Positions 1 to 64,000 of a DNA stretch of 64,000 nt are shown piece by piece. The stretch is taken from contig NZ_CP166097.1 in assembly GCF_041228105.1 (NCBI RefSeq), positions 310,001-374,000 of the forward strand, written 5' to 3'. The stretch is from Pectobacterium aroidearum. GTDB taxonomy: Bacteria; Pseudomonadota; Gammaproteobacteria; Enterobacterales; Enterobacteriaceae. Every line of letters begins with the position of its first letter. Position 1 is the stretch's first letter. The notes below the pieces were generated by a model that was not told the origin of the DNA, ran no database searches, and saw only the letters and a list, made by a program, of their open reading frames with translations. The position numbers and the translations under genes are program-made.

Positions 1-192
1 CGTCTTGGCACACCGATCACGCAAAATGACAGCGGCTATAAATTGGGGCAGCGGGTTCGCCATGCAAAATTTGGTGAAGGCACGATCGTGAATCTGGAAG
101 GCAGCGGCGATCACGCTCGGCTTCAGGTCGCGTTTCAAGGACAGGGCATTAAATGGCTGGTTGCCGCCTATGCCCGGCTGGAAACGGTGTGA
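1..192 (+). CDS. uvrD: DNA helicase II UvrD, C-terminal fragment
   Basis: Partial gene: the window opens inside it and only the last 63 codons are visible, ending at TGA 190-192. The peptide contains the C-terminal tail typical of UvrD (a basic, glycine-rich segment KLGQRVRHAKFGEGTIVN followed by WLVAAYARLETV), a tudor-like domain that contacts RNA polymerase or UvrB in the family. UvrD is the 3'-5' SF1 helicase of nucleotide excision repair and mismatch repair. In E. coli uvrD is also just upstream of corA, which supports the call. None of the helicase motifs lie in the window. Confidence 0.93.
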   Translation, partial: RLGTPITQNDSGYKLGQRVRHAKFGEGTIVNLEGSGDHARLQVAFQGQGIKWLVAAYARLETV

Positions 193-336
193 TCGTCACG
201 ATGTGGCTTGAAGTATGACGGGGTTATATAACTTATAAAAATCCTGTATTAACCTTTATCGTCATTTTCGACAATGCTAGGTGGCCTGCCGCGTATCCAT
301 GGATGTGTGGTATCACAATAAAAAAGGAGCATGCCC

Positions 337-1083
337 ATGACGCTAGACCAGATTATTGCCGAGTTGCAGAAGAAAAAATGGGTCGATCTTACGCATACGA
401 TTACGGAGTCGATTCCTATTTTTGGCGCGTTTGAAGGCGTGTTGCAGCGTAAGACCTTATTCAACGTTGAAGATCATGGCTTTTATGCGCAGGCCGTGAC
501 GTTTGCGACACAAACGGGGACGCATATTGACGCGCCGGGGCATTTTGTCGCGGGTAAACGTTATCTGGATCGCATTGATAATAAAGAGCTGTTGCTGCCG
601 CTGGTGGTGCTCCACAAACAAGACGCCGTTGCGAACGATCACGATTACCGCCTGTCGGTTGATGACATTCTGGTGTTTGAACGTGAACACGGGGAAATCC
701 CGTCAGGCAGCTTTGTCGCGTTTGCCAGCGGCTGGAGCACGCGCTGGCCTGATATTGACGCCTTCGCCAATAAAGATGAGCAGGGTAACAGCCATACGCC
801 GGGCTGGTCGCTCGAGGCGCTGACCTTCCTGTTTGAAGAGCGCGGTATTAGCGCGGTTGGGCATGAAACGCTGGATACCGATTCCGCCGTTGATTTCCGT
901 CGCAACAACGGGTTGATTGGCGAGTTCTTCGTGCTGAATCAGAATGCCTGGCAGGTTGAGGTGCTGAACAATTTGCATCAGCTGCCGCCTACCGGCGCTT
1001 ATATCCACGTCAGCTACCCTAATTTCGCCGGTGCGCCCGGCTTCCCCGTCCGTGCCATCGCCTACCTGCCGGACAATGCCTAA
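337..1083 (+). CDS. Cyclase-family (kynurenine formamidase-like) metal hydrolase
   Basis: A 248-residue protein of the cyclase family (Pfam PF04199), which includes bacterial kynurenine formamidases and other metal-dependent amidohydrolases. Seen: near the N-terminus WVDLTHTITESIPIF, then the family metal-binding signature QTGTHIDAPGHF around residues 57-68 and a later GHETLDTDSA segment. Two in-frame ATGs exist (331 and 337). An AAGGAG sequence at 324-329 abuts the first but sits 7 nt before the second, so 337 is preferred. No signal peptide is visible, so it is probably cytoplasmic. It stands between uvrD and corA, where E. coli has no such gene. No tryptophan-degradation neighbours are present, so the substrate cannot be assigned. 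Confidence 0.85.
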   Translation: MTLDQIIAELQKKKWVDLTHTITESIPIFGAFEGVLQRKTLFNVEDHGFYAQAVTFATQTGTHIDAPGHFVAGKRYLDRIDNKELLLPLVVLHKQDAVANDHDYRLSVDDILVFEREHGEIPSGSFVAFASGWSTRWPDIDAFANKDEQGNSHTPGWSLEALTFLFEERGISAVGHETLDTDSAVDFRRNNGLIGEFFVLNQNAWQVEVLNNLHQLPPTGAYIHVSYPNFAGAPGFPVRAIAYLPDNA

Positions 1084-1090
1084 TCGATAA

Positions 1091-1122
1091 ACGCGGTTCC
1101 TTTTTGCTTTAAGGGACTGCGT
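1091..1122 (+). terminator. Probable intrinsic terminator of the cyclase gene
   Basis: Arms ACGCGGTTCC (1091-1100) and GGGACTGCGT (1113-1122) pair over ten positions, with two G-U pairs, around a 12-nt loop, and are followed by TTCTT. It lies 8 bp after the cyclase stop codon. The U-tract is short, so termination may be partial. Confidence 0.55.
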
Positions 1123-1194
1123 TTCTTACCGATTGCAGCGCCGAATTTATTGGAAAATCTCATTCGTTTGGTCAATATTTTACAGCGTGTTTCA

Positions 1195-1480
1195 GCCGAG
1201 GTTTTAAAGTTGAAGTCTTTTTCATCTCGGCGTAACATGCGCGCATCATTATTCTCGGAGGACTAACGCCTTGGACACACCCAGTCGATACTGGCTCACT
1301 AACCTGTTCATTAGGTACAACTTCTAAGGCTATCTTCCTCTGCTGATAGCCTTCGTGGTTGTCAGCGACGCTGTTTTTGTCGCTACGAGTCAGATCCGTC
1401 GAACGGACTGAAACCTGCTGGTGACACCTCACCTTTGTTTCTGTGCTTCAATCGCGTTGTCCATCTCTGCTACTGAAAGG
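1195..1480 (+). promoter_or_regulatory. Structured 5' leader of corA
   Basis: About 290 bases before corA contain ordered secondary-structure elements: arms GCCGAG 1195-1200 / CTCGGC 1226-1231; a 9-bp perfect hairpin AAGGCTATC 1326-1334 / GATAGCCTT 1345-1353; and AGCGAC 1364-1369 / GTCGCT 1379-1384. The 9-bp hairpin starts at the stop codon of a short ORF (1271-1327). In Salmonella the corA leader is known to carry a short translated ORF (corL) that links translation to Rho-dependent termination. The same logic is inferred here from layout only; no promoter was firmly identified. Confidence 0.5.
1271..1327 (+). CDS. corL: Putative corL leader peptide (18 aa)
   Basis: A TTG-initiated 18-codon ORF, MDTPSRYWLTNLFIRYNF, ends at TAA 1325-1327. 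A strong Shine-Dalgarno GGAGGA (1257-1262) sits 8 nt before the start, the best ribosome site in the leader. The stop codon overlaps the base of a 9-bp hairpin, a classic layout for a translation-sensing leader peptide. It lies 166 bp before corA on the same strand. The name rests on position and on the known Salmonella corL; I could not compare the peptide sequences. Confidence 0.5.
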   Translation: MDTPSRYWLTNLFIRYNF

Positions 1481-1493
1481 GGAGCTATGGCCC

Positions 1494-2444
1494 ATGCTGA
1501 GCGCATTTAAACTGGATAATTGCCGTTTATCTCGTCTGGAACTGGATGACTCCGATGATCTCACCACGTCAGTTTGGGTCGATTTGATCGAGCCGGAAGA
1601 CGATGAGCGTGAAAAAGTACAAAACGAACTGGGACAAAGTCTGGCAACCCGTCCAGAACTGGAAGATATCGAAGCGTCGGCACGTTTTTTTGAAGATGAA
1701 GATGGCTTGCATATTCACTCCTTTTTCTTTTTTGAAGATGCTGAGGATCACGCTGGTAACTCCACGGTGGCGTTTACCATCCGTGATGGCCGCCTGTACA
1801 CCCTGCGCGAGCGTGAATTGCCTGCGTTCCGCCTGTATCGCATGCGCGCCCGCAACCAAACGCTGGTGGACGGCAATGCTTATGAACTGTTGCTCGACCT
1901 CTTTGAGACGAAAATTGAGCAACTGGCGGACGAAATCGAGAACATCTACAGCGATCTGGAATCACTAAGCCGCATCATAATGGAAGGGCGGCAGGGTGAA
2001 GAGTACGACGATGCGTTGTCTACGCTGGCGGAACTGGAAGACGTGGGCTGGAAAGTGCGTCTGTGCCTGATGGATACCCAACGCGCGTTGAATTTTCTGG
2101 TGCGTAAAGCCCGCTTGCCATCCGGCCAACTGGAGCAGGCGCGCGAAATTTTACGCGATATCGAATCTCTGCTGCCGCATAACGAATCCCTGTTCCAGAA
2201 AGTTAACTTCCTGATGCAGGCGGCGATGGGCTTCATCAACATCGAGCAGAGCCGGATTATCAAGATCTTCTCGGTGGTATCCGTGGTGTTCCTGCCGCCG
2301 ACGCTGGTGGCATCCAGCTACGGGATGAACTTTGAGTTTATGCCGGAGCTGAGATGGTCGTTTGGCTATCCGGGGGCGATTGTGCTGATGATCCTCGCCG
2401 GACTGGCGCCGTACCTCTACTTTAAACGTAAAAACTGGCTCTAA
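1494..2444 (+). CDS. corA: Magnesium/cobalt/nickel channel CorA
   Basis: A 316-residue protein, the same length as E. coli CorA, and nearly colinear with it from MLSAFKLDN to the end. CorA forms a homopentameric inner-membrane Mg2+ channel that also passes Co2+ and Ni2+. Seen: a large acidic cytoplasmic N-terminal domain, then near the C-terminus the first membrane helix ending in the selectivity signature [10 protein letters not shown], a second helix, and the basic tail YFKRKNWL. The ORF stays open upstream to 1443, but the start at 1494 is chosen because a GGGAG (1480-1484) lies 9 nt before it and it matches the family start. It follows a long structured leader that probably regulates it. 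Confidence 0.97.
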
Positions 2445-2453
2445 GTTTTTACC

Positions 2454-2488
2454 GATACGCCTGATGGAAATTAACCATCAGGCGTATC
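2454..2488 (+). terminator. Strong hairpin after corA
   Basis: Perfect 14-bp inverted repeat: GATACGCCTGATGG (2454-2467) and CCATCAGGCGTATC (2475-2488), with a 7-nt loop, starting 9 bp after the corA stop. There is no T-run after it, so it may act as an mRNA 3'-end stabiliser or a Rho-independent terminator of low efficiency. Confidence 0.6.
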
Positions 2489-2643
2489 AACATTCCTTCC
2501 TCCATTCATCGTTCTCCGACTCACTCTTCCTGTTTATTCTCCCGCGCCCGTTCATTTTCCGGCCATCTTGTTTAGAATGGCGGACAGTCTTTCTATTCTT
2601 ACTTTCCACTCTTACTTTCTATTACTAAAAACAGGTCGTGTGC

Positions 2644-3702
2644 ATGAAAGGGATGTCTCCTTGGATGCAGTGGGGAATATTGCTGTCGGTTTCGTTATCA
2701 CTGGGGTTTGGACTACAGGTTTACCACGTTCCCGCCGCGCTGTTGCTGGGGCCGATGATGGTCGGTGTCGTCATGGGCTTGAACGGCGCGACGATTCGCA
2801 TCCCACCCGTCTGCTTTGCTGGCAGCAATGCCGTACTGGGCTGTCTGGTAGCACAAAGCCTGTCTTTTTCTATCCTGACTCCTTTGCTGAATGAATGGCC
2901 GCTGGTGCTGTTCATTTTGTTGGCGACACTGGCGGCCAGCGGGTTATCTGGCTGGTTACTGGTCAAATTTAGCGAGCTTCCCGGAACGACCGGAACCTGG
3001 GGCGCATCGCCGGGCGGGGCGTCTGCCATGGTTGCCATGTCTGGAGAGTTCGGCGCGGACGTGCGACTGGTTGCCTTCATGCAATATTTACGCGTGTTGA
3101 TGGTGACTGCTTCGGCAGCGTTCGTGGCACGTCTGAGCTTAGGCGATGAAGCGGCAGAAAACAGTGCGATGCTGGTGTGGTTCCCTTCGTTGGACTGGCG
3201 TTTTCTGGCGACGCTCGGCGTGGCATTTGGTAGCGCATGGTTAGCAAGACGCATGCGTATTCCATCCGGGGCGCTGCTGGGGCCGATGATTATTGGTTCG
3301 ATGCTGCATGCCAGCGGCACCTTGCACTTGCAAACCCCGGAGTGGCTGCTGGCGTTGGCCTATGCCGTGATTGGCTGGAGCGTGGGTTTATGTTTCACCC
3401 GCCCTATCTTTCTACTGGCAATACGCACGCTGCCGCACATGATGGCGTCGATCGTCGGATTGATGCTGCTCTGTGGCGGGATGGCGTGGATGGTGACGAA
3501 AATGATGCCGGTGGATATGCTGACCGCTTTTCTGGCGACCAGCCCCGGCGGGCTGGATTCGATTGCAATTATTGCCGCAGGCAGTCGGGTCGATATGGCG
3601 TTTGTCATTGCCATGCAGACGCTGCGGCTGTTTTCGACGCTAGTATTCAGCCCGATCTTATCGCGCTTTATTTCCCGTCGTGTTGAGGCTGGGAAGGTGT
3701 AG
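2644..3702 (+). CDS. abrB: AbrB-family membrane protein
   Basis: A hydrophobic protein of 352 residues, homologous to E. coli AbrB/YbgN (Pfam PF05145), a duplicated inner-membrane transporter-like family with no firmly established substrate. Seen: about ten hydrophobic segments; two repeats each with a proline/glycine signature (PAALLLGPMMVGV and PSGALLGPMIIGS); and paired SPGGASAMVAM and SPGGLDSIAIIAAGS motifs at the ends of the repeats. GTG 2638 is an alternative start; ATG 2644 is preferred because AGG (2633-2635) is at usual spacing. The 3' end overlaps the 3' end of convergent rarD by 35 bp. The old name as a transcriptional regulator is not supported by the sequence. Confidence 0.85.
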   Translation: MKGMSPWMQWGILLSVSLSLGFGLQVYHVPAALLLGPMMVGVVMGLNGATIRIPPVCFAGSNAVLGCLVAQSLSFSILTPLLNEWPLVLFILLATLAASGLSGWLLVKFSELPGTTGTWGASPGGASAMVAMSGEFGADVRLVAFMQYLRVLMVTASAAFVARLSLGDEAAENSAMLVWFPSLDWRFLATLGVAFGSAWLARRMRIPSGALLGPMIIGSMLHASGTLHLQTPEWLLALAYAVIGWSVGLCFTRPIFLLAIRTLPHMMASIVGLMLLCGGMAWMVTKMMPVDMLTAFLATSPGGLDSIAIIAAGSRVDMAFVIAMQTLRLFSTLVFSPILSRFISRRVEAGKV

Positions 3703-4597
3703 CGGGCGTGCGCCGTAGCTTACGCTGTGTATAAAGTGCATCCAGAATGAACAGCCCCAGAGCCCCCCAGATGAAGGCAAACGTGACCAGTTTGTCGCTG
3801 CTGAATGTTTCACCGTAGAACACCACCGCCAACAGGAACATGATGGTCGGGCCGAGATACTGGAAAAAGCCGAGCGTTGACAGACGCAGACGCATGGCCG
3901 CCGCGGTGAAGAATAGCAGCGGCACCGTGGTGACGATACCCGCCGAGAGCAGCAGCAGGTTTAGCGACCAGGGATTGGCTGTCAGATGGCTGCTTGGCGT
4001 ATCGGCAATAAAAAACAGATAAATGACCGCCACTGGCAGCAGCCACAGCGTTTCGATCAGCATGCCAGTTTGCCCGTCGATACCAATCTTCTTACGCAGC
4101 AGGCCGTATAACGCGAAGCTGAATGCCAGACCCAGAGCGATCACTGGCAGCGATCCGAATGTCCACAGTTGAACCAGTACGCCTGTCACCGCGAGCAGCA
4201 CGGCCAGCCATTGCAGACGGCGGAAGCGCTCTCCAAGGAAGATCATGCCCAACATGACGTTGACCAGCGGGTTAATAAAATATCCCAGACTGGCTTCCAG
4301 CATGTGATGGTTGTTGACCGCCCAGATGTACAACAGCCAGTTTCCGCCGATAAGCACCGCCGTTAATGCCAGCAGAAACAGATGCTTGACGTTGCGGCAG
4401 GCATAGCTCACCTGACGCCATTTACGGCCGATGGTCAGCAGGATGAGCATAAAGAAGAATGACCAGATAATACGGTGCGTCAGTATTTCATTGGGTGGAA
4501 CGTGCTCAAGCAGCTTGAAATAAACGGGAGCAATTCCCCAAATAAAATACGCACCGAGGGCGAAAAATATCCCCTCACGGGTTTGTTGCGCGTTCAT
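3668..4597 (-). CDS. rarD: EamA-family transporter RarD
   Basis: A 309-residue member of the drug/metabolite transporter superfamily, close to E. coli RarD (historically linked to chloramphenicol resistance). Seen: ten hydrophobic helices in two EamA halves, starting with GIFFALGAYFIWGIAPVYF, and a glycine-rich EASLGYFINPLVNV segment typical of the family, with a charged C-terminal tail. It lies convergent to abrB with a 35-bp tail overlap and is followed by yigI on the same strand, as in E. coli. The substrate is not known. The start at 4597 has no competing upstream Met. Confidence 0.93.
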   Translation of the reverse strand: MNAQQTREGIFFALGAYFIWGIAPVYFKLLEHVPPNEILTHRIIWSFFFMLILLTIGRKWRQVSYACRNVKHLFLLALTAVLIGGNWLLYIWAVNNHHMLEASLGYFINPLVNVMLGMIFLGERFRRLQWLAVLLAVTGVLVQLWTFGSLPVIALGLAFSFALYGLLRKKIGIDGQTGMLIETLWLLPVAVIYLFFIADTPSSHLTANPWSLNLLLLSAGIVTTVPLLFFTAAAMRLRLSTLGFFQYLGPTIMFLLAVVFYGETFSSDKLVTFAFIWGALGLFILDALYTQRKLRRTPATPSQPQHDGK

Positions 4598-4712
4598 GGG
4601 TGACTCGATAAGGACGGCGGGAAAACGCTAAGTCTACCCAAAACTGTGAGTGCTTTCACGTAAAGTGTTAATGGCCATGTTGCCTGACAATCCTGTTTGC
4701 CCACGAGAAAGG

Positions 4713-5201
4713 CTACCCGACAATATAGGTTGCGGTCGCGCTGGCCAAATGTGAACCCTGTTCGTTATGCAATTCGGCACGGGCGACGGCGATTTTATTG
4801 CCGCCGCGCAGCAGCGTGCTGGTTATCGTGAAGTGTTCCCCATAGCCCGGACGCAGATAATCTACCCGCATATCAATGGTTCCCATGCGGGCGAGTCGGT
4901 GATGAAATTCCTGATCGCTGATCGTCTCATGACGCAGCAGCGTGTTGCCGACGCATACCAATCCGGCAGCAACGTCCAGCCCGGCGGCAATCACGCCGCC
5001 ATGCAGAATCTTTTGTGCCGCATTGCCGATGAGCTTCTCTTGCCGGGCGAACGTCAGGACGGCCTTATCAGCTTCAAATTGCTGTAGCTCAAGGCCTAGC
5101 TCAATGTTGAATGGCATTTTGTAAATGAAAATCTCGCCAACGAGCTGGCGCACGGTATCTCTGGTTAATGTCGTTCCCTGAAATGAGGGGTGGTCAGCCA
5201 T
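4713..5201 (-). CDS. yigI: Hotdog-fold thioesterase YigI
   Basis: A 162-residue protein similar along its length to E. coli YigI, of the PaaI-like hotdog thioesterase family that hydrolyses acyl-CoA thioesters. Seen: the family segment [16 protein letters not shown] (helix carrying the catalytic region), then [14 protein letters not shown] and a final SATATYIVG strand. A TTG at 5222 would add seven residues; ATG at 5201 is preferred because it fits the family length. The ribosome site is weak. It is upstream of rarD on the same strand with a 115-bp gap, so co-transcription is possible. Confidence 0.88.
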
Positions 5202-5398
5202 CGTTGTTTCCCGTCCGAGCAATAAGAGGCATGCATTAAATGTAGGTGATTTGATGCGATAAGGTTATGCAAGTGTTTATTTTATGCATTGATTTTGTTT
5301 CTTGCCAGAAAAGGCTGAGAAACGGGGGAACGGTAATTCAAACGTCGCGGAACTGTGTAGAATGGCGGGCTTGAATGGGGAAGGGGAAGGCTTATCGC

Positions 5399-5452
5399 TA
5401 TTTAGATAAAAGAGTTTATTTAGATAAAAGATTTTATTTGGATAAAAAGAAT
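5399..5452 (+). repeat. Three 18-bp tandem repeats upstream of pldA
   Basis: Units TATTTAGATAAAAGAGTT (5399-5416), TATTTAGATAAAAGATTT (5417-5434) and TATTTGGATAAAAAGAAT (5435-5452) are in direct tandem, ending 30 bp before the pldA start. They are AT-rich and sit in the likely promoter or leader. Just after them a second, shorter duplication (ATGCCGGAGAAAAA / ATGTCGGAGAAAAT) surrounds the ribosome site. Confidence 0.8.
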
Positions 5453-5482
5453 GCCGGAGAAAAAACATGTCGGAGAAAATGA

Positions 5483-6355
5483 ATGCATAAAATAGTACTC
5501 GTACTGGCAGCATTACTGATGGCACAGGCTCATGCTGAAACAACAACAAACGTAAACGCGCCAGCGCCAAATCAACCGGTGGTACGTGGCAGCATTATCG
5601 CCAGTCTGTTACAAGAGCACGATACCCCGTTTGTCCTCTATCCTTATGAAAGTAACTACTTGCTGTACACCTATACCAGCAACATCAATAAAACGGCGAT
5701 CCAGAGCTATAACTGGGGCGATGAAGCACGTAAAGATGAAGTGCATTACCAGTTGAGCCTGGGATTCCCGATCTGGCGTGGCATTCTGGGTGATAACTCG
5801 CTGCTGGGGGCTTCCTATACGCAGCGCTCATGGTGGCAGCTGTCGAATAAGAGCGAGTCTTCTCCATTCCGTGAAACGGATTATGAACCTCAGGTCTTTT
5901 TGGGCTGGGCAACGAACACCACCCTCGCGGGCTGGACGCTGCGGGATGTGGAAGTGGGCTTTAATCACCAATCTAACGGCCGTTCCGAACCCACGTCACG
6001 CAGTTGGAACCGCGCCTATGCCCGTCTGATGGCACAGAACGGTAACTGGCAGGTTGATGTGAAACCGTGGATTCGTTTCTCTGATAGCCAGGACGATAAC
6101 CCGGACATCACCAAATACATGGGTCATTACCGCTTACGCGTTGGCTATGTGTGGGGCGACAGCGTGTTTAGCGCGGAAGGGCGTTATAACTGGAACAGCG
6201 GCTACGGCGGTGGTGAACTGGGCTGGAGCTACCCGCTGACGCGTCATGTTCGCTTTTATACCAAGGTCTTTAGCGGTTACGGTGAATCACTGATTGACTA
6301 CAACCACCGTCAGACTCGCTTCGGCGTTGGGGTGACGCTGAACGACATGTTCTAA
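5483..6355 (+). CDS. pldA: Outer membrane phospholipase A
   Basis: A 290-residue precursor with a signal peptide (MHKIVLVLAALLMAQAHA, cleavage after residue 18) and a 12-stranded beta-barrel. PldA removes phospholipids from the outer leaflet of the outer membrane and works as a Ca2+-dependent dimer. The catalytic triad is intact: His162 and Ser164 in NHQSNGRSEP and Asn176 in SRSWNRAY, the E. coli precursor numbering. The last residue is Phe, the usual C-terminal signature of outer-membrane barrels. The ribosome site CGGAGA (5471-5476) precedes ATG 5483. It has 18-bp tandem repeats in the upstream region and is followed by recQ. Confidence 0.96.
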   Translation: MHKIVLVLAALLMAQAHAETTTNVNAPAPNQPVVRGSIIASLLQEHDTPFVLYPYESNYLLYTYTSNINKTAIQSYNWGDEARKDEVHYQLSLGFPIWRGILGDNSLLGASYTQRSWWQLSNKSESSPFRETDYEPQVFLGWATNTTLAGWTLRDVEVGFNHQSNGRSEPTSRSWNRAYARLMAQNGNWQVDVKPWIRFSDSQDDNPDITKYMGHYRLRVGYVWGDSVFSAEGRYNWNSGYGGGELGWSYPLTRHVRFYTKVFSGYGESLIDYNHRQTRFGVGVTLNDMF

Positions 6356-6507
6356 CGACGGTTATTTTAGCGATTGCCGTTTTGACTACTGCCTTCGTTA
6401 ACGACAGTCTTTGTTAACCCGTGTCGTTTTACCAAACTAACCATTGCAGTTTTACCAAACGGCGCTGAAAATAGCGCCTGTTTGATTTCATTGAATTGGG
6501 GAAGGCG

Positions 6508-8334
6508 GTGTCTACGGCGGAAGTATTGAATAAGGAAGCGCTGGCGGTTCAGGTTCTGCGGGACACGTTCGGCTACCAGCAATTCCGACCGGGTCAGCAG
6601 GAAATTATCAGCGCGACGCTCAGTGGGCAGGATTGTCTGGTAATCATGCCGACAGGCGGCGGCAAGTCGCTGTGCTATCAAATCCCTGCACTGGTGATGG
6701 ACGGGCTGACGCTGGTGGTGTCCCCGCTGATTTCACTGATGAAAGATCAGGTCGATCAGCTTCAGGCCTACGGCGTGTCGGCGGCCTGCCTGAATTCGAC
6801 GCAAACGCGTGAACAGCAGCTTGAGGTGATGGCGGGTTGCCGTACCGGCCAGATCAAATTGCTGTATATTGCGCCGGAACGTCTGACGACAGACAGCTTC
6901 CTCGATCATCTCGCCCACTGGCAGATCGCCCTGATCGCGGTGGATGAAGCGCACTGCATTTCCCAATGGGGACACGATTTCCGCCCTGAATACCGCGCGC
7001 TGGGGCAGATTAAACAGCGTTTTCCGCATCTTCCTTTCATTGCTTTGACGGCCACCGCTGACGAAACCACGCGCAACGATATCGTTCGCCTGCTGGATCT
7101 TCAGTCGCCGCTCATTCAGATCAACAGTTTTGACCGCCCGAATATTCGCTACACGCTGGTAGAGAAATTCAAACCGCTCGATCAGCTCTGGATGTTCGTG
7201 CAGGGACAGCGGGGAAAAAGCGGCATCATCTACTGCAATAGCCGCTCCCGCGTGGAAGACATTTGTGCGCGTTTGCAGGCGCGCGGGCTGAGCGCAGGGG
7301 CTTATCACGCTGGTCTGGATAACGAGCGGCGTGCGCAGGTGCAGGAAGCGTTTCTACGTGACGATCTTCAGGTGGTAGTCGCGACCGTCGCATTTGGTAT
7401 GGGCATCAACAAACCTAACGTGCGGTTTGTGGTGCACTTTGATATTCCGCGCAACATCGAATCCTACTATCAGGAAACGGGGCGTGCCGGACGTGACGGC
7501 CTCGCTGCTGAAGCTGCGCTGTTCTACGATCCGGCGGATATGGCGTGGCTGCGCCGCTGCCTGGAAGAAAAAACCGCCGGGCCACAGTTGGATATCGAGC
7601 GCCATAAGCTCAATGCGATGGGGGCATTTGCCGAAGCGCAGACCTGCCGTCGTCTGGTGCTGCTGAACTATTTCGGTGAAGGGCGCCAACAACCTTGCGG
7701 TAACTGCGATGTTTGTCTCGATCCGCCGAAGCGTTACGACGGGCTGGTTGAGGCGCAAAAGGCGCTGTCCTGCGTGTATCGCGTCGGTCAGCGCTTTGGT
7801 TTAGGGTATATCGTCGAGGTGTTGCGCGGCGCAAATAACCAGCGTATCCGGGACTTCGGCCATGACAAGCTGCCGGTTTACGGCATCGGCAAGGATAAAT
7901 CGCAGGAGCATTGGGTCAGCGTGCTGCGCCAGCTGATTCATCTGGGCTTGCTGAACCAGAACATCACGATGCATTCCGCCGTACAGCTTACCGAATCGGC
8001 ACGTCCGGTATTGCGGGGAGAAGTGCCGCTACAGTTGGCTGTGCCGCGAGTGATTAACCTGAAGCCTCGCGCGAATCAGAAATCTTATGGCGGAAATTAC
8101 GACCGTAAGCTGTTCGCCAAATTGCGCAAATTGCGTAAATCCATTGCGGATGAAGACAATATTCCGCCTTACGTGGTGTTCAGCGATGCGACGCTGCTGG
8201 AGATGGCGGAACTGATGCCGATCACCGCGGGTGAATTGCTGAATATCAACGGGGTCGGTCACCGTAAGCTTGAACGCTTTGGTGCGCCCTTCATGAACAT
8301 GATTCGCGATCATGTCGATAATGATGACGAGTAA
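6508..8334 (+). CDS. recQ: ATP-dependent DNA helicase RecQ
   Basis: A 608-residue SF2 3'-5' helicase of the RecF recombination pathway, matching E. coli RecQ closely. Seen in order: [10 protein letters not shown] (motif 0), Walker [14 protein letters not shown] box [21 protein letters not shown] (motif III), SFDRPNIRY, motif V/VI segments [15 protein letters not shown] and [10 protein letters not shown], the zinc-binding cysteines in [14 protein letters not shown]...CGNCDVC, the winged-helix RQC region and a C-terminal HRDC domain. The start is uncertain: GTG 6508 fits the E. coli N-terminus, while a TTG at 6496 would add four residues. Confidence 0.96.
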
Positions 8335-8378
8335 CGCTCGCCTTATCTGATTGCATTTAAAAAAACAGGAAAACCAAG

Positions 8379-9002
8379 ATGCTGATGCTATTTCTGACGG
8401 TGGCGCTGGTGCATTTCATTGCGCTGATGAGCCCAGGGCCGGATTTCTTTTTTGTTTCACAAACCGCGGCCAGCCGTTCCCGCCGTGAAGCGATGATGGG
8501 TGTGCTGGGTATTTCTCTGGGCGTGGTGGTCTGGGCGGCTATCGCGCTGCTGGGGCTGCATCTGCTGTTGCAAAAAATGGCCTGGCTGCATACCGCCATT
8601 ACCGTCGGCGGCGGGCTGTATCTGTGCTGGATGGGTTGGCAGATGCTGCGCTCCGCACGGCGTAAAGCACAGTTGGAAACCACGCAGGAAACGGCGGTGG
8701 TCTTGCCTCAGCGCGGTAAAACCTTTATGCGTGGGCTATTGACGAATCTGGCTAACCCGAAGGCGCTGATCTATTTCGGCAGCGTGTTCTCGCTGTTTGT
8801 TGGCGATAGCGTCGGCAGCGGCGCCCGCTGGGGGTTGTTTGCGCTGATCTCGATTGAAACGCTGATCTGGTTCAGTCTGGTTGCGATGGTTTTCGCCTTG
8901 CCGGCAATGCGTCGCGGCTATCAGCGTCTGGCGAAATGGGTGGATGGCGTAGCGGGCGTGCTATTTACCGGTTTTGGCCTGCACCTGATTTTCTCTCGCT
9001 AA
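8379..9002 (+). CDS. rhtC: Threonine export protein RhtC
   Basis: A 207-residue LysE/RhtB-superfamily exporter with about six hydrophobic segments, 45 bp after recQ on the same strand, as in E. coli. Seen: the family N-terminal motif ALMSPGPDFFFV, a conserved NLANPKALIYFGSVF helix, and a terminal FGLHLIF segment. The family pumps amino acids out of the cell using proton motive force; RhtC exports threonine in E. coli. It is convergent with rhtB, which lies 68 bp further on. Confidence 0.93.
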   Translation: MLMLFLTVALVHFIALMSPGPDFFFVSQTAASRSRREAMMGVLGISLGVVVWAAIALLGLHLLLQKMAWLHTAITVGGGLYLCWMGWQMLRSARRKAQLETTQETAVVLPQRGKTFMRGLLTNLANPKALIYFGSVFSLFVGDSVGSGARWGLFALISIETLIWFSLVAMVFALPAMRRGYQRLAKWVDGVAGVLFTGFGLHLIFSR

Positions 9003-9038
9003 CATTTCCCCAGAGCGTTTCTGGTGGAGAACAACAGC

Positions 9039-9060
9039 GCGCCGTAAGTCGATACGGCGC
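9039..9060 (+). terminator. Hairpin between convergent rhtC and rhtB
   Basis: Perfect 8-bp arms GCGCCGTA (9039-9046) and TACGGCGC (9053-9060) with a 6-nt loop in the 68-bp gap. No clear T-run on either strand; a bidirectional terminator is plausible. Confidence 0.45.
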
Positions 9061-9070
9061 ACTGTCTTCA

Positions 9071-9691
9071 TCAGGCTTTTCTCGCGGTGGCAAGTAACGC
9101 GCCAACCAGCACGAACAGTGAACCGAATATCCGGTTGAGTGTCTTCATCTGCCGTGGGCCTTTCAGCCACCCGGCGATCCGCGTGGCCAGCGTGGCATAG
9201 CCAATCATCACGATAATATCGACCACAACGGTGGTGACGCCCAATACCAGATACTGAGCGGCCTGCGGCTGGTGGGGGATAATGAACTGTGGGAACAGCG
9301 CCGCCAGAAAAACGATGCTTTTCGGGTTGGTCAGATTCACCAGCACCGCACGTTTAAAGAGTCTACGACGCGGCATCGCGCTGGCGATCGCCTGAAGGTC
9401 CAGTGCGCCTGCGGCACGCCACTGCTGAATCCCCAGCCAAATCAGATAAGCCGCGCCCAGCCATTTCAGCATATCGAAAGCCAGTACCGACTGGTTAAGC
9501 AGCGCGCCTAGCCCGATGCCGACCAGCACGATATGAATCGCCAGCCCGACCTGCAAACCACAGATCGAGGCCGCCGCGCCGCGATAGCCGTGACTAATGC
9601 CGGTGCTCATGGTGTTGATGGCGCCCGAGCCGGGCGACAGGCTGAGAATAAGCGTTGTGAGTAAATAGGTTAACCACCAGTCCAATGTCAT
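9071..9691 (-). CDS. rhtB: Homoserine/homoserine lactone efflux protein RhtB
   Basis: A 206-residue LysE/RhtB-superfamily exporter, paralogous to RhtC. Seen: the start [28 protein letters not shown] with the SPG signature, [18 protein letters not shown] in the middle, and a C-terminal basic [13 protein letters not shown] segment. RhtB exports homoserine in E. coli. Gene order recQ-rhtC-rhtB-pldB is as in E. coli, with rhtB convergent to rhtC and divergent from pldB. Confidence 0.94.
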
Positions 9692-9822
9692 GAAGCATAC
9701 CCCTGAATCACGTTCTGTATTACGAGAGTCTGTTTGTTTTTTATGTCACAATACGCTGGTGCTCTACCGCTTGTCATGTTCTTCCGCTAGCTTTAGTTTT
9801 CCCGCGTCACCGGAGAGGTGTG

Positions 9823-10860
9823 ATGGTTCAACGCCACAATACGTTGTTTACGTCGGAACGGTTAACGCCTGAGGGGTTAACCTTGAACCTGCTAACGCGA
9901 GAAGCGCAGTTTGCCGCTTTTGCTACCGGAGAATTACTGGATTTTTGGCGTCAGCGCGAAGAGGGCGAATTCTCTGGCGTTGATGACGTCCCTATCCGGT
10001 TTGTTCGTTTTACCGCGCCACAGCACGACAAGATTGTCGTTGTCTTTTCAGGCCGCATCGAAAGCTACGTCAAATATAGCGAAGTGGCGTATGACCTTTT
10101 TCATAGCGGCTATGATGTACTCATCATGGATCACCGTGGGCAAGGGCGATCGGGTCGCGTGTTGCAAGACGGCCACCGTGGACACGTTGTGCGTTTCAGT
10201 GATTATGTCGATGACGCCGAAACGCTGTGTCAGCAGCACATAGGGCCTAAGCACTATATCCGCCGGTTTGCGTTAGCGCATTCAATGGGAGGCGCGATTC
10301 TGGCACAACTGCTGATTCGCCAGCCTGAGACGTTTGATGCCGTTGCGCTGTGCGCGCCGATGTTTGGCATTCGTTTGCCGCTTCCTCATTGTGTTGCCGG
10401 ATGGATTGTCGATTGGGCAGAGCGTCGTCCGGCGATACGTGATTATTACGCTATCGGCACCGGACAGTGGCGTCCGTTGCCTTATCGAATGAATGTGCTG
10501 ACGCACAGCCGTGAACGCTACCAGCGCAGCATTCGATTTTATGCAGACTCGCCGGATTTGCGCGTAGGCGGCCCCACTTATCATTGGGTGCGTGAAGCGA
10601 TACAGGCAGGGAAACAGCTACAGGCACAGGCCAGCGCCGTCACTACGCCGCTGCTGCTGTTGCAGGCGGGAGAGGAACGCGTGGTGGATAACCGCAGCCA
10701 AAATGCGTTTTGTCAGGCACTGGCGCAGAGCGGTAACGCCAATGCGAACGGCGTTCTACAGGTTATCCCCGGTGCGCGGCATGAAATTCTATTTGAAACG
10801 GATAACCTCCGCGCTCAGGCATTTGCGCTGATTCTGGCGCACTTTGCGCGTTATCATTAA
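9823..10860 (+). CDS. pldB: Lysophospholipase L2
   Basis: A 345-residue alpha/beta hydrolase similar to E. coli PldB, which cleaves lysophospholipids at the inner membrane. Seen: the oxyanion-region strand IMDHRGQGRSGR around residue 107, the nucleophile elbow AHSMGGAI, and a late catalytic His in PGARHEILFE. No signal peptide. ATG 9823 is chosen over GTG 9820 because GGAGAG (9812-9817) gives better spacing. It is followed after 50 bp by yigL on the same strand; the pair is also adjacent in E. coli. Confidence 0.93.
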   Translation: MVQRHNTLFTSERLTPEGLTLNLLTREAQFAAFATGELLDFWRQREEGEFSGVDDVPIRFVRFTAPQHDKIVVVFSGRIESYVKYSEVAYDLFHSGYDVLIMDHRGQGRSGRVLQDGHRGHVVRFSDYVDDAETLCQQHIGPKHYIRRFALAHSMGGAILAQLLIRQPETFDAVALCAPMFGIRLPLPHCVAGWIVDWAERRPAIRDYYAIGTGQWRPLPYRMNVLTHSRERYQRSIRFYADSPDLRVGGPTYHWVREAIQAGKQLQAQASAVTTPLLLLQAGEERVVDNRSQNAFCQALAQSGNANANGVLQVIPGARHEILFETDNLRAQAFALILAHFARYH

Positions 10861-10910
10861 TTTTTGCGGCGTGTGCCGCTACAACACACCAGAAGTGAGA
10901 TCTCATCGTT

Positions 10911-11711
10911 ATGTACCATGTCGTTGCTTCCGATTTAGATGGCACACTGCTGTCACCTGACCACTCGCTGTCCCCGTATGCGAAAGAAACCCTCAGGCTG
11001 CTGACGGAAAAAGGGATTCACTTTGTGTTCGCGACCGGACGGCACCACATGGACGTCGCGCAGATTCGCGATAATCTCGGCATCAGCGCGTTTATGATTA
11101 CCTCGAATGGCGCGCGAGTGCACAACTCGCAGGGCGAGCTGATTTTTAGCCACAATCTGGATCAGGATATCGCCCGCGACCTTTACAGCGTCGTGCACAA
11201 TAACCCCGATATGCTGACGCACGTTTATCGCGATGATGAGTGGTTTATGAACCGTCCGCGTGCGGAAGAAGAACGTTTCTTCAAAGAGTCGATCTTTAAA
11301 TACAAGTTGTTCGAGCCTGCGCTGCTGGAAACCGATGGCGTCAGCAAGGTGTTCTTTACCTGCGATTCCCATGAACAGCTGCTGCCGTTGGAAGAAGCGA
11401 TCAATGCGCGCTGGAGCGACCGCGTTAACGTGAGCTTTTCGACGCTCACCTGTCTGGAAGTGATGGCAGGCGGCGTATCTAAAGGCCATGCGCTGGAGCA
11501 GGTGGCGAAGATCATCGGCTTCTCGCTCAAAGAGTGCGTAGCGTTTGGCGATGGTATGAACGACTACGAAATGCTGTCGATGGCAGGTAAAGGCTGCGTC
11601 ATGCAGAACGCGCACCAGCGCCTGAAAGATTTACTGCCGGATCGCGAAGTGATTGGTTCTAACGCAGACAGCGCGGTGCCGAATTACCTGCGGGAACTGT
11701 TTCTGAAGTAA
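10911..11711 (+). CDS. yigL: HAD-superfamily sugar/pyridoxal phosphatase YigL
   Basis: A 266-residue Cof-type (class IIB) HAD phosphatase close to E. coli YigL, which has pyridoxal-phosphate and sugar-phosphate phosphatase activity. Seen: motif I DLDGTLLS at residues 8-15 with the nucleophile Asp8, ATGRHH (motif II neighbourhood), SNGAR, the conserved lysine in GGVSKGHAL, and motif IV FGDGMNDYEML. It likely forms an operon with pldB. Transcription is convergent with glpQ, and a strong hairpin lies between. Confidence 0.93.
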   Translation: MYHVVASDLDGTLLSPDHSLSPYAKETLRLLTEKGIHFVFATGRHHMDVAQIRDNLGISAFMITSNGARVHNSQGELIFSHNLDQDIARDLYSVVHNNPDMLTHVYRDDEWFMNRPRAEEERFFKESIFKYKLFEPALLETDGVSKVFFTCDSHEQLLPLEEAINARWSDRVNVSFSTLTCLEVMAGGVSKGHALEQVAKIIGFSLKECVAFGDGMNDYEMLSMAGKGCVMQNAHQRLKDLLPDREVIGSNADSAVPNYLRELFLK

Positions 11712-11735
11712 GCCGTATATTCTCGAACCGACGCC

Positions 11736-11762
11736 CCATCGGGCACGTACTGCCCGATGGGA
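11736..11762 (+). terminator. Strong hairpin between yigL and glpQ
   Basis: Perfect 11-bp arms CCCATCGGGCA (11736-11746) and TGCCCGATGGG (11752-11762), 5-nt loop, 25 bp after yigL and 11 bp from the glpQ stop. No T-run is obvious; probably a shared terminator of the convergent genes. Confidence 0.55.
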
Positions 11763-11772
11763 ATGCTGAACT

Positions 11773-12858
11773 TCAGCGCGGTTTTTTCAGAAAATCGACC
11801 GCTTTGTCGGGGAAATCGGTGAACAGCCCGTCAACATCCGCCTGATAGTAGAGAATATCGTAAAGCCGATCGATATCCTTGGCGTACGCTGGTAGCCTGT
11901 CAGCCCTTGCCGTGAACGGGTGTACCTGAAGTTTATGCTGGTGGGCTTCCTTCACCATGCCGGTAAAGGTGATGTTGTCAGGCGTCGAACCTTTCTGGAC
12001 GAGCATGTGGTAGTCCGGCCCGATACCATCGGCATAGGTTGCAATCTGCTGCATGGCGCCGGGCTTTTGCATCCAGTCGTAGTTGTAATTCGCCCACGTC
12101 CCATCGGCCTGTTTCTCGTAGGTTTCATGCCAGTCGGTATAGGCAATCAGTTGAATCAGGTTTAGGTCCATCTTCATCTGCGGTTGCAATTCGGTTTTGA
12201 TGCGTTTTAGCTCTGCAACATCAAACGATTGCAGGAAAACCTTATCGCTTTTTTTCGTATAGCCATACTGCTTCAACACGGCCAGCGTTTCGCGGGCAAT
12301 ATCTTTCCCTTCCTGATGGTGAAACCACGGCGCTTTGATTTCGGGGTAGAGCCCGATGTTCTTGCCCGTTGAGTGGTTTAGACCCTGAATAAATTCAATC
12401 TCTTCCTGAAAGGTATGAATGCGGAAGTCGGATTTCCACATCGGGAAGCGGTTCGGGTAGCTCTGTACCTGCTTGCCGTCTTTGATGTCGAATCCTTCGG
12501 TGAATTTCAGCGACTTGATCTCTTGTAGCGTGAAGTCGATGGCGTAAAAGTGTCCATCTTTACGGGCGCGTTGCGGAAAACGTTCTGCCACATCGGTCAC
12601 GCGATCCAGATAGTGGTCATGCAGGACAATGAGTGCGTTATCTTTGGTGAGCACCAGATCCTGCTCCAGATAATCGGCACCCTGAGCGTAGGCCATTGCC
12701 TTGGCTGGAAGCGTATGCTCGGGCAGATAGCCGCTGGCGCCGCGGTGGGCAATGACGATTTTGTCGGTTGATGAAGCGGAGTCACTTGCGTGACTGGAAG
12801 CACTAAGGGAAACGGAGAGTGCGAGGGCGGAGAGTAGGGATGTTACGGTAACGTTCAT
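11773..12858 (-). CDS. glpQ: Periplasmic glycerophosphodiester phosphodiesterase
   Basis: A 361-residue precursor of the periplasmic GlpQ enzyme, which hydrolyses deacylated phospholipids (glycerophosphodiesters) to glycerol-3-phosphate and an alcohol. Seen: a signal peptide up to about SASSHA, then the GDPD signature IAHRGASGYLPEHT with the catalytic His and Glu, DYLEQDLVLTKD with metal-binding acidic residues, and VLHDHYLDRV. It lies 75 bp downstream of glpT on the same strand, so GlpQ releases the substrate that GlpT imports. A GC-rich hairpin separates the two genes. Confidence 0.96.
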   Translation of the reverse strand: MNVTVTSLLSALALSVSLSASSHASDSASSTDKIVIAHRGASGYLPEHTLPAKAMAYAQGADYLEQDLVLTKDNALIVLHDHYLDRVTDVAERFPQRARKDGHFYAIDFTLQEIKSLKFTEGFDIKDGKQVQSYPNRFPMWKSDFRIHTFQEEIEFIQGLNHSTGKNIGLYPEIKAPWFHHQEGKDIARETLAVLKQYGYTKKSDKVFLQSFDVAELKRIKTELQPQMKMDLNLIQLIAYTDWHETYEKQADGTWANYNYDWMQKPGAMQQIATYADGIGPDYHMLVQKGSTPDNITFTGMVKEAHQHKLQVHPFTARADRLPAYAKDIDRLYDILYYQADVDGLFTDFPDKAVDFLKKPR

Positions 12859-12887
12859 GCGATCAAACCTCTTTCTGTTGAGAGAAA

Positions 12888-12910
12888 GGCGGCGTCATCA
12901 TGACGCCGCC
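12888..12910 (-). repeat. Near-perfect palindrome between glpT and glpQ
   Basis: GGCGGCGTCAT (12888-12898), one C, then ATGACGCCGCC (12900-12910): an 11-bp hairpin in the 75-bp glpT-glpQ spacer. It has no T-run. It could stabilise the glpT end of the message or reduce read-through into glpQ. Confidence 0.65.
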
Positions 12911-12933
12911 AGAGGGATGCTTACAAGAGCGGG

Positions 12934-14283
12934 TTAAGCGCGGCTGGCTAACTCTGCTTTATGTTTTTTCTCATTCAGCATAACAACAATCAGCAGAAGT
13001 ACCGCCAGAATGCTGCCGCCGATCATCACCATGAAGCCGCCGTCCCAACCGAAGAAGTCAACGGTGTAGCCGACGATGGCGCTAGCGGCAACGGAGCCAC
13101 CGAGGTAGCCGAACAGGCCGGTGAAGCCCGCTGCTGTACCTGCTGCTTTCTTCGGTGCCAGCTCCAGTGCGTGCAGACCAATCAGCATCACCGGGCCGTA
13201 AATCAGGAAGCCGATGACGATCATACAGGCCATATCCACACCCGGATTACCGGCTGGGTTCATCCAGTACACGATGGTCGCTATCGTCACCAGCGTCATA
13301 AAGAACACGCCCGTTGCGCCACGGTTGCCTTTGAACACTTTATCGGACATCCAGCCGCACAGCAGCGTACCCGGAATACCTGCGTATTCGTACAGGAAGT
13401 AGGCCCAGGACGATTTATCCAGTGCGAAGTGTTTCACTTCTTTCAGATAAGTCGGTGACCAGTCGAGGATGCCGTAACGCAGCAGGTAAACGAAGACGTT
13501 GGCGATAGCGATGTACCACAGCAGTTTGTTCGGGAAAACGTACTGCATGAAAATCTGCTTAGCCGTCAGTTCTTCTTCGTCTTTTTCATTGTAGTCAACC
13601 GGATAGTCGTTTTTGTACTCTTCAATCGGTGGTAAACCACAGGATTGCGGTGTGTCACGCATCAGTGCAAACGCAATCAGAGCAACCAGAATCGCGGCGA
13701 AGGCCGGCATATAAAGTGCGGCTTTCCAGTCGTTAAACCAGGCCATACCCAGCAGGAACAGCAGAGGCGGAAGCCCGCCGCCGACGTTGTGAGCACAGTT
13801 CCATACGGATACGATGCCGCCACGCTCTTTCTGCGACCACCAGTGAACCATGGTGCGTCCACACGGTGGCCATCCCATTCCCTGGAACCAGCCACACAGG
13901 AACAGCAGGACGAACATAATCGCGATGCTTGATGTTGCCCACGGCACGAAGCCCATGAACAGCATCACGGCGGCTGCCAGAATCAGACCGGCAGGCAGGA
14001 AAACCCGTGGGTTGGAACGGTCAGATACCGAACCCATGATGAATTTGGAAAAGCCGTAGGCGATAGAGATACCGGATAGCGCAAAGCCAAGGTCACCGCG
14101 CGAGAAGCCCTGTTCAATCAGGTAAGGCATTGCCAGTGTGAAGTTTTTGCGTACCAGATAGTAGGCGGCGTAGCCAAAAAAGATCCCCATGAAAATCTGC
14201 CAGCGCAGACGGCGATAGAGGGGATCGACACGATCCTGCGACACGCGTGGCTGGTGGGCGGCGGGCCTAAAAATACTCAGCAT
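12934..14283 (-). CDS. glpT: sn-Glycerol-3-phosphate:phosphate antiporter
   Basis: A 449-residue MFS antiporter, nearly identical in many stretches to E. coli GlpT, moving glycerol-3-phosphate in and phosphate out across the inner membrane; the family also takes up fosfomycin. Seen: 12 membrane helices; the organophosphate:phosphate family core [13 protein letters not shown] with the substrate-binding Arg; [13 protein letters not shown] with the second binding Arg; and the central loop [13 protein letters not shown]. The ORF opens four codons earlier, but ATG 14283 is used: GGAGAT sits just upstream and it matches the family N-terminus. First gene of the glpTQ operon. Confidence 0.97.
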
Positions 14284-14318
14284 AGATATCTCCAATGCGA
14301 AAAAAAACGATAGCTTTT

Positions 14319-14338
14319 TTGTTCTATTACGAACGTTA
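14319..14338. promoter_or_regulatory. GlpR-like operator near glpT
   Basis: TTGTTCTATTACGAACGTTA resembles the palindromic GlpR operator (consensus about WATGTTCGWTAWCGAACATW), with the GTTC and CGAAC half-sites conserved. It is about 36-55 bp upstream of the glpT start, where GlpR would block transcription. Confidence 0.5.
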
Positions 14339-14457
14339 TTGTAAGGGGCTAGCGTGCAAATGAGTGTGATTCATGACGCTAATGTTACACTTTTATGAAA
14401 CTGTGACGATTTTTGCGCTCATGTTAACAGAATCGGAAAATTCCACAGTGTGGTTTT

Positions 14458-14473
14458 AGTGATGTAAATCACA
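14458..14473. promoter_or_regulatory. CRP site in the glpT-glpA intergenic region
   Basis: AGTGATGTAAATCACA fits the CRP consensus TGTGA-N6-TCACA at nine of ten positions. It lies between the divergent glpT and glpA promoters. CRP activation of both operons is established in E. coli. Half-sites at about 14401-14405 (TGTGA) and 14365-14369 might add to this. Confidence 0.75.
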
Positions 14474-14517
14474 CTTATTGTTTTTAAATGCCCCTTTATT
14501 TTCGTTTAGTGTTTGTT

Positions 14518-14537
14518 TTTGCTCTTTATCAAACATT
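14518..14537. promoter_or_regulatory. GlpR-like operator near glpA
   Basis: TTTGCTCTTTATCAAACATT shares the outer and central positions of the GlpR operator consensus and lies 56-75 bp upstream of glpA. A weaker look-alike is at about 14498-14517. Inference from pattern only. Confidence 0.4.
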
Positions 14538-14592
14538 AACCCTCCTTTTTGTGTCCCAATAGCAACATATACCATCCGCCCGGAGCGAGAAT

Positions 14593-16263
14593 ATGATGCA
14601 AAATACTGGGAACTGGCGTGAAACTGACGTGGTTGTCATCGGCGGAGGTGCGACGGGAGCAGGTACGGCACGGGATTGCGCCCTGCGTGGGCTGCGCTGC
14701 CTGTTGCTTGAACGTTATGATATTGCGACCGGGGCAACCGGGCGTAATCACGGCCTATTACACAGCGGTGCCCGCTATGCGGTTACCGATGGCGAGTCTG
14801 CCCGCGAATGTATTGAAGAGAATCAGATTCTCCGGCGGATTGCCCGCCACTGTATTGAACCGACCGACGGCCTGTTTATTACCTTGCCGGAAGACGATCT
14901 TGGTTGGCAGGCACAGTTTATTGCTTCCTGCCAGCAGGCGGGGATTCGTGCTCAAGCGATGGACCCGCGGGAAGCGCTGCGGCTGGAACCCGCGGCTAAT
15001 CCGGCGCTGATTGGCGCGGTACGCGTGCCGGATGGTTCTGTCGATCCCTTTCGCCTGACCGCAGCCAACATGATCGATGCCTGCGAGCACGGCGCGGAAG
15101 TCTTGACCTATCACGAGGTTATCGGGCTGATTCGTCAGGGCGATCGGGTTACTGGTGTGCGCGTTTTCGACCATAAAAAAGGTGTAGAAACAGAAATATA
15201 CGCGCAGGTGGTGGTTAACGCAGGGGGAATCTGGGGGCAACACATTGCGGAATATGCCGATCTGCGCGTGCGCATGTTCCCGGCGAAAGGCGCGCTGCTG
15301 ATTCTTGGACACCGCATCAACAACATGGTGATCAATCGCTGCCGTAAACCCGCAGATGCCGACATTCTGGTGCCGGGCGATACCATTTCGCTGATTGGCA
15401 CGACCTCAACTCACATCGACTACGACCAAATCGACAATATGCTGGTGACACCTGCCGAAGTGGAAACGCTGATGCGCGAGGGATCTATGCTGGCGCCGTC
15501 TCTGGCGAGCACGCGAATTTTGCGCGCCTATGCCGGCGTCCGACCTCTGGTTGCCAACGACAGTGACCCCAGCGGGCGTAGCGTAAGCCGCGGCATTGTG
15601 TTGCTCGACCATGCCAGCCGCGACGGGCTGGAAGGGTTTATTACCATCACCGGCGGCAAGCTGATGACCTACCGTCTGATGGCGGAGTGGGTGACGGACG
15701 CTATCTGCAAAAAGCTGGGCCATGACGTGGCCTGCTCGACGGCACAGACGCCGCTGCCCGGTTCTGAGTCGCTGGATGAGGTGAAAACCGCCCCTCACGC
15801 CCTGTCAGCTTATCCTGCGGCAAAACCGCTCTCCGCGCCGCTGCGCGGCTCGGCAATTTATCGCCACGGTGAACGTGCTGGAAGAATGCTGTCCGGTGAA
15901 CGTCTTGATCGCAGTCTGGTGTGCGAATGTGAGGCCGTGACGGCGGGAGAAGTACGCTACGCCGTGGAATCATTGCAGGTGAATAACCTGATTGACCTGC
16001 GTCGCCGTACTCGCGTTGGCATGGGCACCTGTCAGGGTGAACTGTGCGCCTGTCGTGCAGCGGGCCTGCTGTGCCGGCTGGGCACCGCGACGCCGGAGCA
16101 GTCGCTCACGCAGCTCAGCCAGTTTTTGAACGAACGCTGGAAAGGGATTCGCCCAGTCGCGTGGGGCAATGCCCTGCGTGAAAGCGAGTTTACCAGTTGG
16201 ATTTATCAGGGATTGTGCGGCCTGACGGCCAGCGACAGCCAGGAGGATCGTCATGCGCTATGA
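14593..16263 (+). CDS. glpA: Anaerobic glycerol-3-phosphate dehydrogenase subunit A
   Basis: A 556-residue FAD-dependent subunit of the anaerobic GlpABC dehydrogenase, which oxidises glycerol-3-phosphate to dihydroxyacetone phosphate and passes electrons to menaquinone. Seen: the FAD dinucleotide fold VVVIGGGATGAGTARDCALRG near residue 13, GATGRNHGLLHSGARYAV, the GVRPLV...DHA region, ITGGKLMTYR, and a C-terminal cysteine cluster (CECEAVTAGE, CQGELCACR) of the BFD-like type. GGAGCGAG (14582-14589) precedes ATG 14593. First gene of glpABC, divergent from glpTQ; the 3' end overlaps glpB by 11 bp. Confidence 0.97.
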   Translation: MMQNTGNWRETDVVVIGGGATGAGTARDCALRGLRCLLLERYDIATGATGRNHGLLHSGARYAVTDGESARECIEENQILRRIARHCIEPTDGLFITLPEDDLGWQAQFIASCQQAGIRAQAMDPREALRLEPAANPALIGAVRVPDGSVDPFRLTAANMIDACEHGAEVLTYHEVIGLIRQGDRVTGVRVFDHKKGVETEIYAQVVVNAGGIWGQHIAEYADLRVRMFPAKGALLILGHRINNMVINRCRKPADADILVPGDTISLIGTTSTHIDYDQIDNMLVTPAEVETLMREGSMLAPSLASTRILRAYAGVRPLVANDSDPSGRSVSRGIVLLDHASRDGLEGFITITGGKLMTYRLMAEWVTDAICKKLGHDVACSTAQTPLPGSESLDEVKTAPHALSAYPAAKPLSAPLRGSAIYRHGERAGRMLSGERLDRSLVCECEAVTAGEVRYAVESLQVNNLIDLRRRTRVGMGTCQGELCACRAAGLLCRLGTATPEQSLTQLSQFLNERWKGIRPVAWGNALRESEFTSWIYQGLCGLTASDSQEDRHAL

Positions 16264-17515
16264 CGTTGTGATTATCGGCGGAGGACTGGCGGGGCTGACC
16301 TGCGGTATTCGTCTGGCGGAGCAGGGGAAACGCTGCGCAATTGTCAGCGCCGGGCAGAATGCGCTGCATTTTTCTTCCGGTGCGTTGGATTTACTCTCCC
16401 ATCTCCCTGACGGACAGCCTGTGAGCCAGCCGCTTGAGGCGTTGGATGAGCTGGCGCGTCAAGCTCCTCACCACCCTTATTCGCGCATGGGGGCGGCGGC
16501 GGTTGCCGCACTGTTGCCACAGGTCGAAGCATTGCTGGAGCGCAGCACTATCTCCCTGTTGGGCAGCTATCAGCAGAATCACTGGCGTATGACGCCGTTA
16601 GGTAAGTTTCGCGCATGCTGGCTGAGCCCGGTTGATGGCGTAACGCGTGGCCTGCCGGATTCCGATTTTGGCGATAACCCGCTCATTGCTGGTATCGAAG
16701 GTTTTCTGGATTTTCAGTCCCGAATTGTTGCCGGTACGCTTCAGGCGCAGGGGATCGCGGCGCGCAGTGATGACCTCAAGCTGCCGGTGCTGGATCGGTT
16801 ACGCCAAAACCCCAGTGAATTCCGTGCGGTAAATATCGCCCGCGTGCTCGATCGACCAGAAAACCGTGCAGCGCTGGTGGAGGAACTGTCGCTTCTGGCC
16901 AACGGTAACGATGCCATCATCATGCCTGGCTGTCTGGGGTTGGATAGTCCCGAAGTGGTGGGTGAACTCGCTGAGGCGCTAGGTAAACCGATATCGCTGT
17001 TGCCGACCTTACCACCGTCAGTTCTCGGATTGCGCTTGCATCAGGCGCTGTCGCAGCGCTTTCGTCAGTTGGGTGGCATGGTAATGCCGGGCGACCGCGC
17101 GGTGCGTGCAGCGCTGTCGGCGCAGGAGATTGCCGTTCATAGCCACCATCACCGTGATATTCCGCTACGGGCGAAGTACGCGGTGCTGGCGAGCGGCAGC
17201 TTCTTCAGTAACGGGCTGGTGACGCAGTTCGATCGGGTGACAGAGCCAGTCTTTGGGCTGGATGTTCGGTTTGCGGAGCAGCGCGAAGGCTGGAGCCAGC
17301 AGGACGTGTTTGCGCCGCAGCCCTATATGCAGTTTGGGGCGATCGTTGATGAACATCTCCATCCGCGTATTGGGGGCGAAACGATCGGCAATCTGTACGC
17401 CATCGGCGCAGTGCTGGAAGGCTTCGACCCGATTGCGCAGGGATGTGGCGCCGGGGTGTCCTTGCTTAGCGCACTGCATGTTGCCGAACAGATTTTGAAG
17501 GAGGGCAACCCATGA
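16253..17515 (+). CDS. glpB: Anaerobic glycerol-3-phosphate dehydrogenase subunit B
   Basis: A 420-residue flavoprotein subunit of GlpABC, thought to contain FMN and to connect the GlpA catalytic subunit with GlpC. Seen: the N-terminal dinucleotide fold DVVIIGGGLAGLTCGIRLAEQG, SSGALDLLSHLPDG, and a C-terminal GAVLEGFDPIAQGCGAGVS segment typical of the family. The start overlaps glpA by 11 bp and the stop overlaps the glpC start (ATGA), so translation is probably coupled across the operon. Confidence 0.96.
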   Translation: MRYDVVIIGGGLAGLTCGIRLAEQGKRCAIVSAGQNALHFSSGALDLLSHLPDGQPVSQPLEALDELARQAPHHPYSRMGAAAVAALLPQVEALLERSTISLLGSYQQNHWRMTPLGKFRACWLSPVDGVTRGLPDSDFGDNPLIAGIEGFLDFQSRIVAGTLQAQGIAARSDDLKLPVLDRLRQNPSEFRAVNIARVLDRPENRAALVEELSLLANGNDAIIMPGCLGLDSPEVVGELAEALGKPISLLPTLPPSVLGLRLHQALSQRFRQLGGMVMPGDRAVRAALSAQEIAVHSHHHRDIPLRAKYAVLASGSFFSNGLVTQFDRVTEPVFGLDVRFAEQREGWSQQDVFAPQPYMQFGAIVDEHLHPRIGGETIGNLYAIGAVLEGFDPIAQGCGAGVSLLSALHVAEQILKEGNP

Positions 17516-18723
17516 GCCTGCTTAGCGATAACAGTTTTGAAGATTGTATCAAGTGTACGGTCTGTACCACGTACTGCCCGGTATCGCGCGTGAACCCGCT
17601 TTATCCCGGCCCGAAACAGGCTGGACCGGACGGCGAACGCCTGCGGCGTAAAGATCCGGCACTGTACGATGACGCGTTGAAATACTGCACCAACTGTAAA
17701 CGCTGTGAAGTCGCATGCCCGTCGGATGTCAAAATTGGCGACATTATTCAGCGTGCGAAAGCGACGCACAGCAATCACAAGCCGACGTTGCGCGATGCGA
17801 TTCTGAGCCATACCGATTTTATGGGGTCAATTGCCACACCGTTTGCGCCGCTGGTCAACACGGCTACCAGCCTGAAGCCCGTGCGCCAACTGCTGGATAA
17901 GGCGTTGAAAATCGACCATCGTCGTCAGTTGCCGAAATACTCGTTCGGCACCTTCCGGCGCTGGTATCGTCAGCAGGCGGCAAAGCAGCAGGCCTATGAT
18001 GAGCAGGTCGCTTATTTCCACGGTTGCTATGTCAACTACAACCATCCACAGCTGGGTAAAGATCTGGTTCAGGTCTTTAACGCGATGGGCATTGGCGTCC
18101 AGTTGCTGAATAAAGAGAAATGCTGCGGCGTACCGCTGATCGCCAATGGTTTTCACGACAAGGCCAGAAAGCAGGCGCACGCTAATATCAAATCGCTGGA
18201 TGAGGCGATCAATCAGAAATCTCTGCCGGTGGTCGCGACGTCATCCAGCTGTACGTTCACGCTGCGTGATGAATATCCGCATCTGCTGGGTGTGGATAAC
18301 GGCCACGTGCGCGATGGCGTCGAACTGGTGACGCGCCAGCTCTATCGCCTGTTGGAAGAAGAAGGGCGAACGTTGCCGCTGCGTAAATTGCCACTGCGGG
18401 TGGCGTATCACACGCCCTGCCATCTGGAGAGGATGGGCTGGACGGCGTATACTCTGGCGCTGCTGCAACGCATCCCCGGTCTTGAACTGGTGATGCTGGA
18501 TTCCCAGTGCTGCGGTATTGCTGGCACCTATGGTTTCAAGAAAGAGAATTACACCACGTCGCAAGGCATTGGCGCACCGTTGTTCCAGCAGATTGAAGAG
18601 AGCGGCGTCGATATCGTGGTAACGGACTGCGAAACCTGTAAATGGCAGATTGAGATGTCGACCAGCAAACGGTGTGAACACCCCATCACGCTGCTGGCGA
18701 GGTCATTAGCGCAGCCAGAGTAA
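17512..18723 (+). CDS. glpC: Anaerobic glycerol-3-phosphate dehydrogenase subunit C
   Basis: A 403-residue iron-sulfur subunit that anchors GlpAB at the membrane and transfers electrons to the quinone pool. Seen: two ferredoxin-type cluster motifs, CIKCTVCTTYCPVSR (residues about 9-23) and CTNCKRCEVACPSDVK, followed by two CCG domains (KCCGVPLIANG and QCCGIAGTYG) with upstream HGCYVNY and HTPCHLERMG cysteines. Start ATG overlaps the glpB stop by four bases. The ryhB gene lies about 105 bp downstream on the same strand. Confidence 0.96.
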   Translation: MSLLSDNSFEDCIKCTVCTTYCPVSRVNPLYPGPKQAGPDGERLRRKDPALYDDALKYCTNCKRCEVACPSDVKIGDIIQRAKATHSNHKPTLRDAILSHTDFMGSIATPFAPLVNTATSLKPVRQLLDKALKIDHRRQLPKYSFGTFRRWYRQQAAKQQAYDEQVAYFHGCYVNYNHPQLGKDLVQVFNAMGIGVQLLNKEKCCGVPLIANGFHDKARKQAHANIKSLDEAINQKSLPVVATSSSCTFTLRDEYPHLLGVDNGHVRDGVELVTRQLYRLLEEEGRTLPLRKLPLRVAYHTPCHLERMGWTAYTLALLQRIPGLELVMLDSQCCGIAGTYGFKKENYTTSQGIGAPLFQQIEESGVDIVVTDCETCKWQIEMSTSKRCEHPITLLARSLAQPE

Positions 18724-18792
18724 GAAGCAGAGGGCGAAAAATGGGCCGTGACGCAGCTCGTATTGAGAATAAGAATTTATCGCAAAAAGCAC

Positions 18793-18822
18793 TTTACAAC
18801 TGCGAATGATAATGATTATTAT
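18793..18822 (+). promoter_or_regulatory. Fur-controlled promoter of ryhB
   Basis: A -35 TTTACA (18793-18798), an 18-bp spacer and a -10 TATTAT (18817-18822) form a sigma70 promoter. TGATAATGATTATTA (18807-18821) inside it differs at one base from the 7-1-7 Fur motif TGATAATGATTATCA. Fe-Fur bound here would cover the -10 region, giving expression only under iron shortage. Confidence 0.8.
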
Positions 18823-18828
18823 TGCTGT

Positions 18829-18959
18829 GCGTTCCGGGGAACGGTGTCATGTGCCTGTGTTAATGGTGTTTATGACGAGCCGGTTTCTCTGTGAAGGCAC
18901 GACATTGCTCACATTGCTTCCAGTATTATTTAGCCAGCTCGGGTGCTGGCTTTTTTTTT
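18829..18959 (+). ncRNA. ryhB: RyhB iron-responsive small RNA
   Basis: The stretch 18897-18928 is identical, over 32 bases, to the conserved target-pairing core of E. coli RyhB as I recall it (it begins GCACGACATTGCTCACATTG). It is followed by a terminator hairpin AGCCAGC / GCTGGCT and nine T (18951-18959), again as in RyhB. RyhB is an Hfq-dependent RNA that silences mRNAs of iron-using proteins when iron is scarce. The 5' end is placed at about 18829 from the Fur-box promoter, giving about 130 nt compared with 90 nt in E. coli; the 5' part also holds a small hairpin (CGTTC 18830-18834 / GAACG 18839-18843). The exact start is inferred. Confidence 0.9.
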
Positions 18960-19248
18960 GCCTGTCGTCCGCTCCTGAGCAACCCTGTTTCCGATCTTCC
19001 GCGCGTTTTCTCCCTTATTCCATCGCCATTCTCTGGTGTTTAACCGATGCATCGCGCTGGTGATGTGCCTTTCTGTCAGTACGCTCTACCCAATTGCATT
19101 TAGGATGCGAAGACGATCACAACAAAGTAAAAACGATGTTTCATTTTCTCTTTATCGCGCAGATAGTTATTAGTGTTTAATGAATTCTTAGTGTCTAGTG
19201 TCTAAAAATGAATGGATGCTATGCTGCTCACTACGGTGGAATCCGCTT
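18960..19248. other. Intergenic region between ryhB and the LevR-type regulator gene
   Basis: No supported gene. The last 80 bases are AT-rich and contain three TTAGTGT / CTAGTGT direct copies between about 19170 and 19203, just upstream of the regulator. These might belong to its promoter region, but no clear -35/-10 pair was recognised. Confidence 0.4.
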
Positions 19249-21858
19249 ATGGCTTTGTCCGCGAAAGATAAACTGTTCCAAAACATCATCACGCACTATG
19301 CCAGTAATACCCATGGATTCACGGCGCTGGATTGTGCCGGTTTTATTCAGGTCAGCCGTAGCGTTATCAGCCATTACCTTAATCGCCTGTGCGATGAGGG
19401 CAAACTCCATAAGCAGAATACTCGCCCTGTCCGTTTTTATATTGATACTCGTCCACAAACTTCGCCAGATGCAGTGATACCGCTCAAGCATGATGATGTT
19501 TTTAGTGAACTGATTGGTGCTACAGGAAGTTTGCAGCAAGCCATCTCTTCTTGTCGTTCTGCGGTGAATTATCCTGGTCGGGGGCTACCGATATTGCTCT
19601 CTGGCGAGAGTGGCGTAGGGAAAAGCCACCTGGCAGCAATGATTCATCTTTATGCACAGGATCGCGGCATTGTTGCCTTGGACAAGCCATTGGTCGAGCT
19701 TAACTGTGCCGACTATGCCAACAATCCTGAACTGCTTTCCGCTACGCTGTTTGGCTATATAAAAGGGGCATTTACCGGAGCCGATCGGGATAAAAAAGGT
19801 GCCTTTGATGATGCCGATGGCAGTTTCCTGTTTCTTGATGAAGTGCATCGCTTATCTGCGGAAAATCAGGAAAAACTCTTTTTATTTATGGATAAAGGTT
19901 ACTTCTATCGTCTGGGAGATAACCGTACTCGCCACTCGGCCGCGATCCGCTTTATTTTTGCCACGACGGAAAATGTCGATACGGTGTTGTTGAATACTTT
20001 TCGTCGGCGTATTCCCATTCGTATTGCGCTACCAAACTTTATTTCCCGTCCGCTAACCGAGCGGGTTGCTCAGGTAGAGTATTTTTTACGCCGTGAAGCG
20101 AGCGATCTGAACTGCGATATTCATATGGATAGCCTGTTGATGCATCAACTGGTGGCGTCTCCCATTCGGGGAAATATTGGCGAATTGAAAAACCAAGTCA
20201 GAGTGATGTGTGCCAGTGCATGGAGTGAAAACCAGCATTCAGAATATATTGCATTACAGCCCCTCCAGCCCGGCCAAATGAATGGCGATACGCTGGTGTT
20301 CTCTGCGCGAAAACCTTCAGCTTCCCTCGATATTTCATCACTGTTGCCAAAAGCGATGCGGGATGACGTGATATTCAAAGAGTTTTGTCACAGCGGCAAT
20401 ACCCTACTGTTGAATCGAAAGCTCGAACAACTGCTCACCACGCTTAACTGCACCGTGCAGAAAGAGGAACTCTACAGCGGCTATATCTGGCAAAACACGA
20501 TGCGGGCCATTAATGAGTTGGAAAATCAAACGGGTATTGAATGTAACGCAGACTATCGAAAAACGGTTTGGCTTTGCCTGCATTACGCCATGAATAATGC
20601 CAGTGAAGCGCAATACATCAATGAACTGACGGCCATCACCGATTACGTTTCTGCAAAAGCCAGGCTGCTGGCGCTTGAATGCCTCTGTTTGTTGAAAAAA
20701 TATGTGACAAACACCGATTATCCTTTGCTGATGCCGCTGCTGAGCTGTGCCATGAACAAATTATCCGGCGATGATGATTTGATTCAGGGCGTGATTGTCT
20801 CCCACGGTCGTTCCACGGCTTCCAGTATTGCAGGGATTGCAAACCAACTAACGGGTGGATACTACTTTAAAGCGTTTGATATGCCCAACTCGACCTCGAC
20901 ACGCGAGATCATTGATCTGTTGATTGCCCATCTGGATAGCATCAAACAGCGTGCAGGGTTGATTATATTGGTCGATATGGGATCGCTGAAAGAAATCTAT
21001 GAGGAAATAAAACTGCACCTTCATGGTGAGTTGTTAGTCATTAATAATGTCAGTACGGCGATGGCGCTGGACATTGCATCTAAGATTCAGAGTCGATTGT
21101 CCATGGAAGAGATTATCGACGGCGTAAAAGGCGCCTATGAGGTCGAAACAAGGTATTACGCGGGTATGCTTCCCGGTAATAAAATTATCATTTCATGTAT
21201 ATCTGGTGAGGGGATTTCCAGAAAGCTGAGAGATATTGTATTACGCTATCTGGCCTCTGACACAATAGATATCGTCACAATGGAATATGATGATTTAAAA
21301 TACAAACTGTCACAGGCCGATCCGGCATTAAATGGCACACGGCTCGTCATTACCACGACTGCGCTTGATGCAGGTTATATCCCCATTATTAGTGTTGAGC
21401 AATTAATAAAAGAGAAGTTTGACATCCTGCACAGGGACTATTTTACCGACCTGCTTATCTCCGGTGGAATGGAACCTATGATTGATGAAGTGGTTAAGCT
21501 ATTTACGGTAGAAGGCGTTGCCGGACGTCTTAATTTCCTTAATCCGGTGATTATTATTGATGAAGTGGAAGCCGTGATTAAGCAGTATGAATTTTTCTAC
21601 AAAATTCATTTTGAGAGCTATTTACGTATTAATTTGTTTATGCACATTGCGCTGATGATTGAACGGGTCATGGTCAATACTGGCATGTGCCATCGTGATG
21701 ACTCCGCGCTAACGGCTGAACAGCAGGCGTTTGTCGATGTTCACGATACGTTTTTTCAGGTACTGAACCGTAAATACCATATTGTCGTTCCATTGACAGA
21801 AGTGCTGATGATTTATGAAATCATGGAGCCCTGGATTTCTTCAGACCCTACGCCGTAA
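19249..21858 (+). CDS. LevR-type sigma54 activator with AAA+, PRD and EIIA domains
   Basis: An 869-residue regulator. Domains seen in order: an N-terminal winged-helix DNA-binding region (about 5-65, FIQVSRSVISHYLNRL); a sigma54-interacting AAA+ domain (about 85-330) with Walker A GESGVGKS at residues 119-126, the sigma54-contact loop GAFTGA at 173-178 and Walker B FLFLDE; a first PRD (about 375-490, with LCLHYAM); an EIIA-Man-like domain with the phosphorylatable His in VIVSHGRSTASS (about residue 520); and a degenerate C-terminal PRD. In Bacillus LevR, phosphorylation by HPr and EIIB sets activity by PTS sugar use. ATG 19249 is chosen (GGTGGA 8 nt upstream). It lies just before a mannose-type PTS operon with a sigma54 promoter, its probable target. 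Confidence 0.9.
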   Translation: MALSAKDKLFQNIITHYASNTHGFTALDCAGFIQVSRSVISHYLNRLCDEGKLHKQNTRPVRFYIDTRPQTSPDAVIPLKHDDVFSELIGATGSLQQAISSCRSAVNYPGRGLPILLSGESGVGKSHLAAMIHLYAQDRGIVALDKPLVELNCADYANNPELLSATLFGYIKGAFTGADRDKKGAFDDADGSFLFLDEVHRLSAENQEKLFLFMDKGYFYRLGDNRTRHSAAIRFIFATTENVDTVLLNTFRRRIPIRIALPNFISRPLTERVAQVEYFLRREASDLNCDIHMDSLLMHQLVASPIRGNIGELKNQVRVMCASAWSENQHSEYIALQPLQPGQMNGDTLVFSARKPSASLDISSLLPKAMRDDVIFKEFCHSGNTLLLNRKLEQLLTTLNCTVQKEELYSGYIWQNTMRAINELENQTGIECNADYRKTVWLCLHYAMNNASEAQYINELTAITDYVSAKARLLALECLCLLKKYVTNTDYPLLMPLLSCAMNKLSGDDDLIQGVIVSHGRSTASSIAGIANQLTGGYYFKAFDMPNSTSTREIIDLLIAHLDSIKQRAGLIILVDMGSLKEIYEEIKLHLHGELLVINNVSTAMALDIASKIQSRLSMEEIIDGVKGAYEVETRYYAGMLPGNKIIISCISGEGISRKLRDIVLRYLASDTIDIVTMEYDDLKYKLSQADPALNGTRLVITTTALDAGYIPIISVEQLIKEKFDILHRDYFTDLLISGGMEPMIDEVVKLFTVEGVAGRLNFLNPVIIIDEVEAVIKQYEFFYKIHFESYLRINLFMHIALMIERVMVNTGMCHRDDSALTAEQQAFVDVHDTFFQVLNRKYHIVVPLTEVLMIYEIMEPWISSDPTP

Positions 21859-21949
21859 TAATGCGACGCTGACCAATGAGTCAGTGTCGCCTTTCGCCAC
21901 TTCGCTCTCTGCCACGCCGAACCATACTGACACCTTGCCGCATAAAAAT

Positions 21950-21984
21950 GGATAGCCGGATGGCGTGGCTATCCTCTCTTTTTT
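21950..21984 (+). terminator. Intrinsic terminator of the regulator gene
   Basis: GGATAGCC (21950-21957) and GGCTATCC (21967-21974), perfect 8-bp stem with a 9-nt loop, followed by TCTC and six T (21979-21984). Separates the regulator from the PTS operon. Confidence 0.8.
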
Positions 21985-21998
21985 ATTGACATAAATAG

Positions 21999-22009
21999 GC
22001 GGTCACCGC
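21999..22009. promoter_or_regulatory. Possible activator-binding palindrome
   Basis: GCGGTCACCGC is a perfect 11-bp palindrome about 95 bp upstream of the -24 element at 22101, a usual distance for an enhancer of a sigma54 activator. No copy was seen before the second sigma54 promoter at 27214, which weakens the idea. Confidence 0.25.
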
Positions 22010-22100
22010 GTTTCGACACATCGTTGTATGCCGATCTGGACAGTATTTTTAGCGTCTAATAACTGAAATAAAACCCAATAAAAACAATTAAATAATAATC

Positions 22101-22116
22101 TGGCATGGTAAGTGCA
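22101..22116 (+). promoter_or_regulatory. Sigma54 promoter of the PTS-GH88 operon
   Basis: TGGCATGGTAAGTGCA matches the -24/-12 pattern TGGCAC-N5-TTGCW with GG and GC separated by exactly 10 bases. It is 42 bp before the IIA start codon, fitting transcription from about 22127. The upstream gene encodes a sigma54 activator. Confidence 0.8.
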
Positions 22117-22157
22117 TTAATGCTGCCAGTTGCTGTAAATAAATTAAGGAACGCGTT

Positions 22158-22640
22158 ATGCGAGAAGTTTATATCGCCAGCCATGGCCGATACGCTGAAG
22201 GGACGGTATCCGCCCTGAATTTACTGATTGGCGAAGATCATGCGATTCAACCTATTTGCGCTTATTGCGGCGATATTGGTTCTACAGCTGAATTGGCTGA
22301 GCGTTTTATTGAGATTGCGCAGGAATCGGCGCGGCGTGGAAATGAGTTAGTTATTTTCACCGATATGCAGGGAGGCAGCGTTAATAATACCGCGGTGCAA
22401 CTGATGGTGAAATACCCACATATGCACGTGATTAGCGGCGCTAATTTGATCATGCTGATGGCATTTTGCATGTCTGAAAACAGCGATACCGCCGCTCGGG
22501 TGCGTGAAGCGATCACGATGGCTACAGAAGGTATGCAGTACATGAATGCCGTTCCTGAGCTTCAGGCGGCGCGTGAAGCGAACTTTAGCGCTGAACAGGA
22601 TGGCTCCGACGATTTCTTTACTACGGAGCTATCGCAATGA
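22158..22640 (+). CDS. PTS mannose-family EIIA component
   Basis: A 160-residue cytoplasmic phosphocarrier of the mannose-family PTS. Seen: a beta-strand start MREVYIASHGRYAEGT with the HPr-phosphorylated His9, DMQGGSVNNTAVQLM and SGANLIMLMAF, all usual for EIIA-Man/Aga proteins. It passes phosphate from HPr to EIIB. First gene after the sigma54 promoter. The stop overlaps the GH88 start by four bases, so the two are translationally coupled. Its clustering with an uronyl hydrolase points to uronic-acid disaccharides, not hexoses or plain hexosamines. Confidence 0.9.
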   Translation: MREVYIASHGRYAEGTVSALNLLIGEDHAIQPICAYCGDIGSTAELAERFIEIAQESARRGNELVIFTDMQGGSVNNTAVQLMVKYPHMHVISGANLIMLMAFCMSENSDTAARVREAITMATEGMQYMNAVPELQAAREANFSAEQDGSDDFFTTELSQ

Positions 22641-23812
22641 CGATCATTCTTGAGCCATTAGATGCGCGCTACGAGGCATCTCACCCTCCACTTTCTCCGG
22701 TATGGCTCAATGATGCCATTCAGGATGTTTTAAAAAAGCTGGACGAGATGTTGCCGCGCTTTAGCCACACATTTCCTGCCGCCAGCGCCAGCAGTGGGCA
22801 CTATCCGACGGTTGAAAAGGTCGATTGGACGGAAGGGTTCTGGACTGGCATGTTGTGGCTGGCCTGGGAGGTTACCGGGGATGATAAATATCGTCAGGTG
22901 GCGGAAGGGCTGCTGGACAGCTTTGAAACGCGTCTGGATAACCACATCAAAGTCGATACCCACGACTTAGGGTTCCTTTACCTGCTGTCCTGTGTCAATG
23001 CCTGGCGCCTAACCGGCAACGAACGCGCCCGTTCACTCGCGCTACGTGCTGCGGAACTGCTGTATCAGCGTTATAACGAAACCGCAGGGGTGATACAGGC
23101 ATGGGGCGATCTCAGCGATCCTGCGCGGCAAGGACGCATGATTATTGATTGTAACCTGAACGTCCCGCTTTTGTTCTGGGCTGCGAATGAGACGGGAAAT
23201 ACCCGCTATCGGCAAGCCGCACAGCGCCATCTTGCTTTAGCCGCGCGCCATCTGGTCAGAGATGACGCCTCAACGTTTCATACGTTTTATATGGATATCC
23301 GCACCGGACGCCCGCTACATGGCGATACCCATCAGGGATTCAGCGATGATTCCTGCTGGTCTCGTGGGCAGGCCTGGGGCATTTATGGCTTTGCGCTGGG
23401 CTTTAATTATACCGGCGATGGCGAGCTTCCGGAGTTGTCCCGCAAGCTGGCTCACTATTTTCTCAACCGGCTGCCGGAAGATTATGTCTGTTACTGGGAT
23501 TTGATCTTTACGCCGCAGGATAACGCGTTTCGAGATACCTCTGCGGCAGCGATTGCCGTATGCGGGCTGGCGGAACTGCTAAAGCAGTTGCCCATTACCG
23601 ATCCGCTGCGTCCCGCCTATCACCATGCCATCACGCAGATCGCGCAGAATTTGCGCCAGCACTATTTCGCTCATCACACCGATGGGCTGCTGCGCGAAGG
23701 TGTTTATAACTTCGGCCGCAATATGGGAATTAACGAGCCCAATCTCTGGGGTGATTACTTTTGGTTTGAAGCCCTGGTACGCCTTACCCGAATCTGGACC
23801 CCCTACTGGTAA
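22637..23812 (+). CDS. GH88 unsaturated glucuronyl hydrolase
   Basis: A 391-residue glycoside hydrolase of family 88, an (alpha/alpha)6-barrel enzyme that hydrates the 4,5-double bond of unsaturated uronyl residues made by polysaccharide lyases and so releases the uronate. Seen: the two catalytic-aspartate segments, DTHDLGFLYLLSC (about residue 112) and MIIDCNLNVPLLFW (about 173); FSDDSCWSRGQAWGIYGF; and the terminal NLWGDYFWFEALVRL. There is no signal peptide, so it acts in the cytoplasm after import. The gene sits between EIIA and EIIB, the same arrangement as in streptococcal glycosaminoglycan operons. Substrate (chondroitin, hyaluronan or other uronan disaccharides) cannot be told from sequence. 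Confidence 0.92.
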   Translation: MTIILEPLDARYEASHPPLSPVWLNDAIQDVLKKLDEMLPRFSHTFPAASASSGHYPTVEKVDWTEGFWTGMLWLAWEVTGDDKYRQVAEGLLDSFETRLDNHIKVDTHDLGFLYLLSCVNAWRLTGNERARSLALRAAELLYQRYNETAGVIQAWGDLSDPARQGRMIIDCNLNVPLLFWAANETGNTRYRQAAQRHLALAARHLVRDDASTFHTFYMDIRTGRPLHGDTHQGFSDDSCWSRGQAWGIYGFALGFNYTGDGELPELSRKLAHYFLNRLPEDYVCYWDLIFTPQDNAFRDTSAAAIAVCGLAELLKQLPITDPLRPAYHHAITQIAQNLRQHYFAHHTDGLLREGVYNFGRNMGINEPNLWGDYFWFEALVRLTRIWTPYW

Positions 23813-23836
23813 ATTCTAATAACAGGAGTAAATACC

Positions 23837-24331
23837 ATGATTTCACTTATTCGTATTGACGACCGTCTGATTCATGGACAGGTCGCCGTTGTCTGGACAA
23901 AACACCTTGGAGTTAACCGCATTCTGGTTGCGAACGATCAGATTGTGAATAACGACGTACAAAAGATGTCGTTACGCATGGCCGCCCCGGATACGGCTAA
24001 ATGCGCCATTATGACGGTTGCGGATGCGGTTGATGTACTGAATGATGCCCGCTCCGACAGCATGAAAATTCTGCTCATTATCAATAACGCAGCCGATGCG
24101 CGGCGCTTGATTGAACAAGTCCCTGCGATAAAAACGTTAAACGTCGCGAACTACGGCCGTATTACCGACAACCTGGCGGCAAAAACGAGAATCAGCGACA
24201 CCGTGTATGTGACGCCGGAAGATGTGGCTGATTTTCATGCGATTGCTGAACGTGGCGTGGCGGTTGAGTACCAGGTCTTACCTTCACACCCGATAAAAAA
24301 CCTGATTGAGATGCTGGATAGCGCTCATTAA
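23837..24331 (+). CDS. PTS mannose-family EIIB component
   Basis: A 164-residue EIIB of the mannose-family PTS. Seen: MISLIRIDDRLIHGQVAVVWTK with the phosphoacceptor His13, VANDQIVNNDVQKMSLRMAAP, and VNVANYGRI-like strands that form the domain core. It takes phosphate from EIIA and gives it to the sugar while EIIC/EIID move it inward. A ribosome site (ACAGGAG) precedes ATG 23837. Closest by pattern to AgaV-type EIIB proteins. It may also phosphorylate the LevR-type regulator, as LevE does in Bacillus; that is inference. Confidence 0.92.
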   Translation: MISLIRIDDRLIHGQVAVVWTKHLGVNRILVANDQIVNNDVQKMSLRMAAPDTAKCAIMTVADAVDVLNDARSDSMKILLIINNAADARRLIEQVPAIKTLNVANYGRITDNLAAKTRISDTVYVTPEDVADFHAIAERGVAVEYQVLPSHPIKNLIEMLDSAH

Positions 24332-24342
24332 GCGAGGTCACC

Positions 24343-25146
24343 ATGTTAACAACAGCACTTCTTATTGCATTGGTGATGTATATCGCCAAGTTTGCCGACC
24401 ACACGCTAGGGCAGCCACTGATTGAACGCCCGCTGATTTGTGGCGCGATGGTTGGGTTTGTTCTGGGGGATTTCCAGCAGGGCATCATCATTGGTGCGAC
24501 GCTGGAACTCATTTTCCTCGGCACTATCACTATCGGCGGCTCTGTGCCCGCTGACCTTGCGGTCGGCTCGGTACTGGCTACGGCTTTTACTATTTTAACG
24601 AAAGCCGAACCCGCCGTTGCCGTCGCGCTGGCATTGCCGATTAGTTTATTGGCGGTCTTTGTCTATCAGGTCGAGAAGCTGGTTTATACCGGTCTGGTCG
24701 AGAAATACGATGCGCTGCTTGAAGAGGGCAAAGATCGCGCTGCACTTGGGATGACGCTAGGGATGACGCTGTTCTACGGCGTACCGTTTGCGGTGATCGC
24801 ATTCTTTGGGGTGCTGTATGGGACGGACGTCATTCGCAGCCTGGTAGAAAGCATTCCTGGCACGGTGATGCGTGGCATGACCGCCGTCGGAGGGATTTTA
24901 CCCGCTTTAGGTTTTGCCATTCTTCTTCAGGCGTTGTGGAACCGTAATATCGCGGCTTTCTTCTTTATCGGTTTTGCGATGGCCGCTTACTTAAAACTGC
25001 CCATCATGGGGATCGCGATTATTGCTGCCTCTGTCGCCGTTTACCTGTGTTTTAACGAGTTCAACCAGCTCAAAGCCAACAAACAGAATGCTGCCACTGC
25101 TCCGACGGCTTCTGTAGACGATAAGGATGGGTTCTTCAATGACTGA
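24343..25146 (+). CDS. PTS mannose-family EIIC component
   Basis: A 267-residue integral-membrane permease component with about seven hydrophobic segments. Seen: DHTLGQPLIERPLICGAMVGFVLGD near the N-terminus and LELIFLGTITIGGSVPADLAVGS, the conserved core of AgaW/ManY-type EIIC. Together with EIID it forms the sugar channel in the inner membrane. It starts 11 bp after EIIB and overlaps EIID by eight bases. The C-terminal tail is polar and alanine/threonine-rich. Confidence 0.92.
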   Translation: MLTTALLIALVMYIAKFADHTLGQPLIERPLICGAMVGFVLGDFQQGIIIGATLELIFLGTITIGGSVPADLAVGSVLATAFTILTKAEPAVAVALALPISLLAVFVYQVEKLVYTGLVEKYDALLEEGKDRAALGMTLGMTLFYGVPFAVIAFFGVLYGTDVIRSLVESIPGTVMRGMTAVGGILPALGFAILLQALWNRNIAAFFFIGFAMAAYLKLPIMGIAIIAASVAVYLCFNEFNQLKANKQNAATAPTASVDDKDGFFND

Positions 25147-25996
25147 TATCCAAACCAGGCACGTCAGCGAAACAAACAATGCCAGTGCATACAGTGATAA
25201 CAAGAGTGAGAAAAAGCTGTTTCGCCAGCTGTTCTTCCGCCAGTTCCAACTGCTGGGATCGATGAATTTTACGCGTATGCAAGGGCTGAGTTATGGCTGG
25301 GCGCTGGCGCCGATGCTGAAAAAGATCTACCCAGACCCGCACCGTTATCTGGACGCGCTAAAGCGTAACAGCCAGTTTTTTAACTCCAATCAGCATTTAT
25401 CTCCTTTCATTATGGGGCTAACGCTGTCGATGGAAAAAGAAAACGCCAACAATCCCGACTTTGATCAATCCAGTATTAACGGCATCAAAGTTGCCCTGAT
25501 GGGGCCGTTTGCGGGGGTGGGTGACTCTTTCTTCTACGGTGTGTTACGTATCATCGCGACGGGGATTGCTATCGGGTTAGCCTCTCAGGGAAACCCGCTG
25601 GGTCCTTTGCTTTTCCTGCTGATCTATAACATTCCAAGTTATCTGGTTCGTTACTATGGTGGGGTGATGGGGTATCGGCTAGGGTCGAAATACATTGCGG
25701 AAGCGACCCAGTCGGGCCTGTTGGGCTGTATTACCAAAGCCTCGTCGATTATGGGCTTGATGATGGTCGGTGCGATGAGTGCCAGTATGGTGAAATTTAC
25801 CACGACCTATAACACCACCATCGCCGGACAGCCCTTCGTGTTGCAGGACATTCTCGACAAGATATGCGTTGGCCTCATTCCACTGCTGCTGGTATTAGGG
25901 TGTTTCAAGCTTCTCAAGAAGAAGGTCAGCCCTAATCGGGTGCTTATCCTGTTAATTGTATTAGGCTTTGCCGCAGCAGGTATTGGCATCATCTAA
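25139..25996 (+). CDS. PTS mannose-family EIID component
   Basis: A 285-residue membrane component of the mannose-family PTS. Seen: a polar N-terminus; RQLFFRQFQLLGSMNFTRMQGLSYGWALAPML, the EIID start signature; GVGDSFFYGVLRII with the conserved acidic region; and C-terminal membrane helices. ATG 25139 overlaps the EIIC stop; an ATG at 25127 is also in frame, but AAGGATGG (25123-25130) is correctly spaced only for 25139. Last gene of the sigma54-driven unit before a GC-rich hairpin. Confidence 0.92.
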   Translation: MTDIQTRHVSETNNASAYSDNKSEKKLFRQLFFRQFQLLGSMNFTRMQGLSYGWALAPMLKKIYPDPHRYLDALKRNSQFFNSNQHLSPFIMGLTLSMEKENANNPDFDQSSINGIKVALMGPFAGVGDSFFYGVLRIIATGIAIGLASQGNPLGPLLFLLIYNIPSYLVRYYGGVMGYRLGSKYIAEATQSGLLGCITKASSIMGLMMVGAMSASMVKFTTTYNTTIAGQPFVLQDILDKICVGLIPLLLVLGCFKLLKKKVSPNRVLILLIVLGFAAAGIGII

Positions 25997-26002
25997 ATGC
26001 AT

Positions 26003-26022
26003 CCTCCCTCATGTGAGGGAGG
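26003..26022 (+). terminator. Hairpin after the PTS operon
   Basis: CCTCCCTC (26003-26010) and GAGGGAGG (26015-26022) form a perfect 8-bp stem with a 4-nt loop, 7 bp after the EIID stop; a T-containing stretch follows some bases later. Partial terminator or 3'-end stabiliser. Confidence 0.55.
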
Positions 26023-26105
26023 GGAGCCTTATTCTTTGGTGGAGCGTTAGCGTTGATGTCTGACGCTTTCGCTCGCTTCAGAAACGATAATGAGCAGGAA
26101 GGGCA

Positions 26106-26930
26106 ATGGAATTTAAATTGCTGGCTATCGATCTGGATGGCACGTTGCTGACGTCACAAAAAGCAGTGACGCCAGCGACATGCAGAATATTACAAGAGGC
26201 TCTGGAAAAGGGCATCCATGTGGCGCTGGTTTCTGGCCGGACGCTGCCCAGCGTATTGCAAATCATGGATCAGCTAGGGCTAGTCGGTTCTCGCTGCTGG
26301 GCTATCGCCTGCAACGGTGCGCTGATCTGGAGTCAGGAAAAATCTGCCATGATTAGCGTCCGCGTTCTGGATCATGACGATATTCTGACGTTGACGCATT
26401 TTGGCCGCAGTCTGAATCTGGAATGCTACCAAATCGATGGGCAGCAGTTGGTTGCCAGCAGGCCTGTTCTCTCTGATGCGGGTGCCTTGCGGTATTGCCG
26501 TATGCCGGTGGTTATCCTTCCGCCAGATTGGGAAACCCATTCCCGACGACAGACGCCAAAAATGATGTTTGTTGAGGGACGAACCACGATAGATTCACTG
26601 GCTGGGCGTATCCCTCCGTCGCTTTCTCGTCGTTATTATTTTGTGCGCAGCGAACCTAACTATTTTGAAGTCATGCAGCGGGGCGTTAACAAAGGCACTG
26701 CCTGCCAGACGCTGGCCCACTATCTCGCGATTCCCCCCGCGGCTATTCTGGCAATCGGCGATGAGGAGAATGATAGAGAAATGTTAGCGTTCGCCGGTAC
26801 AGGGATCGCGATGGGGAATGCAGTGCCAAAGATTAAAGCCATGGCAGACTGGGTAACGACAAATAATGACAAAGAAGGCGTAGCCGTTGCGCTTCAACGC
26901 TACCTTACCCTGACCGGGGACTCGTGTTGA
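26106..26930 (+). CDS. Cof-type HAD phosphatase of the PTS cluster
   Basis: A 274-residue class-IIB HAD hydrolase, paralogous to YigL in this window. Seen: motif I AIDLDGTLLT with nucleophile Asp9, VSGRTLPSV, ACNGALIW, the lysine in RGVNKGTACQ, and motif IV IGDEENDREMLAFAG. Such enzymes dephosphorylate sugar phosphates or nucleotides. It follows the PTS operon by 109 bp on the same strand, beyond a hairpin, so read-through is possible. A fitting role would be to remove the phosphate put on the aglycone sugar by the PTS, but that is inference; substrate specificity is not visible. Confidence 0.88.
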   Translation: MEFKLLAIDLDGTLLTSQKAVTPATCRILQEALEKGIHVALVSGRTLPSVLQIMDQLGLVGSRCWAIACNGALIWSQEKSAMISVRVLDHDDILTLTHFGRSLNLECYQIDGQQLVASRPVLSDAGALRYCRMPVVILPPDWETHSRRQTPKMMFVEGRTTIDSLAGRIPPSLSRRYYFVRSEPNYFEVMQRGVNKGTACQTLAHYLAIPPAAILAIGDEENDREMLAFAGTGIAMGNAVPKIKAMADWVTTNNDKEGVAVALQRYLTLTGDSC

Positions 26931-26954
26931 TCGCGAGCCTGCGCTCACCACGTT

Positions 26955-27026
26955 GTACCTTATAGATAATTAGTACGTTATCGATAAGTAGTACCTTATC
27001 GATAAGTAGTACCGTATCGACAATAA
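26955..27026. repeat. Four 18-bp tandem repeats with a palindromic core
   Basis: Units: GTACCTTATAGATAATTA (26955-26972), GTACGTTATCGATAAGTA (26973-26990), GTACCTTATCGATAAGTA (26991-27008), GTACCGTATCGACAATAA (27009-27026). The inner units contain the palindrome TTATCGATAA; the third has a 12-bp palindrome CTTATCGATAAG. The outer units are more diverged. It lies 25 bp after the Cof phosphatase gene and about 190 bp upstream of the second sigma54 promoter. Confidence 0.85.
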
Positions 27027-27153
27027 AGAGGTGCTTTAAATGTGGGGAAAAAAGTATGTGAAAGGAGTTAATTGATACACATACCTCTATTTTCTACATG
27101 TTGTGTGATCCGAGTCTCGCCTAGCGTCTGGGTTGCCGTAGACACTAATAATG

Positions 27154-27177
27154 AATGTGTTTCTTCTTGAACACATT
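27154..27177. promoter_or_regulatory. Inverted repeat upstream of the lyase promoter
   Basis: AATGTGTT (27154-27161), 8-bp spacer, AACACATT (27170-27177). A perfect 8-bp inverted repeat ending 37 bp before the -24 element at 27214. It could be an operator or the end structure of an upstream transcript. Confidence 0.4.
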
Positions 27178-27213
27178 ATTTTAATCTTTTGAAAATAAAA
27201 GTTATTTACCTCT

Positions 27214-27229
27214 TGGCATATCCCTTGCT
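27214..27229 (+). promoter_or_regulatory. Sigma54 promoter of the lyase operon
   Basis: TGGCATATCCCTTGCT matches the sigma54 consensus TGGCAC-N5-TTGCW at all but one position, with GG-N10-GC spacing. It lies 44 bp before the start codon of the heparinase-like gene, the same distance as at the PTS operon. Confidence 0.87.
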
Positions 27230-27272
27230 TATTCCTGTTAGATAATAAAATAAACAGGAAAATAGACGAATC

Positions 27273-29147
27273 ATGAATAGAATCTCTCTGGCTATAATGA
27301 TGACTACCATTTTCATCACTCCCTCCGTGCTGGCTGCTGTTCCTGACGCTCATGAATTTAACGCTATCAATATATTTACTCGCGATACTGTCGTTAAAAA
27401 TTTAAAAAAAGATCATCCAAGATTATTGATGACTGGCGAGGATATAAAAATTATCCAAGAGCAGGTTAAAAGCGATGAAGAGATGAAAAAGCTGGTTGAT
27501 GAGGTAATTAGAAGAGCTGAAGGAAGCCTTAATGAGCCGGTTATTCATTATAAATTGACTGGGAACGATGCATCACCTTCATTACTGGATACATCGCGGA
27601 AGGCTATAAAGATTATCCTGGATAATGCATTTTCCTGGAAAATCACCGGAGATGCTCGTTTCGCTAGAAAAGCGAAAGAAACCGTGCTTGCCGTATCTGA
27701 CTTTCCTGACTGGAATGCGCAATCCCGTTTTCTTGATGCTGGAGAAATGATGTTTGCGGTGGCTATCGGCTATGACTGGCTTTACGACCAGTTCTCCGCC
27801 GAAGAAGAGAAGCAAATTCGGGAGGCACTACTTGAGAAGGGAATTAATTGGGGATTAAAAGCTTACGCTGACAAGGATCCCGCCGCGCCCAGCCTGGGGT
27901 TTCCGTGGTGGGCGACCAATTGGAATGAAGTCTGCAACGGCGGGGTGCTTGCAGCAGTTCTTGCTACCGCGGAACATTATCCCGAACGGACACGGACGCT
28001 GCTCAACAATATTATCCCCTCGCTGAAGATGGGGCTGGATGCCTATAAACCAGATGGCGCGAGTGCAGAAGGCCCCATTTATTGGAGCTACGGTATGACC
28101 TATCGCATTATTGCGCAGGAGATGCTGAGAAGCGCGTTTGGTCAGGATTATGGTTTATCGTCAGATACCGTTCTGGAAAAAACACCCTGGTATCGTTTTG
28201 CTATTGAAGGTTTCTCTGGTGATGGTTTCAACTACGGTGATGCGGTAGAAGATCAGGGTTATACCCCCGTTTATGCCTGGTTCGGCAATCGCTATAAACA
28301 AGATCTCATTATTAATGCTGCCAGAGGACAGATGCAGAAAGCGCTAGCGCGCTCAGCAGCAGGGAAGGTGTGGGGAGAGTTCGATCGCTTTTTGCCACTA
28401 TTTGCGCTGTGGTATCCACAAGCCGTGAGCGTCAGTGGTGCAACGACACAAGATAACTTTCTGTTTCATGGACCATCAGCGCTTTTTATTTATAAGAAGC
28501 AATTTTCAGATGGGGGAAATGTCTGGTTAGGTATTAAGTCTGGTGACAATAAAGCGAATCATGCCCATCAGGATCTTGGCTCTTTTGTTCTGGAATATGA
28601 TGGTGTCCGCTGGGCTAATGATTTAGGCAAAGACTATTATAATCTCCCCGGTTATTTTGATAATGCCGTGCGTCCATCGTATTTCCGCGTATCTGCCTTA
28701 AGCCATAACACGCTCACCTTTGATGGTGACAATCAGGATCCTAATGGCGTGGCGACACTCATTTGGGATGAAAAGCAATCAACGGCAAGGCTTGAATTAA
28801 CACGAGCCTATCCTCATGTCGCGGAAAATATACTCAGAGAATATCAGTTAGATGGAAAAGCCATAACAATAAGTGATGCAATACAAGGAACCTACAACCC
28901 CAAAATATACCGTTGGGCAATGGTGACAACTGCCGAGATCACTATCAAGGGCAATACGGCATTGTTGACCAAAGAGGGTAGGACGATCAACGTGATAAAA
29001 GATGATGATTCTGCGGAATTTCGTGTTCTATCGACAAAACCTGCCGATAACCGACAAAAGGACAACGTGGGGACATCCATGTTGGCAGTACAAAAGGAAA
29101 TACCTGCAAAATCTGATTACAGAATCAATGTCACTATTACGCCATGA
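27273..29147 (+). CDS. Exported heparinase II/III-like polysaccharide lyase
   Basis: A 624-residue precursor. Seen: a signal peptide (MNRISLAIMMTTIFITPSVLA, cleavage near residues 21-22); an alpha/alpha-toroid region with DHPRLLMTGEDI, FPWWATNWNEVCNGG and SAEGPIYWSYGMTYR; then the heparinase II/III beta-sandwich domain with NHAHQDLGSFVLEYDGVRW, which carries the conserved metal/substrate His and Asp. Such enzymes cleave uronic-acid glycans by beta-elimination (PL12, PL15, PL17, PL21 and related families); the exact family is not decided here. It likely acts in the periplasm. The gene is AT-rich compared with the core genes around it, a sign of transfer. It has its own sigma54 promoter. Confidence 0.88.
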   Translation: MNRISLAIMMTTIFITPSVLAAVPDAHEFNAINIFTRDTVVKNLKKDHPRLLMTGEDIKIIQEQVKSDEEMKKLVDEVIRRAEGSLNEPVIHYKLTGNDASPSLLDTSRKAIKIILDNAFSWKITGDARFARKAKETVLAVSDFPDWNAQSRFLDAGEMMFAVAIGYDWLYDQFSAEEEKQIREALLEKGINWGLKAYADKDPAAPSLGFPWWATNWNEVCNGGVLAAVLATAEHYPERTRTLLNNIIPSLKMGLDAYKPDGASAEGPIYWSYGMTYRIIAQEMLRSAFGQDYGLSSDTVLEKTPWYRFAIEGFSGDGFNYGDAVEDQGYTPVYAWFGNRYKQDLIINAARGQMQKALARSAAGKVWGEFDRFLPLFALWYPQAVSVSGATTQDNFLFHGPSALFIYKKQFSDGGNVWLGIKSGDNKANHAHQDLGSFVLEYDGVRWANDLGKDYYNLPGYFDNAVRPSYFRVSALSHNTLTFDGDNQDPNGVATLIWDEKQSTARLELTRAYPHVAENILREYQLDGKAITISDAIQGTYNPKIYRWAMVTTAEITIKGNTALLTKEGRTINVIKDDDSAEFRVLSTKPADNRQKDNVGTSMLAVQKEIPAKSDYRINVTITP

Positions 29148-29188
29148 TCTCTGTAATCTGTTGTTAATCAATAAAAAGGAAACTGTGT

Positions 29189-30856
29189 ATGGATATCTGT
29201 TTGAGTAAGAAAAAAGGTGTTTTTTTCTTAATAATTATATTTTTGAGTCTGTTTCTAAGCGTACTCAGAGTAGGACACGCGGCCGTCAATGATAAAGCCT
29301 TCCTGCATCCGGGTATGCTTTATACGCAAGCGGATTTGGAGCGGATGAAGGCAGGGGTTAATAATAAGCAGGAGCCTTGGTATACGGATTGGCAACTGCT
29401 GCAATCTCACTATTTGGCAAGCGCCACGTATTCAGTCACGCCAAAAGCGGTGGTATACCGAAACGATCCCACAAATGGCAGTGCGGGAAATGGCGAGCTA
29501 CAGAATAGTGCTTCAGCCGCATTGTCCCTCGCAATTGAATGGGCGATGACAAAAAATCCCGCCTATGCGAATGCGGCGATAAAAATTCTGAATGGCTGGT
29601 CAACGACATTGACGGCAATTAAGGGCAACGACGCACAGCTTGCCGCCAGCCTGTATGGCTATAAATTGCTTAATGCGGCTGAGATATTACGCTATACCGG
29701 CAGCGGCTGGTCGTCGGCTGATATTGCGCAGTTTAGTAAAATGATGACCAACGTATTTTACCCATTGACCAGCACCTATGGTCAGGTCAATGGCGGTTGG
29801 GCGAATGGTAATTGGGATGCGGCCGACACGCTATTTCACCTGAGTTTAGGGGTCTGGCTGAACGATTCTGAATTATATAATAGCGCTGTAACGTATTTTA
29901 AACAGGGCGAGGGCAATGGTTCGGTTATCCATTATGTACAAAATGAGAATGGCCAATTGCAGGAGAGTGGCCGCGATCAGGCGCATGCGCAAGGGGGATT
30001 AGGCTTATTGGTGATGGCGGCGCAGATTGGTTATAACCAGCGCCAGTATCATACAAGCGGGGCAGATATGGTGAGCTACCCGAATAATAGCTATCCACTG
30101 GTTAAGGCGGCGGAATACACCGCGAAATATAATCTGGGATATACGGTGCCCTATACGCCGATTCCTGGTAAAGGTTATACGCTTGCGGATATGGGAAAAG
30201 GGCGCGCATGGATCCCCGGTCTGACCATCTCTTCTGCATTTCGTGGCGAATTCAGGCCAATATATCGTGGCATTTTCAGCTTATTCACCGCAGCCGGTGT
30301 GTCTGAAACTCAACTGCCTTACACGAAAGAAGTTATCAGTCGTATGCCGATAGGTAAGTTTTATTTTGATCATCCTTCCTATGAAGGATTAATCAATGCG
30401 ACAGATTCTTCTTCATCCGACAATATGTATATTGTGTTGCAGTCCGTCAGCAAATCTCGGAATAACGATAACACGGGAACGCTGGCTGCCGTCACGGGTG
30501 AGTCCGCGCCAATTACCGTAAATGGGGTCAATCCGTCGGTAAATAGTGGGATTCAGGCGGTTTATCTTAATCAAAACAAATTCGCTTTCCGTTCGATACA
30601 GACAGGGAAATATATTTCTGCCACCTCGGATGGTCGTTTAGTTGCATCTGCCAACAACGTGACCGACAGCGAATCCTTTATTTATACCGATTCTGGCAAT
30701 GGTAATGGAACGTTATTGTCCGTATCGAATAAGCGTTTCCTGATTATGGATTCTGATACCTATCAAATTTCAGCGACTGGAACGGGCGTTAGCAATGATA
30801 ATGGCCGGTGGATGATGTTATATCCCGATCCAACAGCGTTAGGTGTTGTTAAGTAA
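29189..30856 (+). CDS. Exported alginate-lyase/PL38-like enzyme with C-terminal beta-trefoil-like domain
   Basis: A 555-residue precursor, 41 bp downstream of the heparinase-like gene. Seen: a hydrophobic N-terminus (signal peptide to about GHA, residue 31); an alginate-lyase-type alpha-barrel (about 35-400) with NGGWANGNWDAADTLFHLS, and the segment QLQESGRDQAHAQGGLGLL typical of the alginate lyase/PL38 superfamily; then about 110 residues with repeated FRSIQTGKYISA-like strands that resemble a fascin or ricin-type beta-trefoil, possibly carbohydrate-binding. Expected activity is endo-cleavage of a uronan such as glucuronan or alginate; the substrate is inferred only from the family. Same transcription unit as the previous gene. 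Confidence 0.8.
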   Translation: MDICLSKKKGVFFLIIIFLSLFLSVLRVGHAAVNDKAFLHPGMLYTQADLERMKAGVNNKQEPWYTDWQLLQSHYLASATYSVTPKAVVYRNDPTNGSAGNGELQNSASAALSLAIEWAMTKNPAYANAAIKILNGWSTTLTAIKGNDAQLAASLYGYKLLNAAEILRYTGSGWSSADIAQFSKMMTNVFYPLTSTYGQVNGGWANGNWDAADTLFHLSLGVWLNDSELYNSAVTYFKQGEGNGSVIHYVQNENGQLQESGRDQAHAQGGLGLLVMAAQIGYNQRQYHTSGADMVSYPNNSYPLVKAAEYTAKYNLGYTVPYTPIPGKGYTLADMGKGRAWIPGLTISSAFRGEFRPIYRGIFSLFTAAGVSETQLPYTKEVISRMPIGKFYFDHPSYEGLINATDSSSSDNMYIVLQSVSKSRNNDNTGTLAAVTGESAPITVNGVNPSVNSGIQAVYLNQNKFAFRSIQTGKYISATSDGRLVASANNVTDSESFIYTDSGNGNGTLLSVSNKRFLIMDSDTYQISATGTGVSNDNGRWMMLYPDPTALGVVK

Positions 30857-30866
30857 TAACCGAACA

Positions 30867-30962
30867 CGGAACTGGAGTTATCTCTGGTTCCGTCATTTCT
30901 CAATGCTTATTTCTCAATGCGTCATCCTGTTCTGATTTTTCGAACAGAGCGGTGAGTTTTTT
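30867..30962 (+). terminator. Possible terminators after the lyase operon
   Basis: Two hairpins follow the stop: CGGAAC (30867-30872) / GTTCCG (30887-30892), and CTGTTC (30927-30932) / GAACAG (30942-30947) with six T at 30957-30962. Each stem is only 6 bp; weak, but in the expected place. Confidence 0.4.
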
Positions 30963-31024
30963 GCGCTATCTTATTTGCCACCGCCCGTTACACTTTCCTT
31001 ATCAAAAACGCGGGAGGAAATAAC

Positions 31025-31720
31025 ATGATCTATTTACGTCAAGCGCAAGATCGCGGACATGCGAATCACGGCTGGCTCGACAGCTGGCACACGTTCTCCT
31101 TTGCCGATTATTACGATCCTGATTTCATGGGATTTTCGGCACTGCGCGTCATTAATGAAGACGTTATCGAAGGCGGGCAGGGCTTTGGCACACATCCGCA
31201 CAAAGATATGGAAATTCTGACCTATGTTTTATCCGGTGCCGTTGAGCATCAGGACAGCATGGGAAATAAAGAGCAGGTGCCAGCAGGCGAATTCCAGATT
31301 ATGAGTGCGGGTACCGGTATTCGTCACTCTGAATACAATGCCAGCAAGGACGAACCGCTGCATCTGTACCAAATCTGGATTATCCCGGAAAAAACCGGGC
31401 TGACGCCGCGCTACGAGCAGAAACGCTTTGATGTGCAACAAGGACGCCAGTTAGTGCTGTCACCGGATGCGCGTGAAGGCTCGCTGAAAGTCTTTCAGGA
31501 TATGACGCTGTGGCGCTGGGCGCTGAAAGCGCAGGAGCAATCGGTGTATCAGATTCAGGCTGACCGTCGCGTCTGGGTTCAGGTGGTGCGTGGTACGGTA
31601 GAGATTAACGGCCAGAAAGCGGAAGCTAGCGATGCGTTCGCAGTCTGGGACGAAACGGCGATTTCTGTACACGCCAGCGAAGACAGTGAAATTCTGCTGT
31701 TTGATTTGCCGCCAGTATAA
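31025..31720 (+). CDS. yhhW: Pirin-family protein YhhW (quercetinase-like)
   Basis: A 231-residue bicupin matching E. coli YhhW, which has quercetin 2,3-dioxygenase activity in vitro; the physiological role is unknown. Seen: the N-terminal RGHANHGWLDSWHTFSFADYYD, the metal-binding cluster FGTHPHKDMEILTYVLSG with three His and one downstream His/Glu (GTGIRHSEYN), and a degenerate second cupin. GGAGG (31013-31017) precedes ATG 31025. It lies upstream of gntR as in E. coli; the PTS-lyase cluster ends just before it, so this marks the return to core synteny. Confidence 0.93.
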   Translation: MIYLRQAQDRGHANHGWLDSWHTFSFADYYDPDFMGFSALRVINEDVIEGGQGFGTHPHKDMEILTYVLSGAVEHQDSMGNKEQVPAGEFQIMSAGTGIRHSEYNASKDEPLHLYQIWIIPEKTGLTPRYEQKRFDVQQGRQLVLSPDAREGSLKVFQDMTLWRWALKAQEQSVYQIQADRRVWVQVVRGTVEINGQKAEASDAFAVWDETAISVHASEDSEILLFDLPPV

Positions 31721-31742
31721 CGACGGCGAAGATGTGAAACAT

Positions 31743-31770
31743 AAGCCCGCGTAGGAATGGACGCGGGCTT
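31743..31770 (+). terminator. Terminator after yhhW
   Basis: Perfect 10-bp stem AAGCCCGCGT (31743-31752) / ACGCGGGCTT (31761-31770) with an 8-nt loop, followed by ATTAT; 22 bp after the yhhW stop. Confidence 0.7.
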
Positions 31771-31882
31771 ATTATGCTCTTAAAAGCCGCATGTTACCCT
31801 TCAGATTCTGCCCCTTTGCCTTTACTTTCTTTACGTTTTTTTTGCTAGACTTAGCCTACTGTTTTTCAGGCATTTTTAGTCG

Positions 31883-32881
31883 ATGATGAAGAAGAAAAGA
31901 CCCGTTCTCCAGGACGTTGCTGACCGCGTTGGGATTACCAAAATGACGGTAAGCCGCTATTTGCGTAACCCTGCGCAGGTGTCAGCCGCGTTGCAGGAAA
32001 AGATCGCTATTGCATTGGATGAGCTGGGCTATATTCCCAATCTCGCGCCGAATATGCTCGCCAGCTCCACCAGCCGGGCGATTGGGGTGCTGCTGCCGTC
32101 ATTAACCAATCAGGTTTTTGCCGAGGTATTACGTGGGATTGAGCGTACGGCGGAAGCGCACGGTTACCAGACCATGTTGGCGCACTATGGCTATCATCCT
32201 GACAAAGAAGAACAGCGCCTGACCTCACTGCTGTCGTATCACATCGATGGGCTTATTCTGGCCGAACGTACCCACACGCCGCGAACGCGCCAGATGCTGG
32301 ACGTCGCCGGCATTCCAGTCGTGGAACTGATGGATTCCGTCTCACCCTGTCTGGATATGGCCGTTGGGTTTGATAACGTTGAAGCCGGGCGTCAGATGAC
32401 GCTGCGTATGGTCGCGTTGGGGCATCGTCATATCGTCTATCTCGGGGCGCGGCAGGATGAGCGTACGATTATGCGCTGCCGGGGCTACGAGCAGGCGATG
32501 TGGGAAAGCGATCTCAAAAGTTACTGCGTGATGAGCGAGCGGGCGTCTTCCTATTCGCTCGGTGGTGAGCTGCTGCGGCAGACACAGACGGAATACCCGC
32601 AGGTCGATAGCGTATTTTGTACCAACGACGACTTAGCCGTCGGCGCGATGTTTGAATGCCAGCGCCAGGGATTGCGCGTGCCGGAAGATATCGGTGTAGC
32701 GGGTTTCCACGGGCACGATATTGGTCAGGCGATGGTGCCTAAGCTGGCGAGCGTACTGACACCGCGTGAGCACATGGGGCGTGTCGGCACCGAGCGTTTA
32801 CTGGCTCGTCTGCGGGGCGAGCCAGTTGCTCAGGGCATGGTCGATGTCGGTTTTACCGTGCTGGACGGTGAAAGCCTTTAA
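31883..32881 (+). CDS. gntR: Gluconate operon repressor GntR (LacI family)
   Basis: A 332-residue LacI-family repressor, like E. coli GntR. Seen: the N-terminal helix-turn-helix VLQDVADRVGITKMTVSRYLRNP, the hinge NLAPNMLASSTSRAIGVLLPS, and a periplasmic-binding-protein-like effector domain ending in GVAGFHGHDIG. It represses gluconate uptake and phosphorylation until gluconate binds. ATG 31883 is followed by another ATG; either could be used. The gene ends 9 bp from convergent gntK, and its operators are probably the two overlapping palindromes at 33463-33492. Confidence 0.94.
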   Translation: MMKKKRPVLQDVADRVGITKMTVSRYLRNPAQVSAALQEKIAIALDELGYIPNLAPNMLASSTSRAIGVLLPSLTNQVFAEVLRGIERTAEAHGYQTMLAHYGYHPDKEEQRLTSLLSYHIDGLILAERTHTPRTRQMLDVAGIPVVELMDSVSPCLDMAVGFDNVEAGRQMTLRMVALGHRHIVYLGARQDERTIMRCRGYEQAMWESDLKSYCVMSERASSYSLGGELLRQTQTEYPQVDSVFCTNDDLAVGAMFECQRQGLRVPEDIGVAGFHGHDIGQAMVPKLASVLTPREHMGRVGTERLLARLRGEPVAQGMVDVGFTVLDGESL

Positions 32882-32890
32882 ACCGCTGCG

Positions 32891-33403
32891 TTAGCCTGCT
32901 GCACGCAGTGCCTCAACGCAGCGCTGTACGACTTCTTCCCGTGTGCCGTCAATATCGACCTTCAGGACATCCGGTTCATCGCTGCCCGGTTCTTCCAGCG
33001 CATCGAACTGACTTTTCAGCAGATCCGTTGGCATGAAGTGGCCTGCTCTGGCTTTGTGACGCTCGAGCACTAGCTCAAAGCTGCCTTTCAAATAGATAAA
33101 CACCATCTTTTCGTTCCCTTCGCGCAGGCGGTCGCGGTAACGCTTTTTCAGCGCGGAACAGACGATGATGCCGGTCTCGTTTTTGTGTGCCAGGCTGTAA
33201 GCGACATCGCTAAGCCGCTCCAGCCACGGTGCACGGTCGTCATCGTTCAGTGGCGTGCCGCTGGCCATTTTCTGGATATTCGCGCGCGGATGCAGATCGT
33301 CGCCATCAATAAATTTTGCCTGAATGGCGCGGCCAAGTTCAGCGCCAACTGAGGATTTTCCACTGCCTGATACGCCCATCAGAATAATGCTTCGACCTGA
33401 CAT
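32891..33403 (-). CDS. gntK: Gluconokinase
   Basis: A 170-residue shikimate-kinase-like P-loop enzyme phosphorylating gluconate to 6-phosphogluconate, which feeds the pentose-phosphate and Entner-Doudoroff pathways. Seen: Walker A MGVSGSGKSSVG at residues 9-20, IDGDDLHPRANIQKM and SGTPLNDDDRAPWL for substrate binding, and ARAGHFMPTDLLKSQFDALEEP. The start is ATG 33403. In E. coli gntK is in one operon with gntU behind gntR; here it runs on the opposite strand, convergent with gntR and divergent from the permease gene. Confidence 0.95.
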   Translation of the reverse strand: MSGRSIILMGVSGSGKSSVGAELGRAIQAKFIDGDDLHPRANIQKMASGTPLNDDDRAPWLERLSDVAYSLAHKNETGIIVCSALKKRYRDRLREGNEKMVFIYLKGSFELVLERHKARAGHFMPTDLLKSQFDALEEPGSDEPDVLKVDIDGTREEVVQRCVEALRAAG

Positions 33404-33462
33404 AATTTGATCTCTATCTCAAACTGTAAATTAAATGATACTTAATGGTTCCAGACTTTAAC

Positions 33463-33492
33463 ATGTTACCCGTATCATGTTACCGGTATCAA
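33463..33492. promoter_or_regulatory. Two overlapping GntR operators
   Basis: ATGTTACCCGTATCAT (33463-33478) and ATGTTACCGGTATCAA (33477-33492) each match the E. coli GntR operator pattern ATGTTA-N4-TAACAT-like, and overlap by two bases. They lie between divergent gntK and the gluconate permease gene, so one repressor could control both. Confidence 0.75.
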
Positions 33493-33499
33493 ATGATGA

Positions 33500-33515
33500 T
33501 GTGATACACCTCACA
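33500..33515. promoter_or_regulatory. Consensus CRP site
   Basis: TGTGATACACCTCACA has both CRP half-sites TGTGA and TCACA complete, 6-bp spacer. It sits 47-62 bp upstream of the gluconate permease gene, just after the GntR operators, consistent with catabolite control. Confidence 0.87.
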
Positions 33516-33561
33516 AACAATCAGCCAATTCTGGCCCGGTGTCTAAGAGAGATGATTAACG

Positions 33562-34938
33562 ATGACAGAAATAACATCCGCCTATAGCGCCAGTGTGCTA
33601 TTAACCATCGCCGCAGGCGCAGTCGCACTGTTACTGGTGTTGATTATGCGCTTTAAAGTGCATGCTTTTCTGGCTTTGACACTGGTAAGTTTGGTCACTG
33701 CTCTGGTGACGAAAACTCCATACGAGAAGATTGTCCCCACGTTGCTCAGTGGCTTCGGTAGTACGCTGGCTTCTGTTGCTCTGCTGGTTGGTTTGGGAGC
33801 AATGATTGGCCGTTTGCTGGAAGTCACCGGTGGCGCGAAGGTGTTGGCTGATACGCTGATCAACAAGTTCGGTGAACAGCGAGCACCCTTTGCGCTCGGT
33901 ATTGCTTCACTGCTCTTTGGCTTCCCGATCTTCTTTGATGCGGGTTTGGTTGTCATGCTGCCGATTATTTTCAGCGTAGCAAAACGCTTTGGTGGTTCGA
34001 CATTAAAATATGCCTTCCCCGCTGCGGGTGCTTTTGCTGCTATGCACGCGTTAGTGCCGCCACATCCCGGTCCGGTTGCGGCCAGTGAATTGCTGGGTGC
34101 CAATATTGGCCTGTTAGTGATTATCGGTGGCCTTATTGCGTTACCCACCTGGTATTTCGGCGGTTATCTCTATGGGTTATACGCAGGTAAAAAATTCGAT
34201 ATCAAGCTGCCTTCGAGCTTCTTGTCTGCGGTTGAAACGGATACGAGCGTTAAACCACCGCGTTTTTCCGTGGTGCTGAGTATCCTGCTGCTGCCACTGG
34301 TGCTGATTTTTCTCGATACCGGACTCAATACGTTAACGGTAATGGGTATTGTCAGCGGTGATAGTGGACTGGTGCAGTTCCTGCGTATGTTAGGAAAAAC
34401 GCCGGTTGCATTATTGATCACGGTGTTTTTTGCGCTGATAGTCTTTAGTGGTGATAAGAGCCGCTCACACCTTGAAAAAATCTGTGATGGGGCGCTAGGG
34501 CCGATTTGTTCGATTATCCTGGTAACTGGCGCGGGCGGCATGTTCGGTGGCGTGCTACGTGCCAGCGGGATTGGTAATGCTTTGGCTGGCGCACTGGCTG
34601 ATACGGGGATGCCAGTGATTGTTGCTGCATTTGTCGTGTCTGCGGCACTGCGTGTGGCGCAGGGGTCGGCGACGGTGGCGCTGACGACGACGGCGGCGCT
34701 GATGGCACCCACCGTGGCGGCGACCACAGGCTTAAGTCAGTTTGACCTGTGCTTTATTGTGGTAGCAATTGCGGGTGGTGCGACCGTTCTGTCGCATGTG
34801 AACGATTCTGGCTTCTGGCTGGTGAGTCGTTTCCTTGAGATGGATGAGAAAACGACCCTGAAAACCTGGACGGTAATGGAAACGTTGCTCGGGACTATCG
34901 CGTTCCTGATTGCGGTAATAGGCAGTATTTTGCTCTGA
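33562..34938 (+). CDS. GntP-family gluconate:H+ symporter
   Basis: A 458-residue GntP-family permease with about 12 hydrophobic segments. Seen: the conserved GLGAMIGRLLEVTGGAKVLA, GFPIFFDAGLVVMLPIIF, MHALVPPHPGPVAASE, RVAQGSATVAL and GGATVLSHVNDSGFWL motifs. The family imports gluconate or related aldonates with a proton. Which E. coli paralogue (GntU, GntT, GntP or IdnT) is the closest was not decided, so no symbol is given. Expression should follow the GntR operators and CRP site just upstream; a good terminator follows. Confidence 0.9.
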   Translation: MTEITSAYSASVLLTIAAGAVALLLVLIMRFKVHAFLALTLVSLVTALVTKTPYEKIVPTLLSGFGSTLASVALLVGLGAMIGRLLEVTGGAKVLADTLINKFGEQRAPFALGIASLLFGFPIFFDAGLVVMLPIIFSVAKRFGGSTLKYAFPAAGAFAAMHALVPPHPGPVAASELLGANIGLLVIIGGLIALPTWYFGGYLYGLYAGKKFDIKLPSSFLSAVETDTSVKPPRFSVVLSILLLPLVLIFLDTGLNTLTVMGIVSGDSGLVQFLRMLGKTPVALLITVFFALIVFSGDKSRSHLEKICDGALGPICSIILVTGAGGMFGGVLRASGIGNALAGALADTGMPVIVAAFVVSAALRVAQGSATVALTTTAALMAPTVAATTGLSQFDLCFIVVAIAGGATVLSHVNDSGFWLVSRFLEMDEKTTLKTWTVMETLLGTIAFLIAVIGSILL

Positions 34939-34945
34939 TATGTTT

Positions 34946-34972
34946 AGCCCCCTCCTTGCAGAGGGGGCTTTT
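34946..34972 (+). terminator. Intrinsic terminator of the gluconate permease gene
   Basis: GCCCCCTC (34947-34954) / GAGGGGGC (34961-34968) with a 6-nt loop, then four T. Starts 9 bp after the stop codon. Confidence 0.9.
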
Positions 34973-35055
34973 AGTCACATTTTTATGCCGACTAAGAAAC
35001 GGTTTCGTGCGCGATAATGTCGTTATTTTCATGCTACTTCATAGCACGCGCCCGA

Positions 35056-35240
35056 CATGGGGCGGCTCAAACGCCGCTCGCCCCATGCCCCCTGGCTTCT
35101 GGCTAAATTATGCCGCTACGCGGTGCCATCGGCGTTCATGACCACTTTTCGAGCCGACTGTGACGCGCTCCCGGCGCGGCACAGCCTTTCGCGGCGTCCA
35201 TGCCGCTCACTCGGTGGTCATGTCCACCGCTGCATAATTT
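35056..35240. repeat. Palindromic MITE-like block
   Basis: In the 375-bp gap between the gluconate permease gene and yhgN, two structures adjoin. First, CATGGGGCG (35056-35064) / CGCCCCATG (35079-35087) is a perfect 9-bp hairpin. Second, a 136-bp imperfect palindrome has ends AAATTATGCCGC (35105-35116) / GCTGCATAATTT (35229-35240), inner arms CATGACCAC (35137-35145) / GTGGTCATG (35214-35222) and a core CTGTG (35158-35162) / CACAG (35180-35184). Such size and symmetry suggest a non-autonomous element or intergenic repeat. Small ORFs in it look spurious. Confidence 0.55.
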
Positions 35241-35313
35241 TTACGCCGGATAACGTCGACCCCCATAATAATTTGCGCATTTATGTATGAGACACTGAGG
35301 GGTAGCGATGCGG

Positions 35314-35907
35314 CTATAACTTCATATAAGCGCGCACGCCGTCGAGGAACATCTGCGTCGACAGCATTACCAGAATCAATCCCATCAATTTCTCCAGCGC
35401 GCTCACGCCTTTTTCACCCAGCAAACGCAAGAACACATCCGACATCAGCAGGATGATGAAGGAGATACTCCAGGCGATAAACAGCGCCAGCGTCAGATGA
35501 GGAAGCTGATTAGGATACTGGTGGGACAGCAGCATCAGTGCCGCAAGGATCGACGGTCCCGCCACCAGTGGAATCGCCATTGGCACCAGAAACGGTTCTT
35601 CACCGGCTGGCAGACCGCTGCTGTTGCCTTCTTGTGAAGGGAAAATCATACGAATCGCGATAAGAAACAGCACGATACCGCCGGAAATGGAGACGGTTTC
35701 GGTACGCAGATTCAGGAACGCCAGAATACGCTCACCCGCGAACAGGAAAATCAGCATCAGCCCGAGGGCGATCAGCATTTCACGGATCAACACCACGCGT
35801 CGGCGTTTGGGATCGAGATGCTTGAGCACGGACATAAAAATCGGCAGGTTGCCGAGTGGATCCATAATGAGCAACAGCAGCACCGTTGCGGAGATCATTT
35901 CTGTCAT
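35314..35907 (-). CDS. yhgN: MarC-family inner-membrane protein YhgN
   Basis: A 197-residue MarC-family protein (Pfam PF01914) with six hydrophobic segments, similar to E. coli YhgN. Seen: the start LLLLIMDPLGNLPIFMSVLKHLDPKRRR, IALRL-like and LVAGPSILAALMLLS family segments, and VMLSTQMFLDGVRAYMKL at the end. Function is unknown; the family was once linked to multidrug resistance without good support. It is divergent from asd, as in E. coli. Confidence 0.92.
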   Translation of the reverse strand: MTEMISATVLLLLIMDPLGNLPIFMSVLKHLDPKRRRVVLIREMLIALGLMLIFLFAGERILAFLNLRTETVSISGGIVLFLIAIRMIFPSQEGNSSGLPAGEEPFLVPMAIPLVAGPSILAALMLLSHQYPNQLPHLTLALFIAWSISFIILLMSDVFLRLLGEKGVSALEKLMGLILVMLSTQMFLDGVRAYMKL

Positions 35908-36203
35908 GTTGGTTTTTACTCCCGAAACCTTGTTTCCTGACCTGGGCCCTCTTTATGGGCTGCTCTACATTATTATCTTGCGCCAAGGCAATGATATTAG
36001 AATGACTGCTGAAAAATGCCGTGCTATCGAATAAATTCACTTGCGACTTTATGTACATTTTGTAAGGTTGAACGACACGATAATTTACAGGTTTACGACA
36101 GGACGCGCGCGACCTCTTCGGCAGCTCACTGAGTCAGCACTCACCAAGCGCTATCGACGTTAGCCAGAATTCTTTTTGTTACCCCCAAAGCAGGACAGTT
36201 ACC

Positions 36204-37307
36204 ATGAAAAATGTTGGTTTTATTGGCTGGCGCGGTATGGTCGGCTCGGTTCTCATGCAGCGCATGGTGGAAGAACGCGACTTTGATGTGATTCACCCGG
36301 TATTCTTTTCAACGTCTCAGCACGGCGAAGCAGCTCCGGCGTTAGGTGGTCATCAAGGCGTGTTGCAGGATGCTTATAATATCGAAGCACTGCGCGCGCT
36401 GGACATCATCATTACCTGTCAGGGCGGCGATTATACCAATGAAGTCTACCCAAAGCTGCGTGAAAGTGGCTGGCAGGGTTATTGGATCGATGCCGCCTCC
36501 TCGCTGCGTATGAAAGATGACGCGATTATTATTCTGGATCCGGTTAACCACGGGGTGATTCAGCAGGGGCTGGATAAAGGCATCAAAACCTTTGCTGGCG
36601 GCAACTGTACCGTTAGCCTGATGCTGATGTCATTGGGCGGTCTGTTTGCTAACAATCTGGTGGAGTGGGTTTCTGCCGCGACGTATCAGGCTGCTTCTGG
36701 CGGCGGTGCGCGTCACATGCGTGAGCTGCTGACCCAAATGGGCGCGCTGCACGGTGAAGTGGCGAAAGAGCTACAGGATCCGGCGTCTGCGATTCTGGAT
36801 ATCGAACGTAAAGTGACAGCGCTGACCCGTAGCGGTTCGCTGCCGACTGATAACTTCGGTGTGCCGTTGGCGGGTAGCCTGATTCCGTGGATCGACAAAC
36901 AGCTGGATAACGGCCAGAGCCGTGAAGAGTGGAAAGGCCAGGCGGAAACCAACAAGATTCTGGGTACCAGCAGCGTCATTCCTGTCGACGGTCTCTGCGT
37001 GCGCGTCGGCGCACTGCGCTGCCACAGCCAGGCGTTCACCATCAAACTGAAGAAAGATGTGGCGCTGCCGGAAATCGAACAACTGCTGGCAACTCACAAC
37101 GACTGGGTGAAAGTGGTACCGAACGATCGCGACATCACCATGCGTGAACTGACGCCTGCTGCGGTAACCGGCACGCTCTCCACGCCAGTGGGTCGTCTGC
37201 GTAAGCTGAACATGGGGCCGGAATACCTGTCCGCCTTCACGGTCGGCGATCAGCTGCTGTGGGGAGCCGCTGAACCGCTGCGCCGTATGCTGCGCATCCT
37301 GCTGTAG
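36204..37307 (+). CDS. asd: Aspartate-semialdehyde dehydrogenase
   Basis: A 367-residue enzyme that reduces aspartyl phosphate to aspartate semialdehyde with NADPH, the branch point to lysine, diaminopimelate, threonine and methionine. Seen: the NADP-binding start [19 protein letters not shown], the catalytic cysteine Cys135 in [10 protein letters not shown], and the active-site His in the [16 protein letters not shown] region. AGGA lies just before ATG 36204. Single gene; yhgN is divergent upstream. Confidence 0.97.
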
Positions 37308-37412
37308 TTATCTTGATATAGCTATCTTGCTATAGTTCTCCTGCTTCTCTGGCGCAACATCGGTTGGTGTTGCGCCTGTTCCCTACTCAGATGACATCGA
37401 GAAAGTAAACGA

Positions 37413-37898
37413 ATGAGTACTGACAGTGAAAAGGATATCTCACGTGTATTAACATGGGAAAATCAGAAATTTGTTGTTACGACGAATAATGATCTACTGG
37501 ATATTCATGCCATACATTGTTATTTAACGCGTTCAAGTTGGGCTGAAGGCATTGATATCGACACTGTTCAGGAATCTATCACTAACAGCCTTAATTTCGG
37601 TTTATTTACTGACGATAAGCAGATTGGATTCGCGCGTGTCGTGACGGATTTTGCGACTTTTGGTTATCTCTGTGATGTTTATGTGCTGGAAGAATATCAG
37701 CAGCAAAAGTTGGGAAGCTGGTTAATGGAATGCTGCCTTGACCATCCGGTACTTAAACGACTGCGGCGTATTATGCTTGTGACATCCACAGCGCCATGGC
37801 TCTATGAAAAAGCAGGGTATTCTCCGGTTAACAAAGAAAACTATGTCTGGGCGATTACGCGTCCCGATATCTATCAATCGAAGATGCATCAGGCTTGA
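37413..37898 (+). CDS. GNAT-family N-acetyltransferase
   Basis: A 161-residue protein with a GNAT fold. Seen: a polar start, IGFARVVTDFATFGYLCDVYVLEEYQQQKLGSWLM with the acetyl-CoA pyrophosphate-binding QQQKLG, and a C-terminal LYEKAGYSPV motif, typical of this superfamily. The acceptor is unknown. It is 105 bp after asd on the same strand and convergent with the sensor-kinase gene. E. coli has no gene of this kind between asd and glgB. Confidence 0.85.
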   Translation: MSTDSEKDISRVLTWENQKFVVTTNNDLLDIHAIHCYLTRSSWAEGIDIDTVQESITNSLNFGLFTDDKQIGFARVVTDFATFGYLCDVYVLEEYQQQKLGSWLMECCLDHPVLKRLRRIMLVTSTAPWLYEKAGYSPVNKENYVWAITRPDIYQSKMHQA

Positions 37899-37989
37899 GT
37901 TTCCCGTCAGGCCGAGCGTGCTCTCCTGCTCTCAGGTAGTTTTCATTTGCCTGATCTTATTCTGGCACCTGATCTGTTTATCCACCCCA

Positions 37990-39708
37990 TCACGCCACAC
38001 TATCCATCTGTTCCAATGCCTTACGCGCTGAAATCAGCGGGACGCGCACTTCGACTCGGGTGAATTTATCCGCTTCGCTGACTACCGTGATGCCGTAGCG
38101 GTTGCCGTAGCGTGCTTTGATACGGCGGTCGACCAAATTCATGCCTAATCCATCGCCACCGCTGCGGGGCTGATAGGTGCCCGCATTATCTTCTACTGAC
38201 AGTTCCAGCGTGTTGGCGTGCAAGCGTCCGCTGATGTGGATGTGTCCACTTTCAATCATCTGTGAGATACCGTGCTTAATCGCATTTTCGACAATCGGTT
38301 GCAGAGAAAATGCGGGTAATCGTGCTTCACGCAGCGCCTCCGGCAGCGAAATGTCTACCGTCAGGTGATCGGCAAAGCGTGCTTTTTCGATTTCGAGATA
38401 GGCGTTAACGTGCTCCAGCTCGTCATTGAGCGACACTTCATCGTTGCTGCGCTTGAGGTTTTTACGGAAAAACGTCGACAGAGACAGCACCAGTTGGCGA
38501 GCGTGATCCGGGTTGCGCCGTATCACGGCGGACAGCGTATTCAGCGCGTTGAACAGAAAATGCGGGTTGACCTGCGCGTGCAGTAGCTTGATTTCCGATT
38601 GCGCCAGCAGCTGTTTCTGCTGTTCAAAACGACCTGTCAGAATCTGTGCGGAAAGCAGGTGGGCGATCCCTTCTCCCAGCGTACGGTTAATGCTGGAAAA
38701 TAGCTTGTTTTTGGGCTCATAAAGCTTGATCGTGCCGACAACGCGCTGATCTTCGCCACGCAGCGGGATTACCAGCGTGGACCCGAGTTTGCAGTGTGAT
38801 GACACCGAACAGGTGTAGGACACCTCGTTGCCGTCGGCGTACACCACCTGATTGTTGTCTATCGCCCGGCGCGTGTGTGATGACGTAATGGGCGCGCCGA
38901 CATTGTGGTGATCGTCGCCTAGCCCGATGAAGGCCAGCAGTTTATCGCGATCGGTAATCGCCACGGCACCGACACCCAGCTCTTCATACAAAATACGGGC
39001 AACGCGCATACTGTTTTGTGGATTAAACCCCTGACGTAGCGCCCCTTCGGCGCGGGCGGCGATTTGCAGCGCCTTGGCGGAAAATGCAGAGGTGTATTTT
39101 TCAAAAATGGCGCGTCTGTCGAGCAGGATGCGCATAAACATGGCGGAACCGATGGTATTGGTGATCATCATCGGTAGCGCAATGTCCCTCACCAGCTCTG
39201 CGGCGTTATCAAATGGACGGGCGACCAGCAGAATAATCGCCATTTGCAAACATTCTGCAACCAGTGCGGTCAGCCCGACGACGAGGGGCTGAAACAGGAG
39301 ATCGATACGATTACGGCGTGCCAGATAGCGATGCAGTAACCCGCCGAGCAGGCCTTCGGCGATGGTCGACAGCATACAGGCCAGCGCGGTCATGCCTCCC
39401 ATTGAATAGCGGTGTAATCCGCCCGTTAACCCGACGAGAAAGCCAACGGAAGGGCCGCCCAGCATGCCCCCGAGCACGGCACCGGTCGCACGGGTATTGG
39501 CAATCGAATCGTCTATATGCAGGCCGAAGTAGGTTCCCATAATGCAAAACACGGAAAAAACCAGATAGCACACCAGCTTGTGTGGCAGGCGAATGGTGAC
39601 CTGCATTAGCGGGATGAACAGCGGTGTCTTGCTGAGCAGATAGGCGATAACCAGATAAACACACATCTGCTGTAACAGGGAAAGAATGAGATCAATCTGG
39701 CTAACCAT
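37990..39708 (-). CDS. btsS: BtsS/YehU-type sensor histidine kinase
   Basis: A 572-residue LytS-family histidine kinase strongly similar along its length to E. coli BtsS, the pyruvate sensor. Seen: a 5TM-5TMR-LYT membrane domain (LLQQMCVYLVIAYLLSKT, GLHIDDSIANTRA, GLTGGLHRYSMGG), a GAF domain (VAITDRDKLLAFIGLGDDHH), the phosphoacceptor box LLHAQVNPHFLFNALNTLSA, and an ATPase domain ending LGMNLVDRRI. ATG 39708 is used; TTG 39738 would add ten residues. Neither has a good ribosome site. No LytTR response regulator (BtsR) gene lies beside it, unlike the E. coli btsSR pair. Confidence 0.88.
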   Translation of the reverse strand: MVSQIDLILSLLQQMCVYLVIAYLLSKTPLFIPLMQVTIRLPHKLVCYLVFSVFCIMGTYFGLHIDDSIANTRATGAVLGGMLGGPSVGFLVGLTGGLHRYSMGGMTALACMLSTIAEGLLGGLLHRYLARRNRIDLLFQPLVVGLTALVAECLQMAIILLVARPFDNAAELVRDIALPMMITNTIGSAMFMRILLDRRAIFEKYTSAFSAKALQIAARAEGALRQGFNPQNSMRVARILYEELGVGAVAITDRDKLLAFIGLGDDHHNVGAPITSSHTRRAIDNNQVVYADGNEVSYTCSVSSHCKLGSTLVIPLRGEDQRVVGTIKLYEPKNKLFSSINRTLGEGIAHLLSAQILTGRFEQQKQLLAQSEIKLLHAQVNPHFLFNALNTLSAVIRRNPDHARQLVLSLSTFFRKNLKRSNDEVSLNDELEHVNAYLEIEKARFADHLTVDISLPEALREARLPAFSLQPIVENAIKHGISQMIESGHIHISGRLHANTLELSVEDNAGTYQPRSGGDGLGMNLVDRRIKARYGNRYGITVVSEADKFTRVEVRVPLISARKALEQMDSVA

Positions 39709-39738
39709 GGGCGGGGTCTCAACATACACAATCGCCAA

Positions 39739-40078
39739 ATTGTACTGCTTTTTGCCCGCGGACGAATCGATCTTTAAACAAAAGATGCTAATTATCCCGT
39801 GTCATAACTTATTCATATAAATATAAACGGAAAAATTTGATCGGTTCTCGGTTATTTCTCCGTTCTTTGACTACGCTGAATTAGGGGGCGTGGTTCAAGA
39901 ACTCTTTCATACTATTCATTATTTTTACACGTCGCCGTTATTCATTAGCAAGCTAATAACCCGTTATTTTTATTGGATTTTTGTTAAAAATAGGTAACGG
40001 GAGAATATAAGCGCAGCGTAATGCGTTTTTATATTACTTATTTATTTAATTCAAATGGTTAATCAGAGGATGGATACC
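39739..40078. promoter_or_regulatory. AT-rich upstream region of the glg operon and btsS
   Basis: No gene is supported. Inverted repeats: ATTAGC (39944-39949) / GCTAAT (39952-39957), and CCCGTTA (39960-39966) / TAACGGG (39995-40001) with a 28-nt loop. Promoters for divergent btsS and glgB must lie here; I could not place a convincing -35/-10 pair or CRP site. Confidence 0.35.
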
Positions 40079-42256
40079 ATGTCAGCGTTTTCTGATGCGA
40101 TTAATTCACTTATTTCCGGGCATTATGCCGATCCGTTTTCGCTGTTAGGTATGCATCATTCTTCTGAAGGCCTTGAGGTTCGGGCTCTGCTGCCGGATGC
40201 GCAGGCCGCTTGGGTGGTTGATGCCAGCAATGGACGAAAAATCGTTGAGCTGGAACGTATAGACGAACGCGGTTTTTTTTGTGGTCTGGTGCCGCGCCGG
40301 AAAAACGCTTTCCGTTATCAATTGGCCGTGACCTGGCGTGAAGAAACCTGGGTGATTGAAGATCCTTACCGCTTTGGCCCGCTGTTGCAGGATATGGATA
40401 TTTGGCTGCTGGCCGAAGGCACCCATCTGCGGCCTTACGAGCGGCTGGGTGCCCATCTGGAAACGCTGGACGGGGTTGAAGGTACGCGTTTTGCCGTGTG
40501 GGCACCCAATGCTCAGCGCGTTTCGGTAGTGGGGCAGTTCAACTTCTGGGATGGTCGCAGGCACCCGATGCGGTTGCGTAGGGAGAATGGCATTTGGGAG
40601 CTGTTTCTTCCCGATGTAAAAGCGGGGCAGCTCTACAAATATGAAATGATCGATAGCCACGGCAGCATCCGGTTGAAGGCCGATCCGTATGCGTTTGAAG
40701 CGCAGATGCGCCCGGATACCGCCTCGCTAATTACGCCGTTGCCTGAGAAAGTCCCAACCAGCGATGCCCGGCGTGAGGCGAATGGCCTGCGTTCGCCTAT
40801 CTCCATTTATGAAGTTCACCTCGGTTCCTGGCGGCGGCATACGGATAACAATTTCTGGCTGAGCTATCAGGAATTGGCGAAGCAACTGATTGATTATGTG
40901 CAGTACATGGGTTTCACGCATGTGGAGCTGATGCCGATTAACGAACACCCGTTCGATGGTAGCTGGGGCTATCAACCGCTGGGGCTCTATGCGCCAACGC
41001 GCCGTTTCGGCACCGCGCAGGAGTTCAGGGCGTTTGTTGATGCACTCCATGATGCGGGCATTAACGTCTTACTGGACTGGGTTCCCGGACATTTTCCCGG
41101 TGACGAATACGGTTTGGCACAGTTTGACGGCACTGCGCTGTATGAATACGCCGATCCGCGTGAAGGCTATCATCAGGACTGGAACACGCTGATTTATAAC
41201 TATGGTCGCCATGAGGTGCGTAACTATCTGGCGGGCAACGCGCTGTTCTGGATGGAGCGATATGGCATCGACGGGCTGCGGGTAGACGCCGTGGCTTCCA
41301 TGATTTACCGCGACTACAGCCGCAGCGAAGGCGAGTGGGTGCCGAACCATTACGGCGGTAAAGAGAACCTCGAGGCGATTGCGTTTCTGCGCTACACCAA
41401 TCACATGCTGGGCCATGCCGCACCGGCAGCGATCACGCTGGCTGAAGAGTCGACCGATTATCCGGGTGTCACGCTGCCGCCGGATTGCAACGGGTTAGGG
41501 TTTCACTACAAATGGAATATGGGCTGGATGCACGACACGCTGGCCTATATGCAGCACGATCCGGTTCACCGCAAATATCATCACGATTTGCTGACATTCG
41601 GCATGTTGTACGCCTACAGCGAGAACTTCGTGCTGCCGCTGTCTCACGATGAAGTGGTACATGGCAAACGTTCGCTGCTGGATCGCATGCCCGGCGATGT
41701 CTGGCAAAAATTTGCCAATTTACGCGCCTATTACGGTTTTATGTGGGCCTATCCCGGTAAGAAACTGCTGTTTATGGGGGGCGAATTTGCGCAGGGGCGT
41801 GAATGGAACCATGACGCCAGTCTGGACTGGCATCTGCTGGATGAACCGGAAGGTTGGCACCGTGGCGTGCAAACGCTGGTACGCGATCTCAACCATTACT
41901 ATCGCCAGCAGCCGTCGCTGTATCAGTTAGATTTTCAGCCGCAGGGTTTTGAATGGCTGGTGGTGGACGATCGGGAAAATTCAGTTTTTGCCTTTGTCCG
42001 GCGTGATGAGCAGGGCAACGAAGTGCTGGTGGTCAGTAACTTTACGCCGGTGCCACGTTATGGCTATCGGATTGGCATTAACCAGCCCGGCGGCTGGCGA
42101 GAAGTCATCAACACCGATTCTGTTCACTACAACGGTAGCGATTTGGGCAATGTTGGGACGATTTATAGTGAGGAATGGGGCAGCCATCAGCGCCAGCACT
42201 CTCTTGTTCTGACTATTCCGCCGCTTGCTACGCTGTATCTGGTGAAGGAGGCGTAA
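40079..42256 (+). CDS. glgB: 1,4-alpha-glucan branching enzyme
   Basis: A 725-residue GH13 enzyme that makes the alpha-1,6 branches of glycogen. Seen: an N-terminal CBM48 domain ([21 protein letters not shown]), then the GH13 catalytic regions: [17 protein letters not shown] with the nucleophile Asp, EESTDYPGV with the acid/base Glu, and [11 protein letters not shown]. Several in-frame ATGs (40055, 40070, 40079) exist; 40079 is preferred since AGAGG (40065-40069) is 9 nt upstream. First gene of glgBXCAP, and its stop codon abuts the glgX start. Confidence 0.96.
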
Positions 42257-44233
42257 ATGGCAGAATTGCAGACGGGCAAGCCGACGCCGCTGGGAGCCAG
42301 TTTTGACGGACAGGGCGTGAATTTCGCGCTGTTTTCAGCGGATGCCGAGCGGGTCGAGCTGTGCATATTTGATGAACGCCAGCAGGAGCAGCGGCTCGAA
42401 CTGACCGCGCGCAGCGGCGATATCTGGCACGGCTACCTTCCTGCTGCGCAGCCGGGGCTACGCTATGGTTTCCGGGTCGATGGGCCGTTCGAGCCGTCAC
42501 AAGGCTTGCGCTTCAACCCACATAAGCTGCTGTTAGATCCGTGTGCCCGTCAGCTTGACGGCTGGGTGGTGGATGACGATTGCCTGCAAGGCGGCATTGA
42601 CCAGCGGGATGAACGCGATAGCGCTGACATCATGGCGAAATGCGTAGTCACGGCAGAGGATTACGATTGGCAGGATGACCAGCATCCGTACACGCTCTGG
42701 CATCAGACGGTGATTTATGAGGCACACGTTCGTGGATTGACGCAACTGCACCCTGATATTCCTGAAGATATTCGCGGTAGCTATGCGGCGCTGGGCCACC
42801 CGGTGATGATTGACTATCTGACGTCGCTGGGCGTGACGGCGCTGGAACTGCTTCCGGTGCAGCAGCATGCCGATGAGCCACGGCTTCAGCAACTGGGGTT
42901 GCGTAATTACTGGGGCTATAACGTACTGCTGCCTTTCGCCGTGGATAACAGTTTGGCTGCGGGTGATGACGCGCTGAATGAATTCCGAGATGCGGTGAAA
43001 GCGCTGCATCGTGCGGGAATCGAGGTCATTCTGGATGTGGTGTTTAACCATAGCGCCGAACTGGATGTTGAGGGCCCCACGCTGTGCCAGCGCGGCATCG
43101 ATAACCGCAGTTATTACTGGCTGGGTGAAAACGGTGAATACCATAACTGGACCGGCTGCGGCAATGTGTTGCGGCTGAACCATCCGGCGGTCATTGATTG
43201 GGTGATGGACTGTCTGCGCTTCTGGCGCGAGGTCTGCCACGTTGATGGCTTCCGTTTCGATCTGGCAACGGTGCTGGGGCGAACTCCGGATTTTACCGCC
43301 GCTGCGCCGCTGTTGTCCGCCATGAAAAACGATAGCCGCTTACAGGGCTGCAAGCTGATTGCCGAACCGTGGGACATCGGACATGGCGGTTATCAGTTAG
43401 GTCAGTTCCCGACGCCGTTCGCGGAGTGGAGCGACCGCTACCGTGACGATATGCGCCGTTTTTGGCTGCATGGCGACATTTCCCTCGGCGCGTTCGCTCG
43501 CCGCTTTGCCGCCTCCAGCGATATTTTCCAGCAGCACGACCGCCTGCCTTTCGCCTCTATCAACAAACTGACGGCCCATGACGGCTTTACGCTGCGCGAT
43601 CTGGTGAGTTTCAACCACAAGCACAACGACGCCAACGGCGAGGGTAACCGCGACGGTACCGACAGTAACTTCAGCAATAACCACGGTACGGAAGGGCTGG
43701 AAGCGGACGACGACATCCTACAGCGTCGGCTGGCGAGCCAGAAGGCGCTGCTGACGACGCTGATTCTGTCGCAGGGCTCGCCAATGCTGCTGGCGGGCGA
43801 TGAGCTGGGGCACAGCCAGCAGGGTAACAACAATGCCTACTGTCAGGATAACGAATTGACCTGGCTGCATTGGGAAAACGCAAATAGTGCACTGCGCGAG
43901 TTTGTCGCCGGATTGATCCAACTGCGCCGCACGATCCCGGCATTACAGCAGGAGACGTGGTGGCAAGAAGGGGACGGTGCAGTGCAATGGCTCAACAGAG
44001 AAGGCCAGCTGTTGACGCCGCAGCAGTGGGAACAAGGGGAGCATCAGCTACAGATTTTACTGTCTGGTCGTTGGCTTGTGCTGTTTAACGCCAGCCTACA
44101 CGCCGGTGAGTTCATGTTGCCAGAAGGCCACTGGCAGGTTTCACCGCCGTTTGATGAGACGAACCCGCCCGAGGGCGGAATCTGGCACGGACAAGCGCAG
44201 GCGGTATGTGTCTTGATAAAACAGATCGCCTAA
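42257..44233 (+). CDS. glgX: Glycogen debranching enzyme
   Basis: A 658-residue GH13 isoamylase-type enzyme cleaving alpha-1,6 branches of limit dextrins left by glycogen phosphorylase. Seen: the CBM48 start [51 protein letters not shown] with the nucleophile Asp, LIAEPWDIG with the catalytic Glu, and [19 protein letters not shown] 42257 directly follows the glgB TAA (GGAGG within the glgB end provides the ribosome site), indicating coupled translation. Confidence 0.95.
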
Positions 44234-44268
44234 GCGCAAGCCATTAAAAGAATAATCAGGAGATAGCC

Positions 44269-45546
44269 ATGGTGAATAACGACAAGCATGACCCTCTGAT
44301 GTTGGCAAGACAGCTCCCTCTTAAATCCGTGGCATTAATTTTAGCCGGAGGCCGTGGAACGCGGCTGAAAGGGCTGACGGCGCTGCGTGCCAAGCCCGCC
44401 GTCCACTTTGGCGGCAAATTTCGCATTATTGATTTCGCGCTCTCTAACTGCCTGAATTCCGGCATCCGCCGTATTGGCGTCATTACGCAATATCAGTCGC
44501 ATACGCTGGTGCAGCATATTCAGCGCGGCTGGTCATTTCTGAATGCTGAAATGAACGAGTTTGTCGATTTGCTTCCCGCGCAGCAGCGTAACGCTACCGA
44601 TCACTGGTATCGGGGAACGGCAGACGCGGTTTGCCAGAATCTCGATATCATTCGGCGCTACCGTGCGGAGTATGTGGTGATCCTCGCGGGCGATCACATC
44701 TACAAGATGGACTACTCACGTATGCTCATCGATCACGTAGAGAAAGGTGCGGAATGCACCGTGGCATGCCTGCCCGTGCCGCTGGAAGAAGCCAGCGCCT
44801 TTGGCGTCATGAGCGTGGACAAACAGCACCGCATCCTCGATTTTGCCGAAAAACCGGATAACCCGACGCCGATGCCGGATAACCCCGACATGGCGCTCGC
44901 GAGCATGGGGATCTATGTTTTTAATGCGGACTATCTTTATCAGCTACTGGATGCGGATCACAACACGCCGGACTCTAACCACGACTTTGGGCAGGACCTG
45001 ATCCCGAAGATCGTCTCGCAGCGTTTGGCCTGGGCACATCCTTTTACCCTGTCGTGCGTCACGTCGGGTGAAGATGAAAATCAGTATTGGCGGGATGTCG
45101 GCACGCTGGAAGCCTACTGGCGCGCTAATCTCGATCTAGCGTCCGTCACGCCGGAACTGGATGTCTACGATCGGCACTGGCCGATTCGTTCCGCGATTGA
45201 ATCGCTGCCGCCAGCCAAATTTGTTCAGGATCGCTCCGGCAGCCATGGCATGACGATGAACTCGCTGGTATCGGGGGGCTGTATCGTCTCCGGCTCTGTC
45301 GTCACGCATTCGGTGCTGTTCCCGCGCGTGCGGGTTAATTCATTTTGCAGTATCGATTCGACGGTGATTCTGCCGGATGTCAACGTGGGGCGCTCCTGCC
45401 GTTTACGCCGTTGCGTGATCGATCGCGCCTGCAATTTGCCGGAAGGCATGGTGATTGGTGAAAACGCGGAAGAGGATAGCCGCCGTTTTTACCGTTCGGA
45501 AGAGGGGATCGTGCTGGTCACGCGATCGATGTTGGAAAAGCTGTAA
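44269..45546 (+). CDS. glgC: Glucose-1-phosphate adenylyltransferase
   Basis: A 425-residue ADP-glucose pyrophosphorylase, the committed and allosterically controlled step of glycogen synthesis. Seen: the pyrophosphorylase loop [30 protein letters not shown] (residue about 21 onward), the substrate loop [15 protein letters not shown] with the catalytic Asp, FAEKPDNP, and a C-terminal left-handed beta-helix. The Arg/Lys activator-binding region near the N-terminus is retained (KSVALILAG follows RQLPL). GGAG (44260-44263) precedes ATG 44269. Middle gene of glgBXCAP. Confidence 0.97.
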
Positions 45547-45574
45547 ACACCATCGGAACAAAACGGGAGTAATA

Positions 45575-47014
45575 ATGCGGGTCTTACATGTTTGTTCAGA
45601 GCTCTTTCCACTGTTGAAAACGGGTGGACTGGCGGATGTGGCTGGTGCGTTGCCCGGCGCGCAGATTGCGGCGGGGATGGATGTCCGCGTCATCCTGCCT
45701 GCTTTCCCCGATCTGAAAAAAGGCATCGCCAACCTACAGGTTGTGCGTGAGCTGGATACCTTCGCCGGACACGTCACGCTGCTGTTCGGCCATTTTAACG
45801 GCGTCGGTATTTATTTGATTGATGTGCCCGAACTGTATGAACGCGCGGGCAGCCCTTACCACGATCCGGCGCTTTACGCCTATGCCGATAACTATCTGCG
45901 ATTCGCGCTGCTGGGGTGGATGGGATGCGAAATGGCGTGCGGTCTGGACCACTATTGGCGGCCCGATATCGTGCATGCCCATGACTGGCACGCGGGGCTG
46001 ACCTGCGCCTATCTGGCGGCGCGTAACCGTCCGGCGAAATCGATCTTTACCGTTCACAACCTTGCCTATCAGGGGCTGTTTGATGCCCGGCATATGCCGG
46101 ATCTCCACCTGCCGAGCGAGTTCTTTCAGGTATACGGGCTGGAGTTTTACGGCCAGATTTCCTACCTCAAAGCGGGATTGTACTACGCTGACCATATTAC
46201 GACCGTGAGCCCGACCTACGCGCATGAGATTACGCTGCCAGCGTATGGTTACGGTATGGAAGGTTTACTGAAGTCGCGTGAAGAGGAAGGACGACTGTCC
46301 GGAATCCTCAATGGCGTAGACGAGATGATTTGGAATCCAGCGCACGATCCTTTACTCGCTAGCCATTACAGCCGCGATACGTTGGCTAACAAGGCCGAAA
46401 ATAAACGGCGTCTGCAAACGGCAATGGGCTTGAAGGTTGACGACAAGGTGCCGGTTTTTGCCATCGTCAGCCGTCTGACCAGCCAGAAAGGGCTCGATAT
46501 TGCGCTAAGCGCGATACCGGATCTGCTGGAACAGGGCGGGCAAGTGGTGGTACTGGGCGCAGGAGATGCCGATTTGCAGGAGGGCTTTCTGGCGGCGGCG
46601 GCTGAATATCACGGTCAGGTTGGGGTACAGATTGGTTATCACGAGGCCTTCTCGCACCGCATTATTGGCGGTGCGGATGTCATCATGGTGCCCAGCCGGT
46701 TTGAGCCTTGTGGGTTAACGCAGCTCTATGGCTTGAAATATGGCACGTTGCCGCTGGTGCGCCGCACCGGCGGGCTGGCGGATACGGTATCAGACTGCTC
46801 GCTGGAGAATCTGGCGGATGGGCTGGCAAGCGGGTTTGTCTTTAACGATTGCAGCGTGGGATCGCTATCCCGCGCGATTCGTCGTGTGTTTGTGCTGTGG
46901 TCTCGGCCTACGCTATGGCGCTATGTGCAGCGTCAGGCGATGGCGATGGACTTTGGTTGGCAGGTTGCTGCTCAGGCTTATGGTGCGCTCTATCAACGCT
47001 TGTATACCCACTAG
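45575..47014 (+). CDS. glgA: Glycogen synthase
   Basis: A 479-residue GT5 glycogen synthase that adds glucosyl units from ADP-glucose. Seen: [27 protein letters not shown] with the ADP-glucose-binding [14 protein letters not shown], the linker [10 protein letters not shown], and in the C-terminal Rossmann fold [10 protein letters not shown] and [18 protein letters not shown]. The ORF is open back to 45455 inside glgC, but GGGAG (45565-45569) marks ATG 45575. The gap to glgC is 28 bp. Confidence 0.97.
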
Positions 47015-47089
47015 TTTTCCCGTTGCGCGTCATCCGCATGCAACCTGAAAACGACAGGGTATGATAACACTCACTTGGGAATGAATATT

Positions 47090-49537
47090 ATGAACTCTCC
47101 GTTTATCTATACTTCGCCAACGCTCAGTGTGGAAGCGCTGAAACACTCTATTGCTTACAAACTCATGTTTACCGTGGGGAAAGATCCCTCGATTGCGAAT
47201 AAACATGACTGGCTGAACGCCACGCTGCTGGCCGTGCGTGACCGGATGGTGGAACGCTGGCTGCGCTCGAACCGCGCACAGCTTTCGCAGGATGTGCGGC
47301 AGGTGTATTACCTGTCGATGGAATTTTTGCTGGGGCGGACGCTGTCGAACGCGCTGCTGGCGATGGGATTGTATGACGATCTGAAAGCGGCGCTGGATGG
47401 CATGGGGCTGGAGCTGGACGATCTGCTAGAGGAAGAAAATGACCCAGGCTTAGGAAACGGTGGTCTGGGACGTTTGGCGGCCTGTTTTCTGGATTCGCTG
47501 GCGACGATGGCCCTGCCTGGGCGCGGCTACGGCATTCGCTACGAATACGGCATGTTCAAACAGAACATTGTTAACGGCAAGCAGGCGGAATCACCGGACT
47601 ACTGGCTGGAATACGGCAACGCGTGGGAATTCCCGCGCCATAGCACGCGCTATAAAGTACGTTTCGGCGGCCGAATCCAGCAGGAAGGCAGCAAAATGCG
47701 CTGGCTGGAAACGGAAGAAGTTATCGCGTGCGCTTACGACCAAATCATTCCCGGTTTTGATACGGACGCTACCAATACCCTGCGTTTGTGGGGCGCGCAG
47801 GCCAGTAATGAAATCAATCTGGGTAAATTCAATCAGGGCGACTATTTTGCGGCGGTAGAAGATAAAAACCACTCGGAAAACGTGTCGCGCGTGCTGTATC
47901 CCGATGATTCCACCTATTCAGGCCGCGAGCTGCGCCTGCGTCAGGAATACTTCCTGGTTTCCGCCACGGTGCAGGACATTCTGAACCGTCATTGGATGAT
48001 GCATAAGACTTACGCCAATCTGGCAGAGAAGTTCGCTATTCACCTGAACGATACTCACCCGGTGCTGGCTATCCCTGAGTTGATGCGCCTGCTGATCGAT
48101 GAGCACAAATTTAAATGGATAGAGGCGTGGACGGTGGTGAGGAAAGTCTTCTCCTATACCAACCATACGCTGATGCAGGAAGCGCTGGAAACCTGGCCAG
48201 TTGATATGCTGGGTAAAATCCTGCCACGTCACCTGCAATTGATTTTCGAAATTAACGAACATTTTCTGGAATACGTCCAGAAAGAAGCCCCGGATGACAA
48301 CGATCTGCTGGCGCGGGTTTCCATCATTGATGAAAACAACGGACGTAAAGTCCGCATGGCGTGGTTGGCCGTGGTCGCCAGCCATAAGGTCAACGGTGTA
48401 TCGGAGCTGCACTCGGATCTGATGGTACAGTCTCTGTTTGCCGATTTTGCTCGCCTCTTCCCTAATCGTTTCTGCAATAAAACCAATGGGGTGACGCCAC
48501 GGCGCTGGCTGGCGCTGGCTAACCCATCGCTCTCTAAACTGTTGGACGACACGATAGGGCAGACCTGGCGCACCGACCTGAGCCAGTTGAGCGAACTGAA
48601 ACAGCACATCGATTATCCGGCGTTTGTGCAGAAAATCCGTAAGGTGAAGCTGAAGAACAAAGTGCGCTTAGCGACCTATATGGCGGAAAACCTGAATATT
48701 GTGGTTAACCCCGAGTCGCTGTTCGATGTGCAGATTAAGCGTATTCACGAATACAAACGGCAACTGCTGAATGTATTGCACATCATCACGCTCTATAACC
48801 GCATTAAAGACGATCCAGAAGTTGCGCGTGTGCCGCGCGTCGCCATCTTTGCGGGCAAGGCGGCATCGGCCTATTACATGGCGAAGCACATTATCAACCT
48901 GATCAACGACGTCGCGAAGGTGATCAACAACGATCCGGCATTGCACGATCGGCTGAAAGTGGTCTTCATCCCGAACTACAGCGTGAGCCTGGCACAGTTG
49001 ATCATCCCAGCAGCCGATCTCTCTGAGCAGATCTCGCTGGCGGGGACGGAAGCCTCCGGGACCAGCAATATGAAATTTGCCCTGAACGGCGCGCTGACGA
49101 TCGGTACGCTAGATGGGGCGAATGTCGAAATGCTGGAGCATATTGGCGAAGAAAATATGTTTATCTTCGGCAACACGGCGGAGCAGGTCGAAGCGCTGCG
49201 CCAGAGTGGCTACAACCCACGGCAATATTACGATCAGGATGAAGAGCTGCGCCGCGTGCTGACGCAAATTACCACGGGCGTCTTCAGCCCTGATGACAGC
49301 CGACGTTACAGCGATCTGTTTGATTCACTGGTGAATTTTGGCGATTACTATCAGCTACTGGCAGACTATCGCAGCTATGTGGATACGCAGGATCGGGTGG
49401 ATGAGCTGTATGAGAACAAGGACGAATGGGCGCGCTGTGCCGTCAAGAATATTGCCAATATGGGTTATTTCTCGTCTGACCGCACCATCGGTGAATATGC
49501 AGAAGATATCTGGGATATCAAACCGATACGGTTGTGA
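47090..49537 (+). CDS. glgP: Glycogen phosphorylase
   Basis: An 815-residue GT35 phosphorylase, the length of E. coli GlgP, releasing glucose-1-phosphate from glycogen. Seen: [75 protein letters not shown] and the pyridoxal-phosphate site [14 protein letters not shown] with the lysine. ATG 47090 is preferred: GGGA (47077-47080) is 9 nt upstream and the protein then matches the family start; earlier in-frame starts add up to five residues. Last gene of the glg operon, 75 bp after glgA. Paralogous to malP in this window. Confidence 0.97.
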
Positions 49538-49555
49538 TTGCACGTTGGTGATATG

Positions 49556-49589
49556 AAAAAGCGCCGTAGGCAAAACCTACGGCGCTTTT
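49556..49589. terminator. Bidirectional terminator between glgP and glpD
   Basis: AAAAA followed by GCGCCGTAGG (49561-49570), loop CAAAA, CCTACGGCGC (49576-49585) and TTTT. The A-run on one side and the T-run on the other make it effective for both convergent genes. Confidence 0.92.
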
Positions 49590-49630
49590 GTGTTTACAGC
49601 AGTAAAAGGTGCTTGCGGTAACCGCGCGGA

Positions 49631-51133
49631 TTAACCCGCTTTGGCCATTTGCTGTTGGCGGTGGTGGGCTAACCAGTCGCTGATGCGTTGTTTCTGCGCG
49701 TCATTCAGACGCATGCCTAGCTTGGTGCGACGCCAGATAACGTCGTCCAGCGTGACGGCCCATTCTTTCTCAACCAGATAGCGCAGTTCCGCTTCATACA
49801 GGTCATGACCGAAATCTTCACCCAGATCGCCGAGGCCTTTCACGTTTGTCAGAATCAGTTCGCTGTTTGAACCGTAGGTACGGCTGTAACGGCGCGTCAG
49901 TGATTCCGGCAGATTGAAGCGGCGACGCAGCGCGGCGGCATAGTCATCACGTGTGCCTGCGATATCACCACCCGGCAGGACGGCTTCTTTCGTCCAGGCT
50001 TTACCCGCTTGCGGATAGTATTTGTGCAGCTTGTCCAGCGCGTGCTCTGCCAGCTTACGATATGTTGTCAGTTTGCCGCCAAACACGGAAAGCAGCGGAG
50101 CCTGGCCGTTATCATCATCGACAGACAGTGTGTAATCACGGGTAATCGCCTGCGGAGAGTCGGACTCGTCATCACAGAGCGGACGCACGCCGGAGTAGGT
50201 CCAGACGATATCGTCACGTGTAAGCTGCTGTTTGAAATGATCGTTATACACATCCAGCAGATAGCCGACTTCGTTATCATCGATCTTCACATCGTGCGGA
50301 TTGCCTTTGTATTCCACGTCTGTGGTACCGATGATTGAGTAGTCATCCTGCCACGGGATCACGAAGACAATACGGTGATCTTTGTTTTGCAGAATGTACG
50401 CCTGCGGCTGGTTATGGACTTTTGGCACCACGATATGGCTGCCTTTGATCAAACGGATGCCGTAAGGTGATTTCAGCTGCAGGCCGTCATCAAAGAATTC
50501 TTTTACCCACGGGCCAGTGGCGTTCACCAGACCTTTGGCGCGCCAGGTGAAGGTTTCGCCGGTCAGTGAATCAACTGCATCTACAATCCACACGCCTTGC
50601 TCACGACGGGCGCGGGTCACTTTGGTACGGGTACGGACTTCGCCGCCGCGTTTTGTCACTTCCTGCGCGTTTAACACCACCAGACGCGCATCGTCCACCC
50701 AGCAGTCCGAATATTCAAAGCCCTGCTTCAGTTCAGGCTTAAGTACAGAATCTGCACCGAATTTCAGTCCCTTACTGGCAGGCAGGCTGACGCGTTTACC
50801 AATGTTGTCGTACATGAACAGGCCGATACGAATCATCCAGGCCGGGCGCAGGTGCGGCTGATGGGGCAAACGAAAGCGCATCGGGAAAATAATGTGCGGG
50901 GCCATTTTCAGCAGCGTTTCGCGCTCAGACAGCGCTTCGCTGACCAAACGAAACTCATAGTGCTCAAGATAACGCAGGCCGCCGTGAATCAGCTTGGAGC
51001 TGGCGGAGGACGTGGCACAGGCAAGATCCTGCGCTTCCAACAACAGGACTGATAACCCTCGCCCAGCCGCATCTGCGGCGATGCCTGCACCGTTAATTCC
51101 GCCGCCGATAACGATTAGATCTTTGGTTTCCAC
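49631..51133 (-). CDS. glpD: Aerobic glycerol-3-phosphate dehydrogenase
   Basis: A 500-residue FAD-dependent, membrane-associated enzyme that oxidises glycerol-3-phosphate and passes electrons to ubiquinone. Seen: the FAD fold LIVIGGGINGAGIAADAAGRG, ATSSASSKLIHGGLRYLEHYEF, IGTTDVEYKGNP, SGVRPLCDDES and FGGKLTTYRKLAEHAL. GTG 51133 is the start, since GGAGGA lies just upstream and the family begins METKDL; the upstream open frame is not used. It is divergent from glpEGR and carries a GlpR operator upstream. Complements the anaerobic GlpABC at 14.6-18.7 kb. Confidence 0.97.
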   Translation of the reverse strand: METKDLIVIGGGINGAGIAADAAGRGLSVLLLEAQDLACATSSASSKLIHGGLRYLEHYEFRLVSEALSERETLLKMAPHIIFPMRFRLPHQPHLRPAWMIRIGLFMYDNIGKRVSLPASKGLKFGADSVLKPELKQGFEYSDCWVDDARLVVLNAQEVTKRGGEVRTRTKVTRARREQGVWIVDAVDSLTGETFTWRAKGLVNATGPWVKEFFDDGLQLKSPYGIRLIKGSHIVVPKVHNQPQAYILQNKDHRIVFVIPWQDDYSIIGTTDVEYKGNPHDVKIDDNEVGYLLDVYNDHFKQQLTRDDIVWTYSGVRPLCDDESDSPQAITRDYTLSVDDDNGQAPLLSVFGGKLTTYRKLAEHALDKLHKYYPQAGKAWTKEAVLPGGDIAGTRDDYAAALRRRFNLPESLTRRYSRTYGSNSELILTNVKGLGDLGEDFGHDLYEAELRYLVEKEWAVTLDDVIWRRTKLGMRLNDAQKQRISDWLAHHRQQQMAKAG

Positions 51134-51162
51134 GTTTCTTCCTCCACCCTCGAATAAATCAA

Positions 51163-51182
51163 AATGTTCGTTTTCGAGCATT
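51163..51182. promoter_or_regulatory. GlpR operator of glpD
   Basis: AATGTTCGTTTTCGAGCATT matches the GlpR consensus WATGTTCGWTAWCGAACATW at 18 of 20 positions. It lies 30-49 bp upstream of the glpD GTG. The glpR gene itself is close by on the other strand. Confidence 0.85.
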
Positions 51183-51777
<595 letters not shown>

Positions 51778-51845
51778 TCGCATGACGATTCAAGAACCTT
51801 TATTATCATGTTTCTAACTCAATCTACCCACTGGCGCTTCCCGCT

Positions 51846-52679
51846 ATGATGACTCGCGTTATTGCTCTCTCCAATCCGCGTCTGGCTCAGGCATTTGTTG
51901 ATTACATGCGTACGCAGCAGATTTATTTGGAAATGCGGCCTCACGGGCATGAGGCTGAACTGTGGCTGGAGGATGAAACCCAACTGAGCAAGGTTCAGGA
52001 AGCGCTGGAGATTTTTCTGCGTGACCCGACGAACCCGCGCTATCTGGCGGCCAGTTGGCAAACGGGATCGATGGACACCGGTATTCAATACCAACGCTAC
52101 TCTTTCCTGCAAACGCTGAAACAAAAGGCCGGACCGCTGACGCTATCCGTGATGGTCGTGACGATCGCGGTGTTTATCCTGATGCAGATTTCAGGCTATG
52201 AGAGCGTGATGACGTGGCTGGCGTTCCCGGCTGAGGGGCAGCAGCTACAGCTGTGGCGCTGGTTCAGTCATGCTTTGTTGCACTTTTCCCTGCTGCACAT
52301 TTTGTTCAATCTGATGTGGTGGTGGTATCTGGGGGGGCCGGTTGAAAAAGTATTGGGCACTGGCAAATTGCTGGTCATCACGCTGGTTTCCGCGTTGGTC
52401 AGCGGCTGGGCGCAGTCTTGGTTCAGCGGTACCTATTTTGGTGGCCTGTCGGGCGTGGTTTACGCCTTGATGGGTTATGTCTGGCTGCGAGGGGAAAGAG
52501 AGCCTGACGGCTATTTATCTATGCCGCGTAGTCTGATGGCCTTCGCTTTACTCTGGCTGGTCGCCGGATATTTCGATATTTTAGGCATGTCGATCGCCAA
52601 TGCGGCGCATGTGGCTGGGCTGATTGTCGGGCTATTGATGGCCTTTTGGGACACGTATAATAAAACAAACCCCCGGTGA
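51846..52679 (+). CDS. glpG: Rhomboid protease GlpG
   Basis: A 277-residue intramembrane serine protease. Seen: a cytoplasmic N-terminal domain (about 1-90), six membrane helices, [23 protein letters not shown] with conserved His and Asn, the nucleophile motif [14 protein letters not shown] (Ser202), and the helix-6 [11 protein letters not shown] (His255) of the Ser-His dyad. ATG 51846 is followed by a second ATG at 51849, which would give the E. coli numbering Ser201/His254. There is no clear ribosome site. Middle gene of glpEGR, 24 bp before glpR. Confidence 0.95.
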
Positions 52680-52703
52680 ATCGGGGCGTCTTAGGGGATA
52701 AAT

Positions 52704-53462
52704 GTGAAGCAGACACAACGGCATGACGCCATTATTGAACTGGTGCGTCGGCAGGGGTATGTCAGTACTGAAGAGCTGGTGGATCATTTTGCGGTGAGCC
52801 CGCAGACCATCCGTCGCGATCTGAACGATCTGGCCGAACAGAATAAGATCCATCGCCACCACGGCGGCGCGGCCTTGCCGTCCAGTTCAGTGAACACGGC
52901 CTACCATGACCGTAAAATGATGTGGTCGGACGAAAAAGCGCGCATTGCCCGTCGGGTGGCGAGTCAGATTCCAGACGGCGCCACCTTGTTTATCGATATC
53001 GGCACCACGCCTGAAGCGGTGGCCTATGCGCTGATGCAGCACAAGGATCTGCGCGTGGTCACCAATAACCTGAATGTGGCAACGCTGCTGACGGCAAAAG
53101 AGGATTTTCGTCTGATTTTGGCCGGTGGTGAAGTGCGTACTCGTGATGGCGGCATCATGGGCGAAGCGACGCTGGATTTTATCTCTCAGTTCCGCCTGGA
53201 TTTCGGCATTTTGGGCATCAGCGGTATTGACATGGATGGGTCATTACTGGAGTTTGATTACCATGAAGTGCGCACAAAACGGGCGATTATTGAAAATTCT
53301 CGCTGCGTCATGCTGGTGACGGATCATTCCAAGTTTGGTCGTAATGCGATGGTGAATTTGGGCAACATGGATTTGATCGACTATCTTTTTACCGATCAGT
53401 CACCACCGCCCAGCGTACTGAAAATCATTGAACAACATAAGGTACAGTTGGAGTTGTGTTGA
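52704..53462 (+). CDS. glpR: Glycerol-3-phosphate regulon repressor GlpR (DeoR family)
   Basis: A 252-residue DeoR-family repressor. Seen: an N-terminal helix-turn-helix RQGYVSTEELVDHFAVSPQTIRRDLNDL, and a DeoRC sensor domain with IDIGTTPEAVAYALM, LAGGEVRTRDGGIMG and DHSKFGRNAMV. It binds glycerol-3-phosphate and controls the glp operons; candidate operators lie at 14319, 14518 and 51163 in this window. Only 42 bp separate it from malP on the same strand, so read-through from glpEGR into malPQ is plausible. Confidence 0.96.
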   Translation: MKQTQRHDAIIELVRRQGYVSTEELVDHFAVSPQTIRRDLNDLAEQNKIHRHHGGAALPSSSVNTAYHDRKMMWSDEKARIARRVASQIPDGATLFIDIGTTPEAVAYALMQHKDLRVVTNNLNVATLLTAKEDFRLILAGGEVRTRDGGIMGEATLDFISQFRLDFGILGISGIDMDGSLLEFDYHEVRTKRAIIENSRCVMLVTDHSKFGRNAMVNLGNMDLIDYLFTDQSPPPSVLKIIEQHKVQLELC

Positions 53463-53504
53463 ACCCGATGTGCCTTTTCCATGACGGACAACGGAGGAGG
53501 CACG

Positions 53505-56027
53505 ATGTCAGATTCTTCAAGAAAGCCGGGTTCTGTAAAGCGATCAGGCTCGTCAACACGTTCAGCGGCGGCAAAAAAGCCAGAGGCTTTCACGCAGCCC
53601 GTTTCCTCCGCTTATCCCCCCATCGCTTTTGATACCGCAGAATTTACCGCCGCGCTGCTTCGTCAGCAGCGGCTTGCTGGCGTCACCTCGCTTAATGCGA
53701 TGACGCCAGTGCAGTGCTGGCGCGCCGTCAGTCTGGCGCTGTCTGAACAATTGCTGATGCATACTGCATCGCCCACGTCTTCCTCGACCAATACGCCGCA
53801 ACGCCATGTGAACTACCTGTCGATGGAGTTTCTGCCTGGCCGCCTGACGGGCAACAACCTGCTTAATCTGGGATGGTATGACGCCGTTGCCACCGCGCTG
53901 GCTGAGCAGGGGCTGAACCTGAGCGATATTCTTGAACAGGAAACCGATCCGGGTTTAGGCAACGGTGGATTAGGCCGACTGGCGTCTTGCTTTCTGGATT
54001 CGATGGCAACGGTGGGACAGCCCGCCACGGGGTACGGCCTCAACTATCAGTATGGCCTGTTCCGTCAGCACTTCGCGCAAGAACAGCAGCAGGAAACCGC
54101 CGATGACTGGCAGCGCGACACCTATCCGTGGTTTGTGCCGCGCGCAGAGCTGGCGGTGGATGTCGGATTCGGCGGGCGTCTGCAACCCCAGACGGACGGC
54201 ACCTTGCGCTGGCTACCGGATACTGTTTTCAGAGGTGAGGCCTGTGACCTGCCGGTGATTGGCTATCACAATGGCGCTGCGCAGCCGCTGCGTCTGTGGC
54301 GCGCGACGCATCGTGCTCCGTTTGATTTGACATTGTTCAACGAAGGGCATTATCTGCGCGCGGCACAGGCGGGGATTTCCGCCGCCAGCCTGACCAGCGT
54401 GCTGTATCCGAATGACAATCATGCGGCGGGCAAACGTCTGCGTCTGATGCAGCAGTATTTCCACTGCGCCTGTTCGGTGGCCGACATTCTGCGTCGGCAT
54501 CTTAAGGCGGGGCGCGCGTTGTCCACGTTGCCGGATTATGAAGTCATCCAGCTTAACGATACCCACCCGACGCTAGCGATCCCCGAATTGATGCGTCTGC
54601 TGCTGGATGAGCATCAGATACCGTGGGATGAAGCCTGGTCGATAACCGGACGTACCTTTGCCTATACCAACCATACGCTGATGCCGGAAGCGCTTGAACG
54701 CTGGGATGAACGGCTGTTTGGTCGCCTGCTCCCTCGCCACCTGTCTATCATCCGGCAAATTGATACGCAGTTTAAGGCGCAGGTTGAGGACAAGTGGCCC
54801 GGCGATCGGCAGGTGTGGGCGAAGCTCGCCATCCGCCACCAGCGTCAGATTCGTATGGCAAACCTTTGCGTCGTCAGCTGCTTTGCGGTTAACGGCGTGG
54901 CGGCACTGCACTCGGAGCTGGTGGTGAAAGATCTGTTTCCTGAATATCACCAGCTGTGGCCGACCAAATTCCATAACGTCACCAACGGGATTACCCCACG
55001 CCGCTGGCTGAAGCAGTGTAACCCGGCGTTGTCCGCGCTTATCGACGACACACTGCACACGCCGTGGGTAAATGATTTGCCCGCGCTGCGCGGGCTGGAG
55101 CCCTATGCTGACGATGCTGGTTTTCGTGAGCGTTATCGACAAATCAAAACTGATAATAAAACGCAGCTGGTGACCTACCTGCGCCAGCAGTACGACATCG
55201 TGATCGATCCGCAGGCGCTGTTTGATGTGCAAATCAAGCGATTGCATGAGTACAAACGCCAACATTTGAATCTGCTGCATATTCTCGCGCTATATCGTCA
55301 ATTGCGTGACAATCCGCATCTGGATATAGTGCCGCACGTCTTTTTGTTCGGTGCCAAAGCGGCGCCGGGCTATGTATTAGCGAAAAACATCATTTATGCC
55401 ATTAACCGGGTTGCTGCGGTCATTAATCAGGATCGCCGTGTTAACGATCGCCTGAAGGTCGTCTTCCCGCCGGACTACCGTGTATCGCTGGCTGAACGGA
55501 TGATTCCTGCCGCAGATGTGTCTGAGCAGATTTCAACGGCAGGTAAAGAGGCGTCCGGTACGGGCAATATGAAGCTGGCACTGAACGGTGCGCTGACCGT
55601 CGGCACGCTGGACGGGGCGAATGTGGAAATGGCGCAGCAGGTGGGTGAAGACAATCTGTTCATTTTTGGTCACACCGTCGAACAGGTAAAAGCGCTACAG
55701 GCGCAGGGCTATGAGCCGTCTGACTACCTTGCCGTGACGCCGCTGCTGCGTGAAGTGCTGAACGAGCTAGCGAGTGGCGCGTTCAGTCAGGGGGATAAAA
55801 ACGCGTTTGCCCCGCTGTTGGATAGCCTGCTGAAGCTGGGCGATCCCTATATGTTAATGGCCGATTTTGCACCGTATTGCGAGGTGCAGCAGCGTGTTGA
55901 TGCGCTTTACCGTGAGCCGGATGAATGGACGCGCCGTTGCGTGCTGAATACCGCCAGAATGGGGATGTTCAGTTCGGACAGGGCGATTCATGATTACCAG
56001 ACGCGCATTTGGCAGGCGCATCGTTAG
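53505..56027 (+). CDS. malP: Maltodextrin phosphorylase with N-terminal extension
   Basis: An 840-residue GT35 phosphorylase acting on maltodextrins. Seen: [79 protein letters not shown] and the pyridoxal-phosphate site [16 protein letters not shown]. The alignment with E. coli MalP (797 residues) starts at about residue 42: the first 40 or so residues are Ser/Lys/Pro-rich and look disordered. GGAGGAGG (53494-53500 region) with ATG 53505 marks the start; the open frame extends to 53481. It forms an operon with malQ, 12 bp downstream. Paralogous to glgP. Confidence 0.95.
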
Positions 56028-56039
56028 GAAAAGGAGAGG

Positions 56040-58124
56040 GTGTTCAAGGTGGATAAACTGGCAAGCCAGCAGACAGGCATCGCGGAAAGCTATACCGATG
56101 CCTATGGCAAAGAGCACATTGTTGCGGCCGCAATCAGAAACCAGATTCAGGCAATGATGGACGTTTCTGACAGCGGCAATGCGCCCTTGCCGCCTGTTCG
56201 TGTCTTTTTGCAGGGCCGGGACGCGGTCATTGAGCTTGCTGGTCACGGTGAATTCCTTTGGACGCTAATGTATGAAAACGGCGGTCAAATTCAAGGGCAG
56301 ATCACGGGCGGCTCTACGTTGGCTCTGCCGGGCGTGCTGCCGCTGGGTTACCACTACCTGACGTTGACGCAGGCCGACCAGCGCTGGAGTTGCCGGATTA
56401 TTGTCGCGCCGCACCGCTGCTACGAACCCGAAGCCTTACAGCAGGGAAAACGCTGGTGGGGTGTTACCGTCCAGCTTTACACCTTGCGCTCGCAGAACAA
56501 CTGGGGCGTCGGGGATTTTGGCGACCTGCGCCATCTGGTGGAACAGATTGCCCGGCGCGGCGGTGCCTTTGTGGGACTGAACCCGCTCCATTCGCTGTAT
56601 CCCGCGCTGCCAGAGGCCGCAAGCCCTTACAGTCCTTCCTCCCGACACTGGCTGAACATTATTTATATCGATGTGAATCGCATTGATGATTTTCAGCAGA
56701 GTGAGGAGGCGCAGGCATGGTGGCTCCGTGAGGATACCCAAAGTGCGGTGACGGCGTTACGGGCAGGTCGCTGGGTCGATTATGAACCGGTGACGGCGCT
56801 TAAGCTGACCGCTTTACGGTTGGCTTTCCGCTACTTTACGACACGCAGCACGCTGGACCCGCGTATCAGTGCCTTTCGCCAGTTTGTCGTCAGCGGTGGG
56901 CAGAGCCTGCAACTTCAGGCGACGTTTGATGCGTTGCAGGCCTACCTGAAAAAACAGGGCGAGAACTACGCGGACTGGCACCAATGGCCAGCCCGTTACC
57001 ATGACGTGCACAGTGAAACCGTGAAGTCATTCCGCCGTGAACACAGCGATGAGATTACGTTTTACAGCTGGCTGCAATGGGTGGCGCATGAGCAACTTGC
57101 AGAGTGTTACGCGCACAGTAAACAGCTTGGCCTGCCGCTCGGTCTGTATCGCGATTTAGCCGTCGGGGTCGCACAGGGCGGCGCGGAAACCTGGGATGAA
57201 CGGCAGCTCTATTGCCTTGATGCCTCTATCGGTGCACCGCCGGATCCGCTTGGACCACAGGGACAAGACTGGCAGCTCGCACCGATGAACCCCACCATGA
57301 TGCAGCTGCGCGGCTATCAGCCGTTTATTGACGTACTGCGCAGTAACATGGCGCACTGTGGTGCGCTGCGTATCGATCACGTGATGGCGCTCTTGCGCCT
57401 GTGGTGGATCCCCAAGGCGGAGACAGCAGGCAACGGGGCTTACGTACATTATCCGGTTGACGATCTGCTGGCGGTGCTGGCGCTGGAAAGTCAGCGCCAT
57501 CGCTGCCTGATTATCGGCGAGGATTTAGGCACGGTGCCGCCGGAAATTGTCAGCAAACTGCATGATTACGGTATCTATTCTTACAAGGTGCTGTTCTTTG
57601 AAAAGGATGAGGAGAATCATTTCCGCGCACCGGAAGATTACCCGCGTCAGGCGATGACAACGATCACCACGCACGATCTCCCGACGCTGCGTGGCTACTG
57701 GCAAACCGTGGATTTATCGCTGGGACGGGAATTGGGGCTGTACCCGACGGAAACGCTATTGCAAGAGCAGATGCAGCAGCGTGAGAAAGCGAAACAGGGG
57801 CTGCTCAATGCGTTGCATGAATTCGGGCTATTGCCGCAGCGGGTTGGTCGCAATTCGGCGCTGACGACGATGGGCGCACCGCTGAGTCGTGGCGTTCACC
57901 GCTATGTCGCTGATAGCGCCAGCGCGCTGGTGGGGTTCCAACTGGAAGACTGGTTGGATATGGCGACGCCGGTCAATGTACCAGGTACCAATCGCGAATA
58001 CCCCAACTGGCGGCGCAAACTTACGCGCCCGCTGGAGTCGATCTTCGCTGACCGCTGCCTTGAACGGCTGGTTCGAGATATGGATTTGCGCCGTGGCGCA
58101 CCAATGAAAACGCAAAAAGCCTAA
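56040..58124 (+). CDS. malQ: 4-alpha-glucanotransferase (amylomaltase)
   Basis: A 694-residue GH77 enzyme, the length of E. coli MalQ, transferring glucan segments between maltodextrins. Seen: an N-terminal domain; VQLYTLRSQNNWGVGDFGDL; LNPLHSLYP; SPYSPSSRHWLN; the catalytic regions ALRIDHVMALLRLWW (nucleophile Asp), IIGEDLGTVP (acid/base Glu) and TTHDLPTLRGYW. GTG 56040 with AAGGAG just upstream is used; a second GTG at 56049 is possible. Last gene of malPQ, with a hairpin after it. Confidence 0.95.
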   Translation: MFKVDKLASQQTGIAESYTDAYGKEHIVAAAIRNQIQAMMDVSDSGNAPLPPVRVFLQGRDAVIELAGHGEFLWTLMYENGGQIQGQITGGSTLALPGVLPLGYHYLTLTQADQRWSCRIIVAPHRCYEPEALQQGKRWWGVTVQLYTLRSQNNWGVGDFGDLRHLVEQIARRGGAFVGLNPLHSLYPALPEAASPYSPSSRHWLNIIYIDVNRIDDFQQSEEAQAWWLREDTQSAVTALRAGRWVDYEPVTALKLTALRLAFRYFTTRSTLDPRISAFRQFVVSGGQSLQLQATFDALQAYLKKQGENYADWHQWPARYHDVHSETVKSFRREHSDEITFYSWLQWVAHEQLAECYAHSKQLGLPLGLYRDLAVGVAQGGAETWDERQLYCLDASIGAPPDPLGPQGQDWQLAPMNPTMMQLRGYQPFIDVLRSNMAHCGALRIDHVMALLRLWWIPKAETAGNGAYVHYPVDDLLAVLALESQRHRCLIIGEDLGTVPPEIVSKLHDYGIYSYKVLFFEKDEENHFRAPEDYPRQAMTTITTHDLPTLRGYWQTVDLSLGRELGLYPTETLLQEQMQQREKAKQGLLNALHEFGLLPQRVGRNSALTTMGAPLSRGVHRYVADSASALVGFQLEDWLDMATPVNVPGTNREYPNWRRKLTRPLESIFADRCLERLVRDMDLRRGAPMKTQKA

Positions 58125-58141
58125 ATCACGGAATGACAATG

Positions 58142-58167
58142 ATTCCTCCCCTGAGTTGGGGAGGAAT
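58142..58167. terminator. Hairpin between malQ and nfuA
   Basis: ATTCCTCCCC (58142-58151) and GGGGAGGAAT (58158-58167), a perfect 10-bp stem with a 6-nt loop, between convergent genes. No T-run; probably works in both directions. Confidence 0.6.
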
Positions 58168-58193
58168 AAGAAATAAATCAGCAGGAGAGGGGA

Positions 58194-58769
58194 TTAATAG
58201 TAGGAGTGTTCGCCGCGCTGGTGCTCGGTGAGATCTCTCACGCCTTTCAGCTCAGGGAATTTTTCCAGCAGCTCTTTCTCGATCCCTTCTTTCAGCGTGT
58301 AGTCGACCATCGAACAGCCGTTACAGCCACCGCCAAATTGCAGAATCGCCATGCCGTCATCGGTAATTTCCATCAGCGTTACGCGACCGCCGTGGCCAGC
58401 CAGCTGTGGGTTGATCTGCGATTGCAGCACATACTCAACGCGTTCCATCAGCGGGGCGCTGTCGTCCACTTTACGCATTTTGGCGTTTGGCGCTTTCAGC
58501 GTGAGCTGAGAACCTAACTGGTCAGTTACGAAGTCGATTTCAGCGTCTTCCAGATAAGGTGCGCTGAGTTCGTCTACGTAAGCGGAAATCTTTTCAAACT
58601 TCAGTACGGTATCGCTCGCTTCTACGGCATCCGGCGGACAATACGAGACACCGCACTCGGCGTTTGGCGTACCTGGATTGATAACAAATACGCGAATCTG
58701 TGTGCCTTCTTCCTGTTTTGCCAACAGTTTCAGGAAATGCTCCTGAGCAGCATCGGTAATACGGATCAT
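58194..58769 (-). CDS. nfuA: Iron-sulfur cluster carrier NfuA
   Basis: A 191-residue Fe-S carrier, the length of the E. coli protein (formerly GntY), delivering [4Fe-4S] clusters to target enzymes under stress. Seen: a degenerate A-type scaffold N-terminal domain that keeps [13 protein letters not shown] and lacks the full cysteine set, and a C-terminal NifU-like domain with [14 protein letters not shown] and the cluster-binding CNGCS cysteines. ATG 58769 is used; the ORF is open nine codons further. It is upstream of the malQ end, convergent. Confidence 0.96.
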
Positions 58770-58829
58770 AATAGTAAGCTCGATAGTTGACTGCACTTAT
58801 CGGTTATAATACGCCCATCCTCCCCCTGA

Positions 58830-59531
58830 CTACAAGGTTCGGCACAAACACCAGACCTGAACGCCCGCAGCCCCCTGAGCCAACAGCAGCCTGCTGATTT
58901 CAGCGGCGGTACTACCCGTCGTGACCACATCATCCAGCAAAACCACCTGCTGCCCGGACAGCGAAACATCACAGGAAAATGCGTCCCGCAGGTTTCTGCG
59001 CCGCGCGCTGGCGCTGAGCGTTTGCTGTAGCGGCGTGCGACGGGTTCGCAGCAATTCGCGGGGATCGTAAGCACAGTTCAGCCAGCGGGCGAGAGGACGG
59101 GCGAGCAGCTCGGTCTGGTTGAAGCCACGACGCCATTGGCGGTTTCGGTGCAGGGGCACGGTGAACAGGCGATCGGGGCGGAACAGGGGAACCTGTCCGG
59201 TGAGTTTTCTTTCGCGATAGGTCATCTGCCAGCGCAGTAACAGCTGTCGGGCAAGCACCGTTGCCAGCTCGGTTTTACCGTGAAATTTAAAATGTTTCAG
59301 CAGCGTGTTAAGCGGCGGGGCGTAGTCGCTGATAAAGGTCATCGATTGCCAGGGCGGCGGGTTTTGCAGGCAGCGCCCGCACTGACGCGTTGTGTCGCTT
59401 GAGGGTAAACCACAGCGTGGGCAGCAGGCAGGTAAACGCGGCAAGTGTCGCTGGCAGTATGAGCATATCCCCTGCTGGCCGTGATGAAGCGGTAATAAGC
59501 ATAGCCAGCAGCGTGCGGAGATGGTTAACAT
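58830..59531 (-). CDS. gntX: ComF/GntX phosphoribosyltransferase-like protein
   Basis: A 233-residue ComF-family protein like E. coli GntX. Seen: a double zinc-ribbon N-terminus (CWLC, CSYC, CPRCG, CGRC), then a phosphoribosyltransferase domain with FRPDRLFTVPLHRNRQWRRGFNQTELLA and the PRPP-binding loop VVLLDDVVTTGSTAAE. The family relates to DNA uptake and use in other bacteria, but the activity of GntX is not settled. ATG 59531 has AAGGA upstream. It is divergent from bioH and lies upstream of nfuA on the same strand, as in E. coli. Confidence 0.93.
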   Translation of the reverse strand: MLTISARCWLCLLPLHHGQQGICSYCQRHLPRLPACCPRCGLPSSDTTRQCGRCLQNPPPWQSMTFISDYAPPLNTLLKHFKFHGKTELATVLARQLLLRWQMTYRERKLTGQVPLFRPDRLFTVPLHRNRQWRRGFNQTELLARPLARWLNCAYDPRELLRTRRTPLQQTLSASARRRNLRDAFSCDVSLSGQQVVLLDDVVTTGSTAAEISRLLLAQGAAGVQVWCLCRTL

Positions 59532-59630
59532 TGTTTTCCTTAACGATCGTTTTCCCTAAATATGGGTTTTTCCCTGAAATATTTTCCCCCACGCAAACGT
59601 GAAGGGGTTCCTGAAGAAGGAAGATAACGG

Positions 59631-60398
59631 ATGGCAGCGTTGTATTGGCAGACCGAAGGCGCAGGAAACACAGATCTTGTGTTGCTGCACGGGTGGGGAT
59701 TGAATGCGCAGGTATGGCAAAGCATTATTGCGCGACTCGCCCCGCATTTTCGTCTGCATGTAGTCGATCTGCCGGGCTATGGCAGAAGTCAGGGATTTGG
59801 GGCGATGTCGCTGAGTGACATGGCGAACATCGTGCTGGCGCAGGCGCCGGAACGTGCCATCTGGCTAGGGTGGTCGCTGGGCGGACTGGTTGCCAGCCAG
59901 ATTGCGTTGAGCGCACCTGAGCGGGTAGACAAGCTGATTACCGTGGCGTCATCCCCTTGTTTCAGCGCGCAAGACGGCTGGCCGGGCATCAAGCCGGACG
60001 TCTTGCAGGGGTTTCAGCAGCAGCTCAGTGAAGATTTCCAGCGTACGGTTGAGCGGTTTCTGGCGCTGCAAACGCTGGGAACGGAGAGCGCACGGCAGGA
60101 TGCCCGACTATTAAAAAGCGTGGTGCTGGAACAGCCGATGCCGTCAGTCGAGGTACTAAACGGCGGGCTGGACATCTTGCGAGAAGCCGATTTACGCCAG
60201 CCGTTAGCCGACCTGGCCGTACCGTTCCTGCGGCTCTATGGTGCCTTAGACGGACTGGTGCCGCGTAAGGTGGCCGGATTACTGGATGAACAGTGGCTGA
60301 ATTCGACCTCGGTAGTGATACCAAAAGCCGCGCATGCGCCGTTTATCTCGCATCCTGATGCGTTTACCGAGCAGGTGATCGCGTTCGCTCAGGCCTAG
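59631..60398 (+). CDS. bioH: Pimeloyl-ACP methyl ester carboxylesterase
   Basis: A 255-residue alpha/beta hydrolase that removes the methyl group from pimeloyl-ACP methyl ester and so ends the BioC-BioH stage of biotin synthesis. Seen: the oxyanion segment [12 protein letters not shown], the nucleophile elbow GWSLGGLVA (Ser at about residue 82), the acid in [10 protein letters not shown], and the C-terminal His in [18 protein letters not shown] precedes ATG 59631. Divergent from gntX with a 99-bp gap. Confidence 0.95.
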
Positions 60399-60512
60399 CC
60401 GACGATAATTTACATTTTCTCCTCAATTTCTCCACGATTTAGCCGATGTCGGCAGTTAAGGTTATTCGGCACGCTGTATGCATAATGTCGGTCGTTTCAA
60501 GATCGAGATACT

Positions 60513-60743
60513 GGGGGCTACCACGGTGTGAGGCATTCCTACGGGAACCTCATCACCGTGTTTCCCCCTATAAAATGCAAACGCATTTTAAATGCCACTT
60601 GTGGCAGCCCGTCAGGGCGAGCACAGGAACTGGGCGAGTAAATCCATGCTGAAGTGATCAGCATTACCTTGTATGCAGGGTTTTCTCTGGGTTGAATGAA
60701 CCCGATTCTGTTCGATTATAAGTAGGCTGCTCATACAGCAGCC
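60513..60743. repeat. Chain of hairpins in the bioH-acrD intergenic region
   Basis: Within the 377-bp gap at least six inverted repeats follow one another: GGGGG 60513-60517 / CCCCC 60564-60568 enclosing CACGGTG 60522-60528 / CACCGTG 60554-60560; AAAATGC 60572-60578 / GCATTTT 60583-60589; TGCCAC 60593-60598 / GTGGCA 60601-60606; ATGCTGA 60646-60652 / TCAGCAT 60658-60664; GGGTT 60689-60693 / AACCC 60699-60703; GGCTGCT 60725-60731 / AGCAGCC 60737-60743. No gene is supported. The last one is 32 bp before acrD and may be part of its leader. Confidence 0.65.
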
Positions 60744-60775
60744 TCGTCAAAATATGGCTGAGGAGTGTTGGAGAG

Positions 60776-63700
60776 ATGGCGAATTTTTTTGTCGACCGTC
60801 CTATTTTTGCGTGGGTGCTGGCTATCCTTCTCAGCCTATGCGGTATGTTGGCTATCAAGTCATTGCCGCTTGAACAGTATCCCGATCTGGCGCCGCCCAG
60901 CGTGCGAATCACGGCGAGTTATCCCGGCGCATCGGCGCAGACGCTGGAAAATACCGTCACACAGGTTATTGAGCAGAGCATGACCGGGCTGGATAACCTG
61001 ATGTACATGTCCTCAGACAGCAGCAATACCGGGCAAGCCCGTGTCATGCTGACCTTCGAGGCGGGTACCAATCCCGATGAAGCCCGTCAGCAGGTGCAAA
61101 ACCAGCTTCAATCCGCTATCCGCAAGCTGCCGCAGGAAGTCCAGCAGCAGGGCGTCACTGTGAGTAAAACGGGCGATACCAATATCCTGATGGTCGCGTT
61201 TGTCTCTACCGATGGCAGTATGGACAAGCAGGATATCGCCGATTATGTCGCGACGAATATTCAGGAACCAATTAGCCGTATCAGCGGGGTGGGCGAGGTT
61301 TCTGCATATGGATCGCAGTATGCGATGCGTATCTGGCTGGATCCGGCCAAACTGATGGATTATGCGCTGACCACCAGCGATGTGGTACGAGCCATCGAAT
61401 CGCAGAACAGCCAGGTTTCGGTAGGGCAAGTCGGCGGTGTACCGTCGGTGGATAATCAGGCGCTTAACGCGACGATTAACGCACAATCCCTGTTACAGAC
61501 GCCACAGCAGTTCCGTGATATCACGCTGCGCGTCAATCAGGACGGCTCCGCTGTGACGTTAGCTAACGTTGCAGAAGTCGAACTGGGTGCCGAACGCTAC
61601 GATTTTCTCAGCCGTTTCAACGGCCAGTCCGCTTCTGGTCTGGGGGTGACGCTGGCGTCTGGCGCGAATGAACTGGAAACCGACAAGCGCGTCAGAGAAC
61701 GTATCGATGAGCTATCACGTTATTTTCCGCACGGGATGGAAGCCAAAATCGCTTTCGAAACCTCCCCCTTTGTTAAAGCTTCTATCACCGACGTGGTGAA
61801 AACCCTGTTTGAAGCGGTGCTGCTGGTCTTTCTGGTGATGTACCTATTCTTGCAGAATTTCCGCGCCACGCTGATTCCTACGATTGCGGTGCCGGTAGTG
61901 TTACTCGGTACGTTTGCCGTGCTGTACGCCTGTGGATTCAGTCTGAACACCCTGACAATGTTCGCGATGGTGCTGGCGATTGGCCTGCTGGTGGACGATG
62001 CCATCGTGGTGGTGGAAAACGTAGAGCGGGTGATGAGCGAAGAGGGGCTCTCGCCACGGGAAGCGACGCGAAAATCGATGGGACAGGTGCAGGGGGCGCT
62101 GGTGGGGATTGCGCTGGTGCTGTCCGCCGTGTTTGTGCCGATGGCCTTCTTTGGCGGCACCACGGGGGCGATTTACCGTCAGTTCTCCATCACGATTGTG
62201 ACATCAATGATTCTGTCGGTGCTGGTGGCGATGATTCTGACGCCTGCGCTGTGCGCGACGTTGCTCAAGCCGCTTGCTAAGGGGCAACATCACGGCCGCA
62301 AAGGGTTCTTCGGCTGGTTTAACCGGAGCTTTACCCGCACGTCGCTGAAGTATGAGCGCGGCGTCGGCAAGATATTGATGAGCAGCGGGCGCTGGCTGCT
62401 GCTGTATATGGGCATTATCTGCGTTATGGCTTTCCTGTTTTTTCGGCTGCCGACCTCGTTTCTGCCGCAGGAAGATCGGGGCGTGTTCACGACTCAAGTG
62501 CAGCTACCGCCGGGTTCGACGCAGCAGCAGACCTTACAGGTGGTCCACAAGATCGAGCAGTATTATCTCACGCAGGAAAAAGACACGGTGACGTCCGTGT
62601 TTTCCACCATTGGCTCGGGGCCGGGCGGAAACGGGCAAAACGTGGCGCGGCTGTTTATACGTCTTAAAGACTGGAGCGAACGTACAACGCCGGGGAGCAG
62701 CTCGTTTGCGGTGATCGAACGCGCGACTAAGGCCTTTCGTCATATTCAGGAAGCGCGCGTGTTTGCCAGTAGCCCGCCGTCAATTAATGGGCTGGGCAGT
62801 GCCGCTGGTTTCGCCATGCGGCTACAGGATCGCGGGGGACTGGGACACGATGCGCTGATGGCCGCACGGGATCAGCTGTTAAATATGGCTGATAGCAATC
62901 CCGAACTGACGCGCGTACGTCATAACGGTCTGGATGACAGCTCGCAACTGCGGATTCATATCGATCAGCGTAAAGCACAGGCGCTGGGTGTGTCGGTGGA
63001 TGACATTAACAGCACGCTGAAAACTGGCTGGGGCTCGACCTATGTTAATGACTTTCTCGATCGTGGCCGCGTGAAGAAAGTCTATGTTCAGGCGGCGGCG
63101 AAGTTCCGTATGCTGCCGGACGACATCAGTAAATGGTATGTGCGCAACAACCGTGGCGGCATGGTGCCGTTCAGCGCGTTTGCGCAAACCGTCTGGGAGA
63201 CTGGCTCGCCGCGTCTTGAACGTTACAACGGTTATTCCTCGCTGGAAATTGTCGGCGAGGCGATGCCGGGCGTCAGTACCGGTACGGCTATGACGGTCAT
63301 GGAATCGCTGGTGGCGAAGCTGCCAGAAGGCTTTGGCTTAGAGTGGACCGGCATGTCGTTGCAGGAGCGATTGAGCGGAGCGCAGGCTCCGGCGCTGTAT
63401 GCGATTTCTCTGCTGGTGGTGTTTCTGTGTCTGGCCGCGCTGTATGAAAGCTGGACGGTGCCGTTTTCCGTCATGCTGGTGGTGCCGATGGGCGTTCTGG
63501 GGGCGCTGGTGGCAACCTGGGCGCGCGGTCTGGAAAACGATGTCTATTTTCAGGTTGGGCTATTGACCGTGGTTGGGCTATCGGCGAAGAACGCCATTCT
63601 GATTGTGGAATTCGCCAACGAGATGAACCAGAAAGGGAAGGATCTGGTTGAGGCCACGCTGGAGGCTTCCCGCCAGCGGCTGCGGCCGATATTGATGACG

Positions 63701-63892
63701 TCACTGGCATTTATTTTCGGTGTTCTGCCGATGGCGACCAGCAGCGGCGCGGGTTCGGCCAGTCAGCATGCGGTGGGAACGGGCGTGATCGGCGGTATGC
63801 TGGCTGCAACTTTCCTCGCTATTTTCTTCGTGCCGCTGTTCTTTGTCGTCGTGCGCCGCCGCTTTCCGTTAAAGGAGAAGACGCTGGGGTAG
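60776..63892 (+). CDS. acrD: RND multidrug efflux pump AcrD
   Basis: A 1038-residue RND inner-membrane pump, nearly colinear with E. coli AcrD (1037), which exports aminoglycosides and other hydrophilic drugs with AcrA and TolC. Seen: a first membrane helix [20 protein letters not shown], two large periplasmic loops, the proton-relay residues in [21 protein letters not shown] (Asp-Asp) and [18 protein letters not shown] (Lys), and 12 membrane helices. GGAG lies just upstream of ATG 60776. No membrane-fusion-protein gene is nearby, as usual for acrD. The upstream region is rich in hairpins. Confidence 0.95.
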
Positions 63893-64000
63893 GGCATAGC
63901 CGACATTGCCTGACGACCTGCTGGTATTCGTCAGATGGTGGCTTACTGAGTGTCCATAAACAACACGATTTAGTCCGAACTGTTCATTTCTTCACGCTGA
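63893..64000. other. Tail of the window after acrD
   Basis: About 110 bases with no supported gene; no clear terminator was recognised after the acrD TAG. Confidence 0.4.

What the first reader, a model, noticed from the sequence alone, without database searches (positions are those of the whole stretch)
19249..30856. Sigma54-controlled PTS/GH88/lyase system for an unknown uronic-acid polysaccharide
Seen: activator with PTS-sensing domains, IIA, GH88, IIB, IIC, IID, phosphatase, and two exported lyases in 11.6 kb, all on one strand, between glpC-ryhB and yhhW. Known: GH88 acts on the unsaturated products of lyases, and in streptococci IIA-GH88-IIB-IIC-IID plus a heparinase II/III gene degrade glycosaminoglycans. 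Inferred: periplasmic beta-elimination, PTS import with phosphorylation, cytoplasmic GH88 cleavage. In a soft-rot bacterium, pectin is normally used by a different set (PelABC, TogMNAB, KdgM), so this would be a separate route for a glucuronate-type glycan of plant or bacterial origin. No sulfatase, porin or kdu gene is in the cluster.
Basis: partly seen in the sequence, partly recalled or inferred. Interest (0 to 1): 0.85.

Follow-up and report, generated by a model that had tools for sequence, protein, structure and literature searches.

The report
Sigma54-PTS pathway for plant glucuronomannan
A soft-rot plant bacterium carries neighbouring genes, predicted to encode a switch protein, a sugar importer, two exported lyase-like enzymes and a fragment-splitting enzyme, that likely let it feed on an acidic plant polysaccharide probably built of glucuronic acid and mannose, by a route otherwise known from streptococci that eat animal tissue polysaccharides.

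Summary
Confirmed: window 19249-30856 of a Pectobacterium aroidearum-like chromosome encodes a LevR-type sigma54 activator, mannose-family PTS IIA/IIB/IIC/IID, GH88, a HAD phosphatase and two exported lyase-like proteins on one strand between ryhB and yhhW. Lyase 1 is PL35: catalytic triad kept, four of six residues placed near the -1/-2 subsites changed. Lyase 2 has the alginate-lyase toroid fold plus a beta-trefoil but fits no characterised family. Strong -24/-12 sites precede IIA (18 of 18 genomes) and PL35 (6 of 6); a candidate operator, TAGYGTCTA, occurs exactly four times in 64 kb, all in the cluster's three promoter regions. The sugar clue lies in relatives: 3 of 7 cluster-bearing Pectobacterium genomes carry a second manA in the operon, and other genera place the same PTS-GH88 core beside a KdgM porin (6 of 11) and a GH43 gene (4 of 11), several with sigma54-like sites. 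With no amino-sugar or sulfatase gene seen in the clusters, this favours an unsulfated, mannose-containing plant glucuronan (glucuronomannan) over a glycosaminoglycan. Substrate and activities are untested. I rate it a new variant of the streptococcal PTS-GH88 route.

The parts
19189..19204 (+). Two overlapping copies of the candidate operator TAGYGTCTA upstream of the activator gene
   Evidence: Exact matches; two or more half-sites (up to 1 mismatch) upstream of the activator in 16 of 18 loci
19249..21858 (+). LevR-type sigma54 activator (AAA+ with GAFTGA, EIIA-man, PRD)
   Evidence: Pfam; best NCBIfam match DagR, far below its cut-off; the G014 orthologue's longest ORF starts at this ATG
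21950..21974 (+). Terminator-like hairpin between activator and IIA
   Evidence: 9-bp stem with T-run; consensus match only
22050..22058 (+). Candidate operator TAGCGTCTA
   Evidence: Exact match; weaker across other loci (15 of 18 with up to 1 mismatch)
22101..22116 (+). Sigma54-like promoter TGGCATGGTAAGTGCA of the IIA operon
   Evidence: Equivalent high-scoring site upstream of IIA in 18 of 18 genomes (19 loci, two from one genome)
22158..22640 (+). PTS IIA, mannose family
   Evidence: PF03610 5.8e-16; His in SHGRYA
22637..23812 (+). GH88 unsaturated glucuronyl hydrolase, no signal peptide seen by eye; start overlaps IIA stop
   Evidence: PF07470; 2zzr 2.1e-105; Asp110 and Asp171 at the catalytic places
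23837..24331 (+). PTS IIB, mannose/sorbose family
   Evidence: PF03830 5e-45; PDB sorbose/mannose IIB
24343..25146 (+). PTS IIC
   Evidence: PF03609 1.6e-66
25127..25996 (+). PTS IID, overlaps IIC
   Evidence: PF03613 5.4e-95
26106..26930 (+). Cof-type HAD phosphatase
   Evidence: TIGR00099 178 bits, cut-off 137
27122..27147 (+). Inverted pair of candidate operator half-sites (TAGCGTCTG and TAGACACTA) upstream of PL35
   Evidence: such a pair (up to 1 mismatch each) in 6 of 6 PL35-bearing genomes
27214..27229 (+). Sigma54-like promoter TGGCATATCCCTTGCT of the lyase operon
   Evidence: One mismatch to TGGCACN5TTGCW; equivalent site in 6 of 6 genomes (7 loci)
27273..29147 (+). Exported PL35 lyase
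   Evidence: 8khv 3e-75, 9o3q 1.3e-63; catalytic N216, Y270, H430 conserved; signal-like N-terminus by eye
29189..30856 (+). Exported lyase-fold protein: (alpha/alpha) toroid plus C-terminal beta-trefoil
   Evidence: PF05426 1.3e-10; model pLDDT 92; nearest toroid folds PL17, PL5, PL38, PL35 at 14% identity or less; signal-like N-terminus by eye
30866..30893 (+). Inverted repeat after lyase 2, possible operon end
   Evidence: 12-nt arms, 83% complementary

Best explanation
The cluster encodes the parts of a PTS-GH88 pathway behind two sigma54-like promoter sites, and most likely serves to feed on an unsulfated plant polysaccharide with alternating glucuronate and mannose (glucuronomannan type). 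Shown by sequence: the genes, their order, the two promoter-like sites, the shared candidate operator, the conserved PL35 and GH88 catalytic residues, and a second manA in the operon of three relatives. Inferred: (1) exported PL35, helped by the lyase-fold protein, cuts the 4-linked glucuronate by beta-elimination to unsaturated glucuronyl-mannose; (2) the mannose-family PTS imports it and phosphorylates C6 of mannose; (3) cytoplasmic GH88 splits it into unsaturated glucuronate and mannose-6-phosphate; (4) ManA (cluster copy in relatives, housekeeping copy in the window strain) makes fructose-6-phosphate, while unsaturated glucuronate joins the KduI/KduD route encoded elsewhere; (5) with no substrate, the PTS keeps the LevR-type activator phosphorylated and off; substrate drains that phosphate and both sigma54 operons switch on. 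Neither outer-membrane passage nor the role of the HAD phosphatase is explained.
For: Core order IIA-GH88-IIB-IIC-IID under a PRD-bearing sigma54 activator. Sigma54-like sites upstream of IIA in 18 of 18 genomes and of PL35 in 6 of 6, with no such peak upstream of activator, HAD or lyase 2 in the window. Exact TAGYGTCTA: 4 in 64 kb, all in the three promoter regions, about 0.84 expected; in 17 related loci 36 of 37 exact hits lie upstream of activator, IIA or PL35 and one upstream of GH43 (placed). Second manA inside the operon in G007, G014 and G023, 88-100% alike and about 69% to the housekeeping copy; all 12 genomes searched have a housekeeping-type copy, 3 have the extra full copy and G069 a fragment; it passes the curated ManA cut-off. 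KdgM porin in 6 and GH43 in 4 of the 11 clusters outside Pectobacterium, with clear sigma54-like sites near the start of 5 of 6 KdgM genes and 1 of 4 GH43 genes, weaker at the other three. PTS import phosphorylates C6, so the non-uronate sugar needs a free C6 hydroxyl (PMC6837340, passages). A fern glucuronomannan has beta-1,4-GlcA and alpha-1,2-Man with terminal xylose; gum ghatti has a similar backbone and a sesame-leaf one is mentioned (PMC6630198, passages). GH88 lacks the sulfate-binding residues recalled for the streptococcal enzyme (H232, N358, R361, M363 instead), a pattern kept in 17 of 17 related loci except one M-to-V. PL35 changes at GAGase II R87, R88, H136 and N191. KduI-type hits occur in the window's own genome.
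Against: manA is absent from the window's own operon and, as a full gene, from 15 of the 18 cluster loci, so mannose is inferred from three close relatives. The 11 genomes with clusters outside Pectobacterium, and G022, gave no PL35 (0 of 12, a call without a positive control of its own), so the PTS core can work without these lyases and may serve a broader diet. PL35 keeps R94 and N192 of the six residues placed near the -1/-2 subsites, and the characterised PL35 enzymes act on glycosaminoglycans (PMC12088678, PMC12269599). The operator was picked from these same regions; where IIA has one site it is not significant alone (shuffle p 0.08-0.16), it is missing upstream of IIA in L035, L055 and L056, and the control stretches upstream of IID (8 of 18 loci) and GH88 (3 of 18) also hold a one-mismatch hit. 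PL35 specificity is read from one low-identity pairwise alignment. His232 is shared by 6 of 8 GH88 enzymes of the other, MFS-linked type, so it is not specific. No enzyme was assayed.
Confidence: 0.48

Rival explanations
1. A glycosaminoglycan route: PL35 cuts hyaluronan, unsulfated chondroitin or heparosan-type capsules, the PTS imports the unsaturated disaccharide phosphorylated on the N-acetylhexosamine, and GH88 splits it, as in Streptococcus agalactiae.
For: The three solved PL35 relatives found are described as glycosaminoglycan lyases (PMC12088678 sections 8-9, PMC12269599 passages); the same PTS-GH88 module imports unsaturated hyaluronan disaccharide in streptococci (PMC6837340, passages); IIC scores best, though below cut-off, with the GalNAc subunit AgaW; among solved structures GH88 is closest to streptococcal UGL.
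Against: No amino-sugar deacetylase, isomerase or sulfatase seen among the ORFs inside the 18 clusters (BLAST to the cluster genes and by eye), while manA, KdgM and GH43 appear; four of six residues near the PL35 -1/-2 subsites changed; named close IIC relatives are Pantoea, Erwinia, Martelella alba and a Vibrio MAG.
Confidence: 0.2
2. A route for a different glucuronate-hexose polymer of bacterial origin (xanthan side chains, a capsule or exopolysaccharide), with mannose, glucose or galactose next to the uronate.
For: ManA would also fit xanthan or mannose-bearing capsules; GH88 enzymes are recalled to act on xanthan and gellan products; plant-associated genera such as Pantoea and Erwinia would meet such polymers.
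Against: Xanthan needs further backbone hydrolases, none of which are in the cluster; GH43 with a beta-xylosidase-type C-terminal domain (three scanned of four relatives) points to a xylose- or arabinose-decorated plant glycan.
Confidence: 0.2
3. A route for a pure uronan (glucuronan or alginate), the lyases acting as alginate or glucuronan lyases.
For: Lyase 2 matches Pfam Alginate_lyase and the folds of PL5, PL17 and PL38; one PL35 enzyme also cuts alginate weakly (PMC12088678).
Against: PTS substrates need a free C6 hydroxyl, which uronans lack (PMC6837340, passages); PL35 has Thr215 where alginate-cutting GAGase III has the essential His188 (with PMC12088678 section 9); lyase 2 has gaps opposite the PL38-type His and Tyr, though that alignment is weak.
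Confidence: 0.06
4. The two exported proteins are not functionally tied to the PTS set: lyase 2 is an older resident of the ryhB-yhhW site and PL35 a separate arrival.
For: Lyase 2 stands alone at the site in G021 and, in two pieces, in G017; G022 has PTS and lyase 2 without PL35; genomes of other genera have the PTS core and no PL35 match; a P. brasiliense PL35 relative at 55% has unknown context (P0148).
Against: The PL35 promoter carries the same sigma54-like element and operator pair as the cluster in 6 of 6 genomes; within the 25 genus genomes PL35 was found only where the PTS core is present (6 of 7 with it, 0 of 18 without).
Confidence: 0.06

Closest known systems
Streptococcal GAG (unsaturated hyaluronan disaccharide) PTS cluster of S. 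agalactiae
   Same: Mannose-family IIA/IIB/IIC/IID with a GH88 and a lyase; import with C6 phosphorylation, then cytoplasmic GH88 cleavage (PMC6837340, passages).
   Different: Gram-negative plant pathogen; LevR-type sigma54 activator; PL35 rather than the PL8/PL12 lyases of such clusters (PMC5430744, passages); no DhuI/DhuD in the cluster; manA, KdgM and GH43 in relatives; GH88 without the recalled sulfate-binding residues.
Salmonella DgaR/GfrR systems (LevR-like activators with PTS operons)
   Same: LevR-like sigma54 activator controlling a PTS operon (PMC4987338, passages).
   Different: Those take D-glucosaminate and fructoselysine/glucoselysine; this activator scores 403 bits against a DagR cut-off of 1400 and the operon carries GH88, with lyases alongside.
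PL35 GAGases (8khv, 8khw, 9o3q)
   Same: Homology over most of the protein and catalytic Asn/Tyr/His.
   Different: Residues aligned with R87, R88, H136, N191, Y240 and Q307 of GAGase II are P, S, R, T, S and T; R94, E242, D299 and R342 are kept.
Bacteroides caccae PUL25 (PL35 plus GH88, chondroitin)
   Same: PL35 and GH88 working in tandem (PMC12269599, passages).
   Different: That locus is predicted to include GH109, GH154 and peptidases; no PTS is mentioned in the passages I saw.
Marine flavobacterial clusters proposed to degrade diatom glucuronomannan (PMC9723552)
   Same: Proposed substrate of the same polymer type (search listing and start of abstract only).
   Different: The paper centres on GH92 genes in flavobacteria; not compared by sequence here.
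DUF2264-MFS-GH88 clusters of other Enterobacteriaceae
   Same: GH88 at 50-57% identity in the same family of bacteria.
   Different: AraC-like gene and MFS-like transporter (by eye), no PTS gene matching the cluster's; GH88 has HxxSxK in 7 of 8 and HxxGxK in 1 where the PTS-linked type has NxxRxM.

Membership tests
PL35 | Sequence homology to characterised PL35 over most of the protein | tested here: met
   3e-75 over residues 47-624 to 8khv
PL35 | Catalytic Asn/Tyr/His triad | tested here: met
   N216, Y270, H430 align with N192, Y246, H401
PL35 | Lyase activity on a glycosaminoglycan | not testable with these tools
   No assay; four of six residues near the -1/-2 subsites differ
GH88 unsaturated glucuronyl hydrolase | Family homology and two catalytic Asp | tested here: met
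   2.1e-105 to S. agalactiae UGL; D110, D171; that these are the catalytic places is recalled
Streptococcal-type PTS-GH88 GAG cluster | IIA/IIB/IIC/IID adjacent to GH88 with a lyase | tested here: met
Streptococcal-type PTS-GH88 GAG cluster | DhuI/DhuD in the cluster | tested here: not met
   No such gene among the nine of 19249-30856; KduI-type hits elsewhere in the genome
Streptococcal-type PTS-GH88 GAG cluster | Import of unsaturated hyaluronan disaccharide | not testable with these tools
   Needs a PTS assay
Known mannose, sorbose or GalNAc PTS models of NCBIfam | Score above curated cut-off | tested here: not met
   Best model of each: IIA 67.5/130, IIB 123.4/163.6, IIC 177.9/300, IID 217.5/292.75
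LevR-like sigma54 activator | AAA+ with GAFTGA plus C-terminal EIIA and PRDs | tested here: met
   Pfam, GAFTGA at 173; only one PRD was reported, two are described for the family (PMC4987338)
LevR-like sigma54 activator | Sigma54 promoter at the target operon | tested here: met
   18 of 18 genomes; consensus evidence only
PL5/PL38 (lyase 2) | Sequence homology to characterised members | tested here: not met
   Profile search: alginate lyase 3nfv E 0.012 and PL38 E 0.39, each over 47 residues; no hit with the single sequence
PL5/PL38 (lyase 2) | Toroid fold | tested here: met
PL5/PL38 (lyase 2) | Catalytic His and Tyr | tested here: inconclusive
   Both fall opposite gaps in a weak profile alignment; own invariant set E259, R262, D263, H266, Y310 in 33 of 33

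The most novel reading that the evidence does not exclude
This is a phosphotransferase route for a plant glucuronomannan: plant-associated Enterobacterales have turned the streptococcal PTS-GH88 module onto glucuronate-mannose, importing unsaturated glucuronyl-mannose as its 6-phosphate, with a GH88 whose conserved Arg361 replaces the sulfate-reading serine and may hold that phosphate, and with a lyase-fold family that has its own catalytic set.
Probability: 0.33. Interest if true: 0.75.

Novelty: new variant of a known kind. Interest (0 to 1): 0.57.

Why it matters
If right, it names a substrate for the PTS-GH88 clusters of Pectobacterium, Pantoea and Erwinia relatives, adds a plant polysaccharide to the PTS menu, gives PL35 a possible non-animal target, and turns a vague 'uronic-acid' locus into a test with a few extractable polymers and one operator sequence. 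It would also be a second acidic-polysaccharide route in soft-rot bacteria beside the pectin system. Library searches for glucuronomannan with phosphotransferase (no paper), Pectobacterium with heparinase (no paper), GH88 with Pectobacterium (7 papers) and glucuronomannan with lyase (19 papers), the last two seen as listings only, showed no title describing this pathway; the library holds open-licence papers only.

Tried and rejected
Sulfated glycosaminoglycan as substrate: disfavoured because PTS import needs a free C6 hydroxyl (PMC6837340, passages) and the GH88 lacks the sulfate-reading residues recalled for S. agalactiae UGL. Pure uronan or alginate: disfavoured for the same C6 reason and Thr215.

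D-2-hydroxyacid dehydrogenase as a replacement for the kdu route: it occurs in 10 of 18 clusters, but all 18 genomes searched have a hit to the KduI family model (the model also picks up a second, higher-scoring group that I take to be IolB), so presence and absence give no support. Its role stays open.

Lyase 2 as partner fused to PL35: two metagenomic proteins fuse a PL38-type domain to a PL35 (P0209, P0232), but lyase 2 is not close to that PL38 domain (weak profile match), so the fusion is only loose support. One relative of lyase 2 is fused to GH53 (P0091); not followed.

KdgR-type box (recalled consensus): one 3-mismatch hit at 19127, 0.78 expected. CRP-type sites: 21 found, 24 expected. 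E. coli genomes: no match to the IIB-IIC-IID-HAD stretch. Plasmids: only PL35 relatives at 31% identity or less, in 8 records. A plain consensus count of sigma54 sites over the window is below chance (26 found, 44 expected); the case rests on position and conservation. PL35 in the family sample: 1 of 295 genomes, the window's own. Salmonella salamae, Kluyvera and Hafnia PL35 relatives at 58-60% have no genome context here.

Full report
WHAT IS THERE. The window lies in a 5.28-Mb single-contig genome (G000:C1:310001-374000). The same cluster is at 98.6-100% protein identity in Pectobacterium aroidearum L6, whose coordinates match G340, a genome that genome-search runs the same species. Nine genes run on the + strand from 19249 to 30856, between ryhB and yhhW. 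Pfam and NCBIfam support each (GH88 and lyase 2 have no NCBIfam match). The IIA stop overlaps the GH88 start, and IIC overlaps IID. G+C falls to about 0.42-0.49 over the activator and both lyase-like genes, against about 0.49-0.62 in the flanks, and the cluster is patchy in the genus, so it looks acquired or often lost.

DISTRIBUTION. A GH88 of this type (92% or more) is in 6 of the 24 genus genomes (G009 holds only a 55% type) and in the same-species genome (L016), so in 7 of 25. PL35 is in 6 of 25, one of them in two pieces (G023). At the yhhW side of the 18 genus genomes without the PTS core, 11 have ryhB directly beside yhhW, 2 hold lyase 2 alone (one in two pieces), 2 have ryhB 1-2 kb off, and in 3 no ryhB was found in the stretch taken. 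In the wider family 12 of 392 sampled genomes carry the 70%-or-more GH88 type, counting the window's own; the other matches are 57% or less. In ten loci of that second type (L036-L039, L059-L064) the neighbours look like an AraC-type gene, a DUF2264 protein and, in nine as listed, an MFS transporter; Pfam was run on one DUF2264 gene, the rest were judged from N-termini. Named relatives of the IIC at 78-88% are Pantoea sp. B65, Martelella alba, Erwinia sp. MYb416 and a Vibrio MAG; the next group, at 60%, is Enterocloster (48 proteins, few named).

REGULATION. The activator has a sigma54 AAA+ domain with GAFTGA, an EIIA-man domain and one PRD above the cut-off, the layout of LevR-like activators such as DgaR and GfrR in Salmonella, in which EII-mediated phosphorylation is inhibitory and the sugar relieves it (PMC4987338, passages). 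Scoring 200 bp upstream of each gene against the -24/-12 consensus, a site of 18.5-21.2 out of 21.2 lies 53-66 bp upstream of IIA in all 19 loci scanned (18 genomes) and one of 19.5 lies 53-59 bp upstream of PL35 in all 7 (6 genomes), with shuffle p of 0.007 or less; activator, HAD and lyase 2 show no such peak in the window. So the cluster probably has two sigma54 operons, IIA-to-HAD and PL35-lyase 2. A nine-base word, TAGYGTCTA, which I noticed in these upstream regions, has exactly four exact matches in 64 kb, two upstream of the activator, one upstream of IIA and one upstream of PL35, against about 0.84 expected; with one mismatch the window holds 11, no more than chance (12.3 expected). 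Since the word came from these regions the count is partly circular; the better test is other genomes, though 7 of the 17 related loci are close kin. In those 17 loci (333,387 bases) there are 37 exact matches; by the gene coordinates all but one lie upstream of activator, IIA or PL35, and the exception (L052:14264) lies upstream of a GH43 gene. With one mismatch allowed, 16 of 18 activator upstreams have two or more, 15 of 18 IIA upstreams one or more (p 0.08-0.16 where single), and 6 of 6 PL35 upstreams two or more; none was found upstream of manA, the dehydrogenase or lyase 2, while IID (8 of 18) and GH88 (3 of 18) upstreams, which are coding, hold single hits. L035, L055, L056 and L058 have no exact match.

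LYASE 1. It matches solved PL35 enzymes over most of its length (3e-75, 2.2e-66, 1.3e-63). On GAGase II numbering the catalytic N192, Y246 and H401 are kept (N216, Y270, H430), as are R94, E242, D299 and R342. R87, R88, H136, N191, Y240 and Q307 become P102, S103, R152, T215, S264 and T331. The paper places R87, R88, R94, H136, N191 and N192 near the -1 and -2 subsites, and reports that Ala variants of the putative binding residues were partly or fully inactive on hyaluronan (PMC12088678, section 8). So four of those six differ here. N191 is His188 in the one PL35 enzyme that also cuts alginate (section 9). The mapping rests on one low-identity pairwise alignment, and Y427, E428 and E431 were outside it. 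The enterobacterial clade keeps the motif FPWWATNWNEVCNGG in 9 of 9 aligned sequences (the window and 8 of the 120 listed relatives).

GH88 AND PTS. The GH88 keeps both Asp that I recall as catalytic. At the places that, from memory, read the 6-sulfate in S. agalactiae UGL (R236, S365, S368, K370), it has H232, N358, R361 and M363; the pattern holds in 17 of 17 related loci, one with V for M, whereas 7 of 8 DUF2264-MFS-type enzymes have H, S, K at the last three places and one H, G, K (8 of the 10 such loci were examined). PTS subunits fall below the curated cut-offs of the mannose, sorbose and GalNAc models they match. Streptococcal PTS import of unsaturated hyaluronan disaccharide phosphorylates C6 and is unsuited to 6-sulfated sugars (PMC6837340, passages).

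THE SUGAR CLUE. In G007, G014 (P. polonicum, by contig match) and G023 the operon holds a complete manA between the HAD gene and PL35. The G007 copy passes NCBI's ManA cut-off (676 against 571 bits); the three are 88-100% alike and about 69% to the housekeeping manA that all 12 searched genomes also have; G069 has a fragment beside its HAD gene. The window strain, its same-species genome, G003 and G022 lack it and would rely on the housekeeping copy. A D-2-hydroxyacid dehydrogenase is in 10 of 18 loci. Outside Pectobacterium, 6 of 11 clusters carry a KdgM-family porin (Pfam run on two, the rest by 77% or higher identity) and 4 of 11 a GH43 without visible signal peptide (Pfam run on three; the fourth judged from its N-terminus). 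In a stretch from 300 bases before to 150 after the longest-ORF start, sigma54-like sites lie at 5 of 6 KdgM genes (shuffle p below 0.01; the sixth 0.49) and, more weakly, at the GH43 genes (p 0.000, 0.010, 0.060, 0.080); true starts were not settled. Inside the 18 clusters I saw no amino-sugar or sulfatase gene; this is by BLAST to the cluster genes and by eye on the remaining gaps and ORFs, not by a full family scan.

READING. A polymer whose lyase product is unsaturated glucuronate on a sugar with a free C6, whose sugar phosphate is mannose-6-phosphate, and which can carry xylose or arabinose, fits plant glucuronomannan: fern mamaku mucilage has a beta-1,4-GlcA and alpha-1,2-Man backbone with terminal xylose and galactose, gum ghatti has a similar backbone, and a sesame-leaf glucuronomannan is mentioned (PMC6630198, passages). 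That a GH88 can cut glucuronyl-1,2-mannose is recalled for Bacillus GL1 UGL, not tested. KduI-type hits occur in the own genome, one about 7.7 kb beyond the window's right edge. Everything after the gene content is inference; no activity, expression or growth was measured.

VERDICT. It works like the streptococcal PTS-GH88 route but differs in control, lyases and probably sugar, so I file it as a new variant of a known kind.

Noticed in passing
window 26953-27024: Four 18-bp tandem units (TAGTACSTTATCGATAAG type) upstream of the PL35 promoter; not the candidate operator and not explained.
   Followed up: no
L030:4785-5750, L035:11340-12323 and eight other loci: A D-2-hydroxyacid dehydrogenase travels with the PTS-GH88 core in 10 of 18 loci though all 18 genomes have a KduI-family hit; it could reduce the alpha-keto product of GH88.
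   Followed up: partly
L032 (G023), L094 (G017), L031 (G022), L034 (G003): Signs of decay: PL35 split in G023 and absent in G022, lyase 2 split in G017, HAD absent in G003.
   Followed up: partly
L031:13228-15024: A GH3-family gene sits between yhhW and the gntR-like regulator in G022, on the opposite strand.
   Followed up: no
L036-L039, L059-L064: A separate enteric cluster, AraC-like regulator, DUF2264, MFS-like transporter and GH88 (about 50-57% identical), in some beside a PfpI-like gene; its GH88 keeps Ser and Lys (7 of 8 examined) where the PTS type has Arg and Met.
   Followed up: partly
P0209 and P0232 (metagenomic proteins): Single proteins that fuse a PL38-type alginate lyase domain to a PL35 domain.
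   Followed up: partly
P0144 (Salmonella enterica subsp. salamae), P0147 (Kluyvera), P0142 (Hafnia): PL35 relatives at 58-59% in other enterics; their gene context is unknown here and would test the sugar.
   Followed up: no
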